A stretch of DNA of 43,253 nucleotides from Candidatus Avidehalobacter gallistercoris (GTDB taxonomy: Bacteria; Bacillota; Dehalobacteriia; UBA4068; UBA4997). Made by a program: the position numbers and the translations under genes. The stretch spans positions 1 through 43,253 of the forward strand of contig DVMH01000017.1 of assembly GCA_018715045.1 (NCBI GenBank), in the 5' to 3' direction. Positions within the stretch are counted from its first letter, which is position 1, and every line of letters begins with the position of its first letter. Below, piece by piece: positions 1-43,253 of this stretch. Below the pieces are notes generated by a model. It was not told the DNA's origin, did no database searches, and worked only from the letters and a program-made list of their open reading frames with translations.

Positions 1-20
1 CCGCTATCAACGAGTAATAT

Positions 21-183
21 TTGAATTGTTAACTAAAGTTAGGCTTATAAAGGTCTGCCGTGAGGGTTTTGCTCATGCCGAGGGGAAAGCTCTATTGGAC
101 AGCCGACAGTAACCTTTAAGTAATTTAAGAGCTTTATAAAAAATCGTCGTCTGAATTTCCGAGGGTTTGGGCGGCGATTTTTT
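21..183 (+). ncRNA. Candidate short structured transcript upstream of rpmG
   Basis: The first 300 bases hold no convincing gene. A weak promoter-like pair (TTGAAT at 21, TTATAA at 45, spacer 18) precedes about 125 bases ending in a good intrinsic terminator. Inside, AAAGCTCT (86-93) is a perfect complement of AGAGCTTT (128-135), AAAGGT (50-55) can pair with ACCTTT (112-117), and TGAG/CTCA closes a small hairpin at 61-75. This could be a small RNA, or a leader or tail of a gene lying left of the window. It matches no RNA family I recognise. Confidence 0.25.
139..183 (+). terminator. Intrinsic terminator before rpmG promoter
   Basis: A 13-pair stem with a few G-U pairs (139-151 with 170-182) ends in a T-run. 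It separates the rpmG operon from whatever lies upstream. Confidence 0.6.
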
Positions 184-220
184 ATGCCGAAAAATTTAGT
201 AGAATTTTCAGCAAAAGCCC

Positions 221-249
221 TTGTCAAGAGGAAACTTTTGTGTTATGAT
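221..249 (+). promoter_or_regulatory. SigA-type promoter of the rpmG-secE-nusG-rplKAJL operon
   Basis: TTGTCA (221-226), a 17-base spacer and TATGAT (244-249) match the housekeeping sigma consensus closely. The expected start is near 256, giving a leader of about 50 bases before rpmG. It lies just after the terminator at 139-183. Confidence 0.75.
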
Positions 250-307
250 ATGTAAGTATCACATTGTATACTTGGCTAAAAGTGTGCAGGTTTAGGAGGT
301 GGCACGG

Positions 308-457
308 ATGCGGGTAGCAATCACGCTGGCGTGCAGCGAGTGCAAAAATCGTAACTATATTACGACTAAGAACAAAAAAACCACGCCCGACCGGCTGGAA
401 ATCAAAAAGTATTGCCCTCATTGCAAAACTCATACCAGTCATAAGGAAACGAAGTAA
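308..457 (+). CDS. rpmG: 50S ribosomal protein L33
   Basis: Codes for a 49-residue L33, a small protein of the large ribosomal subunit near the E site. Cys9, Cys12, Cys36 and Cys39 form the zinc-ribbon pairs of the zinc-binding (C+) type, and the tail is basic. Length is standard. The start is ATG with AGGAGG at 294-299. It is the first gene of the operon and sits 38 bases before secE, the usual rpmG-secE-nusG order in Bacillota. It is short enough to be overlooked by ORF callers. Confidence 0.95.
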
Positions 458-495
458 GCAAGCGAGGCTTTGATATTAAATAAGGAAGTGAGCAA

Positions 496-771
496 ATGGC
501 TGACGTTGACGCCAAGGTGACGAAAACTAAAGACGAAAAAAAGGCCGAGGCCAAAAAAACGGCGGAAAAGGCGGCTGCCAAAAAAGCTGCTGCCAAGTCT
601 CCCGGCTTCTTTAAGAGCGTTATGGTGGAGCTGAAAAAGGTGCACTGGCCGGATAAGGAAAAGGTCGTGAAATACACCGGCGTTGTATTCGGCGTGGTCA
701 TCGTGCTGGGCGCGGTAATCTGGCTGCTGGATACCGGATTTTCCGCTGCCGTTAGCCTTATTGTGGGCTGA
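496..771 (+). CDS. secE: Preprotein translocase subunit SecE
   Basis: SecE is the small essential membrane subunit of the SecYEG translocon. The 91-residue protein has a Lys/Ala-rich cytoplasmic N-terminus (about 1-35), the conserved amphipathic segment around FFKSVMVELKKVHWPDKEKV (38-58), and one transmembrane helix (about 62-82). This single-helix form is the usual Bacillota type. The Lys/Ala repeat-like N-terminal extension is longer than in minimal SecE proteins of about 60 residues. AAGGAAG precedes the ATG. The stop codon lies 11 bases before the nusG start, so the two are co-translated neighbours. Confidence 0.96.
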   Translation: MADVDAKVTKTKDEKKAEAKKTAEKAAAKKAAAKSPGFFKSVMVELKKVHWPDKEKVVKYTGVVFGVVIVLGAVIWLLDTGFSAAVSLIVG

Positions 772-782
772 AGGTGTTGGAT

Positions 783-1322
783 ATGGCTGAAAATCAAAAA
801 CAATGGTTTGTTGTCCACACTTATTCTGGCTATGAGAATAAGGTGAAAATGAATCTGGAACGCCGCACCGAAACGATGCACATGGAGGATTATATCTTCC
901 GCGTTATCGTGCCGATGGAAGATGAGGTGCAGGTGAAAGACGGTGTGCGTAAGGTCGTTAAACGCAAGGTCTATCCCGGTTATGTGATGGTCGAGATGGT
1001 GATGACCGACGATTCCTGGTATGTTGTTCGCAATACGTCTGGCGTGACTGGTTTTGTCGGCACGGGCGCGAAGCCGGTGCCACTGGCCGATAGTGAGGTG
1101 CAGAAAATTCTGCGCCATATGGGTTATGCCGACGCAGTGGTCAATCTTGATTACAGCGTTGGCGAGCAGGTGCGCGTGATCGACGGCTCCTTTGCGGGAG
1201 TCATTGGCACAGTGCAGGAGATCAATCAGGAAAAGAACCGCGTAAAGGTGCAGGTAGATATGCTGGGCAGTGTGGCCAGCGTCGATTTGGACTATCTGCA
1301 GCTTGAAAAGGTGAAGTTATAA
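783..1322 (+). CDS. nusG: Transcription termination/antitermination factor NusG
   Basis: NusG binds the RNA polymerase clamp through its NGN domain and couples transcription to ribosomes or Rho through its KOW domain. The 179-residue protein begins MAENQKQWFVVHTYSGYE, has the YPGYV motif at about 64-68 and NTSGVTGFVG near 85-94 in NGN, and a C-terminal KOW domain (about 124-178, with GEQVRV and FAGVIGTV). A GTG at 774 in frame would add three residues (M-L-D). I prefer the ATG at 783 because AAGGTG (771-776) then sits six bases upstream and the protein begins as usual for the family. Last gene before the L11-L1 section. Confidence 0.96.
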   Translation: MAENQKQWFVVHTYSGYENKVKMNLERRTETMHMEDYIFRVIVPMEDEVQVKDGVRKVVKRKVYPGYVMVEMVMTDDSWYVVRNTSGVTGFVGTGAKPVPLADSEVQKILRHMGYADAVVNLDYSVGEQVRVIDGSFAGVIGTVQEINQEKNRVKVQVDMLGSVASVDLDYLQLEKVKL

Positions 1323-1369
1323 TTTAGGGGTTTTCTCGGGCGGGCTGTTCTTTTGGCTTGTCTGAGTTA

Positions 1370-1411
1370 GTGGGAGAATCCTGCCAATCGGGGCGGGGTT
1401 CGCCATACCAC
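1370..1411 (+). promoter_or_regulatory. Putative L1-binding RNA element in the rplK leader
   Basis: The nusG-rplK gap contains GTGGGAG (1370-1376), a nine-pair inner stem (1377-1385 with about 1392-1400, three G-U pairs), and ATACCAC (1405-1411). The outer GTGG pairs with CCAC, leaving GAG opposite ATA. The same arrangement is found in the L1-binding arm of 23S rRNA (helices 76-77). L1 is known to repress the L11-L1 operon by binding such a mimic. The element ends ten bases before the rplK ribosome binding site, so repression could act on initiation. The sequence match is seen directly; binding is inferred. Confidence 0.65.
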
Positions 1412-1435
1412 ATTTTTATCGAGGAGGTGTCCAAA

Positions 1436-1861
1436 TTGGCTAAGAATGTTGTGGCAGTTATTAAATTGCAGATTCCGGCCGGTAAAGCAAACCCGGCGCC
1501 GCCCGTAGGCCCTGCTTTGGGTCAGCACGGCGTCAACATCATGGGCTTTTGTAAGGAGTTCAATGAACGCACCAAGAACGATGCAGGTATGATCATTCCT
1601 GCGGAGATTTCGGTCTATGAAGACCGCTCTTTCTCGTTCATTCTGAAAACTCCGCCCGCCGCTGTTCTGCTGAAGAAAGCCGCCGGTATCGAAACCGCTT
1701 CGGGCGAGCCGAACAAGAAAAAGGTCGGCACGGTCACCAAAGCGCAGATACGGGAAATTGCCGAGCATAAAATGCCCGACTTAAACGCTGCTTCAGTGGA
1801 AGCCGCCATGAAAATGGTGGAAGGCACGGCCCGCAGCATGGGTATCGTGGTGGCTGAATAA
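1436..1861 (+). CDS. rplK: 50S ribosomal protein L11
   Basis: L11 forms the GTPase-associated centre with 23S rRNA and L10/L12. The 141-residue protein is exactly the standard length and begins [22 protein letters not shown], with the Pro-rich linker region and [20 protein letters not shown] in the N-terminal domain. The C-terminal RNA-binding domain (about 70-141) contains [11 protein letters not shown]. The start is a TTG with GAGGAGGTG at 1421-1429; a longer in-frame ORF from 1358 overlaps the L1-type element and has no family support. A second L1-type element follows in the gap to rplA. Confidence 0.95.
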
Positions 1862-1910
1862 GCTGTGTTTGAAATCGTATTATTGGGCGGCTTAAAAAGC
1901 CGCATGACAA

Positions 1911-1942
1911 GTGGGAGGAGGCTTCGGTCGCCGTTATACCAC
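1911..1942 (+). promoter_or_regulatory. Second putative L1-binding RNA element, directly before rplA
   Basis: GTGGGAG (1911-1917) and ATACCAC (1936-1942) repeat the halves seen before rplK, with a short GC-rich apical part between them. ACCAC abuts the rplA ribosome binding site (AAAGGAGG, 1943-1950), so L1 bound here should block rplA translation directly. A separate perfect hairpin, GCGGCTT/AAGCCGC (1887-1903), lies just upstream with no T-run, so it is not a terminator. The resemblance to the 23S L1 site is seen; the function is inferred. Confidence 0.65.
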
Positions 1943-1958
1943 AAAGGAGGTTTGTATA

Positions 1959-2657
1959 ATGCCTAAGCATGGCAAAAAGTATACCGACGTGGCCAAAAGC
2001 TATGATCTGGCTAAGGTTTACGAGGTTGACGAAGCGCTTGGTCTGGTGAAGAAAAACGCCAAAGCCAAGTTTGATGAAACTGTGGAAATTGCTATCAAGC
2101 TGAACCTTGATCCCAGGCAGTCCGACCAACAGATTCGCGGCGCAGTAGTGCTGCCCAACGGCACCGGCGTGGAGCGTAAAGTGCTGGTTTTCGCCAAGGG
2201 TGATAAACTGAAAGAGGCCGAGGCTGCCGGAGCTGATTATGTGGGCTCTGAAGAGCTGGTGACCAAAATTCAGGGCGGTTGGTTTGATTTTGACGTGGCC
2301 ATCGCTACCCCGGATATGATGGGTGTGGTTGGTAAGATCGGCCGTCTGCTTGGCCCCAAGGGTCTGATGCCTAACCCCAAGACCGGCACTGTGACGATGG
2401 ATGTGGCTAAGGCCATTTCCGAGGTTAAGGCAGGCAAAATTGAGTATCGTTTGGATAAGGCGGCCAATGTGCATGCGCGTATCGGCAAGGCCTCGTTCAG
2501 CGTAGAACAGCTGGTGGGCAATTATACCACCCTGATGGAAACTATTATCAAGGCTAAGCCGGCTGCGGCAAAAGGTCAGTATATCAAGAATATTTCGGTA
2601 TCCTCGACCATGAGCCCGGGCGTTAAAATCAATGTTTTGAAGCCGCTTGGCAAGTAA
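1959..2657 (+). CDS. rplA: 50S ribosomal protein L1
   Basis: L1 forms the mobile stalk that helps eject deacylated tRNA from the E site, and it is the usual translational repressor of its own operon. The 232-residue protein is full length: [16 protein letters not shown] at the N-terminus, [22 protein letters not shown] in domain I, the domain II core around [22 protein letters not shown], and a C-terminal domain I return with [10 protein letters not shown]. The ATG at 1959 follows AAAGGAGG by eight bases. An upstream in-frame extension from 1911 would run through the RNA element and is rejected. Confidence 0.96.
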
Positions 2658-2683
2658 AAAACGCTTAAAACTCAGTAAACTCT

Positions 2684-2756
2684 TTGCCCAAGACAGTCGG
2701 TGCGAATGCATAAGCGCCCGTGGCGAAAGCCGCCGGGTCGCCAACCGAGGCGGAGA
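2684..2756 (+). promoter_or_regulatory. L10-type ribosomal protein leader
   Basis: The rplA-rplJ gap carries the conserved ends of the L10 leader family: CCAAGACAGTCGGTGC near 2688-2703 and CCAACCGAGG at 2741-2750, with CGGT/ACCG closing and a GC-rich internal hairpin between. In known members the L10-L12 complex binds this RNA to repress rplJL. An intrinsic terminator and a second stem follow before rplJ. Recognition is by remembered consensus, not by a covariance search. Confidence 0.65.
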
Positions 2757-2781
2757 CTTGCAGCATTTATGTGCATTTTAC

Positions 2782-2819
2782 AAGGCTCTCCGTTTTGGCG
2801 GGGAGCCTTATTGATTTTT
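2782..2819 (+). terminator. Terminator/attenuator between the L10 leader and rplJ
   Basis: AAGGCTCTCCG (2782-2792) pairs with CGGGGAGCCTT (2799-2809), 11 pairs with one G-U and a TTTTGG loop, followed by the T-rich TTGATTTTT. It lies after the L10 leader and before rplJ, so it may act as an attenuator limiting rplJL transcription. Confidence 0.6.
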
Positions 2820-2856
2820 GAGATACAATCAGACGCGAGAAATTCGCGTATCTCAA
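2818..2856 (+). promoter_or_regulatory. Nested inverted repeat abutting the rplJ ribosome binding site
   Basis: TTGAGATAC (2818-2826) is complementary to GTATCTCAA (2848-2856), and CGCGA (2834-2838) pairs with TCGCG (2844-2848) inside. The 3' arm runs directly into the Shine-Dalgarno AAGGAGGTG of rplJ. The 5' arm overlaps the T-run of the preceding terminator, so the two structures may compete. Confidence 0.4.
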
Positions 2857-2869
2857 GGAGGTGTGAGAT

Positions 2870-3439
2870 TTGAACAAAAAACCGCAGATGCTGGAAAAGG
2901 AAGCGCAAGTGGCGCAGCTTCAGACTTGGATGAAAGAAAGCGCGGCTATCGTGCTGGCAGATTACCGTGGCCTTACGGTGGCCGAGGATACTGAACTGCG
3001 TTCTGAATTGCGCAAGAACGAGATTGGTTATAAGGTGGCTAAGAACACTTTAATTAAGCGTGCCGCCAACAACCTGGAAATTACTGATTTGGACAGCTAT
3101 CTGGAAGGCCCCACCGTGTTGGCTTATGCCGCTGACCCGATTGCTATCAGTAAGATCCTTTCTAAGTTTGCTGAGGAGCATCAGGCGTTGGAGATCAAGG
3201 CCGGTTTGGTGGACGGCAAGATGGTGACGCTGGACGAGATCAAGGAGCTGGCCAAGATGCCCAGCCGCGAGGTTTTGCTGGGTCGTTTCCTCGGCTCTGT
3301 GCAGTCTTCGCTGTATGGTTTGGCTCGCGTTTTGGACGCTTTGCGCGAAAAGGCGGAAAAGGGCGAACCGCTGGTAGCTGAAGCCGCTCCTGTTGAAGCT
3401 CCGGCGGAAGCTGCTGAAGAAGCTGCTCCCGCTGAGTAA
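2870..3439 (+). CDS. rplJ: 50S ribosomal protein L10
   Basis: L10 anchors the L12 dimers on the large subunit at the base of the L7/L12 stalk. The 189-residue protein has the typical N-terminal half (KEAQVAQLQTWMKESAAIVL, DYRGLTVAEDTELR, KVAKNTLIKRA), then the L12-binding C-terminal helix (about 140-165). It ends in an Ala/Glu/Pro-rich tail of about 22 residues, longer than many L10 proteins. The start is TTG at 2870, six bases after AAGGAGGTG (2855-2863). The upstream region is heavily structured (L10 leader, attenuator, stem). rplL follows 69 bases downstream. Confidence 0.95.
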   Translation: MNKKPQMLEKEAQVAQLQTWMKESAAIVLADYRGLTVAEDTELRSELRKNEIGYKVAKNTLIKRAANNLEITDLDSYLEGPTVLAYAADPIAISKILSKFAEEHQALEIKAGLVDGKMVTLDEIKELAKMPSREVLLGRFLGSVQSSLYGLARVLDALREKAEKGEPLVAEAAPVEAPAEAAEEAAPAE

Positions 3440-3508
3440 GCCCGATACGGCTTGCTGAAAAATTTTATCAAAACTTAAAAATTATAGAAAGATGAGAGGT
3501 GCAAACCC

Positions 3509-3889
3509 ATGACTAAGATTGAAGAAATCATTGAAGCCATTGAAGGCATGTCTATTTTGGAGCTGAACGATTTGGTTAAGGCTGTTGAGGAGAAGTTTGG
3601 CGTTAGCGCAGCTCCTGTGGCTGTGGCTGGCATGGTTGCCCCCGCTGAGGGCGGCGCGGCTGCCGGCGGCGCTGAGCAGACCGAATTTGACGTTATTCTG
3701 GCTTCTGCCGGCGACAAGAAAGTTAACGTTATTAAAGTTGTGCGCGAGCTGACTGGTCTGGGCCTGAAAGAGTCCAAAGAGCTGGTTGACAACGCTCCGA
3801 AGCCGATTAAGGAGAAAGTGTCCAAGGAGGACGCTGAGGCTGCTAAGGCTAAGTTGGAAGAGGCCGGCGCTACTGTGGAACTGAAATAG
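3509..3889 (+). CDS. rplL: 50S ribosomal protein L7/L12
   Basis: L12 is the multi-copy stalk protein that recruits translation GTPases. The 126-residue protein shows the N-terminal dimerisation helices (about 1-30), the Ala/Gly-rich flexible hinge (about 34-55) and the globular C-terminal domain, including [28 protein letters not shown] and [18 protein letters not shown]. The ATG follows GAGAGGTG. In most bacteria rpoB comes next; here a strong terminator at 3951 ends the operon and rpoB lies about 24.5 kb away. Confidence 0.97.
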
Positions 3890-3950
3890 TTTCGGCTAAA
3901 CAGACGGAAGCAGTATGAGGATATCGCTTCTGTGAATATGATGTAAGACA

Positions 3951-3989
3951 CCCCACTGCAATCGTTAAGACTGCGGTGGGGTTTTGTTT
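3951..3989 (+). terminator. Terminator after rplL
   Basis: CCCCACTGCA (3951-3960) pairs with TGCGGTGGGG (3972-3981), ten pairs with one G-U, followed by TTTTGTTT. It ends the ribosomal operon and touches the stop codon of the convergent pgeF gene. The minus-strand reading lacks a T-run, so it acts mainly on the plus strand. Confidence 0.8.
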
Positions 3990-4818
3990 ATTTCAGCATT
4001 ATGACGGCGGCCTGACCGCCGCGCTTGCCGCCGGTTTTGCGGTGTGACCAATATTTATCCGGCAGACAGCAGGTGCATTCCGGCGAGAGGGCGATGTTAT
4101 CAGCCGGAACGCCGGCGGCTTGCAGGCGGAGGGAGTTGGCCAGCTTTAAATCGACGAGAAATTTTCCGCTTTCCATTGGGTCGTGCTTAATGCAGGGGGC
4201 GGCGCTTTGGCCGAAAGCAGCGAAAAGCGCGTCCGGCACGTCGCTGTGGGTGGAGAAACAGCAAGCGCCGATACCAGGTCCGATGGCGGCTTTTATGTTT
4301 TGGGGGGCGGCATGGTAGACCGCGGTCAGCTTTTGCACGCATTTGGCGGCGATATCAGCGGCGGTGCCGCGCCAACCAGCGTGTATGGCGGCGACGGCCG
4401 ACACGTCTTCTGCCCAGAGGAGGATCGGTATGCAGTCGGCGGAATAGCAGATGAGGGGGCGGCCGGGTATATTGGTGATCAATGCGTCGCATTCATACGG
4501 TGTGGGGCCGTCCAGCACCAGGCCTTCGTCTTCGGGCTGGGCGACGCGTATCTCGTCCTTATGTACCTGATGGGTAGAAACTAGGCGTCGTGCGTCGTAA
4601 CCGATGGCAGCGGCGAAACGCAGGTGATTCTGCCGCACATTCTCGTTGGAGTCCTGTTTATGGTCAAGGTTCAGACTGGCCTGCGCTCCACGGCTGACGC
4701 CTCCCAAACGGGTGGAAAAGCCGTGCAGCAGCCGGTTATCCTCAAGCAGACGAGAGATTTCCCAGACGACACCGTCTTTGGTTTTGGTTTGAAAGGCGGT
4801 GGACGATTGTTTTGGCAT
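3988..4818 (-). CDS. pgeF: Peptidoglycan editing factor / purine nucleoside phosphorylase, laccase-domain (YfiH/YlmD family)
   Basis: This family (once called polyphenol oxidase) includes enzymes with purine nucleoside phosphorylase and adenosine deaminase activity, and PgeF, which keeps L-Ser out of peptidoglycan in E. coli. The 276-residue protein carries the family signatures: STHQVHKD, CYSADCIPILLW, AAIHAGWRGTAADIA, and GPGIGACCF; the His and Cys residues in these motifs are the metal/active-site ligands. CTCC near the C-terminus also fits. A longer ORF reaches 4980, but the ATG at 4818 is preceded by GGAG and gives the normal length. It converges on rplL and diverges from the mreB-family gene. 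Confidence 0.9.
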   Translation of the reverse strand: MPKQSSTAFQTKTKDGVVWEISRLLEDNRLLHGFSTRLGGVSRGAQASLNLDHKQDSNENVRQNHLRFAAAIGYDARRLVSTHQVHKDEIRVAQPEDEGLVLDGPTPYECDALITNIPGRPLICYSADCIPILLWAEDVSAVAAIHAGWRGTAADIAAKCVQKLTAVYHAAPQNIKAAIGPGIGACCFSTHSDVPDALFAAFGQSAAPCIKHDPMESGKFLVDLKLANSLRLQAAGVPADNIALSPECTCCLPDKYWSHRKTGGKRGGQAAVIMLK

Positions 4819-4979
4819 GGTGATTCTCCTTTTTTGGCATAATGTATTTATTATATATTCTTGCACATTCTGTGATATCCTCCACGGGCTGAGGCAGGAG
4901 TTCGCCGCGAAATACCGAATAATATTAAGATTAAGCAATAATTTCAGCCTGCTCGCGGCTGCTGAACGGGGAATTGGCA

Positions 4980-6032
4980 ATGGGTTTTTTTAAGAAACTG
5001 TTTTTTGATTTTGGCACCAACATCGGCGTTGATCTGGGCACTGCCAATATTTTGATTTACGTTAAGAATAAAGGCATTGTGCTGAACGAGCCCTCGGTGG
5101 TGGCGTTATCCGAACAGACGAATGAGGTGATTGCCATCGGATCGGCGGCCAAGCGTATGCTGGGGCGGACGCCTGAGGGCATCGTGGCAGTGCGTCCCCT
5201 GCGTGAGGGCGTGATCGCTGATTATGATGTGACCGAGCAGATGCTGAAATTCTTTATTGAGCAGGCCTGCGGCAAAAACTGGATATTGAAGCCGCGCATT
5301 ATGGTCTGTATACCCTCTGGCGTGACAGCGGTGGAGGAACGTGCTGTGAAGCAGGCAGCGCAGCATGCTGGTGCGCGTGAAGCGTTTTTGATCGAGGAGC
5401 CGATGGCGGCGGCGATTGGCGCAGGCATGGACGTTTATTCGGCGAGCGGCAATCTCGTCTGCGACATCGGGGGAGGCACTACTGATGTTGCAGTTATCTC
5501 GCTGGGCGGCATTGTGACTAAAAACTCTCTCCGTGTGGGCGGGGATAAGCTTGACGAGTCCATCGTGCGCTATATCCGGCGGGAGCGCAGTCTGCTGATT
5601 GGTGAGCCGTGCGCTGAGGAGATCAAGATCAAGATCGGTACGGCTTATCTGAACGAGCACAATCGTGATAATTATGTTACCGTGCGCGGGCGCGATTTGG
5701 TGACCGGGCTGCCAAAAAGTATCAAGTTTTCTGCTGTGGAGTGCCACGAGGCCATTCAAGAGGTGTTGGATATGATCGTGGCCGCTATCCGCAAGGTTTT
5801 GGAGGAGACGCCGCCGGAGCTGGCAGGCGATATTGTAGACCGTGGCATGGTGCTGACCGGCGGCGGCTCGATGCTGGACGGTCTGCCCCGGCTGGTGGCT
5901 GAAAGTACCGGCTTGCATGTGTATCTGGCGGAAGACCCGGTGGCCTGTGTGGCAATCGGCACGGGCAAGTCGCTTTCTGTTATCGATCATTATGTTGAAG
6001 GGGCAAGCCTGCCTGCTAGACGGGCATTATAG
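4980..6032 (+). CDS. mreB: MreB/Mbl-family rod-shape actin
   Basis: This bacterial actin polymerises on the membrane and guides the elongasome during lateral wall synthesis. The 350-residue protein has the actin-fold ATPase motifs in order: phosphate-1 IGVDLGTANILIYV (about 15-28), phosphate-2 CDIGGGTTDVAVI (about 160-172), and the adenosine motif VLTGGGSMLDGLP. The N-terminal MGFFKKLFF segment is the membrane-binding amphipathic end. The ATG at 4980 is chosen over TTG at 4974 because it gives the family-typical start. mreC and mreD do not follow; the next gene is a copper-amine-oxidase-like-domain protein 20 bases on. Mbl and MreB cannot be separated here by eye. Confidence 0.9.
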   Translation: MGFFKKLFFDFGTNIGVDLGTANILIYVKNKGIVLNEPSVVALSEQTNEVIAIGSAAKRMLGRTPEGIVAVRPLREGVIADYDVTEQMLKFFIEQACGKNWILKPRIMVCIPSGVTAVEERAVKQAAQHAGAREAFLIEEPMAAAIGAGMDVYSASGNLVCDIGGGTTDVAVISLGGIVTKNSLRVGGDKLDESIVRYIRRERSLLIGEPCAEEIKIKIGTAYLNEHNRDNYVTVRGRDLVTGLPKSIKFSAVECHEAIQEVLDMIVAAIRKVLEETPPELAGDIVDRGMVLTGGGSMLDGLPRLVAESTGLHVYLAEDPVACVAIGTGKSLSVIDHYVEGASLPARRAL

Positions 6033-6052
6033 GGCAAGAAAGGGGTGCGGTT

Positions 6053-6610
6053 ATGCGTTGCTTGAAACGAAAAATGCTGCTTTGGCTGCTGCCGCTTTTC
6101 TTGCTGCTGCTGGCTGCCGCGCCCGGCTCTCAGGATGACCCGTTGGTGACAGCGGGCTGGGTGGAGCAATATGTGAATCAGCAGGCAGACAAATTGGAAT
6201 CCCGGCTGGATGTAGTGGCGGATACGCTGGACGGGCTGCTTGTGGTACGCCTGTGGATTGGCAAAAGCTATATGGAGCAGAATAGTGAACAGAAGCCGCT
6301 GGACGCTGCACCTTATGTGACGGCATCGGGGAGGAGTTATTTGCCGCTTCGGGCGCTTGGCGAGGCGGTGGGCGCGGAGTTTAAGTGGAACAGTGAACAG
6401 AAGCGTGTCACCTGCCTGAAAGACGGCACAGAGCTGGCCTTGCGAGTGGGCGGCAGTACTATAATGTTGAACGGCAAAGCGCAGACGATCGACGCGCCGC
6501 CGGAGATTGTGAACGGGCGGGTTTTTGTGCCTGTACGGGTTGTCGGCGAAAATCTGGGTTTTGCTGTGAACTGGCTCTCCGCCGAGAAGATGGTGGTGCT
6601 TACCTATTAA
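6053..6610 (+). CDS. Secreted protein with copper-amine-oxidase-like N-terminal domain
   Basis: The 185-residue protein has an N-terminal hydrophobic signal or anchor (about 8-24) after a KRK cluster. A short coiled segment (about 35-65) follows, then one copper-amine-oxidase N1-like domain (about 85-183). Family signatures are SYLPLRALGEAVGAEFKWN and GRVFVPVRVVGENLGFAVNW. Despite the name these domains are not oxidases; they are small extracellular alpha/beta modules common in Bacillota wall proteins. It begins 20 bases after the mreB-family gene, which suggests co-transcription and a wall-related role. The exact function is unknown. Confidence 0.75.
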   Translation: MRCLKRKMLLWLLPLFLLLLAAAPGSQDDPLVTAGWVEQYVNQQADKLESRLDVVADTLDGLLVVRLWIGKSYMEQNSEQKPLDAAPYVTASGRSYLPLRALGEAVGAEFKWNSEQKRVTCLKDGTELALRVGGSTIMLNGKAQTIDAPPEIVNGRVFVPVRVVGENLGFAVNWLSAEKMVVLTY

Positions 6611-6620
6611 TTTTAACCGA

Positions 6621-6649
6621 TTGTATTTATGGTAAAAATATGGTAAAAT
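6621..6649 (+). promoter_or_regulatory. SigA-type promoter of the LCP-wecG pair
   Basis: TTGTAT (6621-6626), a 17-base spacer and TAAAAT (6644-6649), about 70 bases before the LCP start. No terminator separates it from the preceding gene, so it is probably an internal promoter. Confidence 0.55.
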
Positions 6650-6720
6650 GTACGCAAGGCACAGTGTATAGCGGGATACGTGCGATGTATCAGCAGGTTA
6701 AAAAAATATGAGGGTGCGGT

Positions 6721-7863
6721 ATGAACGATAACGTAAACGAGAATATCAACTCTGATGCGGACAATAATCTGGAAAACAATTTGAATGAAAATCTGGCAAA
6801 ACAGCCGGCTGTAGAGCTGCATGAGGCGACGCTGACCTCGTCTGCCCCCAGCGTTTTTGGGCAACATGACACATGGTGGGGGCGGCATTTTGGCTTTATG
6901 AACGGCGCGGCGCGGTTTTGGTTTTTGACGGTGCTGGCGTTGATGATTTGCGGCGGGTTTTATCTGGGTTTTTGGGGTTCCTGCCAGCAAACTCAGCCGA
7001 TTGACGTGCCGTATGTGACCTCGGCCAATTATTTTGCCGATAAGGCGGCGGCAGAGGAGGCAATGAAAGGATATCTGGGTGAGGACGGCGTGCTGACGGT
7101 GCTGCTTTTGGGCTGCGATATGCGCGAGGGCGAAAGCGTTGGGCGTTCTGATACTATTATGATCGCGTTTGTTAACCTGGATGAGGGCGCGGTCAATCTG
7201 CTTTCTATTCCGCGTGACACACGGGTGGCTCTGGCCGAGGGCAAGGGAACAACAAAAGTTAACCATGCCTTTGCCTATGGTGGTGAACCTTTGACCAGAA
7301 AAACGATTGAAAGCTTCCTTGATGTGGAGATTGACCGCTATGTGCAGGTGGATTTCGAGGGGTTTGCCGGTATTATCGACGCGCTGGGCGGCGTAGATTA
7401 TGATGTGGAACAGCGTATGTATAAGCCAGAGGAAAATATCGACTTGCAGCCCGGTCCGCAGAAGCTGAACGGTAAGCAGGCGCTGGCATATGTGCGCTGG
7501 CGCGGCACGGCCACGGCTGATATTGGTCGTATTGAACGGCAGCAGAAATTTCTGAATGCGGTGCTGGATCAGATTATGAGCAGCGGCACTATTTTTAAGC
7601 TGCCGCAGTTGCTGAATGAGATAAACCAGTCGGTAGAGACTGATTTTACTCTGCGCGAGCTAAAAGCACTGATCGATATATACAAGGATTATCCCTCTAT
7701 AAGTTTCGCTTCGGATAAGCTGCCGGGGCAGGATGCGCGTATTAACGGTATCAGCTATTGGGAGTATTATCCCAACCAGACGGCTGCGCTGGTGGCGAAA
7801 ATGAAGGGGTTTGATCTCCCGGACAATGACACGCCGGAGGAAAATACCGGGGAGGTGCAGTAA
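6721..7863 (+). CDS. LytR-CpsA-Psr (LCP) family wall-polymer ligase
   Basis: LCP enzymes transfer undecaprenyl-linked glycopolymers onto peptidoglycan outside the membrane. The 380-residue protein has an Asn/Glu-rich cytoplasmic tail (1-60), one transmembrane helix (about 65-85) and the LCP catalytic domain (about 125-275). Motifs are VLLLGCDMREGESVGRSDTI, NLLSIPRDTRV (the Arg residues bind the pyrophosphate), KVNHAFAYGG, VDFEGFAGIIDALGGV and YVRWRGTATADIGRIERQQ. The final 15 residues are acidic. Its stop codon overlaps the wecG/tagA start as TAATG, so the two are translationally coupled. The family and the neighbour point to attachment of a secondary wall polymer, perhaps the ligand for the SLH proteins encoded nearby. 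Confidence 0.92.
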   Translation: MNDNVNENINSDADNNLENNLNENLAKQPAVELHEATLTSSAPSVFGQHDTWWGRHFGFMNGAARFWFLTVLALMICGGFYLGFWGSCQQTQPIDVPYVTSANYFADKAAAEEAMKGYLGEDGVLTVLLLGCDMREGESVGRSDTIMIAFVNLDEGAVNLLSIPRDTRVALAEGKGTTKVNHAFAYGGEPLTRKTIESFLDVEIDRYVQVDFEGFAGIIDALGGVDYDVEQRMYKPEENIDLQPGPQKLNGKQALAYVRWRGTATADIGRIERQQKFLNAVLDQIMSSGTIFKLPQLLNEINQSVETDFTLRELKALIDIYKDYPSISFASDKLPGQDARINGISYWEYYPNQTAALVAKMKGFDLPDNDTPEENTGEVQ

Positions 7864-8708
7864 TGGCCGACTTGGATATTCTTGGCGCAAAAATCAGCAG
7901 CCTGGATATGGTGGAGACGGTATGCGCGCTGGCGGCCTATATTGACGTGGGGCGGCAACAGAATAAAACACTGCCGCTGCTGCATCATATAGTGACGCTG
8001 AATGCTGAGATACTTTATAAAGCTCAGGACGATTCCCGTCTGATGGATATTATCAATCGGGCGGCGTTAGTGACGCCTGACGGTTCCGGTATTGTGTTGG
8101 CGGCGCGTGAGCTTTGCGGGCGGGAAATTGAACGGGTGACTGGCATTGACCTGATGCAGGAGCTTTGCCGCCGCGCCCCCTCCTGCGGGTGGAGCGTGTA
8201 TCTGCTGGGTGCGGCGCCCGGTGTGGCTGAGGCTGCGGCACATAATCTTATCGAGCAGTACGGCGTGAACGTTTGCGGCTGGCATGACGGCTATTTTAAG
8301 CCGGATGAGCTTGCGTGGGTACTGGGCGAGATCAACGCAAAGAAGCCGGACATATTGTTCGTGGGGATGGGCGCGCCGAAGCAGGAATTTTGGATCGACG
8401 AAAACCGGGATAGGCTGCGCGTGCCGCTGGTGATCGGCGTGGGCGGCTGTTTTGACGTTTTGTCCGGCAATTTGAAGCGGGCGCCGCTGGCGTTTCAGCG
8501 GCTGGGCATCGAATGGCTTTGGCGCCTCTTAAAAGAGCCTTGGCGTTTCAAACGTATGATGGCGCTGCCGAAATTCGTGCTGCTGGTTAAGCGTGAAGCG
8601 CGCAAAAAGCGGCGACTGGCGGCGGAAAGCGTGCGCCAGAACGTAGCGCGTAAAAACGCTGACGAGAGCAAAAAGGATGTAAAAAAGGACAAAAAGCTGC
8701 CGCAATAA
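7863..8708 (+). CDS. WecG/TagA/CpsF family glycosyltransferase (GT26)
   Basis: This family transfers a sugar, commonly N-acetylmannosamine or its uronic acid, to undecaprenyl-PP-GlcNAc, the second step in wall teichoic acid or related polymer synthesis. The 281-residue protein shows VTPDGSGIVLAAR with the presumed catalytic Asp, WSVYLLGAAPGVAEAAA, DILFVGMGAPKQEFWI and GVGGCFDVLSGNLKRAP. The Lys/Arg-rich C-terminal tail (last 45 residues) probably holds it at the membrane. It overlaps the LCP gene by one base. With the WecA/TagO-type enzyme at 22300 it supplies the first two steps of one polymer pathway. Confidence 0.9.
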   Translation: MADLDILGAKISSLDMVETVCALAAYIDVGRQQNKTLPLLHHIVTLNAEILYKAQDDSRLMDIINRAALVTPDGSGIVLAARELCGREIERVTGIDLMQELCRRAPSCGWSVYLLGAAPGVAEAAAHNLIEQYGVNVCGWHDGYFKPDELAWVLGEINAKKPDILFVGMGAPKQEFWIDENRDRLRVPLVIGVGGCFDVLSGNLKRAPLAFQRLGIEWLWRLLKEPWRFKRMMALPKFVLLVKREARKKRRLAAESVRQNVARKNADESKKDVKKDKKLPQ

Positions 8709-8727
8709 TTGTGATATCTGGCAAGTT

Positions 8728-8754
8728 TTGCGAGGAGAATCCTGTAATTATAAT
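8728..8754 (+). promoter_or_regulatory. Possible promoter of the first SLH gene
   Basis: A perfect TATAAT (8749-8754) lies 33 bases before the ATG. The best upstream hexamer is TTGCGA (8728) with a short 15-base spacer, so the -35 assignment is weak. Confidence 0.35.
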
Positions 8755-8787
8755 GGAATAAATATTGTGAGGGGGAGTGGAGAATTT

Positions 8788-10263
8788 ATGAAAAAAACTT
8801 TGACGTTGCTGTTATCCCTGCTGCTGGCGCTGGGTATGGCGGGGCAGACGCTGGCCTTTTCCGACGTGATGATAGCATCTGATAATGTTGATCGCGTGGT
8901 GGCAGCCGGCATTATGCAGGGTTATCCCGACGGCACGTTCCAGCCGGAGGGGCAAATCACCCGAGCCGAGTTCGCTAAGGTGGCGGTGCTGACCTGGCAG
9001 GAGAAAACCGGCCAGGAGCTGCCTGAGGTTGCTGTTGAAAATAAATTCAGCGACGTGAAAGCGGACGGCTGGTATGTGGAGAATATCCAAAACGCAGTGA
9101 CCCTGGAATTGATGAAAGGCGACGCCGAGGGCACTTTCCGTCCTAATGACACTATCAGCGAGGCCGAAGTAATAACGGTGCTGGTGCGCATTTTGGGCTA
9201 TACGGACGAAGACCTGACTGGCGCCTGGCCGGAAAATTACCTTATTCAGGCTAAGAATCTTGGCATGGATTTCACCGAGGCCGACAATAACCAGACCCCC
9301 GCTATGCGTTTGTTTGCGGCTGCACTGGTCTGTGATACGCTGGATATTCCGCTGAAGGACGCGGCTGTGGATAAAGAGGTTGCTCTGCGTGATTACGGAG
9401 TGGTGACGGGCGTTGCCGGTAACCGCGTGACGATTTACGGATGTGAGAACGTCCAGAAGACGTATTCTATGGCCGGGGCGGAAATTGATGTAAAAGAGTT
9501 GGCTGCCGGCCAGGTCGTTAACTTTACGGCTAACAAGTCGGGTCAGCTGCTGACGCTGAATCAGAAAGATGTTTTGACCAATGACAAACATGACGCGGCC
9601 ATCAGCCGTGAGAAGATCGAACTGAACGGCAAGGATTACAGCCTGGCTAAGGATGCTGTGGTGCTGTTGATCAACAGCTCCGGCGGCGTTAATGTCGTAG
9701 AAAATGAGGATCTGCTGGCCGGAACTTTCGTGGCGGATCTGCGCACTTCTAAGGTTACTGCTCCTATCCAATACGTTTTGGAGGGCAACCAAGTTGGCCT
9801 GTTGCTGATCGGTGATTATACGGGCTCGCATGACCTGCACTTTGGCTTTATTGAAAGCGCGGGCGAGGGTGTGGACGGTACGGTGGTCACTTTCTGGGGC
9901 GACGGGCGTGATTATATCTGGCAAGGCGATGAAGAGCCTGAGGAGGATGCGCTTTATTCCTACACTTTCTCGTCTGACGGTGTGGAAGCCTATAAGGTTG
10001 GCGTTGATGACGAGCAGATCAAAAACGGCGTGGTAGACAAGGTTGCGGATATCTGTCTGACTACAGATGGCAAGCAGTTTATTGTTACCAAGGATACCGT
10101 GATCATGGAAGTGGAATATAACGCTGATAAAAGCATCAAGAGCCTGGAATATGTGGATGCCGTGGCGGCGGACGATATTATCCGGGTGCGTTATGTGGTG
10201 GAAAATTCGAATAAAACTGGTCTGGAAGCGGCTTACATCATCATTGATGCGACAGATAGATAG
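8788..10263 (+). CDS. Secreted protein with N-terminal S-layer homology (SLH) domains
   Basis: The 491-residue protein has a clear signal peptide (about 1-23, ending GQTLA before FSD). Two good SLH repeats follow: about 24-68 (GIMQGYPDGTFQPEGQITRAEFAK) and 75-130 (FSDVKADGWYVENIQNAV, FRPNDTISEAEV), then a weaker third to about 190. SLH triplets bind pyruvylated wall polymers, or modified peptidoglycan in some lineages. The remaining 300 residues are a beta-rich, acidic region with no motif I recognise. The start is the ATG at 8788 with GGGGGAGTGGAG upstream; an in-frame start at 8728 would put 20 residues before the signal peptide. A terminator follows the gene. Confidence 0.85.
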   Translation: MKKTLTLLLSLLLALGMAGQTLAFSDVMIASDNVDRVVAAGIMQGYPDGTFQPEGQITRAEFAKVAVLTWQEKTGQELPEVAVENKFSDVKADGWYVENIQNAVTLELMKGDAEGTFRPNDTISEAEVITVLVRILGYTDEDLTGAWPENYLIQAKNLGMDFTEADNNQTPAMRLFAAALVCDTLDIPLKDAAVDKEVALRDYGVVTGVAGNRVTIYGCENVQKTYSMAGAEIDVKELAAGQVVNFTANKSGQLLTLNQKDVLTNDKHDAAISREKIELNGKDYSLAKDAVVLLINSSGGVNVVENEDLLAGTFVADLRTSKVTAPIQYVLEGNQVGLLLIGDYTGSHDLHFGFIESAGEGVDGTVVTFWGDGRDYIWQGDEEPEEDALYSYTFSSDGVEAYKVGVDDEQIKNGVVDKVADICLTTDGKQFIVTKDTVIMEVEYNADKSIKSLEYVDAVAADDIIRVRYVVENSNKTGLEAAYIIIDATDR

Positions 10264-10292
10264 TGATTGGACATGGCATATAAACGGCAAGG

Positions 10293-10318
10293 GAGGGGGA
10301 AACCCCTCTTTTGCTTTT
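10293..10318 (+). terminator. Terminator after the first SLH gene
   Basis: GAGGGG (10293-10298) pairs with CCCCTC (10303-10308) across GAAA, followed by TTTTGCTTTTG. The stem is short but GC-rich. Confidence 0.65.
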
Positions 10319-10442
10319 GTATTAAAATTTCCGCGCCTCAGACAGATTTTGTTCATATTCTGTTAACAATGATTTTTTATAATCTGCGTGCTTAAAAAAT
10401 TAATAATCCCGGTAAATAGGTAAGTAAGGAAGGAAAAGAAAA

Positions 10443-11537
10443 ATGGAAAAAGTGCGGAAATCTCACGGAAAAGGTTTGAGCATTGGATTGTTGCTGGCGT
10501 TAGCCTGCTGTTGTCTGATGGGACTGGCCGGCTGCGGCGACGAACCGGCTGAGCAGGTGGAAAACAGCACGGCGGTGGAAACCGCTGTGGCTGAAAGCGG
10601 TACTATCGTTGATGCAACAGTGGTGCGCGGCAATATTCAGGCCAGCGAGGATGTTTATGTGGTGCCGAAAGCGCAGGGCGTGGTGCGGAGCGTGGCCGTG
10701 TCGGTGGGCGACAGCATTGCGAACGGCCAGACAATTTGCCAGATAGATACCGTTGATCTGCAGACCAGCCTGGCGTTGGCGCAGACGCAGTATAACACGC
10801 TGAAATCGGCCTATGACGACGCGGTGCGCAACCTGGAGCGCTATACGGCGCTGTATAAAGAAGGCGCGGTTTCGCAGGCGCAGTTTGAACAGGCGCAGAG
10901 CGCCGTCAACAACATTGGCCTGGACGCGGCGCGTTTGCAGGTGCAGAGTGTGCAGGATCAAATCAATAACTGCAATGTGAAATCAACTGCCAGCGGTATT
11001 GTGGCCGAGGTCAAGGTAAACCCCGGCGACATGGCGGGTACTTCCTATGTGGCACGGGTGGTAGATATCGACAAAGTAAAGCTGACCGCCAATGTGACCG
11101 AAAACCTTGTCTCCTGCATTAAACAGGGCATGGAGCTGCCGGTACATATTGAATCGGCTTCGTCCGAGCCGTTCACCGGCGTGGTTACCAGCCTTCCGGT
11201 GGCGGCGAACCAGACGATGACCTATCCTGTGGAAATTACCATCGATAACCCCGACCATGTGATCATGGCGGGTATGTTTGCTGAGGTGGACGTGGTGCGT
11301 GATGAAGTGCAGGATTCTCTGCTCGTGCCGAAGCGCGCCGTGGACAGCAACAACATCGTTTATGTGGTGGAGGGCGATCATGTCCGCGCAGTTACGGTGG
11401 AAACAGGTATGTCCGACGACGAGAATATTGAGATCACTTCCGGCCTGAACGCCGGAGATACCGTGGTGACGGCAGGTGCATATCTGCTCTCGGATGGGGC
11501 GAAAGTGCATGTGGTGAACAGCGGCGCGGCTGAATAA
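10443..11537 (+). CDS. RND efflux periplasmic adaptor (HlyD/AcrA-type membrane fusion lipoprotein)
   Basis: The adaptor links an RND pump to its outer component and shapes substrate flow. The 364-residue protein has a lipoprotein signal with lipobox LAGC (Cys about 31). Next come the first half of the biotinyl-lipoyl-like domain (GVVRSVAVSVGDSIANGQTI), an alpha-hairpin (about 100-180, AQTQYNTLKSAYDDAVRNLE to GAVSQAQFEQAQSAVN), and the second lipoyl half (ASGIVAEVKVNPGD). Beta-barrel and membrane-proximal domains follow. It precedes the pump gene by 21 bases, in the usual adaptor-pump-TolC order. A TATAAT at 10378 may be its -10 box, but I see no good -35. Confidence 0.92.
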   Translation: MEKVRKSHGKGLSIGLLLALACCCLMGLAGCGDEPAEQVENSTAVETAVAESGTIVDATVVRGNIQASEDVYVVPKAQGVVRSVAVSVGDSIANGQTICQIDTVDLQTSLALAQTQYNTLKSAYDDAVRNLERYTALYKEGAVSQAQFEQAQSAVNNIGLDAARLQVQSVQDQINNCNVKSTASGIVAEVKVNPGDMAGTSYVARVVDIDKVKLTANVTENLVSCIKQGMELPVHIESASSEPFTGVVTSLPVAANQTMTYPVEITIDNPDHVIMAGMFAEVDVVRDEVQDSLLVPKRAVDSNNIVYVVEGDHVRAVTVETGMSDDENIEITSGLNAGDTVVTAGAYLLSDGAKVHVVNSGAAE

Positions 11538-11558
11538 ACTTTGCGGGGGAACGGTTAA

Positions 11559-14500
11559 ATGAGTGTAATCAGAACAGCCGTGAAACGCAGAGTCACGGTG
11601 ATGATGTTGTTTTTATGCATTGTGGTGCTGGGTTTGGTGTCTTTTGCCGGGCTGGGTGTGGATCTGATGCCGGATATGGAATTGCCGGTGGCCATGGTGA
11701 TGACGACATACAGCGGCGCAGGCAGCGAAGAAGTGGAGAACATGGTCACCAAGACTATCGAATCAGCCGTGGCCTCGGTGGAGGGGCTGGATACGATGAT
11801 ATCAATGTCATCAACCGGCAGTTCGATTGTGATGGTGCAATACGGCTGGGACGTTGATTTGGACGTGGCCAGCCAGGATCTGCGCGAGCAAATTGACCTG
11901 GTGGAGGCATATCTGCCGGACGGTGTGGATACTCCCCTTGTCATGAAAATGAACATGAACCAGATGCCGATCATGGTTATGGCCGTTTCCGGCGGCAACG
12001 GCCTGGCCGACCTGAAAGAAACGGTGGATAACGATATCGTGCCGGTGCTGGAACGTCAGCCGGGTGTGGCCTCCGTCAACGTAGGCGGCGGCTATACCGA
12101 GACCATCGACGTTGTGGTATCGCCGCAGACACTGGAGAATTATAATCTGTCGCTGAACGGTATTGTGCAGGCGATCGCGTCCAACAATATGAACATGGCG
12201 GCCGGCCAGGTTGTGGACGGCGGCAAGAATATGACTATCCGCTTGATCGGTAAATATGAGAAGCTCTCCGACGTGGAGAACGTAGACGTGACTCTGCCGA
12301 CCGGTGGCATAGCCAAACTCAAAGATATAGCCAGCGTTAACCTTGTGCAGAGCAAAGATGACGCTAATGTTTATCTGAATGGCCAGGACGCGGTTTATGT
12401 GGCCATTACCAAGCAGAGCGACGCCAACACAGTGGAAACAGCGGCGGCGGTGCAGAAAGCTGTGGCCGGTTTGGAAACCACATATGACACTGTGCATTTT
12501 GAAGAAGCGATGAACCAGGCCGACATGATCAACCAGACCATTGACAATCTGGTGAGCAGCCTGCTACAGGGCGTGGTTCTGGCAGTCGTTGTGCTGTTCC
12601 TGTTCCTGCGGAGTGTTCGCAGCACATTGGTTATCGCTATTTCGATCCCGGTGTCGCTGATTGCAACGTTCATGCTGATGGGTTTTGCCGACATGACGTT
12701 TAATATGCTGACGCTGGGCGGCATGGCGCTGGGCGCCGGTATGATGGTGGATAGCTCCATCGTTATTCTGGAGAATATCCAGCGGCTTAGGACAGACGGT
12801 ATGTCTGGCTTCGATGCGGCGGTGAAAGGTGCGCAGCAGATGGTGCTGGCCGTGGTGTCTTCAACGCTGACCACTGTGGCTATCTTCCTGCCTATCGCGT
12901 ATACCGAGGGTCTGACTTCGGTTTTATTCAAGGATATGGCGCTGGTTATCAGTTTTGCTCTTCTGGCCAGCCTGGTTACGGCAATTATTCTGGTGCCGAT
13001 GTTATGCTCTACTATGCTGCGGCCGGAGGTTAGCTACAGTACTGAAGGCGGCGGCATTACCGCCCAAATCGGTAAAATGCAGAATGCGTTTGCTGCTGGC
13101 TTCGATAATATGCGCGAGCGTTACCGCAAGATGCTTTCCTGGTGTATGCGTCACCAGAAAACGACGGTGCTGACGGTGCTGGTGATGTTTATTATTTCGA
13201 TTGGTTTGGTTGGCATTGTAGGCATGGAGTTTATGCCTGATGCGGACAGCGGCCAGCTTACCATCAGCCTGACGCTGGAGGATGGCACGGCCAAAGCAGA
13301 AACTGCGGTGGTGGCAACGCGGGCTGAGCAAATTATCACCGAAACTTGCGGCGACGACCTTGATACCATGCTTTCGGTTGTGGGCGGTAGCCCGATGAGC
13401 AGCACTGGCAGCTCGTCGGAAAATACTGCTATGATGCTGGTGCAGCTGGTAGACGAAAAGCACCGCAGCTGGAACGTTGACGAGTTGGCGGATAATCTGC
13501 GCAGCCAGCTTACGGATATTGCGGGCGTGCAGGCCAGCGTCAGCGCGGGCAATATGATGAGCATGAGCAGCAGTAGCACTGGCGGCGCCAGCGTTTATAT
13601 ATATGGCGACGATTTGGATACATTGAAAGAGCTTTCCGACAAGGTGGTTGCCGTTATGGAGAGCATGCCCGCTGCGCGTGAGGTGGAAAGCAGTATGGAC
13701 GACGCGTTGCCGGTACTTGAGCTGACGATTAACGCCAACAAGGCGTCTTCGCTTGGGATGACGGTGCCGCAGGTGGCCAGCAGCATCAGCGCTTATGTAA
13801 ACGGAGTGACGGCTTCGCGCTTCTCTCAGGAGGAAGGCGATGAAATTGATATTGATGTGCTGGTGCCGGAGGAATATCAAAATAATCTTGATTTAATACT
13901 GAATCAGAAGATGACCGCGCCTACTGGGGCCATATATCGTCTTTCCGATGTGGTGACGGTGCAGCAGGGTCTGGGGCCGCTTTCCATTAACCGCGAAAAT
14001 CAGGAGCGTTACGTCAGCGTCAGCTGTTCGCTGGTGGGGGAAGATCTGAACTCGTTTACGGCCGAGCTTGAGCAGCGCCTGGACAATGAGATTGTGGTGC
14101 CGGAGGGCTACCGCATCAGCAACGAGGGCAGCTATCAGGACATGATGGAGGCGTTTACGTCGCTGATACTGGCTATGCTGCTGGGCGTGGCGCTGATCTA
14201 TATGATCATGGCTTCGCTTTATGAATCGTTCAGCCAGCCGTTCATCATCTTTTTCACGCTGCCCACGGCGTTTATCGGCGCATTTTTCGGTCTGTTCGTC
14301 ACTGGGAAAGCGCTGGATGTGACTGGCATGATCGGTCTTTTGATGTTAATTGGTATTGTGGTCAATAACGGTATCGTTCTGGTGGATTCCATTAACGATT
14401 TCCGTCGCAGCGAAGGTATGAGCCTGAACAAAGCTATTATGCGTGCGGCGCCGCTGCGTCTGCGCCCTGTGCTTATGACGGCGCTGACTACGATCCTTTC

Positions 14501-14714
14501 CATGCTGCCTATGGCGTTTTTCGGCAGCGACGGCGGACAAATGATGTCCGGTCTGGCGGTGGTGGTGATGTTTGGTCTGCTGTTCTCCACGTTCATAACA
14601 CTGCTGTTTGTGCCGGTGGTATATAGTCTGTTTGACCAGCTGGCGGCCAAACTGGGGCGGCGCAAGGAAAACTCCAGAAACGGCCTGCATGAGGTTGCTG
14701 ACGAAAGCATTTAA
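11559..14714 (+). CDS. RND superfamily efflux pump (AcrB/HAE1-like)
   Basis: This proton-driven inner-membrane exporter has the full 1051 residues and the internal duplication of the family: TM1 (about 10-32), a large extracytoplasmic domain, TM2-6 (about 335-490), TM7 (about 525), a second large domain, and TM8-12 (about 855-1030). The TM4 motif is GAGMMVDSSIVILENI, where the usual Asp-Asp pair is Asp-Ser; TM10 has GIVVNNGIVLVDSIN rather than the AcrB Lys. Both are common in HAE1-type pumps outside Proteobacteria, so it is probably functional. Met-rich stretches (for example MKMNMNQMPIMVM near 130) stand out, but the substrate cannot be predicted. Middle gene of a three-gene efflux operon. 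Confidence 0.93.
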   Translation: MSVIRTAVKRRVTVMMLFLCIVVLGLVSFAGLGVDLMPDMELPVAMVMTTYSGAGSEEVENMVTKTIESAVASVEGLDTMISMSSTGSSIVMVQYGWDVDLDVASQDLREQIDLVEAYLPDGVDTPLVMKMNMNQMPIMVMAVSGGNGLADLKETVDNDIVPVLERQPGVASVNVGGGYTETIDVVVSPQTLENYNLSLNGIVQAIASNNMNMAAGQVVDGGKNMTIRLIGKYEKLSDVENVDVTLPTGGIAKLKDIASVNLVQSKDDANVYLNGQDAVYVAITKQSDANTVETAAAVQKAVAGLETTYDTVHFEEAMNQADMINQTIDNLVSSLLQGVVLAVVVLFLFLRSVRSTLVIAISIPVSLIATFMLMGFADMTFNMLTLGGMALGAGMMVDSSIVILENIQRLRTDGMSGFDAAVKGAQQMVLAVVSSTLTTVAIFLPIAYTEGLTSVLFKDMALVISFALLASLVTAIILVPMLCSTMLRPEVSYSTEGGGITAQIGKMQNAFAAGFDNMRERYRKMLSWCMRHQKTTVLTVLVMFIISIGLVGIVGMEFMPDADSGQLTISLTLEDGTAKAETAVVATRAEQIITETCGDDLDTMLSVVGGSPMSSTGSSSENTAMMLVQLVDEKHRSWNVDELADNLRSQLTDIAGVQASVSAGNMMSMSSSSTGGASVYIYGDDLDTLKELSDKVVAVMESMPAAREVESSMDDALPVLELTINANKASSLGMTVPQVASSISAYVNGVTASRFSQEEGDEIDIDVLVPEEYQNNLDLILNQKMTAPTGAIYRLSDVVTVQQGLGPLSINRENQERYVSVSCSLVGEDLNSFTAELEQRLDNEIVVPEGYRISNEGSYQDMMEAFTSLILAMLLGVALIYMIMASLYESFSQPFIIFFTLPTAFIGAFFGLFVTGKALDVTGMIGLLMLIGIVVNNGIVLVDSINDFRRSEGMSLNKAIMRAAPLRLRPVLMTALTTILSMLPMAFFGSDGGQMMSGLAVVVMFGLLFSTFITLLFVPVVYSLFDQLAAKLGRRKENSRNGLHEVADESI

Positions 14715-14759
14715 CGGCTCGGTGTAAATAGATAGAGGTATTATCTTGGAGGGATAACA

Positions 14760-15968
14760 ATGAAAAGAATTAAATTGAAAACCGCCTGTCTGAGCATGGC
14801 GCTTATCGTGGGGATGACGGCTATGCCTGCGCCCGCTTATGCTAAGATCGTTTCTGAGCTGCCGGAGGAAACTACGCAGCAGACGGCAAGTGGCGAGCCT
14901 GCCAAGCCCACCGGCAGTGCGGAGGTGCCAGCGGAGCTTGCTGGCGAGGCGGCTAAAATATCGCTGGACGACGCGATGAACCAGGCGATGGAAAACAGCA
15001 GCGATGTGCTGAAAGCCCGGAACGATTTAAAGTCTGCTGAGGTTGCCTATGAGCAGGCTAAACATTCGAGCAAAAAGATGCAGGATGCTGTGGAGATAAA
15101 CTTAATCAGTAAAGACCAGAATTATTATTCCGCCACGGTTTATGGCCCGGAGGCGCGCCAAAAGGCAGTGCAGCTTTATCAAAACGCGTTGGCGGCGCAG
15201 GAGGCTGGCTGCAAGTTGAAAGTTATTCAGCAGTATTACACCGTGTTATGCGACGGCCAGGCTGAGGTGGCGGCGCTTTATGCCTATAACAAAGCGCAGA
15301 ACCAGCTGAAGACGGTGCAGAGCCGTTATGATCAGGGTATGGCCACCAAGCTGGAGCTTTTGCAGGCGCAGGCTCAGGTGAACGCGCAGAAAGCGGCATT
15401 GGACGCGGCGCGCGCCACTACTGTGCAGGATAAGCGCAGCATGAACGTGCTGGTGGGCAACGAACCCAATGCCAACTGGTCGCCCAGCACAAAGCTATCC
15501 TATGATCCCTTGCTGATCGACGACGTGGAGGCCAAGGCCAGGGAGCTGATGGAAATTGCGCCGATGGTGAATGTTGCGCGTATCACGTTTGAGATGGCTC
15601 AGCTGAATTTTGATAATACTGTTTACGTTTCTCCGGTGTTCACTTATGCGGGACAGACGGCGGAGCTGACCTATCAAACGGCGAAAATTGACTATGATAA
15701 CGCGCAGGATACGTATTATATCAGTGCGAAGGGTATGCTGGAGAATCTCTCGCTGGCGCGTTCGCAGTATGAAGTGTACGAGGAGAGCCAAAAACTGCTG
15801 GAGGAAGTTTACCGTCTTTCTCAGCTACAATATGCTAACGGTCTGAACACGCAGGCTGACGTGCAGGCTGCCGCGGCAGACATCGTGGCCAATGACGCCA
15901 AGCGCCTTTCAGCCCTGCTGCAGTACAACGTGCTGAAAACAGCGGTGGAGCAGGGTCTTATTCAGTAA
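14760..15968 (+). CDS. TolC-family protein with reduced beta-strand inserts
   Basis: The 402-residue protein has a signal peptide (about 1-28, ending APAYA) and a low-complexity linker (30-65). Two TolC-type helical repeats follow (about 68-240 and 255-400), with family features such as ISLDDAMNQAMENSSDVLKA, SRYDQGMATKLELLQAQAQV and QLQYANGLNTQADVQAA. In canonical TolC each helix pair is joined by about 50 residues holding two outer-membrane beta strands. Here the joins are only about 20-25 residues (near EINLISKDQNYYSATVYG and NTVYVSPVFTYAG), so a normal barrel seems absent. It follows the RND gene by 45 bases and ends at a strong terminator. It may act in a wall-spanning conduit rather than a true outer-membrane pore. 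Confidence 0.8.
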   Translation: MKRIKLKTACLSMALIVGMTAMPAPAYAKIVSELPEETTQQTASGEPAKPTGSAEVPAELAGEAAKISLDDAMNQAMENSSDVLKARNDLKSAEVAYEQAKHSSKKMQDAVEINLISKDQNYYSATVYGPEARQKAVQLYQNALAAQEAGCKLKVIQQYYTVLCDGQAEVAALYAYNKAQNQLKTVQSRYDQGMATKLELLQAQAQVNAQKAALDAARATTVQDKRSMNVLVGNEPNANWSPSTKLSYDPLLIDDVEAKARELMEIAPMVNVARITFEMAQLNFDNTVYVSPVFTYAGQTAELTYQTAKIDYDNAQDTYYISAKGMLENLSLARSQYEVYEESQKLLEEVYRLSQLQYANGLNTQADVQAAAADIVANDAKRLSALLQYNVLKTAVEQGLIQ

Positions 15969-15984
15969 AAGCGCGAAAAAACGC

Positions 15985-16014
15985 AAGTGGGGGCTGGCCG
16001 CCCCCACTTTTTTT
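15985..16014 (+). terminator. Terminator of the RND efflux operon
   Basis: AAGTGGGGGC (15985-15994) is perfectly complementary to GCCCCCACTT (16000-16009), with loop TGGCC and a T-run of seven. Very strong. Confidence 0.9.
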
Positions 16015-16024
16015 GTCTAAATGG

Positions 16025-16053
16025 TTGAGAAATAGGCGCAAGTTTATTATAAT
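16025..16053 (+). promoter_or_regulatory. SigA-type promoter of the second SLH gene
   Basis: TTGAGA (16025-16030), a 17-base spacer and a perfect TATAAT (16048-16053). The expected start is near 16060, giving a leader of about 100 bases. Confidence 0.75.
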
Positions 16054-16073
16054 ATAAGCTAGATAGTTGTGTG

Positions 16074-16140
16074 TTGCCGTGATGGTATCAAGAAGACGGC
16101 AAAACTGTCTGCAACATGAAACCGCAGGAGTAAACGGTAA
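16074..16140 (+). promoter_or_regulatory. Structured 5' leader of the second SLH gene
   Basis: TTGCCGT (16074-16080) is a perfect complement of ACGGCAA (16096-16102). An alternative GACGG/CTGTC hairpin (16095-16109) uses part of the same 3' arm, and ACCG/CGGT (near 16122 and 16136) makes a further small stem. Mutually exclusive helices before an abundant surface protein suggest stability or translation control, but I recognise no riboswitch family. Confidence 0.3.
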
Positions 16141-16160
16141 TTTTTAAGGAGGAATTGACA

Positions 16161-17519
16161 ATGACTATGCACAAAAACGGCAAGCGTCTGCTTGCTATTC
16201 TGTTGACGGCGCTGCTTATGCTGGCTATGCCGCTTTCGGCCTGGGCGGCGGTTAACCAAGTGTCGTCTACCAGCAGCAATGCAAAAGATGAGAGCATTTC
16301 CGTTAACAAGACTCAGCTGCAAAGCGGTAAGATCAATCTGAGCAATATCCAGATGACAGGCGAGAAAAGTGATAAGTTTATCATGATCGAAAAATCGGCG
16401 ATGGAATATGCCGCCCAGCAGGGCTTAAACGTTGGCGTCAGCACCAACTATATGTCGGTGAGCTTCCCGGCGTCGGCAGTGGTGAATTCGGCGGAATGGA
16501 AACAAGCGGCCACCCGCAGTACCACATTCAGCTTTATTATGGAGATTGACGATGATTATGGCGTGAGCCTTGCTCAGGCGCTTTCTGCCACCGCGCAGGG
16601 GCAGCTGGGATGCACCAGCGTTTCGTCCGACGGCTTGGGCTTTGAGTTTTACTTCCGTGGCGCCAACCAGAGTTATACTTATATTTACAAGTTGGCCGAG
16701 GATATGACGCTGAGCTATAATTACACGGTGAATTACCGTGGCGCCACCCGCCGTCCGGCGGAAAAATCGCTGGCGTTGGTGTGGGCTGATATTGACAAGA
16801 AGCTTGCGTCCACCAAGGTGACCAATGTGCTGCTGGAAAGCAGGGTGGATCTGACCAACCAGACGGTTACGGTGAAGACGCCCTATACCTGCGGCGCTTA
16901 TGTGCTGGTGGGGCAGACCAATGCTGACAATACCCAAACGACGCTTGCCGGCAGCACCAATAATCCAGCGCTTACCGGCGAAGTGAATACCAACGGCGTG
17001 CCGGGATGGGCTGCTGCCAATGTGGCGCAGATGCAGGCGGCCAAAGTTGTCTCCAGTGATTTGAATGGCAAAAATTTCAGCGCTCCCATCAGTCGGGCGG
17101 AATTTGCAGCGTATATCGTGCGGCTGCTCGGCGTGACAAGCGAGACGGCCACCAATCCTTTTAAGGATCTGAACACCGGCAATCCGTATTACAACGAAAT
17201 TCTGGCGGCCAGCAAGGCTGGTTTGGTGGCAGGGCGTACGGCTACTGCATTTGAGCCGGACGCCAATATTACGCGGCAGGAAATAGCGGTTTTGTTCAGC
17301 CGGGCGATGGCTTATGCCCATGCTGACATTTCTACCGATTTAACGAAACTGAATCAGTTTGCCGACGCGAAAACCATCGGCGATTGGGCGAAAAACAGTG
17401 CGGCCATCTGCGTGAATGCAGGCCTGGTCGCTGGGCGGGAAAATGGTTTTGCACCTCTTGAGAATACCAGCTGGACGGAAGCTGTAGTGATGCTTTCCCG
17501 CCTGAGCGGGCTGCTGTAA
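16161..17519 (+). CDS. Secreted protein with C-terminal SLH triplet
   Basis: The 452-residue protein has a signal peptide (about 1-29, ending SAWA). An N-terminal domain of about 250 residues follows with no motif I recognise; it is rich in Ser, Thr and Asn and beta-like, including a TTFSFIMEIDDDYGVSLAQA stretch. Three C-terminal SLH repeats are at about 280-330 (ISRAEFAAYIVRLLG), 338-395 (FKDLNTGNPYYNEILAASKA, ITRQEIAVLFSRAM) and 398-450 (FADAKTIGDWAKNSAAICVN). The triplet should attach it to the wall polymer. The ATG at 16161 lies eight bases after AAGGAGG; TTG at 16155 is too close. It has its own strong promoter, so it may be an abundant surface protein. Confidence 0.87.
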   Translation: MTMHKNGKRLLAILLTALLMLAMPLSAWAAVNQVSSTSSNAKDESISVNKTQLQSGKINLSNIQMTGEKSDKFIMIEKSAMEYAAQQGLNVGVSTNYMSVSFPASAVVNSAEWKQAATRSTTFSFIMEIDDDYGVSLAQALSATAQGQLGCTSVSSDGLGFEFYFRGANQSYTYIYKLAEDMTLSYNYTVNYRGATRRPAEKSLALVWADIDKKLASTKVTNVLLESRVDLTNQTVTVKTPYTCGAYVLVGQTNADNTQTTLAGSTNNPALTGEVNTNGVPGWAAANVAQMQAAKVVSSDLNGKNFSAPISRAEFAAYIVRLLGVTSETATNPFKDLNTGNPYYNEILAASKAGLVAGRTATAFEPDANITRQEIAVLFSRAMAYAHADISTDLTKLNQFADAKTIGDWAKNSAAICVNAGLVAGRENGFAPLENTSWTEAVVMLSRLSGLL

Positions 17520-17621
17520 ACGGCGGAAGGAGAACAGTGCGTTCTGCAAACTGTTGATGATAAGCTTGTTACAAGCTGACTGTGGTAAGAAAAATTGTGT
17601 TAACAGAAATGGGAGGTTGGC

Positions 17622-19625
17622 GTGACCCGGACTTTACAGAATAAAATGCGCCCTCTGCTCTATCTGGCGGTGGCGCTGGGCGTTATTGCCTCGCTTATCG
17701 TGGGGGTTGAGCGTTGGCAGCTGGAGCAGGCGAACCGCGCGACGTTGCTTTCGCTGGAATGGGGGCAGTTTAAGGATGTGGCGGCCAGAAATGGTTATAC
17801 CGCCGAGGAGGCGCTGCAATATTTCTGGCAAGCAGACGAGGAAAACCCGCTGTTTTCCGGCGTGGTATATAAGGAGCCGACGCTTTACGACTGGCAGAAT
17901 GGCGGTTATCTGCAAATTGTCACTGGCGCTCAGCTGCTGAACGATATGCGGGCGGGTGACTGGCAGACAGCGGCGGACTTTGCGCTGGACAATAATCATA
18001 ACTACATTCTGCTTTACGACGAGGAAATGCAGCAGCGGGTATATCAGCATTTGCAGTACAAAACCTCGGCGCAGAACAGTCTGCATGAGTTCCGCGCAGG
18101 TGATACGCAGCTTTTTGCGGTTGAGACGACTTATCCCTACACTGATCTGATCGCTTTTGGTATTGGCTTTGGCGAGGATGATTTGGAGCTGATTAAGCAA
18201 TATGGGCTTGATCTGGTGGTGCAGGTGAGAAGCTGGCCTAAGGTAGACGAGGAATCACTGGAGTTCGTGTTCGGAGGTTTGAAAGATCTGGATATTCAGG
18301 CGGCCGGCTTTAACGATCCCGAGCTTCCCGGCGTGACCCAGAACGATTGGGCAGATGTGGCGAAGCAGATGGCGGAGGTGTTTAAGCAGCACGATCTGCC
18401 AACTGCATATATTGAGTTTTATCAGCAGTCTGGGCTGGAGACGTTTGCCCGGATGATGGATTATGATATGGTACGCGTACATCCGGTGTCGGAATCAGAG
18501 CTGTTGAAGCTTTCTGATACCCGTGTGCAGGAACGATTTGCTCTGGCAGCCAGTGAGCGGAGCATGGGCGTTTTAATGTTGCGTCTGCGCCCCAGCCAGA
18601 GTCTGGATGAGGCGGCGGCCTATGTGAGTGCGGTGCGTGACGCGGTGCAACTTAAGGGCGTGGCGACCGACCGCATGACTGTGGTGCCGGATATGCAGGT
18701 GCCTGAGTGGTCGCTCTCGCTGGTTCTGCTGTCTGTGTGGGCGGGCGGCGTGTTGCTGCTGCTGCGCTTTGATATGAAAAAGGCGGCGTGGCTGCTGCCA
18801 GCGATTGCACTGGTTGCGGCCGCTGGGCTGCTGGCATTGGGCAAGGCGTATATTGTGCAGAAATTGATAGCGCTGGCGGCGGTGATCATATTCCCATTCC
18901 TCGGAGTGGCCAGCGTGGCCCGCGAGGAGGGGCGGACGTTGCCGGCGGCAGTTCTGGCGCTGTGCCGTATGACGCTGATCTCGTTGATCGGCGCAGTGTT
19001 GGTGATTGGCTCTCTGTCAGAAAAATCCTATATGTCGGCTATAAATACGTTCAGCGGCGTGAAAATCGGACAGCTTGCGGTGTTGTTGCTGCTGATGATT
19101 TATCTGCTGTATAGGTTGGCAAGCGACCATGGCGGTGTGAAATATCTTTTGGTGGGTTTTTGGCGGTTGATGCAGAAAAAGGTGACGATCGGCCTGGTGC
19201 TGCTGGGCGTTCTGGCGGCTGGTCTATTGCTGTTCTATATGATTAGGACTGGCAACACTACGGTGGGCATTTCCGATATGGAGCGCGCTTTCCGTGCCTT
19301 TTTGGACAAAGTGCTTGTGGTGCGTCCACGCACTAAGGAATTTATGTTTGCGCACCCCATTATGCTGGCCATACTATACTTTGGCTATCGGCGGCAGCTA
19401 TGGCCTTGTGTGCTGTTGGGGGCGATCGGGCAGGTGAGCTTGGTGAACACGTTTGAACACTTGCACACGCCCATCATGATATCGCTGTTGCGTACAGCCA
19501 ACGGTCTGGCGCTGGGTCTGCTTATCGGCGTGGCGCTGGTGCTGGTTCTGAAGTATTTGGGCGGATGGCTGCTGGACAAAACGCGGGCGATTGCCGAGTT
19601 GGCTGAGGCGGAACAATATGACTAG
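17622..19625 (+). CDS. DUF5693-type polytopic membrane protein of unknown function
   Basis: The 667-residue protein has one N-terminal transmembrane helix (about 11-29) and an extracytoplasmic domain of about 330 residues that includes a regular alpha/beta stretch (for example FGIGFGEDDLELIKQYGLDLVVQV). Eight or nine transmembrane helices follow from about residue 365 to the end. It resembles the uncharacterised Bacillota proteins annotated DUF5693, often encoded beside csaB. The start is GTG, five bases after GGGAGG. Its last codons overlap the csaB start by eight bases, so the two are translationally coupled. The position points to a job in making, flipping or modifying the pyruvylated wall polymer, but no enzymatic motif supports a specific reaction. 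Confidence 0.7.
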   Translation: MTRTLQNKMRPLLYLAVALGVIASLIVGVERWQLEQANRATLLSLEWGQFKDVAARNGYTAEEALQYFWQADEENPLFSGVVYKEPTLYDWQNGGYLQIVTGAQLLNDMRAGDWQTAADFALDNNHNYILLYDEEMQQRVYQHLQYKTSAQNSLHEFRAGDTQLFAVETTYPYTDLIAFGIGFGEDDLELIKQYGLDLVVQVRSWPKVDEESLEFVFGGLKDLDIQAAGFNDPELPGVTQNDWADVAKQMAEVFKQHDLPTAYIEFYQQSGLETFARMMDYDMVRVHPVSESELLKLSDTRVQERFALAASERSMGVLMLRLRPSQSLDEAAAYVSAVRDAVQLKGVATDRMTVVPDMQVPEWSLSLVLLSVWAGGVLLLLRFDMKKAAWLLPAIALVAAAGLLALGKAYIVQKLIALAAVIIFPFLGVASVAREEGRTLPAAVLALCRMTLISLIGAVLVIGSLSEKSYMSAINTFSGVKIGQLAVLLLLMIYLLYRLASDHGGVKYLLVGFWRLMQKKVTIGLVLLGVLAAGLLLFYMIRTGNTTVGISDMERAFRAFLDKVLVVRPRTKEFMFAHPIMLAILYFGYRRQLWPCVLLGAIGQVSLVNTFEHLHTPIMISLLRTANGLALGLLIGVALVLVLKYLGGWLLDKTRAIAELAEAEQYD

Positions 19626-20679
19626 AAAAATTCTGCTTTCCGGCTATTACGGCTTCAACAATGCTGGCGATGAGGCGGTACTGGCGGCGCTGGTGCAGCT
19701 TTTGCGCCGGAATTTATCGGATATTGAAATTGTAGCGTTGTCCGCTGCACCGAATGAGACAGCGGAACGGCTTAACATCAGGGGGATCGATCGCTGGAAC
19801 GGTGCAGTTTTAAAAAAGGAGTTGGACAGGGCGGCGTTGTTTTGCAGCGGCGGCGGCAGCCTTCTGCAAGATGTGACCAGCGTCCGCTCAGTATACTTTT
19901 ATACTTCGCAGATCATGCAGGCGCGGCGGCACAATGTGCCGGCTATTGTGCTGGCGCAGGGGCTGGGGCCGCTGAAAACTGCCCCGGGGCGCTGGCTGGT
20001 TAAAAAGGCTCTGAAGCAGTGCCGTTTTCTTTCCTGGCGGGATGCTGATTCCTGTGCTCTGGCTGGAAAGCTGGGCTTGGGCAGTGTGCCGAATTATCAG
20101 GTGTGTGATCCAGTGCTGCTTTGGGAGCAGTCAGATGTTGCCGATGGCCCCAGAGCAGAGATTTATTCGAATCGTGTGGTGATGGCGCTGCGGCCTTGGC
20201 CGGGGCTGGCTTGTGACGAGATCGTCCGGCTTGTCCGCCATCTTTCTGCGGCGGGGCGGGAGGTTATCTTTCTGCCGTTTTACTGCAAGGCCGACGGCAG
20301 CGGTGAGGACGAGAAGCTGGCGGCGGAACTGAACGAACGACTTGGTTCGGACGCGGTTGAGGTGCGGCACCCGCATACGCCGGAGGAAGCGATGCAGGAG
20401 ATTGCCTGTGCGGGTTTTCTTTTGGGTATGCGGCTGCATTCACTGATCATGGCGGCGGCGCGGGGCGTTCCTTCGGCTGCTATCAGCTATGACCCAAAGG
20501 TAACTGCTTTTGCGCAGGCGGAGGGAATACCTTTGCTTGACGGCGGTGTGAAATTTCAGGCGGAAGCGGCGGCAGAAGCTGTGGCTGCGAATATCGGCAA
20601 GCGTTCGTCTGGCCGCAAAGAAGCATGGCAAACGGCTTGGCAGCCAGTGCTGGCGGAAATCGAGAAGATTTTGCGATAA
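19618..20679 (+). CDS. csaB: Polysaccharide pyruvyl transferase CsaB
   Basis: CsaB adds ketal-linked pyruvate from phosphoenolpyruvate to a wall polysaccharide, creating the ligand of SLH domains. The 353-residue protein begins with the family signature RKILLSGYYGFNNAGDEAVLAAL. It contains CSGGGSLLQDVTS and IVLAQGLGPL, and in the C-terminal half FLLGMRLHSLIMAAARGVPS with the conserved MRLH segment, then AISYDPKV. Length is normal. The ATG at 19618 lies inside the end of the DUF5693 gene; an upstream in-frame start at 19591 would lengthen the overlap and spoil the N-terminus. Together with the SLH proteins this makes pyruvylation-dependent anchoring likely. Confidence 0.93.
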   Translation: MTRKILLSGYYGFNNAGDEAVLAALVQLLRRNLSDIEIVALSAAPNETAERLNIRGIDRWNGAVLKKELDRAALFCSGGGSLLQDVTSVRSVYFYTSQIMQARRHNVPAIVLAQGLGPLKTAPGRWLVKKALKQCRFLSWRDADSCALAGKLGLGSVPNYQVCDPVLLWEQSDVADGPRAEIYSNRVVMALRPWPGLACDEIVRLVRHLSAAGREVIFLPFYCKADGSGEDEKLAAELNERLGSDAVEVRHPHTPEEAMQEIACAGFLLGMRLHSLIMAAARGVPSAAISYDPKVTAFAQAEGIPLLDGGVKFQAEAAAEAVAANIGKRSSGRKEAWQTAWQPVLAEIEKILR

Positions 20680-20757
20680 AGACATTGATAAAACTTTCTG
20701 CTTCATGGAGCATTATTATTGATGTCTGCGTATGAAAATTATTATTGAGAGTATTTT

Positions 20758-22296
20758 ATGGCAAAAAATATTTTGAAAGCGACCGGCGTGGTGCTAGTGA
20801 TGAATTTGGTGGTGAAGCTGCTGGGTTTCCTGCGGGAGACCAGTTTGGCCAACGCCTTTGGCGCCTCCGATCTTTCTGATGCGTACCTTTCGGCTTATAC
20901 CATACCGTACTTTTTGCAGGCGATATTGGGCTATGCGCTGGTGACGGCGGTGGTGCCGACACTGACCAAATATCTGGTGGAGGGCGACCGTGAGCAGGCC
21001 GACCACGTGGCGAGCGCGCTAATCAATCTGACGGCGCTGCTGCTGACCGTAATTACGGTGTTGGGCATTTTGGTCTGTGACTGGCTGGTAAAGCTGCTGG
21101 CGCCCGGATATGAGGTGGAGCAGGCGGCGCTGACGGCAACTCTGGCGCGTATCATGTTCCCATCAGTGGTGTTCATGGGCGTGGGCATGGTGATAACCGG
21201 CATTTGCAACGCGCACTACCGTTTTGCTGTGTCGGCCTTTGCGCCCGGGATGTCAAACATTATTATTATCATTGCTCTGCTGTTTTTCAGCTCGGCCTAT
21301 GGTATTTGGGGCGCTGCGTGGGGCACATTGCTTTCCTTTGTAGGCTTTATGCTGATCCAGCTGCCGGTGTTGTGGCAAATCAAATTCAAGTACAGACTGG
21401 TGTTCGATTATAAGCACCCGGCGGTGCATCAGGTGCTGGCGCAAATTGGCCCGATTATTCTCGGCGTGGCGGTGAACCAGATTTATTTTGCGATCAACCG
21501 TATTTTTGCCAGCTGGTTGGCTGAGGGCACCATTTCCAGCATTAATTACGCCAATAAGCTGATGATGCTGCCGATGGGTATATTTGTGGCAGCGGTGGCC
21601 AATGCGATCTATCCGGCGCTTTCTGAGTTCTCGTTGAAAAAAGACCGCAAAAGCCTGGCGTCCACGATGAAAGGTGGGCTGGTATCCGTAATGCTGGTGG
21701 CGACGCCAGCGGCTGTGGGGTTGGCAATACTGGCTGAGCCGATCATTGAGTTGCTGTTTGAGCACGGCGAGTTTACACATGAATCGACTCTTGCAACGGC
21801 GTTTGCGCTGGTATGCTTTACCGTTGGCTTAATGCCGATGGCGGCGAACATGATCATCACCCGTGTTTTTTACGCGCTGGAAGATGTGAAGACGCCCGTT
21901 AGGATTGGCGGGCTTTCGATCTTGATGGATATTGTTCTCTCGCTTTTGCTGTTCAGACTGCTGGCTTACGGCGGGGGCGGTTTAGCGCTGGCCAATTCGC
22001 TGGCGGCTCTTCTTGGCTGCCTGCTGATGTATTATTATCTGAAATTTAAAGCTCTGCCGGAGCTCTCCGGGGAGACCATGTTGCCGTCTCTTTTGAAAAT
22101 TGCGGCGGCGTCAGCCGGCATGGGGTTGGCTGTTTGGCTGATTGTCGGGCTGATACCCGGAGGCGCGCTTACGAAAGTGGGCGCGGGGGTGCTTGCCGGC
22201 GCTGTTGTATACGCTGTGCTGGTGCTGCTGTTGCGCGTACCGGAGACGGAGCTTTTTCTTAACAAATTCAAGCATAAAATTCTGCGGCGGAGGTAG
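20758..22296 (+). CDS. murJ: Lipid II flippase MurJ (MviN family)
   Basis: MurJ flips lipid-linked peptidoglycan precursors across the membrane. The 512-residue protein has about 14 transmembrane helices. Family motifs include LGFLRETSLANAFGASDLSDAY at the N-terminus (the Arg is essential in E. coli MurJ), RIMFPSVVFMGVGMVITGI, SSINYANKLMMLPMGIF and ELLFEHGEFT. The ATG at 20758 has only a weak GAGAG upstream. It sits between csaB and a WecA/TagO-type gene that starts four bases after its stop. In this setting it could flip a wall-polymer intermediate instead of, or besides, lipid II. Confidence 0.9.
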   Translation: MAKNILKATGVVLVMNLVVKLLGFLRETSLANAFGASDLSDAYLSAYTIPYFLQAILGYALVTAVVPTLTKYLVEGDREQADHVASALINLTALLLTVITVLGILVCDWLVKLLAPGYEVEQAALTATLARIMFPSVVFMGVGMVITGICNAHYRFAVSAFAPGMSNIIIIIALLFFSSAYGIWGAAWGTLLSFVGFMLIQLPVLWQIKFKYRLVFDYKHPAVHQVLAQIGPIILGVAVNQIYFAINRIFASWLAEGTISSINYANKLMMLPMGIFVAAVANAIYPALSEFSLKKDRKSLASTMKGGLVSVMLVATPAAVGLAILAEPIIELLFEHGEFTHESTLATAFALVCFTVGLMPMAANMIITRVFYALEDVKTPVRIGGLSILMDIVLSLLLFRLLAYGGGGLALANSLAALLGCLLMYYYLKFKALPELSGETMLPSLLKIAAASAGMGLAVWLIVGLIPGGALTKVGAGVLAGAVVYAVLVLLLRVPETELFLNKFKHKILRRR

Positions 22297-22299
22297 GCT

Positions 22300-23349
22300 G
22301 TGGTTAGATTGTTTTGCGCCTGTTTGTTGGCGCTGGCGGTGGGGCTTATTATGACCCGCGCGGCCAAAATAATCGCGCTGAAATTGGGCGTGGTGGATAA
22401 GCCGGACGCACGCAAAGTGCATCAAGGGTTGATTCCCCGCATGGGGGGGCTGGGCATATATTCCGGCTTTATGGCGGGCGCGGTGTTTTATGTGTGCTCG
22501 CACCCTAATTTAGCGTTTAGCGGGGATATTTTGGGACTGCTGCTGGCGGCCAGTATCGTGTTTGCCACCGGACTGTTGGATGACGTGAGAAGTATCCGCC
22601 CAACGACCAAGCTCTTAGGGCAACTGGTGGCGGCGCTGGTATTTGTGGGCTTTGGCGGTTATGTAAAATTTTTCAGTAACCCGTTCGGTGGTGACATCAT
22701 CTTTCTCGATTATCTGGGCATACCGGTGACGATACTCTGGCTGGTGGGCATCAGCAACGCGGTGAACCTGATCGACGGGCTGGACGGCCTGGCAGGCGGT
22801 GTGAGCATTATTTCCGCCTGTACGATGGCGGTGGTATCGCTTTCGCACGGGTATTATATGCCAGCGGCGCTGCTGTTTATTCTGGCGGCGTCAACGCTTG
22901 GTTTTCTGCGCTATAATTTCAGCCCGGCCAGCATTTTTATGGGTGATTCCGGCTCGCTGACATTGGGCTTTATTTTAGGCGCTATCGCCATCATGGGATT
23001 TTCCAAGGGCGCTACCATTGTGACGCTGGTGATTCCGGTTTTGATTTTAGCGATACCGATTTTTGACACGTTTTTTGCCATTGTGCGGCGGCTGATCGAG
23101 CATAAACCTGTTATGCAGCCGGATAAGGGGCATCTTCACCACCGCTTGCTCGCGATGGGTCTTTCGCACAAACAAACTGTGCTGATAATCTATGCTATCA
23201 CCATGTTCATGGGCTGCATTGCAATACTGACGGCATTGCTGCCAGCGTGGGTGACAACGCTGCTTCTCGCGGCGGCGCTTATCGTGCTGTTTTTCGGTGC
23301 GCACCATTTGGGCATATTGCGTATAGGTGGCGACAAGCCAAAAAATTAG
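22300..23349 (+). CDS. Undecaprenyl-phosphate sugar-1-phosphate transferase (WecA/TagO-type)
   Basis: The enzyme transfers GlcNAc-1-phosphate, or a similar sugar phosphate, from a UDP-sugar to undecaprenyl phosphate and so starts wall-polymer synthesis. The 349-residue protein has about ten or eleven transmembrane helices and the MraY/WecA signatures: VDKPDARKVHQGLIPRMGGLG, GLLDDVRSI (the Asp pair), NAVNLIDGLDGLAGGVSII, IFMGDSGSLTLGFILGA and the HLHHRLLAMG loop. The start is GTG, four bases after the murJ stop, showing coupling. It is the likely first step of the pathway containing the WecG/TagA enzyme at 7863. Confidence 0.92.
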   Translation: MVRLFCACLLALAVGLIMTRAAKIIALKLGVVDKPDARKVHQGLIPRMGGLGIYSGFMAGAVFYVCSHPNLAFSGDILGLLLAASIVFATGLLDDVRSIRPTTKLLGQLVAALVFVGFGGYVKFFSNPFGGDIIFLDYLGIPVTILWLVGISNAVNLIDGLDGLAGGVSIISACTMAVVSLSHGYYMPAALLFILAASTLGFLRYNFSPASIFMGDSGSLTLGFILGAIAIMGFSKGATIVTLVIPVLILAIPIFDTFFAIVRRLIEHKPVMQPDKGHLHHRLLAMGLSHKQTVLIIYAITMFMGCIAILTALLPAWVTTLLLAAALIVLFFGAHHLGILRIGGDKPKN

Positions 23350-23380
23350 GCGAAAATTGCGGAAAACCGCCAAAAGAATA

Positions 23381-23409
23381 TTGAAAAAAACCGGGCATTA
23401 CTATATAAT
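23381..23409 (+). promoter_or_regulatory. SigA-type promoter of the SH3b-arsR pair
   Basis: TTGAAA (23381-23386), a 17-base spacer and a perfect TATAAT (23404-23409), about 60 bases before the GTG start at 23473. Confidence 0.75.
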
Positions 23410-23472
23410 AAAAAGATAGAGAAAAGACGCAGCGCGTCCGCTTTGGCGCCTGCTTTGTAAGGAGGATTTATT

Positions 23473-23961
23473 GTGCCAAGACCCAACGCGAAAGGTAAAG
23501 CCGCCATTCTCATTATCGCGGCGTTGATATTTGTTGTTATAGGCTTCGTTTGCGGGCAGATGGCAAAAGCCCTGAACACGCTGCCCGGTAATGCCGACGA
23601 CCCGGTAGCGACGCAAAGCTATGTGGAGACTACGGTGGGTGAAAGGCTGGCCGATTTGGCGACGCGCATTGAGGAGCTGGAGGCTGAGGTAGCGACGCTT
23701 AAGGGCGGCAGCGCTGCGGCTAATCCGGGAACAACAACCGACCCGGGTACAACAACCAGCCCTAACACGTCAACCACGAACACAACGCTGACTATTACCG
23801 GCAGCACAGTTAATGTGCGCAGCGGCCCGGGTACTGACTATGCCAAGGTAGCCTCTGTCAGCAAGGGCGATAAGGTAACCAATCTGGGCGCTGAGGGCGA
23901 TTGGTACAAGGTGCAGGTGGGCAACGTCACCGGGTATATTTCGTCCGCTTACGCGCAGTAA
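23473..23961 (+). CDS. Membrane-anchored SH3b domain protein
   Basis: The 162-residue protein has a short basic N-terminus, one transmembrane helix (about 10-30), a coiled coil (about 48-76, ERLADLATRIEELEAEVATL), a Thr/Pro/Gly linker (about 80-100) and one bacterial SH3 domain (about 104-161). The SH3b motif is TVNVRSGPGTDYAKVASVSKGDKV, ending GYISSAYAQ. Such domains bind peptidoglycan cross-bridges. The start is GTG, seven bases after AAGGAGG. It has a strong promoter of its own and is followed three bases later by the ArsR-type gene, apparently in the same transcript. Confidence 0.8.
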   Translation: MPRPNAKGKAAILIIAALIFVVIGFVCGQMAKALNTLPGNADDPVATQSYVETTVGERLADLATRIEELEAEVATLKGGSAAANPGTTTDPGTTTSPNTSTTNTTLTITGSTVNVRSGPGTDYAKVASVSKGDKVTNLGAEGDWYKVQVGNVTGYISSAYAQ

Positions 23962-23964
23962 GCC

Positions 23965-24306
23965 ATGGCAGGGAATGGAAAGTCCTGCTGTCCGGTGGAG
24001 AAAGTTCGGGCAGCGCAGGTGCCGGACGCGGATATTCAGGAAATGTCTTTGATGTTTAAGATGATGGCAGATCCCACGCGCCTGCGGATAATTAACGCGC
24101 TGATGACGTCGGAGATGTGCGTCTGCGATTTGGCCGACGCGCTTGCTATGTCGCAGTCTGCAGTGTCGCACCAGTTGGCGGCGTTGCGCAGCAACCGTCT
24201 GATCAAATTCCGTCGTGACGGCAAGCAGATTTATTATTCGCTGGCTGACGCGCATATCCGTCTGCTGTTCGACCAATGTCTGACCCACGCGCGGGAAGAT
24301 GAATAG
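23965..24306 (+). CDS. ArsR/SmtB-family metal-sensing repressor
   Basis: These winged-helix dimers leave DNA when metal binds. The 113-residue protein has a Cys8-Cys9 pair in its N-terminal arm, EMCVCDLADAL (Cys52, Cys54) in helix 3, the recognition helix SQSAVSHQLAALR and the wing RRDGKQIYYSL. The C-terminal helix holds Asp95, His97, His108 and Glu111 with exactly the D-x-H-x10-H-x2-E spacing of the SmtB alpha-5 zinc site. So ligands for both classic sites, thiolate and alpha-5, are present, as in CadC-type sensors of Cd, Pb or Zn. No cation exporter is adjacent, so its target is unknown. No clear ribosome binding site is seen; it may depend on coupling to the SH3b gene three bases upstream. 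A terminator follows. Confidence 0.88.
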   Translation: MAGNGKSCCPVEKVRAAQVPDADIQEMSLMFKMMADPTRLRIINALMTSEMCVCDLADALAMSQSAVSHQLAALRSNRLIKFRRDGKQIYYSLADAHIRLLFDQCLTHAREDE

Positions 24307-24316
24307 GCAAAAGTTG

Positions 24317-24349
24317 ACCCCGCTGATCAGCACGATCGGCGGGGTTTCT
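24317..24349 (+). terminator. Terminator after the arsR-type gene
   Basis: ACCCCGCTGATC (24317-24328) pairs with GATCGGCGGGGT (24334-24345), 12 pairs with one G-U and loop AGCAC. The T-run is short (TTTCT). Confidence 0.75.
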
Positions 24350-24419
24350 GTATGCTTGCCTTAACGGCACATTCTGTGTGTCATGGTATAAAATGACAGT
24401 GATAGGGAGGGGATGGGGT

Positions 24420-25787
24420 ATGCAGCTCGGCTTTTGGCATATTGTGAGTATCGTGGCGACATTGGCTGCGATTATGGTTTTGGGGGTGCTTTCTGGACGT
24501 CGGGTCAAAAATGCGGCTGACTTCAATACCGGTGGCAAGAGCGCTGGCGCTCTGCTGGTGGCGGGCACTATTACCGGCACAATGATTGGCGGCAGCTCCA
24601 CTATTGGCACGGCGGAGGGGGCTTTCACGCACGGTTTTTCCGCCTGGTGGTTTACGCTTGGCTCGGCTATCGGCTGCCTGCTGCTGGCGTATATTTACGC
24701 TAAACCCATCCGGCAAAGCGACTGCATGACGATTCAGGAGATCATAAGCATGGAATACGGCCAAAAAGCACGGCTGGTGACCTCTGTTTTGACCGGTATT
24801 GGCATTGTGCTGAACATTGTGGCGCAGATTTTGGCGGCTAACGCTCTTTTGGGGTCAATGTTTGGTTTTTCGCCGTTGGTCTGCTCTGTGTTAAGCGTGG
24901 TAATCATGGCCTGCTATGGAATGTTTGGCGGCATTAAAGGCTCGGGGCTTTTGGGGCTGGTTAAACTGTCGTTGCTTTATTTGGCCACGGTTATCTGTGG
25001 CGTGCTTGCCTATGTGATGCAGGGGGGATTCGATGCTTTTGCGGCGGTGCTTCCCAGTGAGGAATATTTCAATATCTTCTCACGCGGGGTGGGTACTGAT
25101 CTGGGGCTGGGGCTGAATGTGGCGCTGGGTATCGTCTCCACCCAGACATATATTCAGGCCGTGATGATCGGCAAAAGCAACCAGGCGGCCAAACGCGGCT
25201 GTCTGCTGGCCGCGGCGCTGGCGCCGCCTGTGGGATTTTTCAGTCTGCTGGTGGGTATGTATATGCGGGCGAATTTCCCGGATATGGCGGCGGCGGAGGC
25301 TTTCCCCGGCTTTATTCTGCAATTCCTGCCCGCACCCCTGGCGGGAGTGTCGCTGGCGACATTGCTGATTGCTGTGGTTGGTACTGGAAGCGGCATGGCG
25401 CTTGGCTTCGGCACCATTATCAGCAGCGATATTTACCAACAGTTTATTAATACCGAAGCGGATGGCAAAAAATTGCTGACCGTTTCACGTGTGATTATTC
25501 TGGTATCGCTGGCGGCTTCGGCGGCGTTCACACTGGGCAATGCCGGCTCGGCTATTTTGGGTTGGGGATCAATGTCGATGGGGCTGCGTGCGGCGGTGCT
25601 GTTGGCTCCCATGACTACGGCGTTGTTTTGGCCGGGCAGGATACGAGCGGGTGCAGCAATACTTTCCAGCGCTTTGGGCGTGACGGCCATGCTGTTGGCT
25701 AATTTGCTGCCGCTGCCGTTTGATACGCTGTTTGTCGGTATGCTGGCAGGTATTTTGGTGCTGGTGATTGACTTTTGCAGAAGATAG
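24420..25787 (+). CDS. Sodium:solute symporter family transporter
   Basis: The SSS family couples sodium entry to uptake of sugars, amino acids, carboxylates and similar solutes. The 455-residue protein has about 12-13 transmembrane helices. TM1-2 includes the conserved ADFNTGGKSAGALLVAGTITG and IGGSSTIGTAEGAF (glycine-rich, sodium-site region), and WWFTLGSAIGCL follows; later helices carry the VVGTGSGMALGFGTIISSDIY stretch typical of the family. The start is ATG at 24420 after AGGGAGGGG; a further in-frame ATG at 24378 lies before that site. TGGTATAAA at 24385 may be an extended -10. The last 355 bases overlap the convergent amidase ORF. The substrate is unknown. Confidence 0.85.
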   Translation: MQLGFWHIVSIVATLAAIMVLGVLSGRRVKNAADFNTGGKSAGALLVAGTITGTMIGGSSTIGTAEGAFTHGFSAWWFTLGSAIGCLLLAYIYAKPIRQSDCMTIQEIISMEYGQKARLVTSVLTGIGIVLNIVAQILAANALLGSMFGFSPLVCSVLSVVIMACYGMFGGIKGSGLLGLVKLSLLYLATVICGVLAYVMQGGFDAFAAVLPSEEYFNIFSRGVGTDLGLGLNVALGIVSTQTYIQAVMIGKSNQAAKRGCLLAAALAPPVGFFSLLVGMYMRANFPDMAAAEAFPGFILQFLPAPLAGVSLATLLIAVVGTGSGMALGFGTIISSDIYQQFINTEADGKKLLTVSRVIILVSLAASAAFTLGNAGSAILGWGSMSMGLRAAVLLAPMTTALFWPGRIRAGAAILSSALGVTAMLLANLLPLPFDTLFVGMLAGILVLVIDFCRR

Positions 25788-27250
25788 CTGGCGGCGGCGT
25801 CGCCCAGCGCGGCGCCGAATTCCTGCTGATAGCTGCTTTGCAGCATTTTTTCATAATCTGCCGGGTTGGACATGAAGGCGTTTTCGACCAGAATGGCAGG
25901 GCAGTTTTCAATTCGTGTTAGCGCCAGATTGGAACGGATGGGGCTGGAACTGTTGTTTTCGTCCAGCCGGGCGAGACGAGAGGCTATGTAATTTGCCGCC
26001 TCTGCCGCCGTATCGTATGTGTAATAGACACGGCAGCCGCGGCTGTCGGCATAATTGGCGGCGGCGTCCAGCGAATTGCTGTGAATGGAGATGCTTAAAT
26101 CGGGCTTGACCTCGGTAATTTTCGCCACACGGTCGGCCAGGGGCAGGGTGTTGTTGTTGCTGCGGGTCATGATGACGGTGGCGCCAAGTTGTTCCAGCCG
26201 CTCTTTGGTGTAGAACGCGATAACGAGATTAATGCTTTTCTCCATTGGGCCGGCGGCGCCGGGAGGGCCGGGCGCACCGGTTTCTTCACCGCCGTGGCCG
26301 GCGTCCAGCATTATCACTGCGCCGCTTAAATCGGGTGCTTTCAGCTCGCCGCCGTTGATGGCGGGGCGCAGCTTGCATCCGATAACCAGATAATTACCGC
26401 GAACCTCTGCATAATAGCCGCAGATGAGCGCGGTGCTTTTTTTATGCAGTTGAATGACGAGGGAATTATCCTCTTCGCCAGGGGTAATGTCGATAGCGTC
26501 AAATAGCGGGTTGACTGGTATCTGCGGTGTAATATCGCTGGTGCAGTCGTACAGGGTGACGGTGAAATACTGTTCGCCGTCGTTTATGGCGTACAGCGTA
26601 TGCTGCGATAGCAGCAGGTTTATTTCGGTGCAGCGGCTGGCAGTCTGAGGCGCCAATGTTACCTCTTGCAGAGTACTGGTGGCATCCAGCGGCGCGTCGT
26701 ATATTTTCAAACTGCTTTGATGAACGAAAGTGTGGTCGGTCAGACAGTAATAATCGCCGTATTCGCCGATGATACGGCATAGCGTGCCCTGGGCGAGGGC
26801 GTTCAGCAACTCCGGCGAGCTGTTGGGCAGCGCCCGGTGGGTGATGTTGTTGCCGCGGACGGCGCCCCAGATAGGAGTATCAAAATATGCCAGATTATCC
26901 CAACTGAATGGAGTGCGGGGGCTGGTGGTCAGCGCTTTCTGGCGGTTGATGTGCAGGGTTTTTGTCTGGCCGTCCTGCGTTAGGGTGAACGTATTTTGGC
27001 CATAATTTAGGCTTGCGCGGGCGGTAAAAAAGCCGTGGCTGGTGGTTTCAATTAGCTGGCCGTCCAGATAAAGCGGCTTGCCCCACGCTGCCGCGCCGAG
27101 AATACTGATTTCGGCTGCTGTCGTTGTCGTGCTCTCCGCCGGGGTGGTGACGATAATTTGCTCGGGATTTTGGTATAGCATGAATGCTGTGGCCGGAGCG
27201 GGCAGCGTGAAAAGTATCGCCAGTGTCAGCGACAATAAGAATTTTTTCAT
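25433..27250 (-). CDS. Secreted N-acetylmuramoyl-L-alanine amidase (Amidase_3) with antisense C-terminal run-on
   Basis: This zinc enzyme cleaves the MurNAc-L-Ala bond in peptidoglycan. Of 605 residues, 1-22 are a signal peptide (ending PATA). About 23-310 is an N-terminal wall or interaction region: a beta-rich part, an SH3-like part near ALPNSSPELLNALAQGTLCR, and an AMIN-like part. About 311-488 is the Amidase_3 domain, with VIMLDAGHGGEE (His ligand), MEKSIN (Glu ligand), LSISIHSN (His ligand) and ILVENAFMSNP (catalytic Glu). The domain ends at SYLLQ, just where the convergent symporter stop lies. The ORF then continues 118 codons antisense to that gene as a Ser/Ala/Pro/Asn-rich tail. The ATG at 27250 is used; GTG at 27259 is possible. 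Neither has a good ribosome binding site. Confidence 0.85.
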   Translation of the reverse strand: MKKFLLSLTLAILFTLPAPATAFMLYQNPEQIIVTTPAESTTTTAAEISILGAAAWGKPLYLDGQLIETTSHGFFTARASLNYGQNTFTLTQDGQTKTLHINRQKALTTSPRTPFSWDNLAYFDTPIWGAVRGNNITHRALPNSSPELLNALAQGTLCRIIGEYGDYYCLTDHTFVHQSSLKIYDAPLDATSTLQEVTLAPQTASRCTEINLLLSQHTLYAINDGEQYFTVTLYDCTSDITPQIPVNPLFDAIDITPGEEDNSLVIQLHKKSTALICGYYAEVRGNYLVIGCKLRPAINGGELKAPDLSGAVIMLDAGHGGEETGAPGPPGAAGPMEKSINLVIAFYTKERLEQLGATVIMTRSNNNTLPLADRVAKITEVKPDLSISIHSNSLDAAANYADSRGCRVYYTYDTAAEAANYIASRLARLDENNSSSPIRSNLALTRIENCPAILVENAFMSNPADYEKMLQSSYQQEFGAALGDAAASYLLQKSITSTKIPASIPTNSVSNGSGSKLANSMAVTPKALESIAAPARILPGQNNAVVMGANSTAARSPIDIDPQPKIAEPALPSVNAAEAASDTRIITRETVSNFLPSASVLINCW

Positions 27251-27327
27251 AATTAGCACTTGCTTGATTTGCGGTTGTTGGTAAATCTTCTGCTGAGTGA
27301 CCTGCGCTAATTACGCGAAAAGAATTG

Positions 27328-27831
27328 TCAATATCTCCCTGTCTTAATTTGTTGGTATGCTTCAATCAGTTCCGTGTCGGTTATGCGGCGATTGGCCGGG
27401 CTGGTGGATGGCAGCCGTATCGCGTCGATACCGGTGGCGGGTGCGCAAAGCTTTTGATATAGCTGCCACGCCTTAAGTCCAGTGCAAAAAACGTGCTGGA
27501 TCCTTGTTTTTGCGATCAGACCGGCGATATCGTTGGGCTGTGGATTGCTGATCGAGCCGTCTGCCGCGCCGTCAATATCGCAGGCGGCTAAAACGTCCCA
27601 AAGAGCGAGCTGGTTATCCAGTATCAGGCGGCGCTTGGCGGCAATATCATCCACTGCCGGAACTGGTACGGCGAAAACCTGCGCCAGCGTCGGCCAGAAG
27701 CGGTTTTGCGGGTGTCCATAATAGAAGCCCTGGCGGCGGCTTTGCGGCGACGGCATTGTGCCCAGCAGCAAAACACATGAATTTTTCGCATAAACCGGTG
27801 GAATTGGGTGAATAACGCAAGACTTGGGCAT
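27328..27831 (-). CDS. DNA-deoxyinosine glycosylase (uracil-DNA glycosylase superfamily, HDG-type)
   Basis: This base-excision enzyme removes hypoxanthine (deaminated adenine) from DNA. The 167-residue protein has the superfamily motif 1 in LLLGTMPSPQSRRQGFYYGHPQNRFWP, a central VFCTGLKAWQLYQ segment, and motif 2 as LPSTSPANRR. The spacing resembles the hypoxanthine-DNA glycosylase branch annotated as DNA-deoxyinosine glycosylase; a Mug-like enzyme is the alternative. The ATG at 27831 has GGAGG nine bases upstream; TTG at 27840 would touch that site. It lies upstream of the amidase on the same strand (77-base gap) and diverges from rpoB. It is one of the few genes in the block with no envelope link. 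Confidence 0.8.
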   Translation of the reverse strand: MPKSCVIHPIPPVYAKNSCVLLLGTMPSPQSRRQGFYYGHPQNRFWPTLAQVFAVPVPAVDDIAAKRRLILDNQLALWDVLAACDIDGAADGSISNPQPNDIAGLIAKTRIQHVFCTGLKAWQLYQKLCAPATGIDAIRLPSTSPANRRITDTELIEAYQQIKTGRY

Positions 27832-27932
27832 ATTGAACAACCTCCCGGGGCTTAATTGTCAATTATATGAAGAAATTGGCGCAAAAAAGCGTAAAACCTG
27901 CCGCAAAATCAAAAAAAAATCCCCGGAAGATA

Positions 27933-27961
27933 TTGACTATCTACTAAATAAATGGTATGAT
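27933..27961 (+). promoter_or_regulatory. SigA-type promoter of rpoBC
   Basis: TTGACT (27933-27938), a 17-base spacer and TATGAT (27956-27961). The expected start is near 27968. This gives rpoBC its own strong promoter, independent of the ribosomal operon it is normally joined to. Confidence 0.75.
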
Positions 27962-27967
27962 ATATTT

Positions 27968-28359
27968 CTGATAAAATTGCTATAAGTATCTCCTCTTATA
28001 TCATTTTCTTATGACAAAATGCTGCTTCAGGGCGGCGGAATCGAGGAAAACCGCGGGTAAGCGACTTGTTTCAGCTTTGGGTGCGGTGGGCTTTGAGTGG
28101 CGGGAAAGAGTTTTGCTGCCTCCGCGTGGCCTTATTATGAGAAAAAATTTTTTGATGGGGTACCGGCAATGCAGCACGCACATTACGGACGCATGAGGTA
28201 TTCTTTTTTAGTATGCTTTGGCAAGACTCTCTGGCCGAAAACTGAACAATTGGTGGTGGGCGAAATTAGCTGCACCAATTTTGGTTTGCCTGGACGCTGG
28301 AGATGCTTGGGCGATGGGCGTGGAACAACGCAGGGATTTTTTTGTGAGGGGTGACGATT
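27968..28359 (+). promoter_or_regulatory. Long untranslated leader of rpoB
   Basis: About 390 bases lie between the promoter and rpoB with no credible gene; short plus-strand frames (at 28011 and 28097) have no family features or ribosome binding sites. The stretch can fold: AATTGGTG (28248-28255) is a perfect complement of CACCAATT (28273-28280), and GCGT/ACGC (near 28317-28330) stands just before a run of seven T. That last hairpin is weak but could be an attenuator immediately before the rpoB ribosome binding site. No known leader family is recognised. Confidence 0.45.
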
Positions 28360-31300
28360 TTGAAAAAAGCCGCAACCAGTACGATCATTGAAAGGCGCAG
28401 CTATGCACGCAACAATCCAATTATGGAAATGCCTAATCTGATTGATGTGCAGCGCAACTCCTATCAGTGGTTTTTGGAAACCGGCCTGCATGAAATCTTT
28501 GAGGACGTGTTCCCCATTCAGGATTTCACCGGCAGTCTGGTGTTGGAATACGTGGGCTATTCTTTGGGGAAGCCGAAGTATGAACTGGACGAGTGTGAAG
28601 AGAGAGACGTCAGCTATGCCGCGCCGCTTAAGGTGGGCGTACGTCTGATCAACAAAGAGACCGGCGAGCTTAAGGAACAGGAAGTGTTTATGGGCGACTT
28701 CCCGTTGATGACTTCCAACGGCACTTTTATCATCAACGGCGCCAAACGCGTGGTTGTAAGCCAGCTGGTGCGTTCCCCCGGCGCGTATTTCAGCGCAGAA
28801 ATGGACGTGAACGGCGTAAAACTTTTCGGCAGCACGTTGATTCCCAACCGTGGCGCATGGCTGGAATTTGAAAGCGACGCCAACGGCTATGTATACGTAC
28901 GCATTGACCGTATGCGTAAGATTCCGGCAACAATTCTGATTCGCGCTTTGGGCTATGACAGCAACGAAGATATTCTGAAGCTTTTTGACGACCACGAGGC
29001 CATCAGGAAGACATTTGAGAAAGACGCCACTGAGAACGTTAGTCAGGCGCTGCTGGAAATTTACCGTAGACTGCGCCCTGGTGAGCCGCCGACGGTTGAT
29101 TCCGCACGCAGCCTGCTGCACGGCTTTTTCTTTGACCCCAAGCGCTATGACTTGGGCAACGTAGGGCGTTATAAGGTGCACAAAAAGTTGCAGAACGGCA
29201 TTACCAAGTTTATGCGTGAGGACGGCAAGGTTTGGAGCGACGAGCAGCAAGCCTATATCGACGGCGAGCTTGCCAGCGAGAAGCTGGCCAACCGCTTTGT
29301 TCGCCATTTAACGCAGATCGATATTGTGAGCTTTCTGCGCTATTTCCTCGAGGTCATGGATGGCAAGCATGAGCCGGATGATATTGACCATTTGGGCAAC
29401 CGCCGCCTGCGCTCGGTGGGCGAGCTGCTGCAAAACCAGTTTCGTATTGGTCTGGCGCGTATGGAGCGTGTCGTTAAAGAACGCATGACTATTCAGGATA
29501 CCGAGGTTATCACACCGCAGATGTTGGTGAATATTCGCCCGGTGCAGGCTGCGGTCAAAGAGTTTTTCGGTTCTTCTCAGCTCTCTCAGTTTATGGATCA
29601 GCACAACCCGCTTTCTGAGCTGACGCATAAGCGCCGTCTTTCGGCGCTTGGCCCCGGCGGTCTTTCGCGTGAGCGTGCTGGTTTTGAGGTGCGCGACGTT
29701 CATCACAGCCACTATGGCCGTATGTGTCCGATCGAGACTCCTGAAGGGCCGAACATTGGTCTGATCGGCTCGCTGGCTAATTATGCGCGCATTAATGAGT
29801 ATGGCTTTGTGGAGACGCCGTATCGCCGGGTGATTGACTGCCAGGTGACTGATCAGATCGATTATCTGGTGGCCGATGAAGAGGACAATTATGTTATCGC
29901 GCAGGCGAATGAGCCGGTGGACGAGAATGGCCGTTTGATCAACAGCCGCGTTAATGCCCGCCATGCCAACGATATTTTTGTGGCGGCGGCGGAAGATATC
30001 AATTATATGGACGTTTCTGCCCAGCAGCTGATTTCAGTGGGCACTTCGCTAATCCCCTTTTTGGAGCATGACGACGCCAACCGGGCTTTGATGGGTGCGA
30101 ATATGCAGCGTCAGGCTGTGCCGCTTATGGTGACCGAAGCCCCGTTCGTGGGCACCGGCATGGAGATCAAGGCCGGTCTTGACTCCGGCGTTTGCGAACT
30201 GGCCGGCGGTGATGGTACGATCACCCGCGTCTGTGGCGACGAAATCGTTTTGCAGCGGGACGATGGCGAGATTGAAGTGCATAAATTGCAGAAATTCAAG
30301 CGCTCCAACCAGGGCACCTGCGTTAATCAGAAGCCCATTGTAAGCCTTGGCCAGCGTGTGTATAAGGGTGACCCGATCGCGGACGGACCATCCACTGACC
30401 ACGGTGAGCTGTCTCTGGGACGTAATGCTTTGGTGGCGTTTATGACTTGGGAGGGCTATAACTATGAGGACGCGGTTCTGCTGAGTGAGGAACTGGTCAA
30501 AAACGATATTTACACTTCTATTCATATTGAAGAATACGAATGTGACGCGCGTGACACAAAACTGGGACCAGAGGAAATAACCCGCGAGATTCCTAACGTT
30601 AGCGACGACGTTTTGAAAGATCTGGACGAAAACGGCATTATTCGCATTGGCGCTGAGGTGCGTCCCGGCGATATTCTGGTGGGCAAGGTGACGCCCAAGG
30701 GCGAGACTGAGCTGACGGCGGAGGAACGCTTGCTGCGCGCCATTTTTGGCGAGAAAGCGCGCGAGGTGCGCGACACCTCTCTCCGCGTGCCGCACGGTGA
30801 GGCCGGCAAAATCGTGGATGTTAAGCTTTTCGACGCAGCCAAAGGCGATGAACTGCCACCGGGCGTGCACCATCTGGTGCGTATTTATATTGCCCAGAAA
30901 CGTAAGATTTCCGTTGGTGACAAGATGGCTGGCCGCCACGGCAACAAGGGCGTAGTTTCCCGCGTTCTGCCGGTTGAGGATATGCCGTTCCTGCCGGACG
31001 GCACTCCGGTGCAGATTGTGTTGAACCCTCTTGGTGTGCCTTCGCGTATGAACATCGGCCAGATTCTGGAAACCCACTTGGGCATGGCTGCCAAGAAGTT
31101 GGGGCTGCACATTGCCACCCCGGTATTCGACGGCGCCAATGACGACGATATTGCTGCCACACTGGCCGAGGCCGGTATGCGCGAGGATGCGAAGACTATC
31201 GTTTATGATGGACGCACGGGCGAGCCCTTTGACAGCCCGGTGACCGTGGGTTATATGTACTATTTGAAGCTTCACCATTTGGTAGACGATAAAATTCACG

Positions 31301-31929
31301 CGCGTTCCACTGGTCCGTACTCGCTGGTCACACAACAGCCTCTGGGCGGCAAAGCGCAGTTCGGCGGTCAGCGCTTCGGCGAGATGGAAGTTTGGGCTCT
31401 GGAGGCTTACGGCGCGGCTTATACCTTGCAGGAAATTCTGACGGTGAAATCCGACGATATTACCGGGCGTGTGCGTACCTATGAGGCGATCGTTAAGGGC
31501 GAGAATGTGCCGGAGCCTGGTATTCCCGAATCCTTTAAGGTGCTGATGCGCGAATTGCAGAGCCTGTGTTTGGATGTGAATATTCTGGATAAGAACAACG
31601 AGGTCGTTGACATCAAGGAAGACGACGATTTTGACGGCAATGTGCTGGAGACGGCGCGCGAGCTTGACCTTGACCTGGGGCTGGGCGATGATACGTCTGA
31701 CGCAGGGGAGGCTGATGCATTGCTGGAGAGCGACGCTGAAGTTGACGATTATGCTGACGAGGTGGATTTTGACAGCCTGAATCCCGGTGAGTTGGAAAAC
31801 CTGGAAAAAGAGCTTGACCAGTACAAGGTTGACGCCGACAGTATGGCAGACGCTATCGAGAGTCTGGAAACGCTCCGCGAGGCTGATGTTTTGCAAGATT
31901 ATAACCTTGATTTGGACGACGACGAATAA
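28360..31929 (+). CDS. rpoB: DNA-directed RNA polymerase subunit beta
   Basis: The beta subunit forms half of the catalytic cleft. The 1189-residue protein has the beta lobes and protrusion and the rifampicin pocket: [12 protein letters not shown], then [21 protein letters not shown], with susceptible-type Asp, His and Ser at the usual resistance positions. [52 protein letters not shown] and the C-terminal [22 protein letters not shown] clamp segment follow. About 102 extra residues follow the canonical end, very rich in Asp and Glu. I choose TTG at 28360, six bases after GAGGGGTG; GTG at 28351 overlaps that site. rpoC follows after 56 bases. Unlike most bacteria, rplL is not upstream. Confidence 0.97.
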
Positions 31930-31985
31930 GCCGGACGCAAGCGAAAGCAGTAAATGTGATAAATTTGAGAGGGGGAGAACCCTTG

Positions 31986-34900
31986 ATGGAAGAAAAAACT
32001 ATGGAATCGCATCAGCACGGCCTGGACGCTAACCGTTTTGACCGTATGCAGATAAAAATGGCTTCGCCGGAACAGATTTTGGAGTGGTCTTACGGCGAGG
32101 TGAAAAAACCGGAAACTATCAACTATCGCACGTTGAAGCCAGAGCGCGACGGCCTGTTCTGTGAACGCATTTTCGGCCCCACGCGTGACTGGGAATGTCA
32201 CTGCGGCAAATATAAGCGTATCCGCTATAAGGGCGTTGTCTGTGACCGTTGCGGCGTGGAAGTTACCCGCGCCAAAGTGCGCCGCGAACGCATGGGGCAT
32301 ATTCAGCTGGCTGCACCTGTCAGCCATATCTGGTATTTTAAGGGTATTCCCAGCCGCATGGGCCTTTTGCTGAACATTTCGCCCCGCGTGCTGGAAAAGG
32401 TGCTTTATTTCGTATCTTATATCGTGCTTGATCCCGGTGACACTGATCTGGAGTTTAAGCAGGTGCTTTCCGAGCAGGAATACCGCGAGGCGCGCGATCA
32501 GTACGGCGACCGTTTTGACGCTGGCATGGGTGCGGAAAGCATTAAAAAGATTTTGCAGGGCGTTGATTTGCAGGCGCTGGACGAGGAGCTGCGTGCTGAG
32601 CTGAAAGAAGTCAGCGGCCAGCGTAAGGTGAAAGCTATCCGCCGCCTGGAAGTGGTGGAGGCGTTTTTGCAGAGCGGCAACAAGCCGGAATGGATGATCT
32701 TGGACGTTGTGCCGGTGATTCCGCCGGAACTGCGTCCGATGGTGCAGCTGGATGGCGGGCGTTTCGCTACCAGCGACCTGAACGATCTTTACCGCCGCGT
32801 TATCAATCGCAACAACCGTCTGCGCCGCCTGCTTGATTTGGGCGCGCCGGATATTATCGTGCGCAATGAGAAGCGTATGTTGCAGGAAGCAGTTGACGCT
32901 TTGATCGACAATGGCCGTCGCGGCCGTCCGGTGGTTGGGCCCGGCAACCGTCCGCTGAAATCGCTCTCTGATTTATTAAAGGGCAAGCAGGGTCGTTTTC
33001 GTCAGAACCTGCTGGGTAAACGCGTTGACTATTCCGGCCGTTCCGTTATCGTGGTGGGGCCGGAGCTGAAAATGCACCAGTGCGGCCTGCCCAAGGAAAT
33101 GGCGCTGGAGCTTTTCAAACCGTTTGTGATGAAGCGGCTGGTGCATGACGGCATGGCGCAGAACATCAAAAACGCTAAGCGTATGGTTGAGCGCGTTCGC
33201 CCCGAGGTTTGGGACGTGTTGGAGGATGTTATCAAGGAACACCCTGTGCTTCTGAACCGCGCGCCTACGCTGCACCGTTTGGGTATTCAGGCGTTTGAGC
33301 CGATTTTGGTGGAAGGCCGCGCGCTGAAATTGCATCCGCTGGTTTGTACCGCGTATAACGCTGACTTTGATGGCGACCAGATGGCCGTGCACGTACCGCT
33401 TTCCGCTGAGGCGCAGGCAGAGGCACGCGTACTGATGTTATCCTCCAACAATATTTTGAATCCAAAAGACGGCCGCCCGGTGGCTTCGCCAACGCAGGAT
33501 ATGGTTTTAGGCTCTTACTACCTGACCATTATCCGCGATACCAATAAATATGAGCCTGGCAAGGCGCATGTATACAGCGGCTTCAACGAGGCTTACCGTT
33601 CCTATGTGAACGGCGACCTTGATATGCATGATTGGATAGAGATACCGAAGCCGGAGGAATGGGATACCGTTTGGATAGATAAAGATACCGAAATTCCTTT
33701 CCCCAAGGACGAACATGGCCGCTATAAGCGTTTGGTGACCAGTCTTGGCCGCCTGATTTTCAATTATGAAATTCCGATGTCGCGCGAGATGGGCTTCTAT
33801 AATATCGAATGCGGTAAGAAGATGCTGGGTGTGCTGGTTGACCGCTGCTATCGCCGGCAGGGTATCAGCAAGACTGCGGAATTCTTGGACGGTATTAAGG
33901 CCGTGGGCTACAAATATTCCACCAAGGCTGGTATCACTGTGGGCGTGGGCGATATTCTGATTCCGCCGGAAAAAGCGGAGATCATGGCTAACGCTGAAAA
34001 AGAGGTTCTGGTGATTGAGGATCAGTATGAAATGGGTCTGATAACCGAGGAAGAGCGCTATCGCAGCGTGATTAAGATCTGGGAGGGTGCGACCGACGAC
34101 GTTACCAGCCATCTGATGGACAGCCTTGATCCGTTTAACCCAATCTTCATGATGGCTAATTCCGGCGCGCGCGGCAACGTGCAGCAGATACGTCAGCTGG
34201 CCGGCCTGCGCGGTTTGATGGCCGACACGACCGGTCGTATCATCGACTTGCCGATCAAGGCGAACTTCCGCGAGGGCTTATCCGTGCTGGAATTTTTTAT
34301 CTCGGCACACGGCGCCCGCAAGGGCTTGGCCGACACAGCATTGCGTACCGCCGACTCTGGCTATCTGACCCGCCGTCTGGTGGACGTGGCGCAGGACGTT
34401 ATCGTGCGCGAGCATGACTGCGGCGATACCGAGGGCATTTGGGTCAAGGAGATCAAGGGTATTGAGAAACTCTCTGAGCGTATTGAAGGCCGCTATCTGA
34501 ATCAGGATATTATTAATAAGGAAACTGGTGAGGTTATTGCTCACCGCGACACCCTGGTGGATATGGCGCTGGCGGATAAGATCGTTGATTATCTCAATAC
34601 TTTGCCCGAAGTGGAGCAGCAGGTGAATATCCGTTCGGTTTTGACCTGTCATACCCAGCATGGCGTGTGCAGCAAGTGCTATGGCCGGAATCTGGCCACC
34701 GGCGGCCATGTGGATATCGGTGAGGCTGTGGGCACCATTGCAGCGCAATCCATCGGCGAACCCGGCACCCAGCTGACCATGCGTACATTTCATACCGGCG
34801 GTATTGCCGGCGGCGATATTACTCAGGGTCTGCCGCGTGTTGAGGAAATTTTTGAGGCCAGAAAGCCGAAAGGCCAGTGCCTTATTGCCAAGGAAGACGG

Positions 34901-35639
34901 CAAAGTACAGCTTTTTGAGACCGAGGACGGCAAGCGTGGTGTGCGTATCCTGAACGTGACGAATGGTGAGCCGGAGGCTGAATATCAGGTGCCATATGGC
35001 TCTAAGCTGGCAGTGACTGACGGCGAGATTATCGAGGCCGGCGCTGAGATTACCGAGGGTTCTATCTACCCGAACGAGCTTTTGGAGGTGTGTGGCGTAC
35101 AGGGCGTGCAGATGTATCTTTTGCAGGAAGTGCAGAAAGTTTATCGTATGCAGGGCGTTGATATCAACGACAAGCATATCGAGGTCATGGTGCGCCAGAT
35201 GCTAAAGAAAGTGAAAGTGGAAGACGCGGGCGATACCAATCTGCTGCCCGGTGTTTATGTGGATAAATTTGAATTTGCTGAGGCGAACGAGCGGGCTGTG
35301 GCTGAGGGCAAGGAGCCTGCTACCTATACTGACGTGCTGCTTGGTATCACCAAGGCGTCGTTAGCGACGGATTCGTTCCTGTCGGCGGCCTCGTTCCAAG
35401 AGACAACGCGCGTTCTAACCGACGCGGCTATCAAGGGCAAGCAGGATCCGCTGCTGGGTCTGAAAGAGAATGTGATCATTGGCAAACTGATTCCGGCTGG
35501 TACGGGCGTGGCGTCCAGACATAAATATGATCTGCACAACGCTGATGCGTCAGTCAGTATGCCGGAGCTGGAGGGCTTTTCGGCCGTGTCTGAGACGGAG
35601 CCGGGAACTCCGGTTGAGGTTCCAGGTGAGGATGCATAA
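31986..35639 (+). CDS. rpoC: DNA-directed RNA polymerase subunit beta'
   Basis: The beta' subunit holds the catalytic magnesium. The 1217-residue protein has the N-terminal zinc ribbon ([20 protein letters not shown]), the clamp, the lid/rudder region, and the invariant active-site loop [15 protein letters not shown]. The bridge helix and trigger-loop regions follow ([48 protein letters not shown]). The second zinc site uses the Cys of DCGDTEG with [11 protein letters not shown]. Length is that of the Bacillota form without large insertions. The ATG at 31986 lies eight bases after GGGGGAG; an in-frame upstream ORF extension from 31956 runs through that site. Two tandem terminators follow, so the unit is rpoB-rpoC only. 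Confidence 0.97.
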
Positions 35640-35661
35640 GTCTTAATCAATATAACGAAAT

Positions 35662-35698
35662 AAAAGCATAGGAACATATGTTGTTCCTATGCTTTTTG
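35662..35698 (+). terminator. First terminator after rpoC
   Basis: AAAAGCATAGGAAC (35662-35675) is perfectly complementary to GTTCCTATGCTTTT (35683-35696), loop ATATGTT, with a T-run of five. It should work on both strands. Confidence 0.9.
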
Positions 35699-35719
35699 GT
35701 AAAACTGAAAAGAAAAAGG

Positions 35720-35748
35720 AGAGGAAGGCGAGAGCTTTCCTCTTTTTT
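35720..35748 (+). terminator. Second, tandem terminator after rpoC
   Basis: AGAGGAAGGC (35720-35729) pairs with GCTTTCCTCT (35734-35743), ten pairs with one G-U and loop GAGA, followed by six T. Tandem terminators after rpoC insulate the following gene. Confidence 0.85.
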
Positions 35749-35834
35749 ATTAAATTTTGCGGCGGCTTGCCTAATTGCCTTGTATATGCTAAAATTGGGA
35801 TATAAATAATTGTAAATTTGCGGAGGTGTTTAGT

Positions 35835-36584
35835 ATGCGGTTTCGAGGAGTTTGTTTGGCGCTGTTGTTGGCGGCAGCTTTGCTGCTTGGCGGCTGCGGC
35901 GAATACAGGGACGATATTAAGCAGATCAACGCGGGGGTAACGGCGCTGAGTGATCTGACAAGCGGGCGTATCACTGTGACAACTGATGTACAGGCGGAGG
36001 GGGGCGTTATTTCGCTCTATGACAGCGCATATGTGTCGGACTATCGCTACCAAATCGACGTTAAAACATTTAACTATGCGGTGGAGAAACGCGATATGGA
36101 CGGAGACCTGTTGGAAGCCCCCTATAAGGTTATCAATGCGCACAAATATGATTTGACCACTGGGGCGGAGGACGAAACATATGAGGGCAAGATTGGTGAT
36201 TTCCCGGATTTGCTGGCGTTCTTCTTCGGTGCGGGCTTGAAAGGCGGCTATGTGGGCAGCGTGGAGCCGCTTACCGATGAAACGCATCCCGACTGGAAAG
36301 GTTTCCATGTGATTAAGAGCGAGAAGTATATTGAGCGGGTGAACAGCAGCCGGGATAAGGATGGTGCGGACGGCATTATGCTTTCCAGCTATGTAGATTA
36401 CTGGCTGGACGCGGCAGGTGTGCTGGTGCGTATGGACTATGTGAGCCGCGACGCCGTGACGCAGGTTGTGGGTGCGGATGAGAACGGCGAGGGTGGCGAA
36501 ACGCTGGAGGATACTATCAATCAGAAGTATACTTTTGAGTTGATGGATTATAATGACCCGGAGATTTTTGCGGGGATAGAGTGA
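35835..36584 (+). CDS. Putative lipoprotein of unknown function
   Basis: The 249-residue protein has a lipoprotein signal with lipobox LGGC (Cys about 22). The mature part is acidic and beta-rich, with alternating patterns such as GRITVTTDVQ, YRYQIDVKTFNYAVEKRD and SYVDYWLDAAGVLVRMDYVS. That layout recalls LolA/LppX-like lipoprotein folds, but no diagnostic motif proves it. The ATG at 35835 follows GGAGGTG by six bases; a TATAAA at 35801 may be its -10. It lies alone between the rpoBC terminators and a bidirectional terminator, so it is a monocistronic gene inserted between rpoC and the str operon. Confidence 0.65.
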   Translation: MRFRGVCLALLLAAALLLGGCGEYRDDIKQINAGVTALSDLTSGRITVTTDVQAEGGVISLYDSAYVSDYRYQIDVKTFNYAVEKRDMDGDLLEAPYKVINAHKYDLTTGAEDETYEGKIGDFPDLLAFFFGAGLKGGYVGSVEPLTDETHPDWKGFHVIKSEKYIERVNSSRDKDGADGIMLSSYVDYWLDAAGVLVRMDYVSRDAVTQVVGADENGEGGETLEDTINQKYTFELMDYNDPEIFAGIE

Positions 36585-36600
36585 TTATATGGCCAAAATT

Positions 36601-36661
36601 CATAACCAGGTGTCATGACCTGCCGGTTGCTCATGTGAGGTAAATGGCACATAAGAACCGG
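36601..36661. repeat. Palindromic intergenic repeat, copy A
   Basis: CATAACC then CAGGTGTCATGACCTG (itself palindromic, CAGGT/ACCTG), followed by a stem CCGGTT/AACCGG (36623-36628 with 36656-36661) enclosing ATGTG/CACAT. It shares the GTGT-x-x-TGACCTGC core with the copies at 39045 and 39482. Confidence 0.5.
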
Positions 36662-36690
36662 ACTGGCAACTTTCCGCCATTTCATAGCTG

Positions 36691-36730
36691 AAAAAATACC
36701 GAAGCATATTAAATGTTTCGGTATTTTTTT
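36691..36730. terminator. Bidirectional terminator between lipoprotein and XRE regulator
   Basis: AAAAAATACCGAAGCAT (36691-36707) pairs over 17 positions with 36713-36729, flanked by A-run and T-run, so it can end transcription from both converging genes. Confidence 0.85.
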
Positions 36731-36739
36731 ATCTCAATA

Positions 36740-37288
36740 TCAGTTGTAATAGATAATCATACTTAGGAAAGCGTCTTTGCTGCCTGTATTGCGGTAAGAA
36801 TGCGGTACGTCAGCCATAAAACGAATAGAATCTCCAGCATTTAAAAGAAACGTCTCCGGTCCGGCCGTGATTTCCACTTGCCCTGAAAATACAGTTATAT
36901 ATTCCTCTGCTCCGGCCAGATGTGGGTGCGCGTTTAATAAACCGTCAACTTTGATATGAATACGATAAGTTTCAAATGATTTATTTTCCTGAAAAGGAAA
37001 AACAGGATAGTTGACGTATTTGCCTTCATCCTCTGTAAGTGGGGTAATGTCTTTTGCACGAATCACAAAAGCATCTTTCTTATGATGTTCAATTAAAGAT
37101 GTGAAAGAAACTTTGTAACCATTGGCAATTTTCCATAGAACGGAGATTGTTGGGTTGACTTCTCCCTTTTCGATTTGGGCAAGCATACTTCTCGAAACAT
37201 TGGTTAATTTTGCAGCTTCTTCTAAAGTAAGACCTTTACGGGCTCTCAAAGTTTTGATGTTTCCGGCAATAAGTTTTGAAATTTCCAT
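36740..37288 (-). CDS. XRE-family transcriptional regulator with C-terminal cupin domain
   Basis: The 182-residue protein has an N-terminal helix-turn-helix (about 9-62; LRARKGLTLEEAAKLTNVSR with recognition helix SMLAQIEKGEVNPTISVLWKIA) and a C-terminal cupin-2 barrel (about 105-178; NAHPHLAGAEEYITVFSGQ and LNAGDSIRFMADVPHSYRN). Such fusions are one-component regulators that sense small molecules, for example of amino-acid or polyamine metabolism. The ATG at 37288 has AGGAGC upstream; a longer frame from 37345 crosses the probable operator. It is divergent from the GNAT gene, with two copies of a 13-base repeat between them. Base use is clearly more AT-rich than in the flanking genes, suggesting acquisition by transfer. 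Confidence 0.88.
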   Translation of the reverse strand: MEISKLIAGNIKTLRARKGLTLEEAAKLTNVSRSMLAQIEKGEVNPTISVLWKIANGYKVSFTSLIEHHKKDAFVIRAKDITPLTEDEGKYVNYPVFPFQENKSFETYRIHIKVDGLLNAHPHLAGAEEYITVFSGQVEITAGPETFLLNAGDSIRFMADVPHSYRNTGSKDAFLSMIIYYN

Positions 37289-37306
37289 TATAATTGCTCC
37301 TATTGA

Positions 37307-37355
37307 CAATATACAGGAACTCTGATATGATAACTCTGGCTCCAATATACAGGAA
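37307..37355. promoter_or_regulatory. Direct repeats, candidate operator of the XRE-cupin regulator
   Basis: CAATATACAGGAA occurs exactly at 37307-37319 and 37343-37355, 36 bases apart start to start, in the 199-base divergent gap. Position just upstream of the regulator start and the near-integral helical spacing suggest an autoregulatory operator. Promoter hexamers here are weak; TTATCC-17-TATAAG near 37420-37448 is a possible GNAT promoter. Confidence 0.45.
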
Positions 37356-37487
37356 TTACATACAATATATCATCATAAAAAAGAATCGTCAATCCCGAGA
37401 ATAATAAAAATTCGGTTTATTATCCGAAGATAGAGTGTTAGATATAAGATTGAGAAATAAAAATCGGATGATTGGGGAGGAAATAGG

Positions 37488-38033
37488 ATGTATTTACTCG
37501 AATTAGCAAAGTTAAAAGATATAGCAAAATGTTACGCTATTATTAAAGCCGCGAAAGAGTTTCAAAGGGAACAAGGCTTTATCCAATGGACAGATGATTA
37601 TCCAAATGAAACTACTGTTCTAAATGATGTGCAGAATGAAAAGGGGTATGTAATAATAGCTGATAGCGAGATTGCAGGGTATATGTGTATTGATTTTTCC
37701 GGAGAACCTGCCTATGAAAATATAGAAGGGAAATGGAATACAGAATTACCTTATGCAGTTATTCATCGTATGGCATTAAGTGAAAAATATAGAGGTAAAG
37801 GTTTGAGCAGTATTGCTTTTACCTTAGTTGAGGATCTCTGTATTTCAAAAGATGTAAAAAATATTCGCGTTGATACTGATTTTCAAAACAGACGGATGCA
37901 GCATATTTTAGATAAAGCCGGTTTTGCTAAATGCGGCGTAGTGATTTTTCAGGGCAGCGGAAAATTAGCATATGATAAAAAATTATCAAAAATAGCAAAG
38001 CCAGCCGGGCTGGCCAACAGTCAGGATAGATGA
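37488..38033 (+). CDS. GNAT family N-acetyltransferase
   Basis: GNAT enzymes move an acetyl group from acetyl-CoA to an amine. The 181-residue protein has the fold order of the family. The N-terminal part (about 1-60) contains KFQREQGFIQWTDDYPNETT-like sequence seen in small-molecule GNATs, a beta strand YVIIADSEIAGYMCIDF follows, and motif A is VIHRMALSEKYRGKGLSSIAF with the pyrophosphate loop R-G-K-G. The terminal part has IRVDTDFQNRRMQHILDKAGFAKCG. The ATG at 37488 follows GGGGAGG. It is AT-rich like the divergent XRE-cupin gene, so the two look like one acquired module. The substrate is unknown. The last 15 residues look like read-through beyond the domain. Confidence 0.85.
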   Translation: MYLLELAKLKDIAKCYAIIKAAKEFQREQGFIQWTDDYPNETTVLNDVQNEKGYVIIADSEIAGYMCIDFSGEPAYENIEGKWNTELPYAVIHRMALSEKYRGKGLSSIAFTLVEDLCISKDVKNIRVDTDFQNRRMQHILDKAGFAKCGVVIFQGSGKLAYDKKLSKIAKPAGLANSQDR

Positions 38034-38151
38034 TGCGCACCGTCGTTATACAAGATTCCACGTCAGAACAGGCAGCAGCAATACATAAGTGAAATATCTC
38101 CTGAACAACTGGCAGAAGAAGGAGCGCGTGTAACCTGAGGAGGGGAGTCTG

Positions 38152-39036
38152 ATGAAAAGGCTATTACTGATTTTGTTGGCGGCAGTACTGGTGCTTTCTG
38201 CTTGCGGCAACGGTGAGATGTCTGAGAATACGCAGGGGAGAACGGATGGCGAGCAAAGTATTTTGGCGGCGGCGCTGGCAGATTTGACATCGGTGGCAGA
38301 GTATAATTTTCAGAATGATAATTGCGAGAGTATGACTGTTCAGCCGGACGCTGAGCTGATAAAGGCGTTCTGGGATACGGCGCGAATGGAACTCTGGTTT
38401 CATCTGCCGGAGTTCGACGAGGGCGAGCAGCCCACTGATGTGCAGTCCTACTGGTTTCTGGTGCTGACGGACGATGTTGTTGGATTGGACGAAAATGGTT
38501 ATATGGTGAGCGAGCCGCGCTGGGCGGAGAATACCAGCGAAGAATACGGCTGGCAGGGTATGGCGGTTATTCCGAAAGAGGAAGTGGATAAGTTTGTTCA
38601 TAGACATTTCGGTGATGTGGCGCTGAAGCATACGGGCAGCGTGCATAAAATGTATGACTTTGATGGCGAGAACTATTATGCTCTGCCGGATTGCGGCTTT
38701 CCGCAGGTATATTACGGGCTGTCGGAATTGCTGCTTGAAAAAGGTGAGAACGGCCGAGTGGTTTATACTGCGCTGCTGGACGATTACAGGGATATAGGAT
38801 ATGGCGGCAAGGGGGACGCGGCGATAACGGCAGCTTATGGAGAACAGATCGATAACGGCAGCCTGACGATGGACGAAGCGGCGCTGCAAATGGTGCAGGA
38901 CGGGCAGACTGACGAATTTAAACTGTCTGGCAAACTGGAAGTCAGGTTTTATATTGACGAGAGCGGCGAGATTTTTTATCTGGCGGTGAGCCGACACTAT
39001 GATCCGGAGTACAGTTTGGCGGGTGGGGTTGCCTGA
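38152..39036 (+). CDS. Putative lipoprotein of unknown function
   Basis: The 294-residue protein has a lipoprotein signal with lipobox LSAC (Cys about 18), then a very acidic mature domain. I recognise no family. Features include a Trp/Tyr-rich central part (MELWFHLPEF, VQSYWFLVLTDDVVGL, YGWQGMAVIPKEEVDKFVHR) and a C-terminal strand pair (KLEVRFYIDESGEIFYLAVSRHY). The ATG at 38152 follows GAGGAGGGG. Base composition returns to that of the surrounding core genes. It ends just before repeat copy B. Extracytoplasmic location is well supported by the signal; any role is unknown. Confidence 0.65.
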   Translation: MKRLLLILLAAVLVLSACGNGEMSENTQGRTDGEQSILAAALADLTSVAEYNFQNDNCESMTVQPDAELIKAFWDTARMELWFHLPEFDEGEQPTDVQSYWFLVLTDDVVGLDENGYMVSEPRWAENTSEEYGWQGMAVIPKEEVDKFVHRHFGDVALKHTGSVHKMYDFDGENYYALPDCGFPQVYYGLSELLLEKGENGRVVYTALLDDYRDIGYGGKGDAAITAAYGEQIDNGSLTMDEAALQMVQDGQTDEFKLSGKLEVRFYIDESGEIFYLAVSRHYDPEYSLAGGVA

Positions 39037-39044
39037 GATATTTA

Positions 39045-39079
39045 GTCATAACGCTTAACCACGGCGTTATGACCTGCGC
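39045..39079. repeat. Palindromic intergenic repeat, copy B
   Basis: GTCATAACGC (39045-39054) is a perfect complement of GCGTTATGAC (39064-39073), loop TTAACCACG, followed by CTGCGC. CATAACGCTTAACC and TGACCTGCGC are shared exactly with copy C at 39482. Confidence 0.65.
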
Positions 39080-39157
39080 TTTGCTCCGCTCCGCTAAATC
39101 TGCGTATATTAATTATTATGACAAAAGGTGATAGCTGTTTGAAAGGAGTGGTAATGT

Positions 39158-39460
39158 ATGACTGTTAGTTTGGTTAAAAGATTATCGCTATTGGCGTGTA
39201 TATTGACACTGCCGCTGTCATTTATGGGGTATGGCCTGATTTGGTCGGCTGGCTGGCCGCCATTGTTTCTGTGCTATCTGTTGTTTATGCCGCTGATAAT
39301 TCTTTCGCTGCTGATTGTGGGCGGCGTTTGCAGACGACCCAGGCTGACGCTGGCGCTTTGCTGCGTGGGGATGGGTTTGTTCCTGTGCTATGCGGCGATT
39401 GCTTTAGCCTGCTGTTACGCATTGAATACAGGCTTAATATCGCCGATGGTTTGGGATTAA
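39158..39460 (+). CDS. Small membrane protein of unknown function
   Basis: The 100-residue protein is almost entirely hydrophobic, with about three transmembrane segments (about 7-28, 33-54 and 64-88) and a short Arg-rich cytoplasmic turn (CRRPRLT). No family is recognised. The ATG at 39158 follows AAGGAG by about nine bases. It is flanked on both sides by copies of the palindromic repeat. An overlapping frame at 39196 is a shadow. The ribosome binding site and hydrophobic pattern make it a likely gene, but it could be species-specific. Confidence 0.55.
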   Translation: MTVSLVKRLSLLACILTLPLSFMGYGLIWSAGWPPLFLCYLLFMPLIILSLLIVGGVCRRPRLTLALCCVGMGLFLCYAAIALACCYALNTGLISPMVWD

Positions 39461-39481
39461 TTATTTTTGCTTGATATAGTT

Positions 39482-39546
39482 AGCCATAACGCTTAACCCT
39501 GGTGTCGTGACCTGCGCGAAATCCGCCGGAATTAAGCGTTATGGCT
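39482..39546. repeat. Palindromic intergenic repeat, copy C (large inverted repeat)
   Basis: AGCCATAACGCTTAA (39482-39496) is a perfect 15-base complement of TTAAGCGTTATGGCT (39532-39546), enclosing 35 bases that contain the shared core GGTGTCGTGACCTGCGC. The element is about 65 bases and could form a cruciform or RNA hairpin. It is the most complete copy of the family. Confidence 0.7.
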
Positions 39547-39607
39547 TTGCTATGTACATTTGGATGTAATTTTTTTGTGAAATGGGGGTAAAATCCCATT
39601 AAAAATG

Positions 39608-39636
39608 TTGACAATGCGGGGTTGGCTTGGTAAAAT
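39608..39636 (+). promoter_or_regulatory. SigA-type promoter of the str operon
   Basis: A perfect TTGACA (39608-39613), a 17-base spacer and TAAAAT (39631-39636) precede the L7Ae-type gene by about 36 bases. It should drive L7Ae-rpsL-rpsG-fusA-tuf. Confidence 0.8.
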
Positions 39637-39671
39637 TATAAAGTACGCTATTCTGGGGGGTTAATGCAGAA

Positions 39672-39923
39672 ATGGATTTGGCTGGCTTGCGTACTGCAAA
39701 AAAACGCGTAGGCGTTAAGCAGACGATCAGAGCCCTGGAGGCTGATTCTGTGGCGTTGGTTTATCTTGCCGGAGATGCTGACCGGCAAGTGACCGCCGAG
39801 GTTATTGCGCTTTGTATCGTAAAAGATGTGGAAATTCGCCGCGTCGATACGAGGGCGGAGCTTGGCAGCGCCTGTGGCATTGATGTGGGGGCGGCGGTTG
39901 TGGCTGTCCTGAAGCAGCAATAG
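39672..39923 (+). CDS. L7Ae-family ribosomal/K-turn-binding protein (YbxF-like)
   Basis: YbxF-type proteins bind kink-turn RNA; in Bacillota the gene lies between rpoC and rpsL. The 83-residue protein has the L7Ae fold: an N-terminal helix and K-turn contact region (KKRVGVKQTIRALEADSVALVYLAGDAD), a central strand with the variable loop (VEIRRVDTRAELGSACGIDVGAAVVAVL) and a short C-terminus. The ATG at 39672 has GGGGGG eleven bases upstream, a poor site. It follows the operon promoter and precedes rpsL, its usual place, although rpoC is now 4 kb away. Confidence 0.88.
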   Translation: MDLAGLRTAKKRVGVKQTIRALEADSVALVYLAGDADRQVTAEVIALCIVKDVEIRRVDTRAELGSACGIDVGAAVVAVLKQQ

Positions 39924-40035
39924 CGCGCAAAAAAAGTTTTTTGGCAAATCGGTCGGGAACGGGCTGAGATGCCGCGGGTTGCTTTTTTAAATATCTTATT
40001 TCATTATCCGTTGGATAGGCTTGTGCGAAAAGGCT

Positions 40036-40057
40036 TAAGCTTGCCAACACAAGCTTA
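40036..40057 (+). promoter_or_regulatory. Hairpin upstream of the rpsL ribosome binding site
   Basis: TAAGCTTG (40036-40043) is a perfect complement of CAAGCTTA (40050-40057), loop CCAACA, ending 11 bases before AAGGAGGTGG. There is no T-run. It may protect or control translation of rpsL. Confidence 0.35.
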
Positions 40058-40082
40058 TGTAATGGGGAAGGAGGTGGCGGTT

Positions 40083-40469
40083 TTGCCTACAATCAGTCAG
40101 TTAGTTAGAAAAGGTCGCCAGAGTGTGGATAAAAAGTCTACCGCGCCGGCATTGAAAGAATGTCCTCAGAAGAGAGGCGTTTGCACCAGAGTTTACACCA
40201 CTACGCCCAAAAAGCCGAACTCGGCTCTGCGTAAGGTGGCTCGTGTCCGTCTGACCAACAACATCGAAGTTACCGCATATATTCCCGGTATTGGCCATAA
40301 CCTGCAGGAGCACAGCGTGGTTCTGGTACGCGGCGGCCGTGTGAAAGACTTGCCTGGCGTGCGTTATCACGTGGTACGCGGCGCGTTGGATGCAGCCGGC
40401 GTTACCGGCCGTATGCAGGCTCGCTCTAAGTATGGCGCAAAGCGTCCTAAGGGCGGCGCCAAGAAGTAA
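40083..40469 (+). CDS. rpsL: 30S ribosomal protein S12
   Basis: S12 sits at the decoding centre and affects fidelity. The 128-residue protein begins [19 protein letters not shown] and contains the streptomycin-related loops [17 protein letters not shown] and [26 protein letters not shown], with susceptible-type Lys residues at both usual resistance positions. The basic end is [18 protein letters not shown] at 40083, six bases after AGGAGGTG (40069-40076), gives the family N-terminus; an in-frame upstream start at 39969 would add 38 unrelated residues. Second gene of the str operon. Confidence 0.96.
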
Positions 40470-40506
40470 TAACCGGACACGGGAAATTATATAAGGAGGA
40501 AACAAG

Positions 40507-40977
40507 ATGTCTAGACGTGGACGTGCGCCAAAAATGGACATTCTGCCGGATCCGGTCTATAACAGCGTTATCCTGACCAAATTCATCAATCAGGTTATGC
40601 TGGACGGCAAAAAGGGCGTGGCAGAAAGAATTGTTTACGGCGCTTTCGATATTATTAAAGATAAAACCGGCAAAGACCCGATGGAGGTTTTTGACGAGGC
40701 TATGAAAAACGTTATGCCGGTGCTGGAAGTTAAGGCTCGCCGTGTGGGCGGCGCGAACTATCAGGTGCCGGTGGAAGTGCGGCCGGAACGCCGCCAGACG
40801 CTTGGTATCCGCTGGCTGGTTATGAACACCAGAAAGCGCGGCGGTAAATCCATGCAGGAGAAGCTGGCCGCCGAATTGATGGATGCTGCCAACAATGTGG
40901 GCGCGTCTGTTAAGAAGCGTGAAGATACCCATAAGATGGCTGAGGCCAACAGAGCTTTTGCTCATTACCGTTGGTAA
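40507..40977 (+). CDS. rpsG: 30S ribosomal protein S7
   Basis: S7 nucleates assembly of the 30S head and contacts E-site tRNA. The 156-residue protein is exactly the usual length: [19 protein letters not shown], then VTK-like core [57 protein letters not shown], and the end [20 protein letters not shown]. The ATG follows AAGGAGG. It sits 37 bases after rpsL and 27 bases before fusA. S7 is the str-operon repressor in E. coli; no clear S7 site was seen in the rpsL-rpsG gap. Confidence 0.97.
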
Positions 40978-41004
40978 GCCAGACGCGAATTTTTGGAGGA
41001 AAAA

Positions 41005-43083
41005 ATGCCAAGACAGAATTCTTTGGAAAACACCAGAAACATTGGTATTATGGCGCATATCGACGCTGGCAAGACTACCACGACCGAGCGCATTTTGTTC
41101 TATACCAACAAAGTGCATAAGATCGGCGAGGTGCATGACGGCGGCGCGACTATGGACTGGATGGTACAGGAACAGGAACGCGGTATTACCATTACTTCAG
41201 CTACTACCACTTGCTTCTGGAAGAATAACCGTATCAACATCATTGATACGCCCGGCCACGTTGACTTCACGGTAGAGGTCGAACGTTCGCTTCGAGTGCT
41301 GGACGGCGCGGTGGCGGTGTTCTGCTCTGTTGGCGGCGTTGAACCGCAGTCTGAGACCGTTTGGCGTCAGGCTGACCGTTACGGCGTGCCTCGTATCGCA
41401 TATATTAACAAAATGGACAGAACCGGCGCCGATTTTATGCGCGGCGTCAATATGATTAAGGAAAGATTGGGCGCTAATCCGATCCCGATTCAGCTGCCTA
41501 TCGGCGCTGAGGATAAGTTTATCGGTATCGTTGACTTGGTAACCATGCGCGCTGAGATCTATAAGGACGACATCGGCAAGGTCATCGAGGAAACTGAGGT
41601 TCCCGCCGAGATGATGGATATGGCGCTGGAATACCGTGAAAAAATGGTGGAAGCCGCTGCTGAGAGCGACGAAGACCTGATGATGAAGTATTTGGAAGGC
41701 GAGGAGCTTACTAACGACGAAATCAAGATGGGTCTTCGCAAGGGCACTATTGGAGTAACTCTGACCCCCGTACTCTGCGGTTCATCCTTTAAGAATAAAG
41801 GCGTGCAGATGCTGCTGGATGCGGTTGTCGATTATTTGCCCTCTCCGGTTGATGTACCGGATATCACCGGTATCGACCCTGAAACCGGTGAGGAGGATTC
41901 CCGCCCCAGCTCTGACGACGCTCCGTTTGCGGCGTTAGCTTTCAAGGTTATGACCGACCCGTTTGTGGGTAAGCTGACGTATTTCCGTGTATATTCCGGT
42001 ACGCTGAAAGCCGGTTCCTATGTGTATAACTCTACCAAGGGCAAGAAAGAGCGTGTAGGCCGTTTGTTGCAGATGCACGCCAACGCGCGAGAAGAGGTGC
42101 AGGAAGTTCATGCCGGTGATATCGTCGCCGGTATCGGCTTCAAGGATACCACCACCGGCGACTCGCTCTGTGACGAGAACCATGAGATTATTCTGGAATC
42201 AATGGAGTTCCCGGAACCGGTTATTGACGTAGCTATTGAGCCCAAGACGGTGGCCGATCAGGAGAAGATGGGCATTGCTTTGGCTAAGCTGGCCGAGGAA
42301 GATCCTACCTTTAAAGTGCACACTGATACTGAGACTGGTCAGACTATTATCGCTGGTATGGGTGAGCTGCATTTGGAAATTATTGTTGACCGCCTGCTTC
42401 GCGAGTTCAAGGTGGAAGCCAATGTCGGTCAGCCGCAGGTTGCCTATAAAGAGACCATTCGCAGCAAAGTTACCGGCGTTGGCAAGCATGTTAAGCAGTC
42501 CGGCGGTCACGGCCAGTACGGTCACTGCGTGGTGGAATTCGAGCCTACCGAACCAGGCCAGGGCTTTGTATTTGAGAACAAGATCGTCGGCGGCGTTGTG
42601 CCGAAAGAATTTATTGGGCCGATCGAGGCCGGTATTAAGGAAGCCATGCTTTCCGGTTTGCTGGCTGGCTATGAGGTTGTTGACATTAAAGCCACGCTGG
42701 TTGACGGCTCTTACCACGAGGTCGACTCCTCCGAAGTGGCGTTTAAGATCGCCGGTTCGCTGGCATTCAAGGATGGCTGCTCCAAGGCCAACCCTGTATT
42801 GTTGGAGCCTGTCTTCAAGGTAGAGGTTGTGGTTCCGGAAGATTATATGGGCGAGGTTATGGGCAACGTTAGCTCTCGCCGCGGTCGTATCGAGGGTATG
42901 GAGGGGCGTAACGGTTTGCAGGCTATCCGCGCGATGGTTCCGCTGGCCGAGATGTTTGGCTATGCCACCGATCTGCGTTCCCGCACACAGGGGCGCGGCA
43001 CCTATACCATGCAGTTCTCGCACTTTGAAGAAGTGCCGAAGAACGTAGCCGAGACGATCATTGAGAAGCGTAAGGGCTATTAA
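41005..43083 (+). CDS. fusA: Translation elongation factor G
   Basis: EF-G drives ribosomal translocation using GTP. The 692-residue protein is the standard length. G1 is [17 protein letters not shown], the switch I region has [12 protein letters not shown]3 is [17 protein letters not shown] and G4 is [12 protein letters not shown]. Domains II-V follow, with [14 protein letters not shown] and [13 protein letters not shown] in domains III-IV and the domain V end [17 protein letters not shown]. The ATG at 41005 has TTGGAGGA upstream; an in-frame TTG at 40993 lies inside that site and is rejected. Fusidic-acid-site residues were not examined. Confidence 0.97.
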
Positions 43084-43136
43084 ACTGGATTACAAAACTT
43101 TTAGTTTAAAAATACAACAATCATGGAGGAAGAAAA

Positions 43137-43253
43137 ATGGCAAAACAGAAATTTGAACGCACAAAGCCGCATGTAAACATCGGAACCATTGGTCACGTTG
43201 ACCATGGCAAGACGACTCTGACAGCGGCGATCACCCGCTGCCTGGCCTCTGCC
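43137..43253 (+). CDS. tuf: Translation elongation factor Tu, 5' part only
   Basis: EF-Tu delivers aminoacyl-tRNA to the ribosome. The window ends after 39 codons, which contain the family N-terminus ([23 protein letters not shown]) with the complete P-loop GHVDHGKT. The ATG has GGAGG about ten bases upstream. It follows fusA by 53 bases, as in the standard str operon. The rest lies beyond the window edge; truncation is due to the window and not to mutation. Confidence 0.95.

Follow-up and report, generated by a model that had tools for sequence, protein, structure and literature searches.

How a long overlap between two convergent genes arises, and whether the stretch of protein gained in this way becomes a functional part or is only carried along, is the question raised by a locus of Candidatus Avidehalobacter gallistercoris. 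Here an amidase gene on the minus strand meets a gene of the sodium:solute symporter family (SSF) on the plus strand, and both strands are coding over 355 nt (25433-25787). All positions refer to the window, that is, the whole stretch of 43,253 nucleotides that was analysed. We searched 61 genomes, all of them draft assemblies, of which nine belong to the genus; the window's own genome is denoted G000.

The gene pair and its overlap

Our analysis bore out the claim of an earlier note on this DNA that the amidase ORF runs antisense through the convergent symporter gene to 25433. This ORF (25433-27259, minus strand) is free of stops down to 25433 and encodes 608 aa counted from the first GTG. 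The start is likely the ATG at 27250, which gives 605 aa with a signal-peptide-like N-terminus. The symporter ORF occupies 24378-25787 on the plus strand, with a likely start at the ATG at 24420 and its stop at 25785-25787. The two are thus protein genes with overlapping coding 3′ ends, and both matched Pfam families: residues 316-488 of the amidase (window 26314-25796) were assigned to Amidase_3 (E 5.2e-35), and the symporter, present in 9/9 genomes of the genus, to SSF (E 2e-23). The amidase domain had been said to end at the symporter stop, and it was found to end about nine bases before it. The tail beyond the domain, described earlier as rich in Ser, Ala, Pro and Asn and unlike a domain, is indeed composed to 60% of S/P/T/A/N/Q/G, and no match to it was found in Pfam or NCBIfam. 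The features of the locus are as follows.

25433-27250, minus strand: N-acetylmuramoyl-L-alanine amidase with an antisense-encoded C-terminal tail, 605 aa; the orthologues in G002 and G004 end alike
25796-26314, minus strand: Amidase_3 domain (PF01520), E 5.2e-35, residues 316-488 of 608
25436-25774, minus strand: antisense-encoded tail, about 113 aa, 60% S/P/T/A/N/Q/G, no family match
24420-25787, plus strand: SSF (sodium:solute symporter family) gene, E 2e-23
25433-25787, both strands: convergent overlap of the two ORFs, 355 nt, third codon positions paired, phase 123:213
25773-25782, no strand: inferred breakpoint zone; symporter homology stops at ID, amidase homology at YLL
25433-25435, minus strand: amidase stop TAA, from the symporter Ile-Tyr codons ATT TAC; antisense stop in this column in 9/9 genomes
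25785-25787, plus strand: symporter stop TAG, from the amidase Ser-Tyr codons AGC TAT; TAA in G002 and G004
27328-27840, minus strand: uracil-DNA-glycosylase superfamily gene, the upstream neighbour of the amidase
24316-24346, no strand: hairpin between an ArsR-type gene and the symporter, z -5.8 (plus) and -3.9 (minus)

Relatives with and without the fusion

An amidase with the same stop-free tail was found in two further genomes, G002 (80% identity, residues 4-608) and G004 (63%, residues 4-602). In both, the symporter lies opposite the amidase and has the FCRR-stop end common to all three fused species, which is encoded opposite YLLQK of the amidase. Being kept in other species, the overlap is not a misannotation. 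In a tree of RpoB and RpoC (15 genomes, 2273 columns), G000, G002 and G004 were monophyletic with 98% UFBoot, while the remaining basal splits of the genus were weak (53% and 39%). The three fused species form one clade, and the fusion is therefore one old event and not an assembly error.

All four unfused orthologues of the amidase (G001, G005, G006 and G007) have their own stop and a different end. A C-terminal Cu_amine_oxidN1 domain (PF07833) was found in all three that were scanned (G001, G005 and G006, E about 1e-28), and in G007 the same region aligns. The fused amidases share with these Amidase_3 plus Cu_amine_oxidN1 proteins an orthologous N-terminal part and amidase domain, and also the glycosylase and rpoB neighbours where the contig reaches: the amidase is beside both genes in G001, G005 and G007, and the amidase contig of G006 starts with the end of the glycosylase gene. 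Unlike them, the fused clade has the antisense tail in place of an own stop and PF07833; the 3′ end has changed with respect to the orthologues, with new sequence beyond the domain where the unfused end lies in another domain. The rpoB match at G005:C8:12414-15989 was reported with one TAA inside.

In G001, G005, G006 and G007 the symporter is located elsewhere, away from the amidase. G008 lacks the amidase, and its symporter directly faces the glycosylase gene and rpoB. The symporter-amidase neighbourhood in an unfused form is therefore absent from all five. A hairpin with a T-run is kept in G008 between symporter and glycosylase (L052 5523-5569), where the amidase is missing. No full-length amidase match was found in G003, whose genome is only 81% complete, and a search of 35 genomes of the order, of which 26 lie outside the genus, found no full-length relatives beyond it.

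The ends of the symporters are longer and different in 6/6 unfused species. The shared symporter sequence ends at ID, after which the unfused species add at least seven further residues of their own, and the shared amidase sequence ends at YLL; the join therefore lies within about ten bases, 25773-25782. Neither natural end is left in the fused clade. Terminator-like hairpins were found 3′ of the symporter in G008 and G001, the two that were folded, and hairpin-like sequence was seen by eye after the symporter in G007 and G003 and not in G005 or G006. The comparison of amidase C-termini and of the intergenic gap in relatives, which the earlier note had proposed, thus separates G002 and G004, fused as in G000, from the unfused species with their different ends.

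Phase, stop codons and openness of the antisense frame

In the overlap, third codon positions pair with each other and first positions with second positions. A stop then corresponds to a Tyr codon after a pyrimidine-ending codon, or to CAN after a T-ending codon, and each gene has its stop in a tyrosine codon of the partner. That of the amidase (TTA at 25433-25435) consists of the third base of the symporter Ile codon ATT and the TA of the Tyr codon TAC. The symporter stop is given by the amidase codons AGC TAT in G000, AAT TAC in G002 and GCT TAT in G004. The residue before this Tyr is accordingly Ser, Asn or Ala, always with a pyrimidine as the last base because the symporter stop demands it. 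The four unfused amidases have Glu (GAA) at this position, from which no stop results.

The last 112 codons of the G000 symporter before the junction are devoid of Tyr, His and Gln, except for two Gln (DIYQQ) by the terminal Tyr, so that the first 110 tail codons cannot hold a stop. TAN and CAN codons are thus as scarce in this part of the symporter as noticed earlier, these two Gln being the only ones before the terminal Tyr. Fused or not, eight of the nine genomes of the genus are open in the same antisense phase, G001 having one internal stop, and in all nine the frame ends at the same Tyr. This supports the earlier suggestion that the frame is open by chance; given the amino acids of the symporter, its openness needs no special explanation. 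Very long antisense open frames were also observed opposite rpoB, of about 650 codons in the window (30049-31998, minus strand) and of about 810 codons in L050 (5140-7572, minus strand), stop to stop. They show that antisense frames easily stay open in this genus.

Selection on the tail

Ordinary dN/dS of the tail would mislead here, since its values of 0.16-0.34 in the fused pairs look like selection. In the same pairs, an antisense dN/dS of 0.18-0.39 was obtained for the same phase read opposite symporter sequence upstream of the overlap, in which stops interrupt the frame and no protein would be expected; the tail region in unfused pairs gave 0.23-0.64. In the three fused pairs, which come from only three genomes, share branches and are not independent, the divergence at fourfold sites of the symporter was not lower in the overlap than upstream (overlap/upstream 0.35/0.32, 0.46/0.45 and 0.37/0.33). 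Among the silent changes in the symporter, 6/26, 6/24 and 5/19 in the overlap and 23/85, 20/85 and 14/52 upstream also changed the antisense residue (Fisher P 0.80, 1.00 and 1.00). The antisense identity was 93, 72 and 81 of 112, against 90.9, 70.7 and 80.0 in a null made by resampling codon pairs (P 0.26, 0.37 and 0.42). The upstream control stretch exceeds this null more than the tail does in the fused pairs (P 0.004-0.07), which indicates that the null is slightly off; this only weakens any case for the tail. An omega of 0.2 or less was rejected in each fused pair (P 0.002-0.008), and an omega of 0.5 was not.

The four tests thus revealed no clear selection on the tail beyond that on the symporter; weak constraint, with omega about 0.5, remains compatible with them. 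A functional overprinted coding sequence would show selection on the second frame beyond that on the first, and none of the four tests gave clear support for this. Antisense dN/dS in the tail, divided by that upstream, was 0.87-1.0 in the three fused pairs versus 1.3-2.3 in six unfused pairs, in a comparison where pairs share branches and four of the six unfused ones fall within one clade. This could be a faint sign of constraint, or may come from an upstream part that is rather well conserved in the G001/G005/G006/G007 clade. The earlier note had named a functional tail conserved in relatives as evidence against its reading; the tail is conserved no more than the symporter forces it to be, with this one comparison pointing weakly the other way. 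The tail thus has the look of a by-product that is tolerated, not of a new part with a function. The AlphaFold model was poor throughout (mean pLDDT 46, from 7 sequences), and the tail was the lowest part at about 20, with almost no secondary structure, which hints that it may be disordered.

Evolution of the amidase body and other explanations

The amidase domain had a dN/dS of 0.21-0.30 in the three fused pairs versus 0.03-0.11 in four unfused pairs, and its N-terminal part 0.18-0.40 versus 0.05-0.19. The gap was smaller in the glycosylase (0.11-0.18 versus 0.07-0.14) and in the symporter (0.06-0.19 versus 0.03-0.07); all of these are pairwise estimates, some with dS above 1, and the effect size is rough. 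With dN/dS raised in the fused clade, and less so in the neighbours, the amidase has been kept since the genes fused, but in a somewhat relaxed or adapting state.

These values might also be read as those of a decaying gene, whose end was destroyed and whose open frame is a slowly dying relic; the absence of the amidase from G008 and of a full-length orthologue from G003 would fit with this. But the dN/dS of the amidase is still well under 1, the adjacent symporter also has somewhat higher values in the fused clade, and the frame is intact in all three species with the signal-peptide-like start retained. The fused amidases have also kept DAGHGG, the E in EK, IHSNS and the E in ENAF, which we take to be the Zn-ligand and catalytic-Glu motifs. 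We therefore regard decay as unlikely. That the tail was instead recruited, as a linker or wall-contact segment under selection in place of the lost Cu_amine_oxidN1 domain, is in our view improbable. Its retention in all three fused species, its low plain dN/dS and the fact that its antisense dN/dS is not raised as in the unfused pairs all speak for recruitment, but its conservation is wholly predicted by the symporter sequence, unfused species have a similar frame that is likewise open, the silent rate does not drop within the overlap, tail-altering silent changes are as frequent as in the background, and strong constraint was rejected in each pair. It is equally doubtful that the reverse strand of a membrane-transporter gene, in a pair where the stop of each gene is locked into a Tyr codon of the other, would have supplied a secreted wall enzyme with a ready-made hydrophilic tail that took the place of a lost domain and now has a role.

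In draft assemblies one could suspect that a stop was missed at the junction, that a frameshift lies there or that the join is chimeric, the more so as most long overlaps are misannotations according to the part of PMC2478687 that deals with them. However, the junction, the symporter end and the frame are the same in three genomes whose amidases are 63-80% identical. Such an error, for which reads with a stop or frameshift would have been the sign, is extremely improbable and for practical purposes excluded by the two further species.

Transcription signals

Eleven terminator-like sites were predicted in 24200-28400, where 6.7 were expected from shuffles. All were on the plus strand, and none of the 11 on the minus strand. 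The hairpin at about 24316-24346 is strong and folds well on both strands. It is a matter of speculation that this hairpin might be the end point of the amidase transcript, which would then lie opposite the whole symporter. Convergent transcripts might, as the earlier note suggests, form long duplex RNA here. Overlapping transcription and the excludon concept are reportedly treated in published work. Another hairpin, GCTGC-TTT-GCAGC at 25832-25844 on the plus strand, is followed by T6 and lies 45 bases after the symporter stop, inside the amidase gene. We rejected it as a conserved new terminator: it is present in G000 but broken in G002 and G004, the other two fused species.

Origin of the fusion

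Very probably, a deletion or an equivalent rearrangement joined the convergent 3′ ends, and the tail persists without detectable selection of its own. The proposal that a deletion had joined the two ends and removed the amidase stop and the terminators is thus supported by the native ends missing in the fused clade; we infer deletion as the event, loss of the domain rather than its absence from the outset, and that the tail is translated. Such an event would have brought the two convergent genes together by their 3′ parts in the common ancestor of the three species. The amidase would have lost its stop and probably its C-terminal Cu_amine_oxidN1 domain, and the symporter its last few codons and its stop, with the intervening terminators going too. 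Each frame would then have run on in the opposite strand of the partner to a Tyr codon after a pyrimidine-ending codon. The symporter would have been barely altered, with about four new residues, while the amidase would have gained about 113 hydrophilic residues rich in Ser, Ala, Pro and Asn. The frame would stay open through the protein sequence of the symporter, and the tail would persist on that account. Either architecture of the amidase may be the ancestral one, since beyond the fused clade the splits within the genus are weak, as given above.

That stop loss can give rise to long convergent overlaps has been described before, and the present pair is a well-resolved example. In the part of Palleja, Harrington and Bork 2008 (PMC2478687) concerned with convergent overlaps, those longer than 60 nt were possibly real in 54/178 cases, mostly only in very close species, and 3′-end extension is described there, with stop deletion named as a route to long convergent overlaps. 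As far as those cases are described, our pair resembles them in being convergent, overlapping by more than 60 nt and having one 3′ end that is new with respect to orthologues. It differs in that both genes lost their stops at a single junction, the amidase lacks a folded C-terminal domain, and three species at 63-80% amidase identity share the overlap. The section of PMC2174442 on overlap phases reports that phase 123:213 becomes more and more common in convergent overlaps that are long, and presents a model of stop loss. The phase here is that of its stop-codon-mutation (read-through) model; unlike the point change or deletion of one stop in that model as outlined, the junction here replaced the ends of both genes. 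Stop movement as a source of convergent overlaps is also mentioned in an excerpt of PMC4161906. Literature searches not targeted to this organism listed no paper on this particular gene pair, and among the papers listed for Cu_amine_oxidN1 with amidase none contained the name of the domain.

The locus provides a clean, tree-placed case of the origin of long convergent overlaps. It is also a warning that, in the phase with paired third positions, a purely passive antisense tail has a protein identity and dN/dS that mimic purifying selection. Tests for overprinted genes therefore need a same-phase antisense control such as the one used here.
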